From the NCBI GenBank assembly GCA_944392765.1, contig CALXXU010000016.1:1-40812 (forward strand): a stretch of 40,812 bases of DNA, read 5' to 3'. How positions within the stretch are numbered: the stretch's first letter is position 1; every line of letters starts with the position of its first letter. The notes beneath the pieces were generated by a model, which saw nothing but the letters and a program-made list of their open reading frames with translations, searched no databases and had not been told where the DNA came from. This document shows, piece by piece, positions 1 through 40,812 of the stretch. Origin of the DNA: an uncultured Anaerobiospirillum sp. (GTDB lineage: Bacteria; Pseudomonadota; Gammaproteobacteria; Enterobacterales; Succinivibrionaceae). The position numbers were made by a program, and so were the translations under genes.

Positions 1-1
1 A

Positions 2-344
2 GGTGTTTGGCCGTATCGCCGATTATGTCAGCTTAATTTGGATGCACGATGGACTAAGAAAAATAATAAAAGATTTTTCGGATTTAAACTCCATACTCTA
101 ACCGATGCTGTTACTAAAATTGTTTTGCATGATATTTTCACACCTGCAAACATTCACGATGTAAACCAGTTGCTTGAGTTGTGTAATCACGCTCCAGAAT
201 CAATGGTTAAAATTTATGCTGATTCTGGTTATTGCAGTGAAGATAGAGAGCAAACAATGTCAGAAAGTGGTTTAAAATCGATGTTTATTAAACGTCCTTA
301 TAGTCATCGTTCTTTAACATACGATGAAAAGATTGAGAACAACA
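2..344 (+). pseudogene. IS5-family transposase, N-terminal/middle part (split gene)
   Basis: The reading frame contains the IS5-family block DARWTKKNNKRFFGFKLH, where relatives have DARWTKKxGKSxxGYKxH, followed by KIYADSGY, whose Asp is the second residue of the DDE triad. The frame is open to near the window start, so the real N-terminus lies to the left. It is disrupted at 344 by the nested element. Joined to the fragment starting at 2159 and removing one target-site copy, the codons run in phase (GAG AAC AAC AAG CGT), so the gene was intact before the second insertion. It can no longer make an active transposase. Confidence 0.8.
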
Positions 345-2158
345 CATGTTCTAAAAATTAAGAAGCGTCAAAACACTGCCAAAATGGCTTAAATATCAAG
401 TTTTTGCCGTTCCAGAGCAAGTGTCTTGCGCTTTAGCTTAAAACAAGGCATAGTGCAACAAAAACAAACAGCCGAGCCATGGTTGGTCGGCTAAATAAAG
501 ATAAAAGCACAGCACTATGCCCAACCTTAATTTTCCGCAAAACCAAGCCAAATCTCAAGCCATTGACGCCTCTTCTACCGCTGCTCAAGCTCGCCAGCAC
601 AGCAATACTGTTCTTGATCAGCAGGAGGCCTGTTTTGACCATATACCTCTAACCATCATGAGTCGGCAGAAGTTTACGGCCCTCCAGGCAGCGTCAGGGG
701 TTAGCATCAGGCACCGCCTAGTTGACTTCAGGCTTTTGGTCTCAGCTGTACTCGCAACAACTGCCGACCAGAAGCTGTCCTACGGCACTGAGAACGGTTA
801 CGACGTTGCTGACATTGCGGGGCATTACAATGCGTTAGCGAGAGCCCGTGGCTTGTCCGAGTTAACTGCTCCAGCTATTGAGTTCCATCTCAAGAAACCT
901 GAGTTCACTGCGCTAATGCTGATGGTATTTGAGCACTTGACTGCTCAGAAGCTTAAGGTTGGCATAGAGGATGCCGACGTTAAAAAGGTTCTAGCCTTGA
1001 TTTCTTCGGCTGTTGGCAAACCAATTACAGATCTACGCGCCACGGATGGGTGCTATTTCTGCGTTGCTGCCAGCTTGGCTAAGTGGTTTCCAGCTAGCCG
1101 CACAGCGCACAAAGAGGGCTCTAAGGGCGCCGCTCAAATCGGGATTCAGGCATGCCTCAGCTTAAAGAGCAAAGTGTTCATTGCTGCTGAGATAACCGGG
1201 GGCACTGCTTACGAGCCAAACTATGTGCCCATTGATCCAAATACCATCACGCTCGCCGATGCTGCATTTGGCACGTATGCCAGCTTCGTTAAATTCGAGG
1301 ACAATGATGCGTTCCAAGTTGCTAAGGGAAGGAGCAATCTAGCGGCCAAGGTTTGCGAAGCCTATGTTGACGGCAAAAAAGTCAAGGACATCAATGGTAA
1401 GAAGCTCAAAGAGTTCCTGCGCTATGATGTTGGGCAGCGCATTGAGCTCGTCATTGAGGGCGAATGCAGGACTGAGAGCGTGATCGTTGTTGACAGCAAT
1501 GGCGTTGCGACTGTGACAAAGCCAACTCGCAAAGTCAAACTGCGAGCCATACGCATTTTTGAGCCTGGTAAAGGCTGGACATGGGTATTGACTAACCTCC
1601 CCAGCTCAGTACCAGCCGCAGCCGTGTTAACGCTAATGCGCTTACGTTGGACCATTGAGCGAGCCTTTTTAGACCTCAAGTCCCACAACAATCTCCGTGG
1701 CGCACGTACCAATAGCCGACACCTGGCCCAAACCATGGTATGGGCAAGCATGATTACGGCCTTGATCAAGTTAGTGACCATCAGATGTGCTGAGCTGCGT
1801 TACGGTCGATCACTATCTCTCCGCCGCTGTCATAAGCTGGATCAGCACGAGCAAGAGAAGCCTAGTTGGTCAATCACAGTAATCACCTTGCTCTTTGGGC
1901 GCGCTTTGCCGGGGGCAAGCTTTGCTGAAGTGCTACACAGATTAGGAAGCAGCAAGCATACGGGGGTAAGCAAGCCTTCCGCAAAGAATCGTAGGAGGAT
2001 GATAGCCCATCACCTAGTTTGCTTGATTTTTGAGCTTGGCGGTGATGATGACAATGAGGTGCTTCTTCTACCATATAGGCCTATGCTTAAAAGCGCATAG
2101 CAAGCGATGTTTATGCGGTTTTTTCGCGATTTTATCCGTCCTTAATTTGGAGAATATG
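345..2158 (+). mobile_element. Complete IS4-family insertion sequence nested in the IS5 element
   Basis: The element is flanked by the direct repeat AGAACAACA at 336-344 and 2159-2167. If the outer TG is counted with the duplication the repeat is 11 bp. The ends form an imperfect inverted repeat: the left end reads CATGTTCTAAAAATTAAG and the right end, on the minus strand, CATATTCTCCAAATTAAG. A start with CAT and a 9-12 bp duplication are typical of IS4-family members such as the IS231 group. It contains a single transposase gene. A hairpin (470-492, arms AGCCGA/TCGGCT) lies just upstream of the transposase start; such structures often limit transposase translation from outside transcripts. 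The element looks complete and possibly active. Confidence 0.85.
517..2100 (+). CDS. IS4-family transposase
   Basis: A 527-residue DDE transposase that cuts and joins the ends of the surrounding element. The first catalytic Asp is probably in ATDGCYF (about residue 174) and the second in TLADAAFG (about 243). The family signature around the catalytic Glu is visible as LRWTIERAFLDLK (about 383), corresponding to Y/W-x2-R-x3-E-x6-K. Length and the long beta-strand insertion between the second Asp and the Glu fit the family. The start at 517 has no strong Shine-Dalgarno sequence, which is common for transposases. No internal stop or frameshift is seen, so the gene appears functional. Confidence 0.88.
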   Translation: MPNLNFPQNQAKSQAIDASSTAAQARQHSNTVLDQQEACFDHIPLTIMSRQKFTALQAASGVSIRHRLVDFRLLVSAVLATTADQKLSYGTENGYDVADIAGHYNALARARGLSELTAPAIEFHLKKPEFTALMLMVFEHLTAQKLKVGIEDADVKKVLALISSAVGKPITDLRATDGCYFCVAASLAKWFPASRTAHKEGSKGAAQIGIQACLSLKSKVFIAAEITGGTAYEPNYVPIDPNTITLADAAFGTYASFVKFEDNDAFQVAKGRSNLAAKVCEAYVDGKKVKDINGKKLKEFLRYDVGQRIELVIEGECRTESVIVVDSNGVATVTKPTRKVKLRAIRIFEPGKGWTWVLTNLPSSVPAAAVLTLMRLRWTIERAFLDLKSHNNLRGARTNSRHLAQTMVWASMITALIKLVTIRCAELRYGRSLSLRRCHKLDQHEQEKPSWSITVITLLFGRALPGASFAEVLHRLGSSKHTGVSKPSAKNRRRMIAHHLVCLIFELGGDDDNEVLLLPYRPMLKSA

Positions 2159-2403
2159 AGAACAACAAGCGTTCGAGTGTAAGATGCAGGGTAGAACACA
2201 TCTTTGCTGGACTAAAGTTAAATCAAGGCTTCTTGCCAAAATCAAAATCAACAGTTTGTATAAAAGGAGAATGTGACCTTGTTGTTTTGGCATACAACAC
2301 TAGCAGATATCAAGTTATAATTGATGGACGCTTAAAGTATCCTAAATTTTTAATAAAAGAGAAAAATCGCTCAATTGGTGATTTAGTTAGAGTATCTGGT
2401 TGA
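2159..2403 (+). pseudogene. IS5-family transposase, C-terminal part (split gene)
   Basis: Continues the frame of the fragment ending at 344. It starts with the duplicated target bases, reads NKRSSVRCRVEHIFAGLK and ends at TGA 2401-2403. The Glu in RVEHIFAGLK is the expected third catalytic residue of the DDE triad. About 75 bases follow to the presumed element end. It has no start codon of its own and is inactive as it stands. Confidence 0.75.
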
Positions 2404-2478
2404 TTAACTACTAGTAGTCTAGATTGGTACTGAAGATGCCGCACTACAATTGTGCATAAGTTAATTTACAACAGCTCC

Positions 2479-2496
2479 CAGTCATAGAAACTCCTT
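2479..2496 (-). pseudogene. Start of a further operon gene cut off by the IS5 element
   Basis: On the minus strand an AAGGAG ribosome-binding site (2491-2496) stands 5 bases before ATG at 2485-2483, 29 bases after the stop of the last FtsZ-like gene. The reading frame enters the insertion sequence after about two codons and soon stops. The leader resembles that of the FtsZ-like gene starting at 3528: about 35 of 38 bases from 2490 match those from 3533. I infer that the operon once continued with at least one more gene, probably a related paralogue, now displaced to the left of the window or lost. Confidence 0.5.
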
Positions 2497-2514
2497 ATGT
2501 TGGTTCAGTGGGGC

Positions 2515-3528
2515 TCAAAAGCCTAAGACCGTGCAGTTGCGACCTGTTCTCGAACTTTTTTGCGTTGTCTCAAAGCTCTCAATTTGCACAAACAAGGCTA
2601 GGATCGCGCATCCTTGTGCTAAGAATCGGGAGTCACAACAGCTGCAACTACACAGGCAATTAATGTCTGGCCCAATGAATTTGTGAATTTCAGGAAGAGT
2701 TAACTCAGCTTGGTCCTCGATGGTATGCTCAAACAGCGCATAAGCTTGCAGGCGAGCAGCACGCGAGCCACCTAAAGCCGCACGCCAAGGCGAGTTGAGC
2801 GCTTGCGCCACTACCTCAGTTACAGCATTTTCGCCCTGAGCCTGGCCCCAGCTCACCAATACTTTTCCGCCCCGCGTCACCAGCGCGAGCTGCTGCTCAA
2901 AAGAAAAAGCACGTTGTTGCCAAGAGGCGACAATGCCCTGCACGGTATGGAACAAGCGCGCGTTGACCAGCTCAAAGGCTTTGCTAACTGACATAGCGCC
3001 ATCACGAGGTGACAAAAAATCATTGTTGTCATGCACAACTAGAGCATCGACATGCGGGGCTAGCTCACACAGAAACCATTGAGCCACCAGCGCATGCTTC
3101 TTGCCCTCAAAGGCAAAAGGCAGCGTCACCAGGGCCAAGACTTCAATGCTAAGTTTGCGGGCGATTTGAGCTATTGCCAGACTTGCACCACTACTGGTGC
3201 CCCCGCCCATACCAGCGACCACGATCACTAAATCTGCACTAGATACGATGTACTTAAGCTGTGTTCGGCTCTCCTCAACCGCCTTCAGCCCCTTTTCGTG
3301 GTTAAAGAAAGTGCCAACACCACCGGTAGTCTTGGCTCCAATTTGCACCTTTTCAGGAACCGTAGCACGCTCAAGGTCGCGTGCATTGGTGTCAACCACC
3401 ACCAACTGGACGCCAGTCAAACCGTGCTCCCTCATAAATTGCACAATCCTAGTCCCGCCGCCGCCCACGCCAATCACTTTGATCACCGGAGCGCCCACTC
3501 CGTCTCCATCAGCCTGATCTTCGTCCAT
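2515..3528 (-). CDS. FtsZ-like protein Z6: GTP-binding loops kept, catalytic T7 loop lost, Cys-rich strand
   Basis: A 337-residue FtsZ homologue. The ATG at 3528 is chosen because AAGGAG lies 5 bases upstream; an earlier in-frame GTG overlaps that site. The nucleotide-binding loops are the best kept of the paralogues: GVGGGGT (20-26), the T3 region KTTGGVG followed by NHEKG, the tubulin-type signature GMGGGTSSG (106-114) and PFAFEG (137-142). The T7 loop, NLDFSDV in the canonical protein, is replaced by RAFSFEQQL (206-214) with no aspartates, so it should not trigger GTP hydrolysis in a neighbouring subunit. The C-terminal domain is shortened and carries five Cys between 291 and 298 (CLCSCSCC) and another at 307. 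No FtsA-binding tail is present. A GTP-binding but non-catalytic partner of FtsZ is an inference. Confidence 0.82.
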   Translation of the reverse strand: MDEDQADGDGVGAPVIKVIGVGGGGTRIVQFMREHGLTGVQLVVVDTNARDLERATVPEKVQIGAKTTGGVGTFFNHEKGLKAVEESRTQLKYIVSSADLVIVVAGMGGGTSSGASLAIAQIARKLSIEVLALVTLPFAFEGKKHALVAQWFLCELAPHVDALVVHDNNDFLSPRDGAMSVSKAFELVNARLFHTVQGIVASWQQRAFSFEQQLALVTRGGKVLVSWGQAQGENAVTEVVAQALNSPWRAALGGSRAARLQAYALFEHTIEDQAELTLPEIHKFIGPDINCLCSCSCCDSRFLAQGCAILALFVQIESFETTQKSSRTGRNCTVLGF

Positions 3529-3663
3529 TGCCACTCCTTATGTTGGTTCAGCGAGGCTCAAAAGCCCAAAGTCACGAGGCAGGCCCGCGAAGGATTAAGC
3601 CTATCTACGCAAGAGCTGGGTAAAGCTCTCTCACCCCCGTTATCTTGGCCCTCAGCTTGACCG
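3529..3663. other. Spacer Z5-Z6 with duplicated leader
   Basis: It carries the Z6 ribosome-binding site and a leader segment (about 3533-3571) that recurs almost unchanged at 2490-2528, next to the cut-off gene start. A related motif, ACTCCTTAAGCTTGGTTCA on the plus strand, lies before the gene starting at 7065. No separate promoter is seen. Confidence 0.5.
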
Positions 3664-4782
3664 CTAGTCCGAAGGTTTAGCCCGTACCTCGCGTAAAAGG
3701 CTGCTTAGATCAAATTGGCGCACAAGTCCGTCATTAGATTGCTCATCCTGCGGCGCTGCGCCGCCATCAGTGGTGAAAATGGTTACGACGATCTGGTCTT
3801 CAGCAAGATTGTCATCCCAGACCAAGCTGAACTTGACGTCAGCGTCTTCGTCAGCGTACTGCTCAATCTTGCGATTAATCTGCTCCAACTTGGCAAAGGG
3901 GAAGTTTCGATTCATCCGTACGTGAACCATGCTCTTACGAGCTTTGCTCAGTGGAATTTGATCAAGCAGCGGATAACGCAAGGCTTGCTCGATGGCATCA
4001 CCAATGAAGTTATCCCCTGACGCTCGGGCAAAGCCAACATAAGCACGCCCTGCCCTCCAAAAAAATTTGAAAATATCCCAAATCTGCAAGTTGATTAATC
4101 CGGACTTGGAAATAGGCTCTATCACTCCATCCACGACATGAAGCACTGCGTCGTTAACTGCGGCACGGGCATCGCGCAGCTTGCAGCCAGGTTGCTGCAA
4201 GAACTTATTGGGATCCAAAACCAAAAGCGCATTCAAACTCGCCTCCAGCTCAGTCATGCCGCACTGGGCGCAATTAATTCGATCAATTGCCTCGAAGCTA
4301 AAAGGCGGAATCACCACGCCAATGGTAAAAGCATCCGTGTCATGCGCTACCCGCGCGATATCGGTGGCAATGCCCGTCGCGCTATCTCTTCCTAGGACTG
4401 CCACCACAAAAAGCAAATCATAAGGCTTCAAGATAGCCCGCAATTGGTCCCGATCAGCTTGCGCTGCGATGAGATCAAGTGGAGTCAGATTTTCTTCGTC
4501 AAGGTCGAGATGGATCTCATAACGCAACAGCACTTGCGTGTCGGCCCCCGAGCGCTCTAAGGCGGCCTTGTCCTTGTCTATTGCGAGGAAGTCAAAATAG
4601 TCGTACGAGGTGTGCCGCCGCAAATAGTCCAGCAGTTCGCAGGCTTCGCTACCGGCTCCCACTATGCCTATCCGGCATTCTCTATAGCTCACGCTTTCAC
4701 TCGCTTCATCCGGCTGCTGCGCTGGCTTATTGGCAGCTGCTGGACTACGCAAGATCGAGTCAATCGTTAAATTAGCGTGCAT
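3664..4782 (-). CDS. FtsZ-like protein Z5, strongly degenerate GTPase site
   Basis: A 372-residue FtsZ homologue. The start at 4782 (MHANLTIDSIL) is preferred over a GTG four codons earlier because GGTGAGGA lies 6 bases upstream and the Z4 protein begins similarly (MPEQLVIDSIM). The nucleotide loop is VGAGSEAC (41-48) instead of GVGGGGGN, the GGGTGTG signature has become GRDSATG (131-137), and the T7 loop is NLQIWDI (231-237), keeping only the second Asp. The C-terminal FtsZ domain is recognisable from NRNFPFAKLEQINR and DDNLAEDQIVV. It ends in FDLSSLLREVRAKPSD, which resembles the FtsA/ZipA-binding tail of E. coli FtsZ (DIPAFLRKQAD) more than the tail of this organism's own FtsZ. It is probably a non-GTPase modulator that can still reach the membrane tethers; this is inferred. 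Confidence 0.8.
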   Translation of the reverse strand: MHANLTIDSILRSPAAANKPAQQPDEASESVSYRECRIGIVGAGSEACELLDYLRRHTSYDYFDFLAIDKDKAALERSGADTQVLLRYEIHLDLDEENLTPLDLIAAQADRDQLRAILKPYDLLFVVAVLGRDSATGIATDIARVAHDTDAFTIGVVIPPFSFEAIDRINCAQCGMTELEASLNALLVLDPNKFLQQPGCKLRDARAAVNDAVLHVVDGVIEPISKSGLINLQIWDIFKFFWRAGRAYVGFARASGDNFIGDAIEQALRYPLLDQIPLSKARKSMVHVRMNRNFPFAKLEQINRKIEQYADEDADVKFSLVWDDNLAEDQIVVTIFTTDGGAAPQDEQSNDGLVRQFDLSSLLREVRAKPSD

Positions 4783-4835
4783 GGCATTCCTCACCTAAGA
4801 CCTGTTCTGATTTTCTGCGCGGCGATTATTGATTA

Positions 4836-4864
4836 GATCCAGTGTCAACTAACGGCACTGGATC
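4836..4864 (-). other. Perfect 9-bp inverted repeat between Z4 and Z5
   Basis: Arms GATCCAGTG and CACTGGATC with an 11-base loop lie in the 128-bp gap between two FtsZ-like genes. On the minus strand it is followed by TAATCAATAATC, not a run of T, so it is more likely an mRNA processing or stabilising hairpin than a terminator. Confidence 0.4.
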
Positions 4865-4910
4865 GGGAAAGCGCCTAGGGCGGGCCCAGGCGGGGAAAGG
4901 TTGGCCTTGC

Positions 4911-6083
4911 TTAGACCTTCTTGTGGAAGATCAGTGGCATCTCAGGATCGGCCCAATCGTCGTTGACCAGAGGTGGCACATTGCGACGGCTGTTAGCATT
5001 GGAGCGCACTGCGGCCATTGGGTTCTCATTCTTCGGAGCATCGCTCCCAGAAATGCCAGCGATCAAAAGGCTAATGACGATCTGGTCTTCAGCCATCTTG
5101 TCATCAAAGACGATACCGTACTTGCAGTCAGCCTCTTCGTCGAAATATTCCTGGCGCTCGCGGTTAATCTGCTCCCACTTGGCAATTGGGAAGTTGCGGT
5201 TAACGCGGGCGTTAACGAACAGACCGGATGCTTTCTTGAGGTCCACCTGTTCTAGCAGCGGATAACGCACGGCCTGCTTCACGGCATCAACCACGAAGTT
5301 TTCGCCTGAGGCTTGAGCAAAGCCTATTGCAGCCCGGCCCCGCCCCTTAAAAACGGTTAGGACATCAGAAAAATCAAGGCAGATATATCCAGTCTCCACG
5401 CAGGGCTCGATTAAGCCAAGCAAGATATGAAGCGCAACAGAGTTAACTTCGGCGCGGACATCGCTTAGCTTGCAGCTCGTTTGTGGTAAGAGCCGATTGG
5501 GATCAATGGCAAAGAGCGCATCCATATTGGCTTCAAGCTCAGTAAGGCCGTATTGGGAGCACTCAAGACGCTCTTGACTATCTCTACTCAACGGTTGTAA
5601 TCCAATGCCCATAGTCAAAGCACTGGTAGCTCGCGCGACCTGTGCCAGGTCAAGCGCCGCCCCCACAGCAGAGCGCTCCCCAAGATCAGTTAGCACGTAG
5701 ACCATATCAGAGCCAGCCAATAGCTGCTTAATTTCGTCTAAATCTGCAGGATCTGTTAAGCGAGCAAAATCATGCTGGGCCACAGCATTTGCGGCAACTG
5801 CGGACTCACCCCCTGTGCGTTTCAACAGTACTTGGACCGTGGCTTGCGAGCGTTTGAGCGCTTCCAAATCCTGATCAACTGCAATGAAATTGACGAAATC
5901 GTAGTGCGTATGCGCGCTCAGGTAGCGCACCATATCACAGGCCGCACTCCCCACCCCCACGAAACGCACTACAAAGGAGGCCACCAAATCAGTCCACTTT
6001 TTGCTGGTATCAGTCTTGGTCCCAGTCGGTAGCTCACTAAAGGGCTTCAACATAATTGAGTCGATCACCAATTGCTCGGGCAT
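4911..6083 (-). CDS. FtsZ-like protein Z4: catalytic T7 loop and FtsA-type tail kept, GTP signature lost
   Basis: A 390-residue FtsZ homologue starting at MPEQLVIDSIM, 13 bases after Z3 ends, behind AGGAGAGGA; ATG 6089 is an alternative start. The N-terminal nucleotide loop is GVGSAAC (43-49) and the GGGTGTG signature is GERSAVG (135-141), so GTP binding is probably lost. The synergy loop is intact: CLDFSDV (235-241), with both catalytic aspartates (237, 240). The C-terminal domain and the extreme tail DDWADPEMPLIFHKKV are nearly identical to canonical FtsZ, down to the DNA, but the roughly 100-residue disordered linker is reduced to about 40. Predicted role: it docks its T7 face onto a GTP-bound FtsZ subunit but cannot accept the next subunit properly, so it acts as a cap or an activator of GTP hydrolysis. 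This is inference from loop chemistry. Confidence 0.84.
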   Translation of the reverse strand: MPEQLVIDSIMLKPFSELPTGTKTDTSKKWTDLVASFVVRFVGVGSAACDMVRYLSAHTHYDFVNFIAVDQDLEALKRSQATVQVLLKRTGGESAVAANAVAQHDFARLTDPADLDEIKQLLAGSDMVYVLTDLGERSAVGAALDLAQVARATSALTMGIGLQPLSRDSQERLECSQYGLTELEANMDALFAIDPNRLLPQTSCKLSDVRAEVNSVALHILLGLIEPCVETGYICLDFSDVLTVFKGRGRAAIGFAQASGENFVVDAVKQAVRYPLLEQVDLKKASGLFVNARVNRNFPIAKWEQINRERQEYFDEEADCKYGIVFDDKMAEDQIVISLLIAGISGSDAPKNENPMAAVRSNANSRRNVPPLVNDDWADPEMPLIFHKKV

Positions 6084-6096
6084 AAACATTCCTCTC

Positions 6097-7065
6097 CTAA
6101 GCCTGTAACGGCTCAGCCAAACCACTCACGAACAGCGTCACTACCATCTGGTCTTCGGCCATCTGGTCATCAAAGACGAGACCGAATTTGCAATCAGCCT
6201 CTTCGTCGAAATATTCCTGGATCTCGTGGTTAATTTGCTCCCACTTGACAAGTGGGAAATTGCGGTTGACATAGGTCTTAACTATCAGCCCCGTCGCGCT
6301 CTTTACATCCGCTTGCTCGAGCAATGGCGCGTGAACCGCGCGCTGCACTGCATCTTGAATAAAGTTAGCCCCACGACCAAAGCCTTGTCCGAAGCATGCA
6401 TAGCCTCGTCTTCGCATGATCACCAGCAAGTCTTCATACCCAAGAGCAATATAGCCCCCTTCATAATCAATTGCCACGATGGCTTTAATGGCATCAAACA
6501 CCCAGGCATGGATAAAGGCATCGAGATCAACGCCCACAACTGAGGAATTGATTTTTTCCTGATCGATCACGAAGATAGAATCTACTGCGTCTTTAAGCTG
6601 CGCTATTTCAGCCTGAGCATCAGCATTGGACTTAATGACAAAGGCGAGGGTAAGTGCACCTTCATTTTGAGCACTTTGAGCTATCCTAACGGCGCATTGA
6701 ACATCGGCTGCATTATCAAGCGCAGTCACAAGGAAGATCAAATCCGAACCACGGAGTGCTTGCTCAAGCTCAGCGCACGCTCTGTTCGCAGCAGCGTAAG
6801 CTACGCCTGAAGCATTACCAGAGCCCAAGTCTGAGCCAAAGTCTGCTCCAATCTGAATCTTGCACGGTGCCGTCGAACGTGCTAACACCGCGCTATCACT
6901 ATCGACCGCCACGAAATCAAGGAGATGAGCATTTCTCAGCTGGGCGTTGATGAGATATTGCAGCAAAGTACAACCACCACTACCCACTCCGACCACCCTA
7001 ATACTGCATTCCTTTGCAAAGTGGTACCCAGAAGATAACTCTTCTGGTGCGGCGAACTCGTCCAT
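6097..7065 (-). CDS. FtsZ-like protein Z3, shortened, both GTPase motifs degenerate
   Basis: A 322-residue FtsZ homologue. The start is clear: AAGGAG stands 5 bases before ATG 7065. The first 70 residues are almost identical to the start of Z2 (GVGSGGC at 26-32), including 105 identical bases. The GGGTGTG signature is replaced by DNAADVQ (117-123), the PFSFEG helix region is missing, and the T7 loop is ALGYEDL (207-213), keeping only the second Asp. The C-terminal domain is well kept (NRNFPLVKWEQINHE, DDQMAEDQMVV). The protein ends directly after the domain, with no linker and no FtsA-binding tail. It might lie in filaments as an inert subunit. It has a shared ancestor with the first half of Z2 and has decayed more. 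Confidence 0.82.
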   Translation of the reverse strand: MDEFAAPEELSSGYHFAKECSIRVVGVGSGGCTLLQYLINAQLRNAHLLDFVAVDSDSAVLARSTAPCKIQIGADFGSDLGSGNASGVAYAAANRACAELEQALRGSDLIFLVTALDNAADVQCAVRIAQSAQNEGALTLAFVIKSNADAQAEIAQLKDAVDSIFVIDQEKINSSVVGVDLDAFIHAWVFDAIKAIVAIDYEGGYIALGYEDLLVIMRRRGYACFGQGFGRGANFIQDAVQRAVHAPLLEQADVKSATGLIVKTYVNRNFPLVKWEQINHEIQEYFDEEADCKFGLVFDDQMAEDQMVVTLFVSGLAEPLQA

Positions 7066-7094
7066 GAAAACTCCTTAAGCTTGGTTCACCGCAA

Positions 7095-7152
7095 TTTAGT
7101 AGGGGATTCCTCGGAGTCGCCTACTAAAGCGTCCGCCGAGGGGGTAGCCCCC
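7095..7152 (-). other. Hairpins in the Z2-Z3 gap
   Basis: Two inverted repeats fill the 141-bp gap: TTTAGTAGG/CCTACTAAA (7095-7103 and 7120-7128) and GGGGG/CCCCC (7140-7144 and 7148-7152). Neither is followed by a T run on the minus strand, so full termination is unlikely. They may set different mRNA levels for Z2 and the genes after it. Confidence 0.35.
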
Positions 7153-7206
7153 ACTAAATCACGGCGAGCCCGATATCTTTATGCTCATTGCGCTCTTAGC
7201 TCCAAG

Positions 7207-9621
7207 CTAATCGCAATGAGCTGAAATGCCACTCAAGCAAACCTTGATAACGCATTGATCTTCGGCCAGGTACTCATCATCAAGGATTAATACCAAGCGC
7301 GCCGGTACTCCCAAGCGCTGTGCTAGCAGTTTATTAACCCGCTTTAATGCAGTCACAGTAAAATTGCGGTTACCATAGACGCAAACTAACAGTGATGATG
7401 CCGTTTGTACTTCTTGCACCGAGAATAGGAGAGGTTGGAGCGCCCGCGCCCAAGCATCTTCAATAAACTTTTCGCCTTGGCCGACTCCAGAGCTAATGAT
7501 AGTGTGTCCATTGAGCAGCATTCTGAGCTCGGCCAAGTTAAGGTTAATGAACTCGCCTGCTCTTACGGCATCAAGCATCATTGTGACGGCATCGCTAAAG
7601 ATAGAATTGGCTTCGTAGCAAGCGTTAACCACGCTGATATTCTGGCCCAAATTGGTTAGCAGCAAATCGTTGTCAATCACGATGTAGCTGTCAGAATGAG
7701 CCTTGATCTCATTGAGGCATTGCTGCGCCTTTAGTGCACGCTGCGCCCCTTCAAAAGAAAAAGGCTTAATGACCACAGCCACCGTTAGAGCTCCAGATTC
7801 TTGCGCCATTTGAGCAAGCACTGGCGCAACGTTTGAGCCGGACAAACCTCCAGCTCCCGTCGCCACAAATACGAGCTCAGCTCCATCCACATATGGCTGA
7901 AGCTGAGCCCGAATAAGATCAGAGCCCTGACCTTGCTCTGCTTCATCAATAATTTCGGAACCGAGTAAAACCTGAGGAACTTCCTGCAAGCCATCAAGGC
8001 TATTTTCTTGCATATCAACAGCGATAAGCTTAACCGGGGCAAGCTCTTTATCACTGCTTCCTTGAGTATTAAGCCCTGGAATCGCGTTAAGTTGATGCAA
8101 GATCAAAAAACGCAGCATCTTGCAGCCACAGCCGCCCACGCCGAAGATAACCGTCTTAGGGGCTGATGCCACATGTTTTGAGGCTTGTTGCCCAAGCTCG
8201 TCCGCCAAGAGCTTCTCTTCACCAAGGCGCCGATAAATCTGCTGAGCGGTGCCATATGCTAGCCCCAGCTCCGTTTGCACCTCTGTTAGAGTGGGCGTTT
8301 TATTGTGTAACTTGCGATAAGCCTGAACCAAGGCAACTGCTTGCGCATACGTATCCTCACAAGCTCGTTGGGGCGCACAGTCGATCTTGTCCCAAGCTGG
8401 TGATGAGGCACTGCGGGGCAGCTTACGCGCATCAGCATCCGAAATTGCTTGAGGCTTAATCTTGCGGTGGAAAATCTGAGGCTTATCATCATCTAACTCG
8501 TCATCATGACCCAGGCTTGACTGCCGAACCAAGGTTTGGGGCGGCGCCGCACGAAACAAGCCTGATGGCCCCTTACTCAGCGGCGCGGTGTTGAAAGTCT
8601 CTGCTTCCCTTTGGTTCTCGCCACTAGAGGAGTTCGGCGCGCGCTTCGTCATAAAGATGGTCATGACGATCTGGTCTTCGGCAATCTGGTCATCAAAGAC
8701 GATACCGTACTTGCAATCAGCCTCTTCGTCCGCGTAATTCTGAATCTCGCGGTTAAGCTGCTCCCACTTGGAAATGGGGAAGTTGCGATTGATTAGAGCA
8801 GCGACCAAAAGACCGGTAGCACGCTTGATGAGTTCGGGCTCCACTAAGGGTGAGTGCAGCGCGCTTTGCACCGCGGCTGTCACGAAGTTGGGGCCCCTAC
8901 CTTCACCACAGCCAAACATAGCGCGTTCACAGTTGTGCGTTATCGTCAGCACATCCGAAAAATCCAGGAGGCCGATATAACCTGGAAATGTGATCGGATA
9001 GGTGATTCCCCTAACCCCTTGCAGCACAGCTTCGTTCACCGCAGCCCAAGCTTGCTGAAACGCACCTTCTTGAAGCTGATCTGACACCAGCTTGTCTTTG
9101 GCAATCACAAAGCAGGAGTCGACCAGCTGCTCTAGTGCCTCAAGCCCCTGCGCGGCGCGCGTTAGTCGCTGTGGCTCTTCTTGAGACAAAGGGTATGAGG
9201 CAAAGCATAGGGTCAAAGCCCCCGTTGCTTGTGCCAGCTCAGCAATGATGGGAGTAGCGCCAGAGCCCGTCGCACCACCCAGCGCGGTCACGATGATGAT
9301 CAAATCAGAACCACAAAGCGCTTGCTTCAGCTCAGCACGCGTGCTGTTCACAGCAGCGCAAGTTGCGTCTGAAGCACTACCAAAGTCTGAGCTAAAGTCT
9401 GCTCCAATCTGAATTTTGCACGGCGCTGTCGAGCGTGCCAAAACCGTACTGTCACTATCGACCGCCACGAAATCAAGGAGATGAGCATTTCTCAGCTGGG
9501 CGTTGATGAGATATTGCAGCAAAGTACAACCACCACTACCCACTCCGACCACCCTAGTCATGCATTCCTTTGCAAAGTAGTACCCAGAAGATAATTCCTC
9601 CGTTGCGGCGAACTCGTCCAT
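7207..9621 (-). CDS. Z2: FtsZ - winged-helix-like - FtsZ fusion protein
   Basis: An 804-residue protein starting at ATG 9621, with AAGGAG 5 bases upstream; a longer frame from 9711 lacks this support. Domain A (1-328) is an FtsZ with GVGSGGC (26-32), a near-normal signature GGATGSG (115-121) and a T7 loop LLDFSDV (218-224) with both aspartates, so it may still hydrolyse GTP. A linker ends in DDELDDDKPQIFHRKI (373-388), a copy of the FtsZ C-terminal peptide now internal. Residues 423-475 look like a winged helix and align without gaps to the FtsK gamma domain in the part TLTEVQTELGLAYGTAQQIY; a KfrA-like fold is the alternative. Domain B (488-800) is a second FtsZ with GVGGCGC, a weakened signature GGLSGSN (591-597), PFSFEG, and a T7 loop NLNLAEL (693-699) lacking both aspartates. 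It is the first gene of the paralogue operon. DNA binding is inferred. Confidence 0.85.
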   Translation of the reverse strand: MDEFAATEELSSGYYFAKECMTRVVGVGSGGCTLLQYLINAQLRNAHLLDFVAVDSDSTVLARSTAPCKIQIGADFSSDFGSASDATCAAVNSTRAELKQALCGSDLIIIVTALGGATGSGATPIIAELAQATGALTLCFASYPLSQEEPQRLTRAAQGLEALEQLVDSCFVIAKDKLVSDQLQEGAFQQAWAAVNEAVLQGVRGITYPITFPGYIGLLDFSDVLTITHNCERAMFGCGEGRGPNFVTAAVQSALHSPLVEPELIKRATGLLVAALINRNFPISKWEQLNREIQNYADEEADCKYGIVFDDQIAEDQIVMTIFMTKRAPNSSSGENQREAETFNTAPLSKGPSGLFRAAPPQTLVRQSSLGHDDELDDDKPQIFHRKIKPQAISDADARKLPRSASSPAWDKIDCAPQRACEDTYAQAVALVQAYRKLHNKTPTLTEVQTELGLAYGTAQQIYRRLGEEKLLADELGQQASKHVASAPKTVIFGVGGCGCKMLRFLILHQLNAIPGLNTQGSSDKELAPVKLIAVDMQENSLDGLQEVPQVLLGSEIIDEAEQGQGSDLIRAQLQPYVDGAELVFVATGAGGLSGSNVAPVLAQMAQESGALTVAVVIKPFSFEGAQRALKAQQCLNEIKAHSDSYIVIDNDLLLTNLGQNISVVNACYEANSIFSDAVTMMLDAVRAGEFINLNLAELRMLLNGHTIISSGVGQGEKFIEDAWARALQPLLFSVQEVQTASSLLVCVYGNRNFTVTALKRVNKLLAQRLGVPARLVLILDDEYLAEDQCVIKVCLSGISAHCD

Positions 9622-9798
9622 GACAGCTCCTTGCGGTTTTACGAGGCAAGCTACGGCTCCAGCAATCTGCTTGCTCTCGCGCCACGCGGTCACATAAAAA
9701 CTTCGAGCCAAGCAATTTTCAGCTACTATCTAGCCTTTGGTGCCAAGCTCACTTCGACTAAATGCCATCGTTATCTTCAGAAAACTCAGTTAATCGCA

Positions 9799-9825
9799 GT
9801 TAACTTGGGCAATAACCAAGTTAAC
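9799..9825. promoter_or_regulatory. Palindromic operator or leader hairpin upstream of Z2
   Basis: Perfect 10-bp arms GTTAACTTGG and CCAAGTTAAC are separated by 7 bases. It lies about 175 bases before the Z2 start codon and about 40 bases downstream of the -10 box. A further half-like TTAAT/TTAAC motif follows at 9790-9795. It could bind a dimeric repressor or form an mRNA hairpin. Autoregulation by the winged-helix segment of Z2 is a possible but untested link. Confidence 0.45.
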
Positions 9826-9863
9826 GTGATAACCCAAGCCAACAAGGCTTAGTCTCGGATAAG

Positions 9864-9869
9864 ATTATA
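9864..9869 (-). promoter_or_regulatory. Candidate -10 box of the FtsZ-paralogue operon
   Basis: A perfect TATAAT on the minus strand in an AT-rich patch, with transcription expected to begin near 9857. No good -35 box is found at 16-18 bases (AATTCC at 17), so the promoter may be weak or activator-dependent. Confidence 0.4.
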
Positions 9870-10112
9870 GCGATTTTCACTGATAAGGAATTATTATGGC
9901 TTTTTGCTTATGTGATCGAGATCGCGAGATTAATCATATTACCGATTATAAGACTAGTCGCTCACCAAATGACAAGTGACATAGCGCAACGCGCGCAACA
10001 GGTCAGATCTTATTTTGCGAAAAAATTAGCCCCGACCACTCACAGCCATGACCGCTGCTCCCGGCGCCGACATAACCTCAATCCAGCTCCGTATCGTGCT
10101 TGACGCGCACAT

Positions 10113-10140
10113 AGGGCGGCGGCGGGGGTGGTGGGTGGGC
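10113..10140. repeat. G-rich 28-bp dispersed repeat, copy 1
   Basis: Identical to 31408-31435. It contains several G runs (GGGGG, GGG, GGG) and could form a G-quadruplex. A shorter related copy is at about 40665-40685. All copies lie between genes. Confidence 0.6.
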
Positions 10141-10259
10141 TATCTTTTGCTTTCAGGCGCGCCGCCGTTCAAGGCGCTGGGAGCAGCCTCAGCTCAAGTG
10201 GCAGCGCGGCAAGAGACCACGTGCCCGTGCACGCGGATGGCTAGCACTTTGCTGGAGCC

Positions 10260-10297
10260 CAAAGACGACAAAGCCAGTGTCGCGCTGGGCACTGGCT
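10260..10297 (-). terminator. Terminator-like hairpin after ftsZ
   Basis: On the minus strand AGCCAGTG and CACTGGCT (10297-10290 and 10279-10272) form an 8-bp stem with a 10-base loop, directly followed by TTTGTCGTCTTT. It is placed about 48 bases after the ftsZ stop. The T tract is imperfect, so some read-through into the paralogue operon is possible. Confidence 0.5.
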
Positions 10298-10344
10298 TGG
10301 TGAGCGCCTGGAACTTGCCCAGGCTCTGGTTGGGGGGCCTTAGC

Positions 10345-11721
10345 TTAGACCTTCTTACGGAAGATCTGTGGCATCTCAGGATCGGTCCAATCGTCGTTGA
10401 CCTGACCTGGCACCTGGACTTCCTTTTGTGGTTCCAGGGTGTTGGCGTAATGGTTTGGCATACCACCCATTGGCGCACCCATATTAGGACGGATGCGTGG
10501 ATCCATTTGATTTTGTGGCATCTGGTTTGGTGCTACTGCCGCAGGACGACCTGGCATCGGCTGCTGCAATGGTGGACGGGCCGCTGGTTGTTGCTGCGGA
10601 TAGTTTTGAGCGGTACGGAAGAAACCCTGCTCATTGCTCATCTGTGGAGGCACATTGCGTCGGTTGTTGGCGTTGGAGCGCACCGCTGCCATTGGGTTCT
10701 CATTCTTGGCCGAATCACCGCCGGAAATACCGGTGATGAGAATGGTAATGACGATCTGATCTTCGGCAATTTGATCGTCGAAGACGATACCGTACTTGCA
10801 GTCGGCCTCTTCGTCAGCGTAATTCTGAATCTCGCGGTTAATCTGCTCCCACTTGGCAATTGGGAAGTTGCGGTTAACGCGGGCGTTAACTAACAGACCC
10901 GTGGCACTCTTGATGTCCACTTGATCGACCAGCGGCGAGTGAATGGCACGCTGTACGGCGTCCTCAACGAAGTTCGCACCTTGACCGACGCCATTGCCGA
11001 TCATGGCATGGCCACGACCCTTCATAATCGTCAGCACGTCGGAGAAGTCGAGGTTGATATAGCCAGGTGCACTGATCGAATCGGTAATACCCTTGACCGC
11101 GTTGAGCAGCACGTCGTTAGCTTCATTGAAAGCGTTAACGATCGAGATATTAGCACCCAAGTTCTGTAAGAGCTTGTTGTTGTCAATAACGATCAGGGAA
11201 TCAACGTGTTTGGAGAGCTCCGTAATGCCAGCCTCAGCATTGATGAGGTGACGCTTGCCTTCAAAGCTAAATGGCTTAGTAACCACCGCAATCGTTAGTG
11301 CACCAGTCTCCTTGGCGATCTCGGCAATAATTGGAGCAGCGCCAGTACCAGTACCGCCGCCCATACCGGCCGTAATGAAGACCAGATCCGAGCCCTGCAG
11401 GAGTTTCTTAACGTCTTCCTTACTCTCTTCAGCAGCCTTACGACCCTTGTTAGGATCACAGCCAGCACCAAGACCATTGGTGAGCTTGACACCAATTTGG
11501 ACCTTCAGTGGGGCCGTAGAGCGATTGAGTGCTTGTGAGTCGGTATTCACAGCAATAAACTCGACGCCGCTTAAGCTCTGGTTAATCATGTGCTGCAGCG
11601 AATTGCCGCCGCCACCGCCGACACCCAAGACTCTGATCACGCAATCTTTGGCAAAGTGGATGCCAGACTCATTGTTAGCAGCGCTAGACGTCACTGATTC
11701 TAGAGAAAATTGCTGGTCCAT
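10345..11721 (-). CDS. ftsZ: Cell division protein FtsZ (canonical tubulin-like GTPase)
   Basis: A 458-residue bacterial tubulin that polymerises into the Z-ring at midcell. The start is ATG 11721 (MDQQFSLES), with GGGAG 5 bases upstream; a TTG further up is unlikely. All motifs are intact: GVGGGGGN (33-40), GLGAG in T3 (83-87), GGGTGTG (121-127), PFSFEG (150-155) and the catalytic T7 loop NLDFSDV (223-229). A disordered Pro/Gln/Asn-rich linker (333-442) leads to the C-terminal peptide DDWTDPEMPQIFRKKV, which should bind FtsA. It is longer than E. coli FtsZ (383) because of the linker. It has its own promoter and a 509-bp gap from ftsA, unlike the usual tight ftsA-ftsZ coupling. It is the clear parent of the neighbouring paralogues. 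Confidence 0.97.
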   Translation of the reverse strand: MDQQFSLESVTSSAANNESGIHFAKDCVIRVLGVGGGGGNSLQHMINQSLSGVEFIAVNTDSQALNRSTAPLKVQIGVKLTNGLGAGCDPNKGRKAAEESKEDVKKLLQGSDLVFITAGMGGGTGTGAAPIIAEIAKETGALTIAVVTKPFSFEGKRHLINAEAGITELSKHVDSLIVIDNNKLLQNLGANISIVNAFNEANDVLLNAVKGITDSISAPGYINLDFSDVLTIMKGRGHAMIGNGVGQGANFVEDAVQRAIHSPLVDQVDIKSATGLLVNARVNRNFPIAKWEQINREIQNYADEEADCKYGIVFDDQIAEDQIVITILITGISGGDSAKNENPMAAVRSNANNRRNVPPQMSNEQGFFRTAQNYPQQQPAARPPLQQPMPGRPAAVAPNQMPQNQMDPRIRPNMGAPMGGMPNHYANTLEPQKEVQVPGQVNDDWTDPEMPQIFRKKV

Positions 11722-12230
11722 TGGAACTCCCAAATCGTAAGGTACTGTGCATCTAACTTATCTGAAGACTGACGTATTATAACCTTAAAAGCCCAAAAGT
11801 AGCATACCATCCCAAGCACTGAGCGGCGGTAATTACGGGCTTGTCAAGCCTAAAACCATGCGCAATTACGCCCCTATAGCTCAAGGGCGGAGCCCTCACA
11901 AGCACCGAACGTACCAAGCTTTAACTAGGCCGAGCTGATGACCAGGCCCTTTTGGTGCGCTTGAGTGCTTTAATTGGGGGCGCTGCATACGTTTGCATAG
12001 GCACGGTCTGAGCTGCGCTCTACGTTGCGGCCTTACCCCTCAGCTTATGCTGATGGGGCTACGTAATTTTGCACCTGTACGACAAGTTAAGTGTCAAGCT
12101 GTTAGCGCGATCGCACTTAGCTCTATCGTCTTTTACGTAAGGCTTACGCTAAAGTCGCAGCTCGCCCTAGGAATAGCTATTGATTTATTTTTTTTTTGTG
12201 TGTGGGGTGTGCTGCTGCAAACGCTTACGG
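11722..12230. other. Long ftsA-ftsZ gap
   Basis: A 509-bp gap. It holds the candidate ftsZ promoter near 11776, a hairpin at 12036-12058 (CCCCTCAGC/GCTGATGGGG) and an A/T tract just past the ftsA stop (12181-12196). I see no gene. ftsA and ftsZ are usually adjacent, so separate control of ftsZ is likely. Confidence 0.5.
11776..11781 (-). promoter_or_regulatory. Candidate -10 box of the ftsZ promoter
   Basis: A perfect TATAAT on the minus strand, giving a leader of about 48 bases before the ftsZ start. The -35 position (TGCTAC at 17 bases) is poor. Confidence 0.45.
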
Positions 12231-13607
12231 CTAGAGCTCGCCCGAGAGCCAATTGCGGCTCCAGTGGTAGAGCTTGGCCAAAGTGCTATCGCTGTGGCGG
12301 CGATCGTTTTGCAGGTTATAACGGCGATGCTCTTCTTCTTTGAGCGCATAGCCAAAACGCAATAAGCCGATCGCGGTGGCGCCACTGGCGCACAGGACAT
12401 TTTGACTTAAGTCCTCAGCGCTGATATTAGGCGGCAGCACTTGATTGAAATTACACTCGACCGAACGCGGCTTACCCACCTTGATCTTAGGTTTAAGCCC
12501 ATTGGCTGCCAGCTTGCTCGTCGCCAAGTGCTCAAAGCCGGGAGTGCCGGTCACCCCGCCGGTGAAGACGTAACCACTGCCGAAGTTATCACGCATATTC
12601 TGGGAGCGCTTAAAGGTCTCAATGCGCTGCTGAATCAACTGCAAGGTGTCGATCATGCTGTAGGCGATGACATTGGCTAAGTCCTTGTAGGCGATATAGG
12701 CCACCTCTTCAGGATTGCGCGGATCGATCGGCACCTTGAGCATCATATCCTTATCTTTCTCAGGTAAGAGCTTAGGGTGCGCCACTCCGTAGTTACGCTT
12801 TAAGTACTCAGCAATCCCTAAAGGCAGGCCAAAGCGCGTCGCAATTTCGCGCGTGATGCGCGCCCCGCCATAATCAAGACCAAAGGTGTGAATCAGGCAG
12901 GACTTATCGTAGAGCGCCACATTGATCGCGCCCCCGCCCCAATCGACCAAGCACACGCCGATCGCCTTGTCCTCTTCGCTTAGCACCGCATCAGCGGCGG
13001 CAATGCCGTTGTAGATGACATGATCGACGCTGATATCACTTGAGATCATACTGATCGCGCGGCGCAGATTTTGTTCTTGATCCTCGTCGCAGGAAATAGC
13101 ATGAATGCTGACATCGAGGCGCTGGGCACTGAGATCGATCGGATTGACGATCTCACGGGTATCGCCGATCTGATAGCTCTGCGGAATGATGTGAATAATG
13201 CGCTGATACTCGCTAAAGCGATTAGCGGCAGCATTTTCGATCGCGTGCTCACGGTCAGCCTCGGTTACAGCGTGAGTAGGCACGACCGTGCCTCCTTGGA
13301 GGTTGGCCGACTTGATGTAACGCCCGGCGATACCAATATAGCAATGGGTCAGATCGCGTCCGTTTTCCTTATAGTCAGCCACCAAGAGGGCAATCTGATG
13401 GGAGAGTTTGGTCAGATCAGTGATCGCCCCATTGACCACACCCTCGGAGTGGCACTCTGCATAATAGGTCAGGCTCAAGAAGCCATCTTCGTTGACTTCT
13501 CCGGCAATCAGGCGGATCTTGGATGAACCAATATCAAGCGCCACTAAGGCGTCTTGCGTCTCGTCCTCTTGCGCCGTTGCATTCTTCTTTGAGAAAAAAA
13601 AGGACAT
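12231..13607 (-). CDS. ftsA: Cell division protein FtsA (actin-like Z-ring membrane tether)
   Basis: A 458-residue actin-fold ATPase that links FtsZ filaments to the inner membrane and recruits later divisome proteins. Visible features are the phosphate-1 motif ALDIGSSKI (about 23-31), the phosphate-2 motif LVDWGGGAINV, and a C-terminal amphipathic helix ending LYHWSRNWLSGEL that serves as the membrane-targeting sequence. ATG 13607 is preceded by GGGGAG. It is longer than E. coli FtsA (420), mainly in the segment before the amphipathic helix. It lies between ftsQ and ftsZ in the normal dcw order. Confidence 0.96.
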   Translation of the reverse strand: MSFFFSKKNATAQEDETQDALVALDIGSSKIRLIAGEVNEDGFLSLTYYAECHSEGVVNGAITDLTKLSHQIALLVADYKENGRDLTHCYIGIAGRYIKSANLQGGTVVPTHAVTEADREHAIENAAANRFSEYQRIIHIIPQSYQIGDTREIVNPIDLSAQRLDVSIHAISCDEDQEQNLRRAISMISSDISVDHVIYNGIAAADAVLSEEDKAIGVCLVDWGGGAINVALYDKSCLIHTFGLDYGGARITREIATRFGLPLGIAEYLKRNYGVAHPKLLPEKDKDMMLKVPIDPRNPEEVAYIAYKDLANVIAYSMIDTLQLIQQRIETFKRSQNMRDNFGSGYVFTGGVTGTPGFEHLATSKLAANGLKPKIKVGKPRSVECNFNQVLPPNISAEDLSQNVLCASGATAIGLLRFGYALKEEEHRRYNLQNDRRHSDSTLAKLYHWSRNWLSGEL

Positions 13608-13913
13608 TGATTAGCTCCCCTATCCAACTGATCACTCTCAGCAAAGCATTGCCGTGATCATAACCTATTCTCGGCATTCTTCGGCTTGCCGTGCCCGGCT
13701 AAAGCAGAGGCCTGTGATCCCCTTTTAGGTGCGTACGCCGCCTAGCCCCCACGCTCTGCTTGAAGGCCCGCACAACTTGCAGCCCCTCGGACTAATTGCA
13801 AGCCCCTCGGACTACTTGCAAGCTCATCGGACTACTTGCAGGTCAGCGCTACTTACCGGCCCGCGCTACTTGCTGCCTCGCGCCTACTGCCCCAGTACGC
13901 CCCGCTTGCTCTG
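13608..13913. repeat. ftsQ-ftsA gap with three 20-bp tandem repeats
   Basis: A 306-bp gap. Three copies of a 19-20-bp unit (TTGCAAGCCCCTCGGACTAC) run from 13777 to 13835, followed by looser CTACTT-containing copies. No gene is seen. One of several different short tandem repeats in dcw spacers here. Confidence 0.6.
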
Positions 13914-15074
13914 TTATGGGGCCTTAGGGCTTTGTTCCTCAGCGGTGGCCTCAGGCGGCGGGGTTGAGGTGCCGGTGACGCCGTTAAAGTTCGGGTCGCG
14001 CTCGCCCACCGCAAAGCCATTGTCGTAGCGCAGATCGACGTACGAAATCTCGCTTAACTTAAGCTGGGTCTGCGGGAAGGCCAGCAAGAAGCGCTTTAGC
14101 CTAATTAACGGCAGGTTGGCGCTGGTCTCGCGCCCTAAAATCAGCCAAACATCCCCCTCGAGGCGAATGCGATAGCCGCGCACCGCATCAAGATGCACTT
14201 CCTTGATAAAGTACGGCGTACGCGCACACAGGGCAATAAATTGCGCCGCGTGCTGGTAGAGGTCGCCTGCCAGGCTATCGTGAGGCGCACTTAAGATCAC
14301 GAGCGGCAGATCAATCCCCCTGAGGTCAGGGTAAAAGACGCTATCGGTGGTGCTATCGTACACGCCCGAGGTGCGCCAGCGCGCCGAAGGACTGTGCTCA
14401 ACCACTTGCACCTCAATGGTATCAGGAAAGCGCTTGCTGACTGCGACCTTCGCCATCCACGGCATCTGCACCAAGGCATTGTGCAGGCGCGAGAGATCTA
14501 AGGTCACCAGATTCTTGCCGCCCACCAGCTTACCTACAGTGCTGGCAATTTCCTCTTCACTGATGTATTTGAGCTCACCTGAAATCACGACGCGCGCGAC
14601 CGGAAAGGTGCGGCTATCTTGGGTGAAATTGCGCACGAGCACAAAGAGCTCGTAGCTTGCCACCACGGTCAAGACAAAGAGCAACAGACTAAGCAAGAAG
14701 CTGCCGCGACTGCGGCGCCGCCGCGCCCGAGGCTGATAAGCGCGCGTCGGTGCGCGCTGCTTATCGGCAGGCGCTGCGTCCTGTCCCGGTTCAGCCTGAA
14801 CTGGGTCAACCGACGCTGAGTCAATCTGCACCGGCTCAACCTGCGCCTGAACAGCTAGCGCCTGAGCAGACTGTGTTTGAGCATCCTGCGCTTGAACAGA
14901 CTGTGCCTGAACAGACAGTGCCTGAACCGCCTGCGCTTGCTCGGCTTGGTTGGTTGAAGCTGGGCTTGATTTTGGGGGTGGGGCCGCGCCTTCTGTTTGC
15001 TCGGGGCGCACTGAGGCGGCACGTGCTGCTTCAGCCCGTGCTAAATCAGTGTGTTCGGCGCGTCTGACTCCCAC
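13914..15074 (-). CDS. ftsQ: Cell division protein FtsQ with long N-terminal extension
   Basis: A 386-residue bitopic membrane protein that joins FtsL and FtsB in the divisome core. A cytoplasmic part of about 120 residues, rich in Ala/Gln with VQAQ-type repeats (about 45-95), precedes a basic patch (RARRRRSR), a transmembrane helix (about 123-145), the POTRA domain (FPVARVVISGELKYIS) and the beta domain (MPWMAKVAVSKRFPDTIEV). E. coli FtsQ is 276 residues with a cytoplasmic tail of about 25. The GTG start at 15074 follows GAGG and lies 19 bases after murC; a later start inside the repeats cannot be excluded. A short proline-rich C-terminal tail follows. Confidence 0.92.
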   Translation of the reverse strand: MGVRRAEHTDLARAEAARAASVRPEQTEGAAPPPKSSPASTNQAEQAQAVQALSVQAQSVQAQDAQTQSAQALAVQAQVEPVQIDSASVDPVQAEPGQDAAPADKQRAPTRAYQPRARRRRSRGSFLLSLLLFVLTVVASYELFVLVRNFTQDSRTFPVARVVISGELKYISEEEIASTVGKLVGGKNLVTLDLSRLHNALVQMPWMAKVAVSKRFPDTIEVQVVEHSPSARWRTSGVYDSTTDSVFYPDLRGIDLPLVILSAPHDSLAGDLYQHAAQFIALCARTPYFIKEVHLDAVRGYRIRLEGDVWLILGRETSANLPLIRLKRFLLAFPQTQLKLSEISYVDLRYDNGFAVGERDPNFNGVTGTSTPPPEATAEEQSPKAP

Positions 15075-15093
15075 TTTGGTTCTGCCTCAGTCG

Positions 15094-16530
15094 TTAGTTA
15101 CTGCGCTCAACCTTAGGCCAGCGCGCACTCAATAAACCGGCCACTTGCACCACATTGCCCGCGCCTTGGGTTAACACGATATCGCCCTCAGTGCAGATCG
15201 AGTCCAAGAGCTCAGGAACCTCGGCCACCGTCTCGACAAAGTGCGGCTCGAGCTTGCCTAAGCTGCGAATGGAGTGGCACAGATGCCGCCCATCAACGCC
15301 CACGATCTTGTCTTCACCGGCCGGGTAAATCTCGACCATGATCAGGACGTCGACTAATTGCAGGACCTTGACAAAATCCTCATATAAATCGCGAGTACGG
15401 CTATAGCGATGCGGCTGGAACACCATGACTAAGCGCCGCTTCGGCCAGCCCTCACGGACTGCCTTGATAGTGGCCAGTACCTCCGATGGATGGTGGCCAT
15501 AATCGTCTACCAGGCTTATCACACCGTTAGGCGCCTTAAAGCGGCCATAGCGCTGGAATCTGCGGCCCACGCCTTCAAAATGCTCTAAAGCGCGCAAGAT
15601 GGCATCCTCAGGAATGCCCTCTTCTAAGGCCACCGCAATCGCAGCCGTGGCGTTTTTGGCCATATGCAAGCCTGGTAGCGCCAGCTTGACGTTGAGGTCG
15701 CTCTTGCCCTTGCGCTTAACGGTAAAGACCGAGCCTGCTTGGTGCTGGATATAGTGACACACCTGCAAATCGGCCTTATCACTGGTGCCGTAGGTGATCA
15801 CGGTACGGCCAATGCGCGGGATGATGCTCTGTACGGTAGGATCATCAATGCACACCACCGCCACGCCGTAGAATGGCAGATTGTGCAAGAATTGGACAAA
15901 GGTGTCAGTGAGCTTGGTGAAGTCACCGCCGTAGGTATCAAGGTGGTCAGCCTCAATATTGGTGACCACGGTCAGCATCGGCTGCAAGTGCAAAAACGAT
16001 GCGTCCGACTCATCGGCCTCGGCAATTAAAAAGCGGCTCGAGCCTAAGCGCGCATTGGTGCCAGCGCTATTGAGCAGGCCGCCAATAACAAAGGTTGGAT
16101 CCAGAGCCGCCTCGGCAAAGATCGAAGCGATAAGCGAGGTGGTCGTGGTCTTACCGTGAGTACCTGAGACCGCAATGCCATAGCGATAGCGCATCAGCTC
16201 GCCTAACATCTCGGCGCGGCGCACCACTGGAATACGCGCGGCGATCGCCGCATCCACCTCAGGATTGCCCTTATGAATCGCCGAGGAGACCACCACGACG
16301 CTGGCCCCGGCGACATTCTCGGCTTTGTGGCCGATAAAGATCTGAATCCCCAGACTCTCCAAACGTTGGGTTACCTTGCTTGCGGCAATGTCCGAGCCTG
16401 AAATGGTATAGCCCTCATTGAGCAAAACCTCGGCAATGCCCGACATGCCCGAGCCCCCAATACCCACAAAGTGAATGCGACGCACCTTGTGCATATGTGG
16501 CACGGCGTCAAAACTAGGTAATTTTTCCAT
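15094..16530 (-). CDS. murC: UDP-N-acetylmuramate--L-alanine ligase
   Basis: A 478-residue cytoplasmic ligase that adds the first amino acid of the peptidoglycan stem, using ATP. The N-terminal Rossmann motif [17 protein letters not shown] (about 20-36) binds the UDP-sugar, [13 protein letters not shown] (about 117) is the P-loop, and the central domain has [10 protein letters not shown]. Length matches the family. It follows murG after a 423-bp repeat-filled gap and precedes ftsQ by 19 bases. No ddl gene follows, although ddlB sits between murC and ftsQ in E. coli. Confidence 0.96.
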
Positions 16531-16953
16531 AGCCCAACTTCTTCTGAGAGATTAGATCTGCAAACGCCCGATCTTAGTGGAAAAGTCCGCACATGACAAA
16601 TTCGTGCCGCCCTGGTGCCAGGGAGCCACTGCCCGCGCCGCGCCCCACTACCCGAGCCACGCCCACTACCAGAGCTGCGCCCCACTACCCGCGCCGCGCC
16701 CACTACCAGAGCTGCGCCCCACTACCCGCGCCGCACCCCACTACCCGAGCTGCGCCCACTACCAGAGCCGCGCCCCACTACCCGAGCCGCGCCCACTACC
16801 AGAGCTGCGCCCCACTACCCGAACCGCACCCCACTACCGTGGCCGTGCGCCACAGGCTTGGCCCGGCGCCAGGGCCTAACGTCGGCACCGTCGGTACGGC
16901 CCTGCAGGCTTGGGCCACTGACTTAGCCGTGGTTCCGACGGCTTAAGCCAGGC
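16531..16953. repeat. murG-murC gap filled by 18-19-bp tandem repeats
   Basis: A 423-bp gap. From about 16625 to 16850 it is a run of variants of CCCACTACCCGAGCCGCG alternating with CCCACTACCAGAGCTGCG, roughly a dozen units. Apparent plus-strand reading frames over it exist in three frames and are products of the repeat. The following 100 bp are GC-rich with no gene. Confidence 0.7.
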
Positions 16954-18027
16954 TTACTTATGTGCGGCCAGCTCAGCGATCACCTCACAGACGCGCTGGG
17001 TAGCATTGAGGTGCTCTAGGCTTGCAGCGCCTTGGGACATAGCGGCCAAAGTCTCAGGATCCCGGATTTCTTTGATCACAGCAGCCAGCTTGTCGGCGCT
17101 GAGCTCGGACTGGGCAATGAGCTTCGCGCCCCCGGCGTTGACCAAGGTCAACGCGTTCTTGGTCTGGTGATCGTCGACCGCTGTAGGGAGCGGCACTAAG
17201 ATCGCAGGCAGCTTCACAGCCGAAAGCTCCGAGATGGTGGAGGCACCAGCACGGCAAATGATTAAGTCGGCCTGACGATAGGCGGCGGCCATATCTTGGA
17301 TAAAGTCTGAGGTGGTCACCTCAAAGGCCGCGCCCTCATAGCGCTGCTTCGTCTTGTCACTTTGGCCTTGGCCACATTGATGGACCACACAAAGATCCTG
17401 GGCGTTAAGTTGCTTGAGGGCTTCGGGCACGCGCTCATTTAAAGCCTGAGCGCCCAAGGAACCGCCGATAATGAGGATATGAAGCTTGCCGTCAGGGTGG
17501 TTGAAGGTGCGCTCTTCTTTAAAGAGCTGCGCAATCTCGGCGCGTACCGGGTTGCCCACCGACTCAACCTTAGGGCCGCTAAAGGCCGCGCCCACACCTA
17601 AGAGAATCTTACGGGCAAAGCGCGCGAGGATACGGTTGGTCATACCAGCAGCGGCATTTTGCTCGTGCAAGATAAGCGGAATCCCGCTTAAGAAGGCCGC
17701 GACGCCACCAGGGCCTGAGGCATAACCACCAAAGCCAATCACGACATCAGGCTTAAATTGCTTGATGACCTGACGGGCCTGGGCAATGGCATGGGCCACC
17801 ATAAAAGGAGCCTTTAAGAGCGCGCCTAAACCATTGCGGCGTACGCCCTTAACGTCGATATAGTGAATGGTAATGCCCGCCGCTGGGACCACGCGCTCTT
17901 CAATGCGGCCGCGCGTCCCCAGCCACTCCACGCTATGGCCCTGCTCCTGTAAGGCTTTGACAATTGCTAAGGCCGGGAACACGTGACCGCCCGTACCGCC
18001 TGCCATCACTAAAACGCGTAATGCCAT
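16954..18027 (-). CDS. murG: UDP-GlcNAc:lipid I GlcNAc transferase
   Basis: A 357-residue membrane-associated GT28 glycosyltransferase that turns lipid I into lipid II. It begins with MALRVLVMAGGTGGHVFPA, the conserved donor-site G loop, and contains IGFGGYASGP, LILHEQNAAAGMTNR and GGSLGAQALNE. The C-terminal UDP-GlcNAc domain has ICRAGASTISEL. ATG 18027 follows GGGAGG. Length is normal (E. coli 355). Confidence 0.97.
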   Translation of the reverse strand: MALRVLVMAGGTGGHVFPALAIVKALQEQGHSVEWLGTRGRIEERVVPAAGITIHYIDVKGVRRNGLGALLKAPFMVAHAIAQARQVIKQFKPDVVIGFGGYASGPGGVAAFLSGIPLILHEQNAAAGMTNRILARFARKILLGVGAAFSGPKVESVGNPVRAEIAQLFKEERTFNHPDGKLHILIIGGSLGAQALNERVPEALKQLNAQDLCVVHQCGQGQSDKTKQRYEGAAFEVTTSDFIQDMAAAYRQADLIICRAGASTISELSAVKLPAILVPLPTAVDDHQTKNALTLVNAGGAKLIAQSELSADKLAAVIKEIRDPETLAAMSQGAASLEHLNATQRVCEVIAELAAHK

Positions 18028-18076
18028 CTTGGCCTCCCGACCAATTAATCAGTAGATTAAGTCAACTAGATTGAAG

Positions 18077-19213
18077 TCAACTATATTTGAGGTTGCCGAG
18101 CTTGTGGCTGCGCCATTCGTAGTCGATGCGCACCAAGAGCGCTAAGGCCCACATACATACCACCAAGGACGAACCGCCGTAGGAGATAAAAGGCAAGGTC
18201 AGGCCCTTGGTCGGCAGCGCGCCCGAGGCCGCGCCGATGTTAATCACAGTCTGCACGCACAGCATCACCGCCACGCCAAAGGCGACATAGCCCTGGTACT
18301 GCGAGCGCTGGCGCAAGATGCGCAGCGCAATCAACACCGCTTTAACCACGATAAAGAACTCGATGAAGATAACGCAGCTGACCCCGAAAAAGCCAAACTC
18401 CTCGCCCATAATGGCCATGACAAAGTCGGTGTGAGCCTCCGGCAGATAGCCTAGCTTGTGCACCGAGTGCCCTAGGCCCTCGCCCCAAAAGCCGCCTTGA
18501 CCAAAGGCCATCAGCGAATTGGTGAGCTGATAGCCGGTATCAAAGCGATCTTGCCACGGGTCTAAAAATGAGAGCACGCGCGACAGACGATAGGGCTGAA
18601 CCAAGATCAAAAGACCGCCCGTCAGCGCCAGGAATAACCCTGCGCATAAGTACTTGATAATGCCCGCGCCGCCCACAAAGAGGATGCCCATCGTAATGGC
18701 GGCGATCACCACGGTCGAACCAAAGTCTGGCTGCAGCAACAGCAGGATGCCCACCACCGTCATCATGCCCATAGGAATCAAGAAGCCCCGGATCTGATAG
18801 CGCACCTTGACGATCTGACGACAGGTGTAGCGCGAGAAAAACAAGATCCAAAAGAGCTTCAAAAACTCCGCCGGTTGCAAGTTGACCGGGCCTAAATCGA
18901 GCCAGCGCTTCGCGTCATTAATCTCGCGTCCCACCAGCAAGACCACGATTAAGAGCACGCCCACCACCGCCATGAGATACCACGACAGGTTAAACCAGGT
19001 GGCCGAGGGAATCGTGACCATCAGAAAAAACCAGACCAGGCCTACGCCACAAAAGATCACCTGGCGCTTCAAGTAAAAGTACTGATCGCCCGTGGAGGTG
19101 TAGGCCTCTTGGACCGAAGCCGAGGAGATAAGCACGATGGAAATCAGCAAGAGCAGCACGCAAGCAAAGATCAAGGAGCGATCAAAGGGCAAGCGTGGTG
19201 CTTTCTGCGACAT
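18077..19213 (-). CDS. ftsW: Septal peptidoglycan polymerase FtsW
   Basis: A SEDS-family membrane protein (378 residues) that polymerises lipid II at the septum together with FtsI. The start at 19213 (MSQKAPRLPFDRSL) follows AGGAA; the frame is open to 19273 inside murD, so a longer form is possible but less likely. About ten hydrophobic helices are visible, with the SEDS signatures LNLQPAEFLKLFW-like (NLQPAEFLKL), GEGLGHSVHKLGYLPEAHTDF and PLTFISYGGSS-like (PFISYGGSSLVV). It follows murD by 43 bases. Confidence 0.95.
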   Translation of the reverse strand: MSQKAPRLPFDRSLIFACVLLLLISIVLISSASVQEAYTSTGDQYFYLKRQVIFCGVGLVWFFLMVTIPSATWFNLSWYLMAVVGVLLIVVLLVGREINDAKRWLDLGPVNLQPAEFLKLFWILFFSRYTCRQIVKVRYQIRGFLIPMGMMTVVGILLLLQPDFGSTVVIAAITMGILFVGGAGIIKYLCAGLFLALTGGLLILVQPYRLSRVLSFLDPWQDRFDTGYQLTNSLMAFGQGGFWGEGLGHSVHKLGYLPEAHTDFVMAIMGEEFGFFGVSCVIFIEFFIVVKAVLIALRILRQRSQYQGYVAFGVAVMLCVQTVINIGAASGALPTKGLTLPFISYGGSSLVVCMWALALLVRIDYEWRSHKLGNLKYS

Positions 19214-19256
19214 TAATTTTCCTGAGCGCATGACCATTTCCATCTGAGGCCTCAAC

Positions 19257-20888
19257 CTAGGCCTTCTTGGCACGCAGCTTGGCGCTATGAGACTTATGGC
19301 CGCCCCGTACCGTCTTCTTAGGCTCAGCCTTGGCCTCAGTGACCTTTGGCTCGGCCTTTACTTCGGCCTTGGTCTCAGCCTTAGGCTCGGCCTTTACTTC
19401 GGCCTTGGTCTCAGCCTTAGGCTCGGCCTTAGCCTCAGTGACCTTAGGCTCGACCTTAGCCTCAGCCTTGGTCTCAGTCTTAGCCTCGGCCTTAGGCTCT
19501 GGGGCCTTAACCGGCTCGGCCTTTGGTGGTAAGACGATGCGGTCATGCTCGGAGTTGAGGTTGTTGACCAAGTTGACGAAGACGCGGCCGCGCTCGTCAA
19601 AGCCCTTGAACTGGTCAAAGGACGAGCAAGCTGGGCTCAGTAAGATCGCCTGGCCATTGTGGGCCTCAGCAAAAGCCATGCGAATGGCTTGACGCATATT
19701 GAGTACGCCGACACAGCGCTCTGGGTCTAAGGCTAAGATCTTGTCAGCGTCGCGGCCAAAGCAGTAGACCTTGGTCACTTCCTTGCCGATAAAGCGCTTT
19801 AATGGGGTGAAGTCCTGACCCTTGCCAATACCGCCCGCAAGCAGAATGATGCCTTCAGGATAGCGTGGGGCTAAGCCATTGATCGCGGCTTCGGCCGAGG
19901 CGACGTTGGTGGCCTTGGAGTCGTTGTAGAAGGAGACGCCATCTAAGATGCGCACTAATTGGCAACGGTGCTCTAAGCCCGTAAAGGTCTTTAAGGCCTG
20001 AATCTGGACGTCGCGCGGAATCCCTAAGGCGTCAGCTAAGGCCATAGCGGCTAAGGCATTGAGCTCATTGTGCGAGCCACAGATCGTAAGATCGCGCACG
20101 TCTAACACCCGCTGGCCATTGATGCATAAATAGGCGGTGTTGGCGCCTACCTCGCGTCCGTACTCCTGATTATCCAGACCGAAGCTGGCGAAGATCCGCT
20201 CCTTTTCGGCTGGATCTTGCGGATAGGTGCGGGCATCGTCGCGATTGACGATAATCTTGTCGCAGCACTTGAAGATGCGGCGCTTAGCCTCAGCGTACTT
20301 TTCTAAGTCACCATCGTAGCGATCTAAGTGGTCCTCGGAGACATTGAGGATGACACCGGCATCAAGGTGCAAGCTTGAGGTCGTCTCCAGCTCAAAGCTC
20401 GAGAGCTCTAAGACATAGGTGTCGATGCGCGGCGAGAGAATGTCAAAGACAGCATGGCCGAAGTTGGCGCCGATCGCAGCACGGGCACCGGCCTTTTCTA
20501 ACATAAAGCCCACTAAGGCGGTCACGGTCGACTTGCCATTGGAGCCGGTGATACCGACCACGCGGGCCTTGCCGTTGACTTCGCTCGCGAAGAGCTCGAT
20601 ATCGCCCACGATCTCCACGCCCGCCTCTTGGGCGGCCTTGATTGCAGGTAAATTGATGGACAGACCAGGGCTGACCACCAACATGTCATAGCGGGCTAAG
20701 ACCTCTGGGTCTAATGGGCCAAGCTTCAAATCCACGCCCGAAGGTACTTCCTCGGCGTAAGGAGGATTGTTGCGGGTATCGAAAATCGAGAGCTGCTTGA
20801 TGTCGTGCTTTAATAAGTAGGTCACGACCGATACGTTGGAGATGCCTAAGCCAATAACGGCAATCTTCTTGCCTTGAATGCGGTTCAT
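19257..20888 (-). CDS. murD: UDP-N-acetylmuramoyl-L-alanine--D-glutamate ligase with Lys/Glu/Ala tail
   Basis: Adds D-Glu to UDP-MurNAc-L-Ala. The ligase part (about 1-453) has IAVIGLGISNVSV, the P-loop GITGSNGKSTVTALV (about 115), LNVSEDHLDRYDG and SPACSSFDQFKGFDERG, and matches the normal length of about 440. A 90-residue tail (454-543) follows, made of repeated KAEPKAETKAEV-type units with alternating Lys and Glu and a basic end (HKSHSAKLRAKKA). The tail is encoded by DNA repeats and is not part of known MurD folds. ATG 20888 has a weak AGGA site. A possible scaffold or anchoring role for the tail is a guess. Confidence 0.95.
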   Translation of the reverse strand: MNRIQGKKIAVIGLGISNVSVVTYLLKHDIKQLSIFDTRNNPPYAEEVPSGVDLKLGPLDPEVLARYDMLVVSPGLSINLPAIKAAQEAGVEIVGDIELFASEVNGKARVVGITGSNGKSTVTALVGFMLEKAGARAAIGANFGHAVFDILSPRIDTYVLELSSFELETTSSLHLDAGVILNVSEDHLDRYDGDLEKYAEAKRRIFKCCDKIIVNRDDARTYPQDPAEKERIFASFGLDNQEYGREVGANTAYLCINGQRVLDVRDLTICGSHNELNALAAMALADALGIPRDVQIQALKTFTGLEHRCQLVRILDGVSFYNDSKATNVASAEAAINGLAPRYPEGIILLAGGIGKGQDFTPLKRFIGKEVTKVYCFGRDADKILALDPERCVGVLNMRQAIRMAFAEAHNGQAILLSPACSSFDQFKGFDERGRVFVNLVNNLNSEHDRIVLPPKAEPVKAPEPKAEAKTETKAEAKVEPKVTEAKAEPKAETKAEVKAEPKAETKAEVKAEPKVTEAKAEPKKTVRGGHKSHSAKLRAKKA

Positions 20889-21130
20889 TTATCAAAAATC
20901 CTGTGAGTTAACGCCGCAGCGGCGGCCGCAGGCGGCAGAACGCGGCTGCCGCAGGTGGCAGAACGCGGCTGCCGCAGGTGGCAGAACGCGGCTGCCGCAG
21001 GTGGCAGAACGCGGCTGCCGCAGGTGGCAGAACGCGGCTGCGGCAGGTGGCAGAACGCGGCTGCGGCAGGCGGCAGAACGCGGCGGCCGCAGGTAGCAGA
21101 ACGCGGCGGCCGCAGGCGGCGTTGGGGCGC
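20889..21130. repeat. mraY-murD gap: 23-bp tandem repeat
   Basis: About eight or nine units with a 23-bp period, such as GGCTGCCGCAGGTGGCAGAA, run from about 20920 to 21118. Each unit holds the imperfect palindrome CTGCC/GGCAG. Later units drift (CTGCGGCAGG, CGGCCGCAGGTAGC). Units abut directly, with no unique spacers, so it is a minisatellite. In the mRNA it would form a row of short hairpins upstream of murD. Confidence 0.75.
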
Positions 21131-22213
21131 TTAACGTAGCTTTAAGGTGACTAAGCCTAAGAGCACTAAGACGAGGCTGACAATCCAGAAGCGGACAATC
21201 ACGCGGGGCTCAGGCCAACCGCCCTTTTCAAAGTGGTGGTGAATCGGCGCCATGCGGAAAATGCGCACGCCGCGCAGTCTAAAGGAGCCCACCTGCAAGA
21301 TAACCGAGAGCGTCTCTAAGACGAAAATACCGCCCATGATAAAGAGCAAGAGCTCCTCACGGATTAAGACGGCAATCATGCCTAAGGTCGCACCTAAGGA
21401 TAAGGAGCCGACATCGCCCATGAAGACCTCGGCTGGATAGGTGTTAAACCATAAAAAGCCCAGGCCCGCGCCAATAATGGCGACACAGGCCACGATCATC
21501 TCGGTGGCGAGCGGCACATATGGGATATAGAGGTAGCTGGCGAAATTGTAATTGGAGGTCGCCCAGGCCACGATACCTAAGCCGGCCGCTACCGTGATCG
21601 TAATCAGGATGGCCAGGCCATCTAAGCCGTCGGTGAGGTTGACCGCGTTACTTGAACCCGTGAGCACAAAGTAAGTGAGCGGAATGATTAAAAAGCCAAT
21701 ATCTGGCATGAAGTTCTTAAAGAACGGCACCACAAAGGTGGTCTCGGCCGGGCTTTGGGCAAAGCCATAAATGCAGCAGCCTAAGGCTAAGGCCAAGGCC
21801 GACTGCCAGAAGTATTTGTATTTCGCCCGCAGGCCTTGCGGATTGTGGCGCACCACCTTTAAGTAGTCGTCAGCAAAGCCAATTAAGCCGTAGCCTACCA
21901 CCGTGACCACCACGTACCAGACGTAGATATTATCAAGGCGCGCCCAGAGCAAGATGGTCAGGACAATAGTGGAGTTGATTAAGACACCACCCATCGTCGG
22001 AGTACCCTGCTTCTTTAAGTGGCTCTCTGGGCCATCCTTACGTACTACCTGCCCAAAGTGCATCACTTGCAGCTTGGCAATAGTCATAGGCCCGAGCATC
22101 AGCGAGAGCACTAAGGCCGTGAGCAAGGCGCACACCGCACGCACGGTCAAATATTCTAAAACGCGGAAGGTCGGCACATATTGGCTCAGCCATTCTGCGA
22201 GCATGACAACCAT
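21131..22213 (-). CDS. mraY: Phospho-MurNAc-pentapeptide transferase MraY
   Basis: A 360-residue integral membrane enzyme that transfers phospho-MurNAc-pentapeptide to undecaprenyl phosphate to make lipid I. The family motifs are GTPTMGG (about 50), FADDYLKV with the metal-binding Asp pair (about 115), [29 protein letters not shown] and the cytosolic [11 protein letters not shown]. Ten transmembrane helices are expected from the hydrophobicity. ATG 22213 follows GAGGAG by 7 bases. Length equals that of E. coli MraY. Confidence 0.97.
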
Positions 22214-22230
22214 GACAAGTCTCCTCGACT

Positions 22231-23712
22231 TTATTTGCTAAGTTGATCTAATTGCGCGCCCAGCTCTAACAGCGCGGCCACGACCTTTTCCATATGCATG
22301 GCATGCGAGCCCTTGATGAGGCAGGTGACCTGATGTCCCTGCGCGAGCTCAGCTTTAATGGTCGCACTAAGCCGTGGAATCAGCTCTTCGTGGGAGGCAC
22401 TGTGGCTTGCGTTCGTAACCACCTTATCAGCGGCATCACATAAGTTAATCGCGGCAATCGCCTCTTGTGACAGTGGGCCTAAGGCCAAGAAAGCGTCGAC
22501 GCGCGTGCACGCGGCCTCACCAACCTTATAGTGCAGCTGTGCTGCGGCATCGCCCAGCTCGCCCATATCACCAAAGACCATAACGCGGGAGCCTTGGCAC
22601 TGCTTTAAAGTATCTAAAGCGGCGATCACCGCATTAAAGCTAGCGTTATAGGCATCATCGATTACGGTTAAACCACAGGCAAAGCGGTGTGGAGTGAGGC
22701 GCCCAGAAAGATTTGAGCTTGCCACCAGGCCTGCCACAATCTGCTCAGGCGTTGCGCCCATGACGCGTCCTAAGAGGGCAGCGCCCGCTGCATTGATGGC
22801 GTTATGGCGGCCTAAGGTCTTAAGGGTGACCGTCTCGTTAAGCTCCAGGCCCGGCACGGTGCAGGTCAGAGTAAAGCTGAGTTCATCGCCCGTTTGGCCA
22901 ATAGCGCTGACGCGCATCGTGGCGTCCTCACTTTCGCCAAAGCTCAAAAGGCGTCCCTGCTTTAACTGCGTCGAAAAATCTTGTTGCCACTGATGCCACC
23001 ATGGGCTATCGCACGGCACAATGCCAATGCCTCGGCCCAATGGCAGCTTGCCATCGTCATTTCGTTCTGGGAAGCGGGCAAAGAGATTGGTCAAAAGCTC
23101 GCTTTTGCCCTGATAGACGCCCTCACGCGAGCCAAAGCCCTCAATATGGGCCGCGCCGACATTGGTAATAAGGGCAAAGTCCGACTCGACAAATTCAGCG
23201 GTGCGCGCGATATCTAAGAGGTGGCTGGCGCCCTGCTCAATCACGGCGTATTGATGCTCAGGCTGCAAACGAAGCAAGGTCAGGGGCACGCCCACGTCAT
23301 TATTGAAGTTGCCCTTGGTCGCTAAGGTCGCGCCGCACTGACTTAAGATCGCAGCGGTCATCTCCTTGACCGTAGTCTTACCACACGAGCCGGTAATGGC
23401 GCACACCAAGGCCTGGCTCTTACGGCGCACCAGCTGGCCGCACTTACCTAATAAGCGCAGGGTATGCGGGCAGGCGACCTTAACGGCGCTCGTCTCAGCC
23501 GTATCCGGGCGGCTGCTAGCGTAGGCGACTGCGCCTTGAGCTAACGCTCCGGCAATAAAATCATGGCCATCAAAGCGCTCACCCTTGAGCGGCACAAAGA
23601 GGCACTGCGGGCCAATTTCTTGGGAATTGGTCGACACCGTAGCAATGGCTTGCTCTGAGCGCGTCTCAAGGCGCGCCAGCTGAGCTAATTCTTTTAGGGT
23701 GAAAGTAATCAC
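22231..23712 (-). CDS. murF: UDP-MurNAc-tripeptide--D-Ala-D-Ala ligase
   Basis: A 493-residue ATP-dependent ligase that completes the UDP-MurNAc pentapeptide. It has the P-loop [13 protein letters not shown] (about 109), [15 protein letters not shown], a central [12 protein letters not shown] and the C-terminal [12 protein letters not shown] and FGDMGELG. The GTG start overlaps the murE stop codon by one base (TAGTG), which suggests translational coupling. It is slightly longer than E. coli MurF (452). Confidence 0.96.
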
Positions 23713-26021
23713 TACTGCTCCTTAGCAGCTTCTTTTTGCGACTGAGCCGAGGTCTTGGCGGTGCTCTTGGCCTTAGGCTTAGTGGTCTTAGCCGCCGTGG
23801 TCTTAACTGTGCTCTTGGTCTTAGCAGCGGCCTTTGGCGCGGTCTTAGCGCCGCTCTGAGCCGGGGCTTGGGCCTTGGTAGCCGACGGGTCGGCTTTAGC
23901 CTTAGTAGCCGACTGGTCAGACTTAGCCTTGGCGGCAGCCTTAGGCTGAGCGGCCTTGGCGGCAGCCTTAGGTTGGGCCGGAGTTGGCGCCTTGACTTGA
24001 TCTGAGGTCTCGTGGGCCGGAGCCTGACTTGCTGGGAGCTCAATGCCTAAGAGCTCACAGCAGATCTCACGATCGGAGAAGTGAATGGTGCCGTCCTTGA
24101 AGATTTGATAATCCTCATGGCCCTTGCCTGCGATTAAGACGCTATCGCGCTTGGTCGCATGCTCAAAGGCATAGCGAATGGCCTGATAGCGATCGGCGAT
24201 CACTAAGACATTGCGCTCGAGATTGTCGGCGCTTGGCAGTCCCAGCGGTAAGCCCTCGCACTGGGCGTGCTTGTGGTAATAGGTGCCATGCGGTGCGAAG
24301 TTGACAATAGTGTCATCGTATTTGTAGCGCAGCTCGTCATAGGCCTCAGGCGTATCAGCCTGTAAGCTCTGGGCGAGCCCTTGCAGCTCTTGATAGCTCT
24401 GATGCTTGCGCTCAGGCTTATCCTCAGCGGCTAACACCTCATTGGCCTTGTTCAGGCTCTGCTGAAGCGTGAGCTCTTCTTGGGTTGGGCCAATTGCCAT
24501 AATCATGTCGTCGATAATGCGCGCTAACTCTTCGCTGCGGGGATTATCGGCGGTGAAGATGGCATAGTCAGCATAGACCGAGGCCTTCATCGCCATTAAC
24601 GGACGCTTGCCGCGATCGCGATCGCCACCACAACCTAAGACTACAAAGATGCGGCCGCCAGCGGTGTGTGCTTGGGTCGCCCGCAGCGCCTGCTCCACGC
24701 CATCTGGAGTGTGGGCATAGTCGACGATGAGGCGTGGCTTTTCCCCTGAATTTAAGCTAAAGCATTCCATGCGGCCGGTGATCGGCTTAAGCTTTGGGGT
24801 AATGCGCAGCAAGAACTTGTAATCATAGCCCATGCTCAAGAGCACGCCTAAGGCAATTGCATAGTTCTCGGCATTAAAGGCACCCAAGAGATTGAGCTCG
24901 GTGCGCATCGTATTGCTATTGCCGGTATTGAGGTAAAGCTCGAGGCTTTGGCGCTTGAAGTTGACCCGGCGCAGGCTCAAGCCCTGATTTAATGGCTTGT
25001 CCGAATCAGGTTGCTCTAACTTGACCGTATAGCAATTAGGAACCGCCTCATTGATGCGCCGCCCTACTTCTTGGGCGCAGTTTATGACCAGGCGCGTTGG
25101 CGGAATCATACGCAGGAAGTTGAGCTTAGCCTGGAAGTACTCTTCCATCGTCTGATGATAGTCGAGGTGGTCGCGGCTTAAATTGCTAAAGGCACCGGCG
25201 TAGAAGGAAAGTCCCGAGACGCGGCCTTCACAAAAGCCAATCGAGGACACTTCCATCACCGCATAGTCAGCGCCCAGCTCGACGTAATGGGCCAGCTCGC
25301 GCTGCAAGGAAATCGCATCGAGGGTGGTATTGGCGCTAGGCTGCAAGTCGTCTAAGAAGCCATAGCCCAAGGTGCCAAAAAGCGCGGTCTTATGGCCGCA
25401 GGCATTTAACATCTGAGCGATCAGATTGGTGATGGTGCTCTTGCCGTTGGTGCCGGTGACACCAATTAAGCGCAGCTTCTTGGACGGCTCGCCATAAATA
25501 AAGCCAGCTAAGGCACTCAGGCTCTTGTTATTGGGCAGCACCAAGCGCAGCATCTTGACCTTATTGATCGCCTTAGCCGCAGCGCTACCATCGGTGGCGC
25601 GATAGCAGGCGGCCGCGCGCTCCGGATCGGATTGATACTGAGTTACGGTCAAATTACCGCAGCGGCGCTCATGGCGCAGTGACTCATAAGGGTCAACCAG
25701 CAGCGGGGATGGCACCTTGAGCTTTGGATGCTCCTCATCGAGCCATAAGGCGCTGCCATCGTCCGTAAAGCCCACCGGGCCATCAATTAAGATCGCCACG
25801 GCGCCTTTGGCCTTGATCTCATCTAAGTGCTCAAAAGGATTGTAGTGAGCACCACGGCGGGCATAGAAGATGGTGCCTGGGGTAACGCGTCGTGAGTCAC
25901 ACTCGATATTAGTGACCTTAATCTTTTGCAACAGGGTGAGCACCTTTTCGGAGTACACCGAGGTGATCTCCAAATAGTCGCAGACACTGGCTAAGGTTCC
26001 ATCAAACTTAATTTCCGCCAC
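23712..26021 (-). CDS. murE: UDP-MurNAc-L-Ala-D-Glu--meso-DAP ligase, enlarged (insert and basic tail)
   Basis: Adds meso-diaminopimelate to the stem peptide. At 769 residues it is much longer than the usual 490-500. Motifs are the P-loop GTGTNGKST-type GVTGTNGKST (187-196), SNLSRDHLDYHQ (279-290), YAHTPDGVEQAL (435-446), the DAP-selecting DNPR (492-495) and AGKGHEDYQ (631-639). Extra parts are an enlarged N-terminal domain, an insert of about 95 residues (511-605) between the DNPRSEE helix and ADRYQAI, and a tail of about 105 residues (664-769) rich in Ala, Lys, Pro and Thr that resembles histone H1. The GTG start follows AAGAAGG. No frameshift is needed to read through the additions. Confidence 0.95.
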   Translation of the reverse strand: MAEIKFDGTLASVCDYLEITSVYSEKVLTLLQKIKVTNIECDSRRVTPGTIFYARRGAHYNPFEHLDEIKAKGAVAILIDGPVGFTDDGSALWLDEEHPKLKVPSPLLVDPYESLRHERRCGNLTVTQYQSDPERAAACYRATDGSAAAKAINKVKMLRLVLPNNKSLSALAGFIYGEPSKKLRLIGVTGTNGKSTITNLIAQMLNACGHKTALFGTLGYGFLDDLQPSANTTLDAISLQRELAHYVELGADYAVMEVSSIGFCEGRVSGLSFYAGAFSNLSRDHLDYHQTMEEYFQAKLNFLRMIPPTRLVINCAQEVGRRINEAVPNCYTVKLEQPDSDKPLNQGLSLRRVNFKRQSLELYLNTGNSNTMRTELNLLGAFNAENYAIALGVLLSMGYDYKFLLRITPKLKPITGRMECFSLNSGEKPRLIVDYAHTPDGVEQALRATQAHTAGGRIFVVLGCGGDRDRGKRPLMAMKASVYADYAIFTADNPRSEELARIIDDMIMAIGPTQEELTLQQSLNKANEVLAAEDKPERKHQSYQELQGLAQSLQADTPEAYDELRYKYDDTIVNFAPHGTYYHKHAQCEGLPLGLPSADNLERNVLVIADRYQAIRYAFEHATKRDSVLIAGKGHEDYQIFKDGTIHFSDREICCELLGIELPASQAPAHETSDQVKAPTPAQPKAAAKAAQPKAAAKAKSDQSATKAKADPSATKAQAPAQSGAKTAPKAAAKTKSTVKTTAAKTTKPKAKSTAKTSAQSQKEAAKEQ

Positions 26022-26447
26022 AGCACTGACCTTCTTTTAGCTACGCGCCCCTGCCCCATAAGGCAGGCCCTACGTGGACGCGCCCTCCCCCTCTTGCTCA
26101 AGCGCACAGAACCCACCCCCCTTAAAAGGCGGGGACCGCTTTAAGCTTGGTAACAGCTTTAAGCTTGATAGCAGCTGTCAGCTTGGCAGCAATTGGTTGC
26201 GGGGCCACTAGTCACACGCAAGCGCCTATTTTACCCGCTTTTGCCCACTCAGGGGCGCCCGCCCCCGCAATGACGCAAATCACGGGGCCCACCCCCTACT
26301 AAGCCCTAGCGGCGCCTAAGCCCCAACGGTGCCCCGGCCCAGCGACACAGCCATGGCCTCAGCCAGCGGCGTCGGCCTCGGCCCAGCGGCGCGGCGCAAG
26401 CCCCAGCCGGGGAGCGGCGCAAGCCCCAGCCGGGGAGCGGCGGATTG
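26022..26447. repeat. ftsI-murE gap with two short tandem repeats
   Basis: A 426-bp gap. Three 18-bp units of CTTTAAGCTTGGTAACAG type run from 26139 to 26192, and two identical 23-bp units, each holding CCCCAGCCGGGG, from 26392 to 26437. No gene and no clear promoter are seen. Confidence 0.6.
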
Positions 26448-28301
26448 CTATTTATCTGGCGGAATGTTGTAAAGCTGCAAGGCACGGGTCATGATGTCGC
26501 TAAAGACTGGGGCCGCCACCGAGCTGCCGTAGTAATTGCCCTTAGGCTTATAGACCACGACCACCAAGACAAAGCGCGGATTGGAGATCGGCGCAAAGCC
26601 TACGAAGGAGGCGACGTAGTCCTCAGCGTAACCACCGCCCGAGGCGATATGTGCAGTACCCGTCTTACCGGCAATGCGATAGCGGTTAATCGCGGCGCGC
26701 TTACCTGAGCCTTGCTCTACTACCGTCTCCAAGGCGGTGTGCATGCGCCGAATTTCATTGATATTGGCCACTTGGACATAGGACGGCTGCTTGGTTACGC
26801 GCAAAATGCTCACCGGCAGGCGCGCCCCGTAATTAGCCAAGGTGGCATAGGCCGAAGCCATTTGCAGCGCTGTGACCGTGATGCCGTAACCAAAGCCTAA
26901 GGTCGCCTTATCGATTTCCGACCAGAAGGTGCGATCGGTGTGCAGATTGCCGTAGGCCTCACCAGCAAAGCCGGAATTGGTGCGCGCGCCAAAGCCAAAG
27001 CGCTCTAACATTTGCACAATCGGGCTCGGGCCGACACGCTGGGCAATATGGGCCATACCGATATTGGACGAGTACTTGATGATATCGACCAGAGGCGAGG
27101 TATTCTCCATGCGATGGCTATCGCGGATCATCTTGCCATTGACGATGTATGGGCGCGTATCGAAGGTCTCGGTCCAATCGACCTCACCGGTCTCTAATGC
27201 CGCCAAGGCCACAATCGGCTTGATAGTCGAGCCCGGCTCAAAGGTATCGGTGATCGCGCGATTACGCGCCGCCGATGGGTCAAAGTGCAAGCGATCGTTT
27301 GGATCAAAGCTTGGATAGTTGACCATCACCAAGATTTCGCCCGTGGTCGCATCGAGCATCACGGCGCTCGCGGTCTCGGCATCGTGCTGGATGACCGCAT
27401 CTTGCAGCGCCTCGTAGCTGAAGGTCTGCAAGCGATCATCAACGCTTAAGGCCAGATTGCCGCCTTCCTTGCCCGGCTCGATCACCTCGAGGTTCTCGAT
27501 GATGTGATTGTCGCTATCGCGCTTGAACTTTTTCTTAGAGCTTTGCGCCGACAAATACTGGTTAAAGCTCTGCTCCACGCCATAGGCGCCATTGCCCCGG
27601 TAGTCAACCTTACCCACAATATGGGCATTGACCGCGCCGGTAGGGTAATAGCGCTGGTAGTTATCGCTGATAGTAAGACCAGGGATATCAAGCGACTCCA
27701 GCTCGCGCGCTAAATTGAGCGGGACGTACTTATTGAGCTGGACATAGTGGTTGGTCGGATCGGAGATCTTCTTAAACAAGGTCGCCGCGTCCATCTCGAC
27801 CAGGCGCGCAATCTTTTCCACCAGCTCCGGGTTACGGTTGATCTTACGTTCATTTAAGATCGCCGCATCGGCCACTACCGCCTTCACCGGCACCGAGAGT
27901 GCCAAGAGCTTACCATTGCGATCGGCAATCAGGCCACGCGGCGGCTCATAGGTGTAACTGCGGATAGTGCGGTTATCACTCTCAGCGATTAAGCGGTCCG
28001 GATAGAGCACCTGAATCCAAAGCAGGCGGCCTAATAAAAAGCACAGAAAGCCCAAGAGCACGAGCCAAATAAAGGCAATGCGCCAGCGTCCTAAGGCATA
28101 GACCGAAGGTAGCGGGTTATTCTTGCGCGCATAGTCGCTCATGGGCAGATCAAGGCCCACCAGGCTTAATTCATACTGAGCGCGCTCAGAAGGCGTCAAG
28201 GGGGTGCCATCGGCATGGGTGGTCGCGTCTGCGCCCTTACGCTTAGGTAGCCTCTTTCTTAAGTTAGCGGCTAAACCCTTACCACTTATGCGTCGCCTCA
28301 T
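26448..28301 (-). CDS. ftsI: Septal peptidoglycan transpeptidase FtsI (PBP3)
   Basis: A class B penicillin-binding protein of 617 residues that crosslinks septal peptidoglycan with FtsW. A basic cytoplasmic N-terminus (about 70 residues, longer than in E. coli) precedes one transmembrane helix (74-94), then the pedestal domain (YEPPRGLIADRNG). The transpeptidase domain has the active-site Ser in GSTIK (S358, K361), SSN (411-413) and KTGT (546-549). The start at ATG 28301 follows a CAGGG-type site; an overlapping GTG is less likely. ftsL lies 94 bases upstream. Confidence 0.96.
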   Translation of the reverse strand: MRRRISGKGLAANLRKRLPKRKGADATTHADGTPLTPSERAQYELSLVGLDLPMSDYARKNNPLPSVYALGRWRIAFIWLVLLGFLCFLLGRLLWIQVLYPDRLIAESDNRTIRSYTYEPPRGLIADRNGKLLALSVPVKAVVADAAILNERKINRNPELVEKIARLVEMDAATLFKKISDPTNHYVQLNKYVPLNLARELESLDIPGLTISDNYQRYYPTGAVNAHIVGKVDYRGNGAYGVEQSFNQYLSAQSSKKKFKRDSDNHIIENLEVIEPGKEGGNLALSVDDRLQTFSYEALQDAVIQHDAETASAVMLDATTGEILVMVNYPSFDPNDRLHFDPSAARNRAITDTFEPGSTIKPIVALAALETGEVDWTETFDTRPYIVNGKMIRDSHRMENTSPLVDIIKYSSNIGMAHIAQRVGPSPIVQMLERFGFGARTNSGFAGEAYGNLHTDRTFWSEIDKATLGFGYGITVTALQMASAYATLANYGARLPVSILRVTKQPSYVQVANINEIRRMHTALETVVEQGSGKRAAINRYRIAGKTGTAHIASGGGYAEDYVASFVGFAPISNPRFVLVVVVYKPKGNYYGSSVAAPVFSDIMTRALQLYNIPPDK

Positions 28302-28346
28302 CACCCTGCCTCAAATAACAAAAAAACACCATCCCATCAGATAATA

Positions 28347-28366
28347 ACGGCACCACTAGGTGCCGT
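28347..28366 (-). other. Hairpin between ftsL and ftsI
   Basis: A perfect 8-bp stem ACGGCACC/GGTGCCGT with a 4-base loop, about 30 bases after ftsL. A run of seven T (28320-28326) comes only some 20 bases later, so simple intrinsic termination is unlikely. Possibly an attenuator or RNA-processing site inside the operon. Confidence 0.4.
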
Positions 28367-28395
28367 CATTTTAATGAAATTAGGAGTGCACCACC

Positions 28396-29580
28396 CTATT
28401 TCTTTTTCAGATAAATCACATGTTCCTTTTCGGTTTGCGGTGCCACCATTTGCAGCTGATAGATCGCACTATCGCGCACCGTCGCATGCTCCGAGAGGTT
28501 CTGGCGCTGGGCCATTAAGTTGAGCCACTCGCGCTCAATCGACTCGTTGGATAAGGACACCTCATTTAAGCGCGCATTGACCGTATTGGTGGCCTGAACT
28601 TGATAGACATTGAGCAGGCACAGCACACACAACAACAAAGCGGCGCCATAGGCGTACCAGCAATGAACGAAATCAGACAGCAGTGACGGCAATAAGTGGG
28701 CGCCCGGACTGCGATCGGCACCAGCATTGGGCAGATTCAAGGTCGAGGACACGTGTAAGCGTGCCGGGATAATCGGCACCTCTTCGACCTCAACATCGCT
28801 CACGGTTCCGGCAATCGAGCCATCAGAGGCTAAAGCCGCTCCGGTGCTGAGCGCACTGCCATTATCGGTACCGGTGCTTCTCAGCTCCGAGACATTACCG
28901 GCGATAAAGTCTTCTTCGCTTTCGCCTGCGATATAGTCCTGTTCCTCTTCTAGGATCGTGGAAGGCTCGACCTTGACCATGGTCATACCCTCTTCCACCA
29001 AGCTAAAGGAGGTCAAAGAGCCTTGCTGCAAGGCAATAACGTTGGAGACCAGCGCCTCGTTGCGCTGACGCAAGGTCTCATCTTGGCGCTGCGCTTCCTC
29101 ATCAAAGATGAGATCAACGCCCGTGCCCCCGTTAGCGGCAGGATCCTGCGCGGTCATCTCAATCTGGGGCGCACCGCCCCAATCCGGCGTCGTGCGCGGT
29201 GCCCGCGCGCTGCTCAAAGCGGCCGTACCAGCTGAGCTCAGACCAGCAGCGCCAGCTGAGCTCAGACCAGCAGCGCCAGCTGAGCTCAGACCGGCGTCGC
29301 CAGTCAACGGATTAAAGGAGGCCCCGGCTACTTGCTGTGCCGCCCCTTGAGTCTTAGCGGCTACTTGGGTCTTAGTGACCGCGACCGCCCGCCCCTGAAA
29401 ATTGCGCGGCGTGGCGATCTGTGCGCCCCATGGCGTGGCACTTGCCGCCTGATAATTCGGCGTTACCGCAGCATCTTGTTGCTGATGGGCCGCAGCAGCC
29501 GCAAAGGCTGCCGCAATCGCGGCTGCCGGTGACATCGCCCCACTAGACTGGGGAGTACGCGTAATATCTGAAGCATCCAT
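28396..29580 (-). CDS. ftsL: Cell division protein FtsL with a very long cytoplasmic N-terminus
   Basis: Identified by position between rsmH and ftsI and by its C-terminal 90 residues: a transmembrane helix (about 308-327, AALLLCVLCLLNVYQV) followed by a periplasmic coiled coil (about 332-375). FtsL joins FtsB and FtsQ and controls FtsWI activity. E. coli FtsL has 121 residues with about 35 in the cytoplasm; here the protein has 394, with about 300 before the membrane. That part is Ala/Gln-rich, has the repeat AGLSSAGA (96-125) and an acidic region. The start ATG 29580 follows AGGGAG by 6 bases and lies 10 bases after rsmH. The extension could hold binding sites for other divisome proteins, which is inference. 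Confidence 0.85.
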   Translation of the reverse strand: MDASDITRTPQSSGAMSPAAAIAAAFAAAAAHQQQDAAVTPNYQAASATPWGAQIATPRNFQGRAVAVTKTQVAAKTQGAAQQVAGASFNPLTGDAGLSSAGAAGLSSAGAAGLSSAGTAALSSARAPRTTPDWGGAPQIEMTAQDPAANGGTGVDLIFDEEAQRQDETLRQRNEALVSNVIALQQGSLTSFSLVEEGMTMVKVEPSTILEEEQDYIAGESEEDFIAGNVSELRSTGTDNGSALSTGAALASDGSIAGTVSDVEVEEVPIIPARLHVSSTLNLPNAGADRSPGAHLLPSLLSDFVHCWYAYGAALLLCVLCLLNVYQVQATNTVNARLNEVSLSNESIEREWLNLMAQRQNLSEHATVRDSAIYQLQMVAPQTEKEHVIYLKKK

Positions 29581-29590
29581 CGCAATCTCC

Positions 29591-30577
29591 CTAGCCCTCT
29601 TGGCTCTGTGAAACAACTTCTGGTTGATAGTTGAGGCGCTGGGCTACGCGTAAGGTAGCCGAACGCGCGCGCACATTGTGCGCCAACTCCTCGTCACTGG
29701 CCTTTTGGGCGGCACTGACGATATCTAAGGTCGCGCTTTGCGCTCTGAGCTCATCGAGCTGTGCGGCAGTTAAAGGAATATGGGAAGGGATCTTAGGTCC
29801 GCTGCTTTGGTCGCGCATGAAGTTCTTGACGATGCGATCCTCAAGCGAGTGGAAGCTGATCACGCACAGGCGCCCGCCCGGCGCCAACACTGATAAGGAG
29901 CCCTCCAAAGCGCTTTTGAGCTCATCTAATTCGGCATTGACCTCAATGCGCAGCGCTTGGAAGCAGCGCGTGGCCTTATGCTTAGGCCCAGGCTTACCAG
30001 GGATAGCAGCGGCGATAACCTGAGCTAAATCCTTAGTCGAGGTAAAAGGGGCATTCTCACGGCGCTTGACGATGGCTCGGGCGACCTTACTTGCAAAGCG
30101 CTCTTCGCCGTAGACCTTGAAGATATAGGCAAGCTGCTTTTCATCGTAAGTGGCGACAACCGTAGCGGCCGACTTCTCGGCGCTTTGGTCCATGCGCATA
30201 TCTAATGGGCCGTCCTTATCAAAGGAAAAGCCGCGCGCACCATCATCAAGCTGCGGGCTCGAGACACCGATGTCGAGCAAGATTCCGTCAACCTTACCTA
30301 ATAGACCTAAGTCAGCAGCGACATCATGGATGCGCGAAAAAGGGGTATGAACGATCGCAAAGCGCGCGTCAGCCGCCGCCAGCTCTTGGCCTACGGCAAC
30401 GGCCGTGAGGTCGCGATCAAGGCCAATTAAGCGGCCCTGAGGCCCGAGCTGAGATAAAATGGCGCGTGAGTGGCCGCCCCGACCAAAGGTCCCATCGATA
30501 TAGGTTCCCTCGGGCTTGATCTGCAAACCGGCCAGACACTCATTTAAGAGTACTGGAATATGGGTCAGCGCCGCCAT
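29591..30577 (-). CDS. rsmH: 16S rRNA (cytosine-1402 N4)-methyltransferase
   Basis: A 328-residue SAM-dependent methyltransferase (MraW/RsmH), the first gene of this dcw operon. It begins [13 protein letters not shown], with the SAM-binding motif [14 protein letters not shown] (25-38), LGLDRD-like [25 protein letters not shown] and [15 protein letters not shown] 30577 follows AAGGAT. Upstream in-frame ATG codons exist but lack support. mraZ, the usual first gene of the cluster, is absent. Confidence 0.96.
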
Positions 30578-30782
30578 GATTATCCTTATCCTCAGCCCCA
30601 TGGTCTGTCCATCACTTAGCAGTAAGCGCATCCTACGCTCCGACTAAGTAACGAAGGCTCTTAAGCCTTAGCGACAAACCAAGCAAAAACAAACAAATTA
30701 CCGCTGCGCTCTAAAAAAAAAAGTCAGTCCAGCCGCAGCGACGCGGGCAAAAAGCCCTACATTTACCACAATTTTGCAAGGA

Positions 30783-30811
30783 ATTGTACCCAAAGCCACT
30801 ATTTTTCTCAA
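30783..30811 (-). promoter_or_regulatory. Promoter of the dcw operon
   Basis: On the minus strand TTGAGA (30811-30806) and TACAAT (30788-30783) are separated by exactly 17 bases, each one mismatch from the sigma70 consensus. Transcription should start near 30776, giving a leader of about 200 bases before rsmH. Confidence 0.65.
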
Positions 30812-31407
30812 TTCAGGGCCATTCCCGCACCATCATTCACTTACTATCTAGCAAACAAACAGCCAAGCAGACTGCGTTGAGCTAGCCAAAGTTTTGTCAT
30901 CAGCTCTTATTTCGATTTATCGGCAGCAAGGGCCCAAGGTTTAAAGTAAACAAAATCACCTCCAACCAAGCCCCAAGGCGCGCTGTGTGGCCCCGAGCTC
31001 CGTCAAGTCGCTAATTCCCTCAACAAAACTTTTGCTAAATTTGCGAACAAGGCCGCAAATCTATCTAGCTTGCGCCGAGCAAAACCAGCATCAAGCTTAA
31101 ACACGCCCTGAGCGCCCTACCCACCAAGCGCCCCAGCACAGAGTAAATTCCTTCAAGACCAAGAACGCCCGCCCCCAACAACCGTTAAAGTCGCCGCCGC
31201 GCCTTAAACGCTGGCACCGTCCCCAAGGCCAGCCCAGTCCTACTCCTTCAAGACCTAGGGCGCCCGCCCCAACTACCGCATGAGGACTAAGCAGCACTAA
31301 ACCCAAGGCTCTAACCGCACCATTGAGACCTGGGCGTCTGCGCTCTTAACCGGTCGTGGCTCCAATCTGCGCACCTGACGCAGCCACAGGCGTGCTTGCT
31401 CGACCAC

Positions 31408-31435
31408 AGGGCGGCGGCGGGGGTGGTGGGTGGGC
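31408..31435. repeat. G-rich 28-bp dispersed repeat, copy 2
   Basis: Identical to 10113-10140. The flanks share only short patches, such as GCTTG before and CCACGTGC about 60-110 bases after. The two copies stand on opposite sides of the block from ftsZ to rsmH. Confidence 0.6.
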
Positions 31436-31557
31436 ATGCTGCAACTGCGCTTAGCACCAAGGGCGCCGCGTTTTCAAGCAAAAGCTCGCTCCTAAAGCGC
31501 TGCGTTCGGTCAGCCCTGGCGCTAGCACTGACGCCACGTGCTTGTGCGCCCGAAACG

Positions 31558-31588
31558 ACGCAGGGGAGTCTCAAAGACTCCCCTGCGT
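31558..31588 (-). terminator. Perfect 14-bp hairpin after the peptide-binding protein gene
   Basis: ACGCAGGGGAGTCT and its exact complement enclose a 3-base loop, 40 bases after the stop codon. The sequence after it on the minus strand (CGTTTCG) has few T residues, so it may be a weak or Rho-assisted terminator or a 3'-end stabiliser. Confidence 0.5.
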
Positions 31589-31628
31589 GTACACGGCTTG
31601 CGCCGGATGACTTAATTAGCTTAGCTCA

Positions 31629-33182
31629 CTATTCCTTGCTGACGTTAACAAAGAAGTTTAAGCCAATTGGGTGGGTAAACTTGCCCTTGATGTTAGGACG
31701 ATAGGCCGCTAAGGTCTGGGCGTGCGACAGCGGCAGGACACCCACATCCTCGTTTAAGACGCGCTCAGCTTGCTTGTAAACCTCGGCACGCTCTGGGCCA
31801 TCAGGTAAGGCAACGGCCTTGTTAATGAGGTCGATAAACTCTTGGTTGAGCCATAGGCCTTGGTTGGAGATTGGGTCGTCGGCGGCCAAGATATTGATGA
31901 AGTTGTCAGGGTCACCATTGTCACCAACCCAGCCAATAAAGGACAGGTCCCAAGCGTCAGTTAAGAGCTTGCTCTTGAAGGTAGCCCAGTCGTAAACGTC
32001 GATAGTAGCCTTAACGCCGACCTGATCTAAGTAGCCCTGAACTGCCTCAGCTAAGACTTGACCACCCACCGTGTTGTAGTAACGAGCATTGGAGTAGGTC
32101 AAGATCTTGAGCTCCTTGACGCCCTTTTGTTCTAAGGTCTTCTTGGCAGCCTCTGGATCGTAAGCGATTGGCTTAATCGTCTCATCGTAGCCTGCCATAA
32201 AGGTAGGGAAGAAGGTGGTGGCGTAGTCGGCATAGCCCTTATAGAGGGACTTGACTAACTCAGGGACGTTGATCGCCTGAGCTAAAGCACGACGGACCTC
32301 ACGATCGGAGGTTACGTAGCCGTCGCGGCAGTTGTAAACCATGTAGTTAACGTTGTTGCCTTCATCTTGGAAGATGAGATTGCCCGCATTCTTGATTTGG
32401 TCAATCACATTGGCGTCAATACCGTTGATGATATCAACCTCGCCATTGTTTAAAGCAACGACACGAGCCGAGGTCTCCTTCATAATGCGGTAGATTACGT
32501 TCTGAATAGCTGGCTTCTCACCCCAGTAATCCTCGTTGGTGGTGAGGATTAACTGCTGGCCGCGATCCCAAGCCACTAACTTGTAAGGACCAGTACCAAC
32601 TGGATTTTCCATCAAGTTGTTGTTGTACTTTTGCAGCGCAGTTGGCGAAGCAATTGGGGCGGCAAAGCACATGGCCATATTGCGTAAGAATGGGGTCGAT
32701 GGCTTCTTTAAGGTGATCTTAATGGTGTAGTCGTCCAGAACCTCAGAGGAAACAACGTCACCAAAGACTAATGGGGCATACGACATCTTAGGGACGAGGT
32801 TCTCAGGCATCTGACGGTCGATATTGAACTTAACCGCCTGAGCGTTAAATGGGGTACCGTCATGGAATACCACGCCCTGACGCAGCTTGAAGGTGTAAAC
32901 CAAGCCGTCGTCGGAGATAGTCCAGCTCTCAGCTAAGCATGGCTCAATCTCAGTATTGTCGTCCTTAAACTGTAACAGCGACTCGTAGATATTGCAGTTA
33001 ACGTTGCCCGAGTCATTGTCATCAACTAAAGCTGGATCTAAGCCTAATGGCTCAGTTGAGGTAGCATAGAAGAGGTTGTCTTGCGGGGCACGCGACATCG
33101 CAGCATCGGCAGCCCCAATCGAGGCGGCAAGGCCTAAAGCCATAGAGGCAGCTAACACTACCTTAGAGGCAGAAAACTTCAT
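31629..33182 (-). CDS. Dipeptide/oligopeptide ABC transporter substrate-binding protein (DppA/OppA family)
   Basis: A periplasmic SBP_bac_5 protein of 517 residues. A Sec signal peptide, MKFSASKVVLAASMALGL and on to GAADA, is cleaved at about residue 28. Family blocks include EPLGLDPALVDDNDSG, YESLLQF, LAESWTISDDGLVYTF, LRQGVVFHDGTPFNA, NPVGTGPYKLVAWDRG and the C-terminal WVGDNGDPDNF. Permease and ATPase genes are not adjacent, so it is an orphan here. Start ATG 33182 matches the signal peptide; the site before it is weak. The peptide or other ligand cannot be told from sequence. Confidence 0.9.
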   Translation of the reverse strand: MKFSASKVVLAASMALGLAASIGAADAAMSRAPQDNLFYATSTEPLGLDPALVDDNDSGNVNCNIYESLLQFKDDNTEIEPCLAESWTISDDGLVYTFKLRQGVVFHDGTPFNAQAVKFNIDRQMPENLVPKMSYAPLVFGDVVSSEVLDDYTIKITLKKPSTPFLRNMAMCFAAPIASPTALQKYNNNLMENPVGTGPYKLVAWDRGQQLILTTNEDYWGEKPAIQNVIYRIMKETSARVVALNNGEVDIINGIDANVIDQIKNAGNLIFQDEGNNVNYMVYNCRDGYVTSDREVRRALAQAINVPELVKSLYKGYADYATTFFPTFMAGYDETIKPIAYDPEAAKKTLEQKGVKELKILTYSNARYYNTVGGQVLAEAVQGYLDQVGVKATIDVYDWATFKSKLLTDAWDLSFIGWVGDNGDPDNFINILAADDPISNQGLWLNQEFIDLINKAVALPDGPERAEVYKQAERVLNEDVGVLPLSHAQTLAAYRPNIKGKFTHPIGLNFFVNVSKE

Positions 33183-33965
33183 TAAAAAATCCGGCACCAC
33201 CGCAAGAGTAACAAGCTACCCTTGGCTGCACCGCTCCTTATTCAATCACATTAAGAGCTAAGCGGCCCGCCTGCCGTAACCCTGGCTAATTAAAGCCGTC
33301 ACGCGGCGTGCATGCTTAGTCTGCACAAATCTGAGTCAATTGTCGGTTATGGCACGCCCCATTTCAAGAATGGGGCAAAGTAAGCCCAGGATCATGGCCT
33401 CAATGCACCAAAATTGATCTTATTGCCCCAGCGCCCGCCCAATCATGCTCATGCTTGCCCCAATTATGGTGCTTACCTGCACCTGCACAAAGCAAAAGCC
33501 TGGCCCTGATCCCTCTGACGGCGCAGGTACTGCGCCCTGATAGCGCCAGTGCACGAGGGACCACCCCTCTCCCTCTGCCACCCTGGTCTTTAGATGGTCA
33601 ACCACCCGCTCAAGAGACATTGCGCAGCCGTGCGCTCGGGGCCGTGCGGCCAGTACCGGTGACGCTAAATCTGATGGAGCAGCGGTTTAGAGCGGATGCT
33701 TAATGAGAATTTGTGCGCAAAAGGGCCTGCGCTAAGCAAGGGCTAAGAAAATGCCCGTAAGATGCAAACCATAGCATCGCACCAAAGCTCTTTTCGCGAT
33801 AAGGCTTGTGGTGCAGCGACAAGATGCGCGCGTGAGCTTGCCGCTATTGCTGAACGATTGGACATAGATTTTTCTTTTGTGAGTCTATCTGGGCCACTGC
33901 CCCATTGAGGGGGCCTACCCCGATTAAATGGGCCCACGCCCAATTTTGCACCCATAGAGGCGGAT
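33183..33965. other. Divergent gap between peptide-binding protein and degQ-like gene
   Basis: A 783-bp gap between divergently read genes. It has one clear hairpin, GCCCCATT/AATGGGGC (33356-33376), and repeated GGGCC/GCCCC patches just before the protease gene (33895-33945). I found no convincing -35/-10 pair and no gene. Confidence 0.4.
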
Positions 33966-35348
33966 ATGAAGTTAAAACTTTCTGCAGCAGCTCTGGCTTT
34001 AGCCGGCATCACCTTAATGGCAAGCATGAGCACTCCAACCTATGCCGCTGATGCCCGCCCTTTAATTAGCGCGTTAGAAAACTCTCAAGGCGAGCCGTCC
34101 TTAGCACCAATGCTCAAAGAGGTCATTCCGGCAGTCGTCAATATCTCGGTTAAGGGCACCAAGAAAGTAAGCCCAATGCTCCAAATTCCTGAGGAGTTCC
34201 GCTTTATGTTCCCGCAGTTAAACCGCGAACGTCAGCGTGAATTCCGCGCCTTAGGCTCGGGTGTCATTATCGACGCCAAGGAAGGCTATATCGTCACTAA
34301 CTGCCACGTGGTCGCCGATGCCAACGAAATTCGCATCGCCTTATCCGATGGCCGTGAGTTCGACGCCACTAAGGTGGGCGAAGATGAGCACACCGACTTA
34401 GCCTTATTAAAGCTCGAGAATCCTGAGGACTTAGTGGAATTACCAATGATGTCCGATACCTCCGAGCTTGAGGTCGGCGATTTTGTGGTCGCAATTGGTA
34501 ACCCATTTGGCTTAGGCCAGACCGTAACCTCCGGTATTATCTCGGCCTTAGGTCGTACTGGCCTTAATATCGAGAATCTCGAGAACTTCATCCAGACTGA
34601 CGCGGCGATCAACTCCGGCAACTCCGGTGGCGCTTTAGTGAACCTGCGCGGTGAGCTCGTGGGTATCAATACCGCGATCTTAGGACCTAACGGCGGCAAT
34701 ATCGGTATTGGCTTTGCCATCCCAGTTGATATGGTCAAGACCGTGGTCTATCAGTTAAAGGAGTTTGGTGAAGTCCACCGTGGCACCTTAGGCGTCGCTG
34801 GTACCGAGCTGAACCCAGATTTAGCCGAAAGCTTTGACTATAAGGGCAATAGCGGTGCCTTCGTCAACGAAGTAATAGAAGGCGGTGCGGCTGATAAGGC
34901 TGGCGTTAAGGCCGGTGATATCATCACCTCGGTCAATGGCAAGCCGATTAAATCCTTTGCTGATCTGCGCGTTAAGATCGCCACCTTAGGGGCCGACGCT
35001 AAGATTAGGCTTGGTATCTTCCGTGATGGTGAAGAGCTAACCTTAGACGTCACCTTGCAAGAGCCAGATGAAATCTCGGGCTCGGATGCAGGTCAACTCT
35101 CAGCGATCTTTGATGGCGCGACCTTAGCTAACCACGATGGCGGCGGCGTTGAGGTCACCGATGTAGCTTCGCGCTCCAATGCCTATAGATTTGGCTTCCG
35201 TAAGGGCGACGTCATCACCACGATCAACCGCGATCAGATTAAGGGCCTGTCCGACTTAAAGAACAAGCTCAGCAAGGCTAAGGATAAGGTCTTAGCCTTA
35301 CGCATCGAGCGTGGTGACAATGTCTTATATGTCACTATTCGCAATTAA
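33966..35348 (+). CDS. degQ: Periplasmic serine protease, DegQ/DegP type
   Basis: A 460-residue HtrA protease and chaperone for misfolded envelope proteins. A Sec signal peptide (1-27, ending TPTYA) precedes a trypsin-like domain with the triad His in NCHVV (about 113), Asp in HTDLALLK (about 143) and Ser in GNSGGAL (about 219), then two PDZ domains (about 265-355 and 375-460). The short LA loop region resembles DegQ more than DegP. ATG 33966 follows GAGGCGG. The degS-like gene comes next on the same strand, as in enterobacteria. Confidence 0.92.
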   Translation: MKLKLSAAALALAGITLMASMSTPTYAADARPLISALENSQGEPSLAPMLKEVIPAVVNISVKGTKKVSPMLQIPEEFRFMFPQLNRERQREFRALGSGVIIDAKEGYIVTNCHVVADANEIRIALSDGREFDATKVGEDEHTDLALLKLENPEDLVELPMMSDTSELEVGDFVVAIGNPFGLGQTVTSGIISALGRTGLNIENLENFIQTDAAINSGNSGGALVNLRGELVGINTAILGPNGGNIGIGFAIPVDMVKTVVYQLKEFGEVHRGTLGVAGTELNPDLAESFDYKGNSGAFVNEVIEGGAADKAGVKAGDIITSVNGKPIKSFADLRVKIATLGADAKIRLGIFRDGEELTLDVTLQEPDEISGSDAGQLSAIFDGATLANHDGGGVEVTDVASRSNAYRFGFRKGDVITTINRDQIKGLSDLKNKLSKAKDKVLALRIERGDNVLYVTIRN

Positions 35349-35654
35349 CCTAAACCAACTAAAGGCCGCGCTCTAAAGCGGTCATTATCAGCCAAGCTCG
35401 GGGCAGGAAACTGCTCCGAGCTTCATTGCTTTCGGCCTAGAGCATGCTTAGGCAGCAGTCTGATATTGCTCTTTTCGCACCTAAAGCCGGCTTGAGCTTC
35501 GGCCTAAAGCAGGCTTGAGCTTCGGCCTAAAGCTTGCTCCGGCCCCAGGCGGCAAAATGTGGCCGTGGCCTAGAGCCGAGCGCTTTTGCTGTTACAATGA
35601 ATTAGCTTTTCTTTTTTTTTTCTTGGTTCCTAACTGCTTGAGGGCAGGTAACCT
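35349..35654. other. degQ-degS gap with a 23-bp tandem duplication
   Basis: A 306-bp gap. A 22-23-bp unit (GGCTTGAGCTTCGGCCTAAAGC) occurs twice in tandem at 35489-35533, with degenerate relatives on both sides. TACAAT (35593-35598) followed by a T-rich stretch could be a degS -10 box, but no -35 box is evident. Confidence 0.45.
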
Positions 35655-36770
35655 ATGCAGCTGAATTTGATCAGACGCCCCTGGGTCCGGTTTTTTGCCC
35701 TCCCAGTAGTGCTAGGACTTATCGTCGCGGGCGTCACCTTAGCGCTCAATCCTGAGCTGGGGGCACGTTTTGCCGCTCAGATCTACAATTCCAACAAAGA
35801 TGTGCAAGGCTATGCCTTTGCCGTGGCGCGCTCGTCCCCTAGTGTCGTCAACATCTACGTTTCACGCTTAAACAGCGACTACACTGGGATCGCCAACGAT
35901 CGCGGTGAGATCACCAATTCTGCCTCCGGTGTCATTATGAGCACCGATGGCTATATCCTCACCAATTACCACGTCATTCCTTCGCTCTCGGAGCCTAATA
36001 AGGCGGTGTGGGTTCAGACCACCGATGGCATTATTCGCCAAGCCTTTATCGTCGGCTACGACCGGCGCACCGATCTGGCGGTACTCAAGATTCAGGCACA
36101 GCACTTAACCCCGATTCCGATCAACCCCAACTACGTCCCGCATGTAGGCGATATTGTTCTGGCGATCGGCAATCCTAATAACCTAGGTCAGACCGTAACC
36201 CACGGTATTATCTCGGCGACGGCGCGCACCGGCTCGGGCCTTTTGACCCGCGAACGCATGAATATCCGCGAGGGTTTACAGGATTTAATTCAGACCGACG
36301 CGCCGATTAACGCCGGTAACTCCGGCGGCGCCTTGGTCAACACCAATGGCGAATTGGTCGGTATCAATACCGCCTCCTTTGATATGGCGCGCGTGAGCAC
36401 CTACGGTATTGGCTTTGCCATTCCGACCAAGCTGGCGGTCTATGTGATGAAGGAGATCTTGCGCCACGGGCGAGTCATTCGCGGCTATCTGGGCATCAGC
36501 GATGAGAACTCGCAATTTATTGCGGATCATTCGGTCCAAGGCGTAATGGTGCGCTATATCGACCCCGCAGGACCAGCGGCGATGGCCAATATTCAGCTGG
36601 GCGACATCATTGTTAAGGTCAATAACATTCAGATCAACAATGTGCGCGAGTTAATCGAGGTGATCTCCAGCACCCGTCCAGGCACGGTCTTAAACCTGAC
36701 GGTCAAACGCGGCGAGCAATACTTAATCGCGCCGGTCACCTTGGCCGAAGACCGCCCGAATATCGATTAG
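35655..36770 (+). CDS. degS: Membrane-anchored serine protease DegS (sigma-E stress sensor type)
   Basis: A 371-residue HtrA protease anchored by one N-terminal transmembrane helix (about 12-32). DegS cuts the anti-sigma factor RseA when its PDZ domain binds misfolded porins. Triad: His in TNYHVI (about 106), Asp in RRTDLAVLK (about 137), Ser in NAGNSGGAL (about 219). It has a single PDZ domain (about 270-360), which distinguishes it from the preceding DegQ-like gene. The start has an AGGTAAC-type site. Identification rests on architecture and gene order. Confidence 0.88.
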   Translation: MQLNLIRRPWVRFFALPVVLGLIVAGVTLALNPELGARFAAQIYNSNKDVQGYAFAVARSSPSVVNIYVSRLNSDYTGIANDRGEITNSASGVIMSTDGYILTNYHVIPSLSEPNKAVWVQTTDGIIRQAFIVGYDRRTDLAVLKIQAQHLTPIPINPNYVPHVGDIVLAIGNPNNLGQTVTHGIISATARTGSGLLTRERMNIREGLQDLIQTDAPINAGNSGGALVNTNGELVGINTASFDMARVSTYGIGFAIPTKLAVYVMKEILRHGRVIRGYLGISDENSQFIADHSVQGVMVRYIDPAGPAAMANIQLGDIIVKVNNIQINNVRELIEVISSTRPGTVLNLTVKRGEQYLIAPVTLAEDRPNID

Positions 36771-36840
36771 CACTCAGCTTAGCGCTCAATCACTTTGCGC
36801 TGCGCTGCTGGGCGCGCCGCGCCCTTCAGCTGCGTCTATT

Positions 36841-37170
36841 CTAATCTGCCCCTAAGCGCTTGAGGGCTTGTGCGGCATTTTGGCACTGCTCCTTCAAGTC
36901 CGCTTGCAGTGCCTTAAGCTCAGCTTTTTGCGCGCGCGTCTCGTGCTGCAACTGCTCCATATCAGCCTGAGTCTGGAGCAATTTGGCCTGATCTGCTGCG
37001 CTCAACAGCGCGTCTGCTCCTTGCTCTAAGGCCAAGAGCTTGCGTCCCTGCGCGAGCTTTGCTTCGATCTCGCGCTCCATGGTCGCAAGCTGTTCGAGCA
37101 TAGCGTCAATCTGCGCTAAGCCCTCTTGGGCAGAGTGGAGGATAGCGTGCAGTTCCTCATGATCGCTCAT
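36841..37170 (-). CDS. Small coiled-coil protein of unknown function
   Basis: A 109-residue soluble protein, nearly all predicted helix with heptad-like spacing of Leu/Ala (for example LATMEREIEAKLAQ and MEQLQHETRAQKAEL), with no signal peptide, membrane segment or Cys cluster. The ATG is preceded by AAGGA at 6 bases, and the frame is not a shadow of another gene. I do not recognise the family. In enterobacteria the coiled-coil ZapG (YhcB) neighbours degQ, but that protein has a membrane anchor which is missing here. It lies 49 bases upstream of, and could be cotranscribed after, the binding-protein gene at 37220, counting on the minus strand. Confidence 0.65.
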   Translation of the reverse strand: MSDHEELHAILHSAQEGLAQIDAMLEQLATMEREIEAKLAQGRKLLALEQGADALLSAADQAKLLQTQADMEQLQHETRAQKAELKALQADLKEQCQNAAQALKRLGAD

Positions 37171-37219
37171 AGCATGTCCTTAAGCCCGGTGGGCGCTCAC
37201 TTACACGGGGAGCCGCTCG

Positions 37220-38164
37220 CTATAAATTTTGCGGCTTGTCGTGCTCTTGACCTGGAACCGGTTCGATCTCAGGCACGGAGTGTGGGCCCTGCATGGGCTC
37301 GGCAAAGGTCTTGAGGTAGGTTTTGATGATACGGCGGTACTCGCCGCTATCGATCAGGCGCATTAAACCGTCGTTAAAGGACTTGACCAAGGCCTTGCTC
37401 TCGCTTTTTGGGGCCACAAAGTGGAAGCTTTCGCACTCGCGATCGACCGGCAAACGAGCGATTGCTACGGTCAGGCCCGGATAGAGCCCGGTCGATACTT
37501 GGTAGGCCGCAACTGGGTAATCGTCGATGCAAAAATCACTTTGCCCCATATGTACCGAGAGCATCGTCTCAAAGGAGGTGCTCAAGCTATTAATGGTAAG
37601 ATCCAATTCCTGTTGATGCTCTAAGGCAAAGTTTTCGCCCACGGAGCCGCGCTTGACGGCTACGGTCTTGCCCTTTAAATCATCTAAGGTCTTGATCCCA
37701 CTCAAATCCGAGGCGACTACCGCTTCCGTTGCAGCAAAGTAGCTCTGCGAGAAATCCAAATAATGCGAGCGCTTGACGGTAAAGCTGATACCGGCCATAG
37801 CGCCATCCGCTTGCTTGGTCTTAAGCTTATTGAAGATATCCGAAAAGTTTACGGCGCAGATGCGGATCGTCATGCCTTCTTGCTTGGCCCAGGCCTTGAG
37901 CAAATCGACATCAATGCCCTTGAGTTCACCTTCTTCGTTGACATAGCTAAACGGCTCGTAGCCTCGGTCGGTCACAAAGTTGAACACACGCTCGCGCGTC
38001 CGGCCGTTATGGTTAGTCCAGCACACTTCATTGCTGTTATTTAAGGCGCCTGGCGCAGCCACATTGGCCGCGCGCGCCGGAACTACCGACAATGCCCCTA
38101 AAGTCAGCGCCACCATCAGGCCATAAAGCCAAGTCTTTGTACTACCCCAATGAAGTAATGCCAT
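37220..38164 (-). CDS. Amino-acid-type ABC transporter substrate-binding protein
   Basis: A periplasmic SBP_bac_3 protein of 314 residues. A signal peptide (1-32, ending VPARA) precedes the two-lobe domain, with GYEPFSYVNEEGELKGIDVDL, a ligand-binding block written here as separate pieces GYEPFSYV and GIDVDLLKA, then DGAMAGISFT, LKGKTVAVKRGS and the closing region LMRLIDSGEYRRI. ATG 38164 follows GAGGAG. Two Cys near the N-terminus and in SDFCIDDYP may form disulfides. It has no permease neighbours. The substrate is unknown, probably a polar amino acid or related compound. Confidence 0.88.
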   Translation of the reverse strand: MALLHWGSTKTWLYGLMVALTLGALSVVPARAANVAAPGALNNSNEVCWTNHNGRTRERVFNFVTDRGYEPFSYVNEEGELKGIDVDLLKAWAKQEGMTIRICAVNFSDIFNKLKTKQADGAMAGISFTVKRSHYLDFSQSYFAATEAVVASDLSGIKTLDDLKGKTVAVKRGSVGENFALEHQQELDLTINSLSTSFETMLSVHMGQSDFCIDDYPVAAYQVSTGLYPGLTVAIARLPVDRECESFHFVAPKSESKALVKSFNDGLMRLIDSGEYRRIIKTYLKTFAEPMQGPHSVPEIEPVPGQEHDKPQNL

Positions 38165-38360
38165 TGTTGGAGTCTCCTCAAACCATTACCTATTTTCCGC
38201 GCCCCGCTAGCTAAGCCGCACGCGCCCTCTCGGCGTCCCGCGCCACCTTTGCAAAAGTTAGGCTAGCTTACGGCGCAATTTCAGCACGCAGGGCCGAGCC
38301 CAGCAGACTTACCTTAGCTACAGGCAGAGCCTGGCCCCAGCGCATTTTAGCCGAAGTGCG

Positions 38361-39806
38361 CTAGTTACCGCGCGAACTGCATGATTTCACTAAATCAATC
38401 GGAGTTACAACCTCCGCATTATGAAAGAGATTAAGCCCATAAGTAAAGGCAACACGGGAGGCTTTACGTAAAGCCAACTCGCCATCCTGGGCGCTGGACT
38501 TAGCGGTACCGCTGATGTTCTTGACCAAAACCACTAAGATGTAGGGCTTACCCTCATAGTTGATATAGGCCATATCATTGACCGCAATGCGCTTGCCTGC
38601 TTCATTGAGGCCACCAGTGCCGGTCTTATCGAAGATGCGCAAGCTCTTAAAGAGCTCCTGCTCTTGCTCGTTGGACACTGCCAGCTCACTTAGAGCGCGA
38701 TTAATTCCCCGTTGAATGCGATCAGCACCGGTAGGCGCGAAGAGCATCGTATCATCTAAGAAGCGGTGCAGCTGGATTGGCAGCTTAGTATCGTTGAGAT
38801 AGACGGCATAGCTTTGGGCGAGAGCATAAGGCGAGGCACTGTTTTCGTAACAACGCGCCGGATCTTGGGCCATCTGAGCTTCCGTGTACTTAAACTTAAG
38901 TCCGGTCACACCCTTGTCGTGCCAAAACTTCTCTAACTTATCAATGCCCCCTAAATAGTAATTAATGAGGATGTCACAGGCATTGTTATCAGATTCACGC
39001 ACGGCGTAATAGATCAGATCGCCTAAGCAGATCTTAATCTTGTTCGGATGGTGGCCCAGGGCAGGGATGCTAGCACCGGCCGGAATTATATGGGGGCCTT
39101 GATTTAAATGCTGTAAGTACAAATCGCCCCACCTATGATAGGACTCACTCTCAGCTGTGCCCTCTTGGCACGCTTGGCCATAAGCAGAAAGCAAGGCGTT
39201 AATCGCTGGGGAAATATGGCCCCCCGGCTCGCAAGTATTGACCCTAAAATTCCGCCGTTCGAGCTCATCGTACATCGGGCTATAGGTATCAGGATCTAAA
39301 TCTGAGAGCTTAACGGAGATCGTAGAGCGCAGGCGCTCGCCTCGTTCGACCATCCGCGACAGCACGGCATAGGCCACATGAAATTTCATGATCGACATCA
39401 GAGGGAAGCGCTCGCTACTATAGAGCATCATAATGCCGTCTTGATTGAGCAGAGCTACTCCCACCTCACCAAGATGCATTTGCTCAATAGTGGTAATCGA
39501 GGACAGAACACTCTCGGCACTACGTCGATCAGAGACATAGAAGCGCTCGGCCGGATCGACCTGAGCATGTTCCATCACACTGAGAATTTGCGCATCGTGA
39601 GACAGATCAAAGTGGTGAGCCAGTTGCGTCAGCTCAAAACTGGTAACCGGAGCTACCTTGTCGACTAAGGGCTTAAAAACAGCAACCTGAGATGGCGCCT
39701 GAGGTGCTGGGTTCGCAGCAGGCTCTACCGCTTGAGCACTAGTCCCCACAACAGCGGCCACTAACCCCCACCACAGCACTTGGGGTAACGTCTTAAATCG
39801 TTTCAT
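38361..39806 (-). CDS. Class A beta-lactamase-like serine hydrolase (PER/CfxA-like subclass) with a large insert
   Basis: A 481-residue exported protein; class A enzymes have about 290. Signal peptide 1-26 (ending TSAQA). Active-site motifs are SIMK (S138, K141), SDN (272-274), the omega-loop region YTEAQMAQD (Glu about 309) and KTG (394-396). SDNNACDIL and the TEAQM block are typical of the PER/CfxA (A2) group. There are about 85 extra residues before the catalytic domain and an insert of about 70 residues (183-258) between SxxK and SDN. The start at 39806 fits GGAGG and the signal peptide. It hydrolyses penicillins or cephalosporins if active; the insert makes substrate range uncertain. Confidence 0.85.
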   Translation of the reverse strand: MKRFKTLPQVLWWGLVAAVVGTSAQAVEPAANPAPQAPSQVAVFKPLVDKVAPVTSFELTQLAHHFDLSHDAQILSVMEHAQVDPAERFYVSDRRSAESVLSSITTIEQMHLGEVGVALLNQDGIMMLYSSERFPLMSIMKFHVAYAVLSRMVERGERLRSTISVKLSDLDPDTYSPMYDELERRNFRVNTCEPGGHISPAINALLSAYGQACQEGTAESESYHRWGDLYLQHLNQGPHIIPAGASIPALGHHPNKIKICLGDLIYYAVRESDNNACDILINYYLGGIDKLEKFWHDKGVTGLKFKYTEAQMAQDPARCYENSASPYALAQSYAVYLNDTKLPIQLHRFLDDTMLFAPTGADRIQRGINRALSELAVSNEQEQELFKSLRIFDKTGTGGLNEAGKRIAVNDMAYINYEGKPYILVVLVKNISGTAKSSAQDGELALRKASRVAFTYGLNLFHNAEVVTPIDLVKSCSSRGN

Positions 39807-39839
39807 AGAGGCCACCTCCACACTAACCACATTTTATTT

Positions 39840-39868
39840 AGCATAGGCTTTCACTACCCCTGCTGCAA
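39840..39868 (-). promoter_or_regulatory. Candidate promoter of the beta-lactamase gene
   Basis: TTGCAG (39868-39863) and TATGCT (39845-39840) on the minus strand with a 17-base spacer, four of six consensus matches each. It lies about 35 bases before the start codon. Confidence 0.4.
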
Positions 39869-39999
39869 GCAATTTTTGCAATTTTTTGGGGCAAAAATAA
39901 GCCAAAAGCGAGCATAACACCGCGCTAGAGCGCAAGCAATGGCAGGTTTAAGCTTCAAACCCACAAAATTAAGTGGAGGCAAGAAAAAGAAAGGCGGGA

Positions 40000-40384
<385 letters not shown>

Positions 40385-40390
40385 GCACGG

Positions 40391-40418
40391 ATTATAGCAC
40401 ACCCCACCCCGATGCCAA
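40391..40418 (-). promoter_or_regulatory. rnpB promoter
   Basis: TTGGCA (40418-40413), 16 bases, then a perfect TATAAT (40396-40391), placed 6-7 bases before the inferred RNA 5' end. Confidence 0.7.
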
Positions 40419-40812
40419 GGCCGAAAAATGCGTAATCTCCACCTTTATGCGCCCCCAGCACCGTCTCCTGCAGCCCCAAGTCCAGCTAAAAGGCTGCTGT
40501 CACCGAAATTGCAGCTTCGCACTAAGACGCGTACCGTGAACGCGGCTTGATCAAATCGCACCGCATCGGCGACCGTGCCCTCTGTTAAGGCCGGTACCGA
40601 GCTTAGGCGCAAGTCAGCACGCAAGGTGCCTGAGCCTATCACCAAGTTAGCCTGACTCGCCCCAAGGGCGGCGGCGGTGGATGGGATAGCTGTAATTGAA
40701 GCTGGTCACAAGAGGCGCGCCGGGAGCGCGGCTGGTGCGAGGCGCACGGAACTTGCGGCCGCGCCCCCTGTTAAGGCCGGTACCGAGCTTAGGCGCAAGT
40801 CAGCACGCAAGG
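40419..40812. other. Gap upstream of rnpB with a 45-bp direct repeat
   Basis: No gene is recognised. A 45-bp sequence at 40582-40626 recurs exactly at 40768-40812, where the window ends, so the second copy may be longer. A relative of the G-rich repeat lies between them (about 40665-40685). Confidence 0.6.

What the first reader, a model, noticed from the sequence alone, without database searches (positions are those of the whole stretch)
2515..9621. Operon of five divergent FtsZ paralogues (six FtsZ domains) next to canonical ftsZ
Seen: five consecutive minus-strand genes, each with its own ribosome-binding site, encode FtsZ-fold proteins that share NRNFPxxKWEQIN and DDxxAEDQxV blocks with the adjacent ftsZ but differ strongly in the GTPase loops. 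Known: most bacteria have one ftsZ, some two, and the extra ones are usually unlinked. Inference: local duplication has produced a family of accessory, partly inactive FtsZ subunits that could copolymerise with the Z-ring and tune its turnover, thickness or placement. I know of no described system of this layout.
Basis: partly seen in the sequence, partly recalled or inferred. Interest (0 to 1): 0.95.

Follow-up and report, generated by a model that had tools for sequence, protein, structure and literature searches.

The report
Array of half-disabled FtsZ copies
A bacterium of the gut genus Anaerobiospirillum carries, beside its normal cell-division gene ftsZ, a run of altered ftsZ copies; some seem to have lost one of the two faces by which FtsZ subunits join and others the opposite face, so together they look like built-in regulators or caps of the division filament.

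Summary
Between ftsZ and lpxC this Anaerobiospirillum-related MAG has at least seven FtsZ-family genes with eight extra FtsZ domains: five genes (six domains) in the window, two more at the start of contig C17. C16 and C17 appear to be the two sides of one insertion element with a 4-bp target duplication. All frames are open except that the insertion cuts one gene from its start; the closest pair shows purifying selection (dN/dS 0.33). The new point is a double dissociation: class A (p834-D1, p322, p404, p376) has lost the nucleotide ("top") face but kept the T7/H10 ("bottom") face and C-domain; class B (p339, 316, 348) has kept the GTP loops (p339 poorly) and lost the T7 residue and bottom face. 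Class A C-domains group with the neighbouring ftsZ, their N-domains do not: mosaics, best explained by gene conversion. A related array exists in one other species of the genus; the two closest species lack it; 275 other genomes of the class have at most two matches. Most likely mechanism: half-interface subunits that cap FtsZ filaments at opposite ends. This is inferred; no structure prediction or assay was possible.

The parts
10345..11721 (-). canonical ftsZ (intact GGGTGTG, NxDxxD, C-terminal peptide DDWTDPEMPQIFRKKV)
9622..10344 (-). 723-bp spacer between ftsZ and the array: hairpin 10268-10301 (12-nt arms, 92%) soon after ftsZ and a perfect 10-nt inverted repeat 9799-9825; possible terminator and operator, not shown
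   Evidence: the consensus scan of 2000-12300 found no more promoter- or terminator-like sites than shuffles
7207..9621 (-). p834 (834-aa ORF, 804 aa from the likely start): FtsZ domain D1 (class A) - FtsZ-type C-terminal peptide (8458-8493) - weak helix-turn-helix-like linker (about 8194-8361) - FtsZ domain D2
6097..7065 (-). p322, class A: T4 loop replaced (ALDNAADVQCAV), C-domain kept, no C-terminal peptide seen
4911..6083 (-). p404 (404-aa ORF, 390 aa from the likely start), class A: T4 loop replaced (DLGERSAVGAAL), T7 ICLDFSDV, C-domain and C-terminal peptide close to those of ftsZ
3664..4782 (-). p376 (376-aa ORF), borderline class A: T4 VLGRDSATGIAT, T7 INLQIWDI, no C-terminal peptide seen
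2515..3528 (-). p339 (339-aa ORF), class B: GGGTSSG loop, T7 and C-domain strongly diverged; kin of the two genes on contig C17
2480..2483 (.). 4-bp target-site duplication (AGTC) at the right end of the insertion element; the matching copy is on contig C17 (L042). The insertion sits just after the start codon of the next FtsZ-like gene (316)
1..2479 (+). insertion element (IS5-like by my reading; DDE_Tnp_1 fragment 38-361; right end at 2479) carrying a nested second DDE_Tnp_1 transposase (517-2100); likely cause of the contig break

Best explanation
The locus encodes a family of FtsZ-derived half-interface subunits that tune the canonical FtsZ filament. SHOWN from sequence: class A proteins keep the T7/H10/S9 ('bottom') face and C-domain but have lost the GTP-binding ('top') face; class B proteins keep the GTP loops and have lost the T7 residue at D212 and the bottom face. 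INFERRED: class A can dock by its bottom face onto the exposed nucleotide face at the shrinking end of an FtsZ filament, and two of them (p404, p834-D1) can be tethered through a kept C-terminal peptide. Class B can bind GTP and dock by its top face onto the growing (bottom) end but offers no bottom face to the next subunit, so it terminates growth much as MciZ does. p834, a class-A-like domain joined to a weaker class-B-like domain, could bridge two filament ends. Their balance would set filament length, turnover or ring number in these large spiral cells (cell shape recalled). Gene conversion from ftsZ would keep the class A bottom face matched to the resident FtsZ.
For: Identity to the window FtsZ at top-face positions, class A (p834-D1, p322, p404, p376): 17, 11, 10, 15 of 53, against 53, 53, 46, 41 of 123 in the rest of the N-domain; bottom face 30, 23, 32, 21 of 36 against 52, 48, 50, 32 of 80 in the rest of the C-domain. 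Class B 316 and 348: top 41 and 38 of 53, bottom 4 and 6 of 36; p339 26 of 53 and 3 of 36. p404 against 348: top p=7e-8, bottom p=6e-10. In 41 reference FtsZ rows top-minus-rest runs from -0.04 to 0.23, bottom-minus-rest from -0.19 to 0.06 and bottom identity is at least 0.28; all four class A lie below the first range (p376 barely, -0.05), three of four above the second (p322, 0.04, does not), and all three class B below the third. Class B C-domains are still FtsZ C-domains (hhalign E 6e-7, probability 92). Purifying selection 316/348: p about 2e-5 in each half; dS 0.64 and dN 0.12 on top-face codons. Class A C-domains group with the FtsZ of the window and G008 (95/91); dS against the window ftsZ is 0.72 and 0.77 over codons 280-345 for p404 and p376, and 1.9 to saturated upstream. 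Filament faces and growth at the bottom end: passages of PMC8936486 and PMC5414002.
Against: The face sets were drawn by me from two papers plus recalled loop positions. Taken one by one the within-domain contrasts are uneven: for class A, top-versus-rest is significant in p322 (0.006) and p404 (0.021) but not in p834-D1 (0.18) or p376 (0.60); bottom-versus-rest in p404 (0.004) and p834-D1 (0.050) but not in p376 (0.07) or p322 (0.84). p339 keeps the top face poorly (26 of 53). Gene conversion of the 3' end from ftsZ could by itself make bottom faces look conserved; and the conversion sign is weaker in p834-D1 and p322 (dS 1.49 and 1.25 to the window ftsZ over codons 280-345). Only 2 of 4 class A domains have a recognisable C-terminal peptide. 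By the account in PMC8936486 top-interface mutants are less harmful than bottom ones, so class A caps might do little. The array is missing in the closest species, so it is not needed across the genus. The 316 gene is disrupted.
Confidence: 0.42

Rival explanations
1. Class A and class B subunits mainly bind each other (class A bottom on class B GTP face) and form hetero-dimers or short heteropolymers apart from the Z-ring, as in tubulin alpha/beta or chloroplast FtsZ1/FtsZ2.
For: The surviving faces are complementary; p834 joins an A-like and a weaker B-like domain in one chain; chloroplast FtsZs form heteropolymers (PMC5877594 passages).
Against: An A-B dimer made this way has two dead outer faces, so it could not elongate. 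In the related G003 array only B-like and intermediate domains occur, no class A.
Confidence: 0.15
2. Decoys: inert copies of the FtsZ surface that soak up FtsZ-targeting inhibitors from phages or rival bacteria, or the cell's own MinC.
For: Local amplification, mosaicism, conversion from ftsZ and presence/absence between close species look like an arms race; the inhibitor MciZ binds the bottom face (passage), which class A keeps.
Against: Class B has lost that face; no PADLOC hit for the five window proteins; two viral-contig scans (queries p339 and p404, close relatives only) found no relative; no known inhibitor located here. MinC is present in 10 of 10 genus genomes with or without an array.
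Confidence: 0.13
3. Decaying tandem duplicates without function, kept open by recent conversion.
For: Loss of catalytic residues, insertion elements inside the array with the 316 gene cut from its start codon, absence in the closest species, dN/dS 0.68 over the last part of p376 against p404.
Against: Seven reading frames stay open apart from that one lesion although synonymous sites are near saturation over much of their length; dN/dS 0.33 in 316/348 with p about 2e-5 per half; a related array with its own two-domain gene in G003; RBS-like starts.
Confidence: 0.17
4. Separate cytoskeletal role (cell curvature, poles, or DNA through the linker of p834), not the Z-ring.
For: A helix-turn-helix-like stretch lies between the two FtsZ domains of p834 (best Pfam match HTH_35, E 0.055 and 0.069, below its cut-off); large spiral cells (recalled).
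Against: The HTH match is not significant and NCBIfam gives an unrelated weak match, E 0.053; the array lies in the division cluster; two copies keep the FtsZ C-terminal peptide.
Confidence: 0.08

Closest known systems
FtsZ paralogues of other bacteria and archaea (Agrobacterium's three FtsZ homologues; dual FtsZ of Odinarchaeota)
   Same: extra FtsZ-family proteins in one genome; in A. tumefaciens only one has linker and C-terminal peptide (PMC13170164 passage; the Odinarchaeota paper seen as a listing only)
   Different: two or three copies there; here at least seven genes and eight extra domains in one interval, in opposite half-interface classes
Chloroplast FtsZ1/FtsZ2 and ARC3
   Same: duplicated FtsZs that co-assemble; ARC3, by a cited title a chimera with an FtsZ part, negatively regulates ring assembly (PMC5877594 passages)
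   Different: nuclear plant genes; no complementary loss of top and bottom faces that I know of (recalled)
MciZ and SulA (FtsZ filament cappers/sequesterers)
   Same: proposed mode of action, blocking one end of the filament; MciZ binds the bottom interface and caps (PMC8936486 passage; SulA recalled)
   Different: these are unrelated small proteins; here the cappers would be FtsZ copies. SulA family found in 0 of 10 genus genomes
FtsZl1 and FtsZl2 (Makarova and Koonin 2010)
   Same: diverged FtsZ-superfamily proteins; in FtsZl1 the T6-H7 and C-terminal parts cannot be confidently matched (PMC2875224 section 4)
   Different: separate families with other C-terminal regions; here paralogues of the resident ftsZ with a recognisable C-domain
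Tandem second ftsZ of other genera of the same family
   Same: extra ftsZ on the same contig within about 5 kb of ftsZ in 14 genomes; in 11 of these lpxC is in the fetched stretch and both ftsZ genes lie before it
   Different: the second copies aligned keep GGGTGTG (one GNGTGTG) and NxDxxD: full FtsZs, one extra copy each

Membership tests
FtsZ superfamily | Tubulin/FtsZ GTPase domain by profile | tested here: met
   PF00091 over cut-off in all five window genes
FtsZ superfamily | FtsZ C-terminal domain | tested here: met
   PF12327 in p834, p322, p404, p376, not in p339; class B C-domains only by profile-profile comparison, E 6e-7
functional FtsZ (cell-division GTPase) | intact T4 GGGTG(T/S)G loop and T7 NxDxxD in the same domain | tested here: not met
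   none of the eight accessory domains of the window genome has both
functional FtsZ (cell-division GTPase) | score above the TIGR00065 equivalog cut-off | tested here: not met
   four of five window genes below; p834 passes with two domains summed
functional FtsZ (cell-division GTPase) | C-terminal peptide | tested here: inconclusive
   recognisable by eye in p404 and p834-D1, not in the others
functional FtsZ (cell-division GTPase) | GTP-dependent polymerisation | not testable with these tools
   needs purified protein
MciZ/SulA-like filament capper (works like) | binds one longitudinal face of FtsZ and blocks the next subunit | tested here: inconclusive
   sequence signature of one competent and one incompetent face; binding untested
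chloroplast FtsZ1/FtsZ2-type heteropolymer | each subunit keeps both faces and co-assembles | tested here: not met
   classes A and B each lack one face by sequence; co-assembly itself untested
FtsZl1/FtsZl2 | family-specific C-terminal regions (coiled coil and helical domain, or about 300-aa alpha/beta) | tested here: not met
   the proteins carry an FtsZ C-domain and Pfam shows no other domain over its cut-off

The most novel reading that the evidence does not exclude
A bacterium has turned its own ftsZ into a self-made toolkit of caps for both ends of the division filament by splitting the two longitudinal faces between two paralogue classes, keeping the bottom-face class matched to the resident FtsZ by gene conversion, and fusing one of each into a bridging protein with a possible DNA-binding linker.
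Probability: 0.25. Interest if true: 0.93.

Novelty: new variant of a known kind. Interest (0 to 1): 0.83.

Why it matters
FtsZ polarity (which end grows, what caps do) has been studied mainly with made mutants and small inhibitors (recalled, and passages). A natural set of FtsZ copies that each lack one defined face would give evolution-tested caps for both ends, make the polarity question directly testable, and show how a pseudo-enzyme family can arise from a core division gene. It also shows the division cluster undergoing local duplication and conversion in a gut lineage.

Tried and rejected
Contig or assembly artefact: rejected. The order of the FtsZ array before lpxC, ampD and an aconitase-like gene is shared with G003, and both contig edges end in the same insertion element, whose right end is confirmed by a second copy with a different flank on C72. 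p339 as a gene truncated by the insertion: rejected; its odd C-terminus aligns with 316/348 and, with them, with FtsZ C-domains. Phage origin: two scans of viral contigs (queries p339, p404) gave no relative. Replacement of MinC or SulA: MinC in 10 of 10 genus genomes, SulA in 0 of 10, neither tied to the array; SlmA inconclusive, 0 of 10 over the cut-off and 9 of 10 with weak matches. An FtsK-gamma linker in p834 was my first guess: Pfam did not report it at E up to 10, though its filters drop most weak matches. Remnants of an array between ftsZ and lpxC in seven genus genomes without one there: none apart from one 33-residue match at E 0.002 in G006. Promoter and terminator scan: no more sites than in shuffles. 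Structure prediction: not available. The tree tool warned of long branches (p834-D2, G003-326, p404, p376, p339 and others) and of odd composition in p376 and p404, so the places of single long rows are unsure.
Full report
WHAT IS THERE. The window is contig C16 of a 3.6-Mb, 180-contig genome. Its nearest named kin are Anaerobiospirillum MAGs and A. succiniciproducens DSM 6400, family Succinivibrionaceae; that a G handle and a named record are the same is inferred from equal contig lengths. On the minus strand, after ftsA (12231-13607; name by reading and by its matches) and ftsZ (10345-11721), lie five FtsZ-family genes: p834 (7207-9621, two FtsZ domains), p322 (6097-7065), p404 (4911-6083), p376 (3664-4782) and p339 (2515-3528). 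All five pass the PF00091 cut-off. The names use ORF lengths; the likely starts are a little further in. Their G+C (50-53%) is close to that of ftsZ (52.5%).

THE ARRAY GOES ON. The own-genome search found two more FtsZ genes at the very start of contig C17, of 316 and 348 aa, followed by lpxC, a 516-aa protein without a Pfam hit, ampD (Amidase_2) and an aconitase-like gene (the last named by reading). In E. coli lpxC follows ftsZ, and in G003 of the same genus the order is ftsZ, three FtsZ-like genes (one with two domains), lpxC, ampD, aconitase-like. C16 begins inside an insertion element (IS5-like by my reading) with a second transposase nested in it. Its right end at 2479 is confirmed by a copy on C72 with another flank; C17 begins with an end sharing the terminal GGGAGCTGTT; the 4-bp target duplication is the same on both sides. 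The insertion sits right after the start codon of the 316 gene, so that gene is disrupted in this genome. The array is thus at least seven genes with eight FtsZ-like domains beside canonical ftsZ. More copies inside the gap are not excluded.

HOW UNUSUAL. Of 276 genomes of the class, drawn evenly and asked for at least 90% completeness (own genome included), 14 have no PF00091 match, 258 one, 3 two, and this one 8 (p376 was not listed by that search, so 8 undercounts by one). In the family search of 56 genomes (own included), the ten of the genus have 8, 5, 2, 2 and six times 1; of the 46 outside the genus, 18 have two, one of these weak and under the cut-off, and 2 have none. In 14 of these 18 the two lie on one contig within about 5 kb, and the second copies aligned keep the GTPase loops and T7 residues. 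So a tandem second ftsZ is common in this family, while the degenerate array was seen only in the window species and, in another form, G003. The two species nearest by FtsZ, FtsA and LpxC (G008, G009) have only ftsZ and a 0.7-1.2 kb spacer.

TWO OPPOSITE CLASSES. FtsZ hydrolyses GTP between the top (nucleotide) face of one subunit and the T7 loop on the bottom face of the next; growth is tentatively assigned to the bottom end (PMC8936486 and PMC5414002, passages only). Against the window FtsZ, the other FtsZs compared are as conserved or more in the N-domain than in the C-domain (E. coli 60% and 34%). Class A inverts this: N 41, 39, 33, 32% and C 72, 63, 73, 46% for p834-D1, p322, p404, p376. 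Their T4 loops read ALGGATGSGATP, ALDNAADVQCAV, DLGERSAVGAAL and VLGRDSATGIAT in place of GMGGGTGTGAAP. Class B (316, 348, p339) has N 60, 59, 45% and C 17, 17, 21%, with GGGTGGG, GGGTGGG and GGGTSSG. The register of T7 in class B is uncertain by one residue between MAFFT and hhalign; in either register the residue at D212 is not acidic in the three, and 316 may keep D209.

At face level: top-face identity is 17, 11, 10 and 15 of 53 in class A, below the rest of the N-domain in each; bottom-face identity is 30, 23, 32 and 21 of 36, above the rest of the C-domain in each. Class B 316 and 348 show 41 and 38 of 53, and 4 and 6 of 36; p339 shows 26 of 53 and 3 of 36. Among 41 reference rows the top-minus-rest difference was never below -0.04, the bottom-minus-rest difference never above 0.06, and bottom identity never below 0.28. 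The reference left out the array domains of both species, the canonical FtsZs of G003 and G008, and the window FtsZ, which is the yardstick. p322 lies inside the second range (0.04) and p376 only just outside the first (-0.05). Single-protein tests are uneven. p834-D2 (22 of 53, 9 of 36) and G003's 326 and 731-D1 are intermediate. Between 316 and 348 top-face residues differ more (42 of 53 identical) than the rest of the N-domain (111 of 123); the synonymous distance there is also higher, so this is age, not relaxed selection. The face sets were chosen by me from the two papers plus recalled loop positions.

EVOLUTION. In the N-domain tree p834-D1/p322 (99/90) and p404/p376 (100/98) are long branches that do not join the canonical FtsZs of the window, G008 and G003 (95/89 as a group of three), and class B groups with three G003 array domains (98/86). 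In the C-domain tree the four class A domains group with the canonical FtsZ of the window and G008 (95/91) (much of both trees is unresolved and the tool warned of long branches). Synonymous distance p404-ftsZ is 0.72 over codons 280-345 and saturated over 28-195; p376 gives 0.77 and 2.26; p834-D1 and p322 give 1.49 and 1.25 over 280-345, a weaker sign; the canonical genes of the window species and G008 differ by 0.74-0.83 in the two domains. Such jumps also occur within pairs: p322/p834-D1 dS 0.26, then saturated, then 2.87; 316/348 dS 0.64 at top-face codons and 0.13 in the rest of the N-domain. This fits repeated partial gene conversion, partly from ftsZ. Selection: 316/348 dN/dS 0.33; excess of synonymous change p about 2e-5 in either half. 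p322/p834-D1 over the first 110 codons 0.32; p376/p404 over the last part 0.68, a weaker sign. These are pairwise Nei-Gojobori estimates from my own script.

MECHANISM. Shown: which faces survive by sequence, that the frames are open apart from the one insertion, and that selection acted on at least two class B genes. Inferred: class B can add to the growing end by its GTP face and then blocks it; class A can sit on the nucleotide face at the other end; p834, with one domain of each sort, may bridge two ends. Two class A domains keep a C-terminal peptide like that of FtsZ (p404; p834-D1 DDDKPQIFHRKI) and could share FtsZ's tethers. Rivals are A-B heteropolymers, decoys for FtsZ inhibitors, decay, and a separate cytoskeleton; see the fields.

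LITERATURE. Searches for FtsZ paralogues in Succinivibrionaceae, multiple or duplicate ftsZ, pseudo-GTPase FtsZ, Anaerobiospirillum with cell division, and tandem or second ftsZ listed no paper that by title or abstract start describes such an array (open-licence PubMed Central only; listings of 0, 11, 1, 10 and 24 papers). I read section 4 of PMC2875224 and passages of PMC8936486, PMC5414002, PMC5877594 and PMC13170164. Statements on Anaerobiospirillum cell shape, SulA, insertion-element family and E. coli loop names are recalled.

LIMITS. One MAG; no expression; no structure prediction; gap not closed; face analysis by sequence only.

Noticed in passing
   Followed up: partly
window 12231-13607 and L044, L046-L050: FtsA is far more diverged within the genus (about 40-46% identity to six species) than FtsZ (about 64-74%) or LpxC (about 77-82%) of the same loci.
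   Followed up: no
L045:8116-9258: G001 has a single diverged FtsZ paralogue (380 aa) away from the division cluster, after a peptidase-like gene (by reading), near a contig end.
   Followed up: no
L046, about 3911-5978: In A. succiniciproducens (G005) a chemoreceptor-like gene (about 690 aa, by reading) lies between the second ftsZ and lpxC.
   Followed up: no
L043:6762-8957: G003's 731-aa protein is two FtsZ domains in tandem with kept GGGTGSG loops and changed T7 loops (NLSEL, TLGEL): a natural FtsZ tandem.
   Followed up: partly
L042:3675-5225: 516-aa protein without Pfam match between lpxC and ampD in the window's genome; in G003 lpxC and ampD are adjacent.
   Followed up: no
L108 (own genome, contig C5): The only FtsK_gamma match in the own genome is below the family's cut-off and has a stop codon read through inside it.
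   Followed up: no
window 40000-40383: RNase P RNA class A on the minus strand (Rfam RF00010, 328.8 bits).
   Followed up: no
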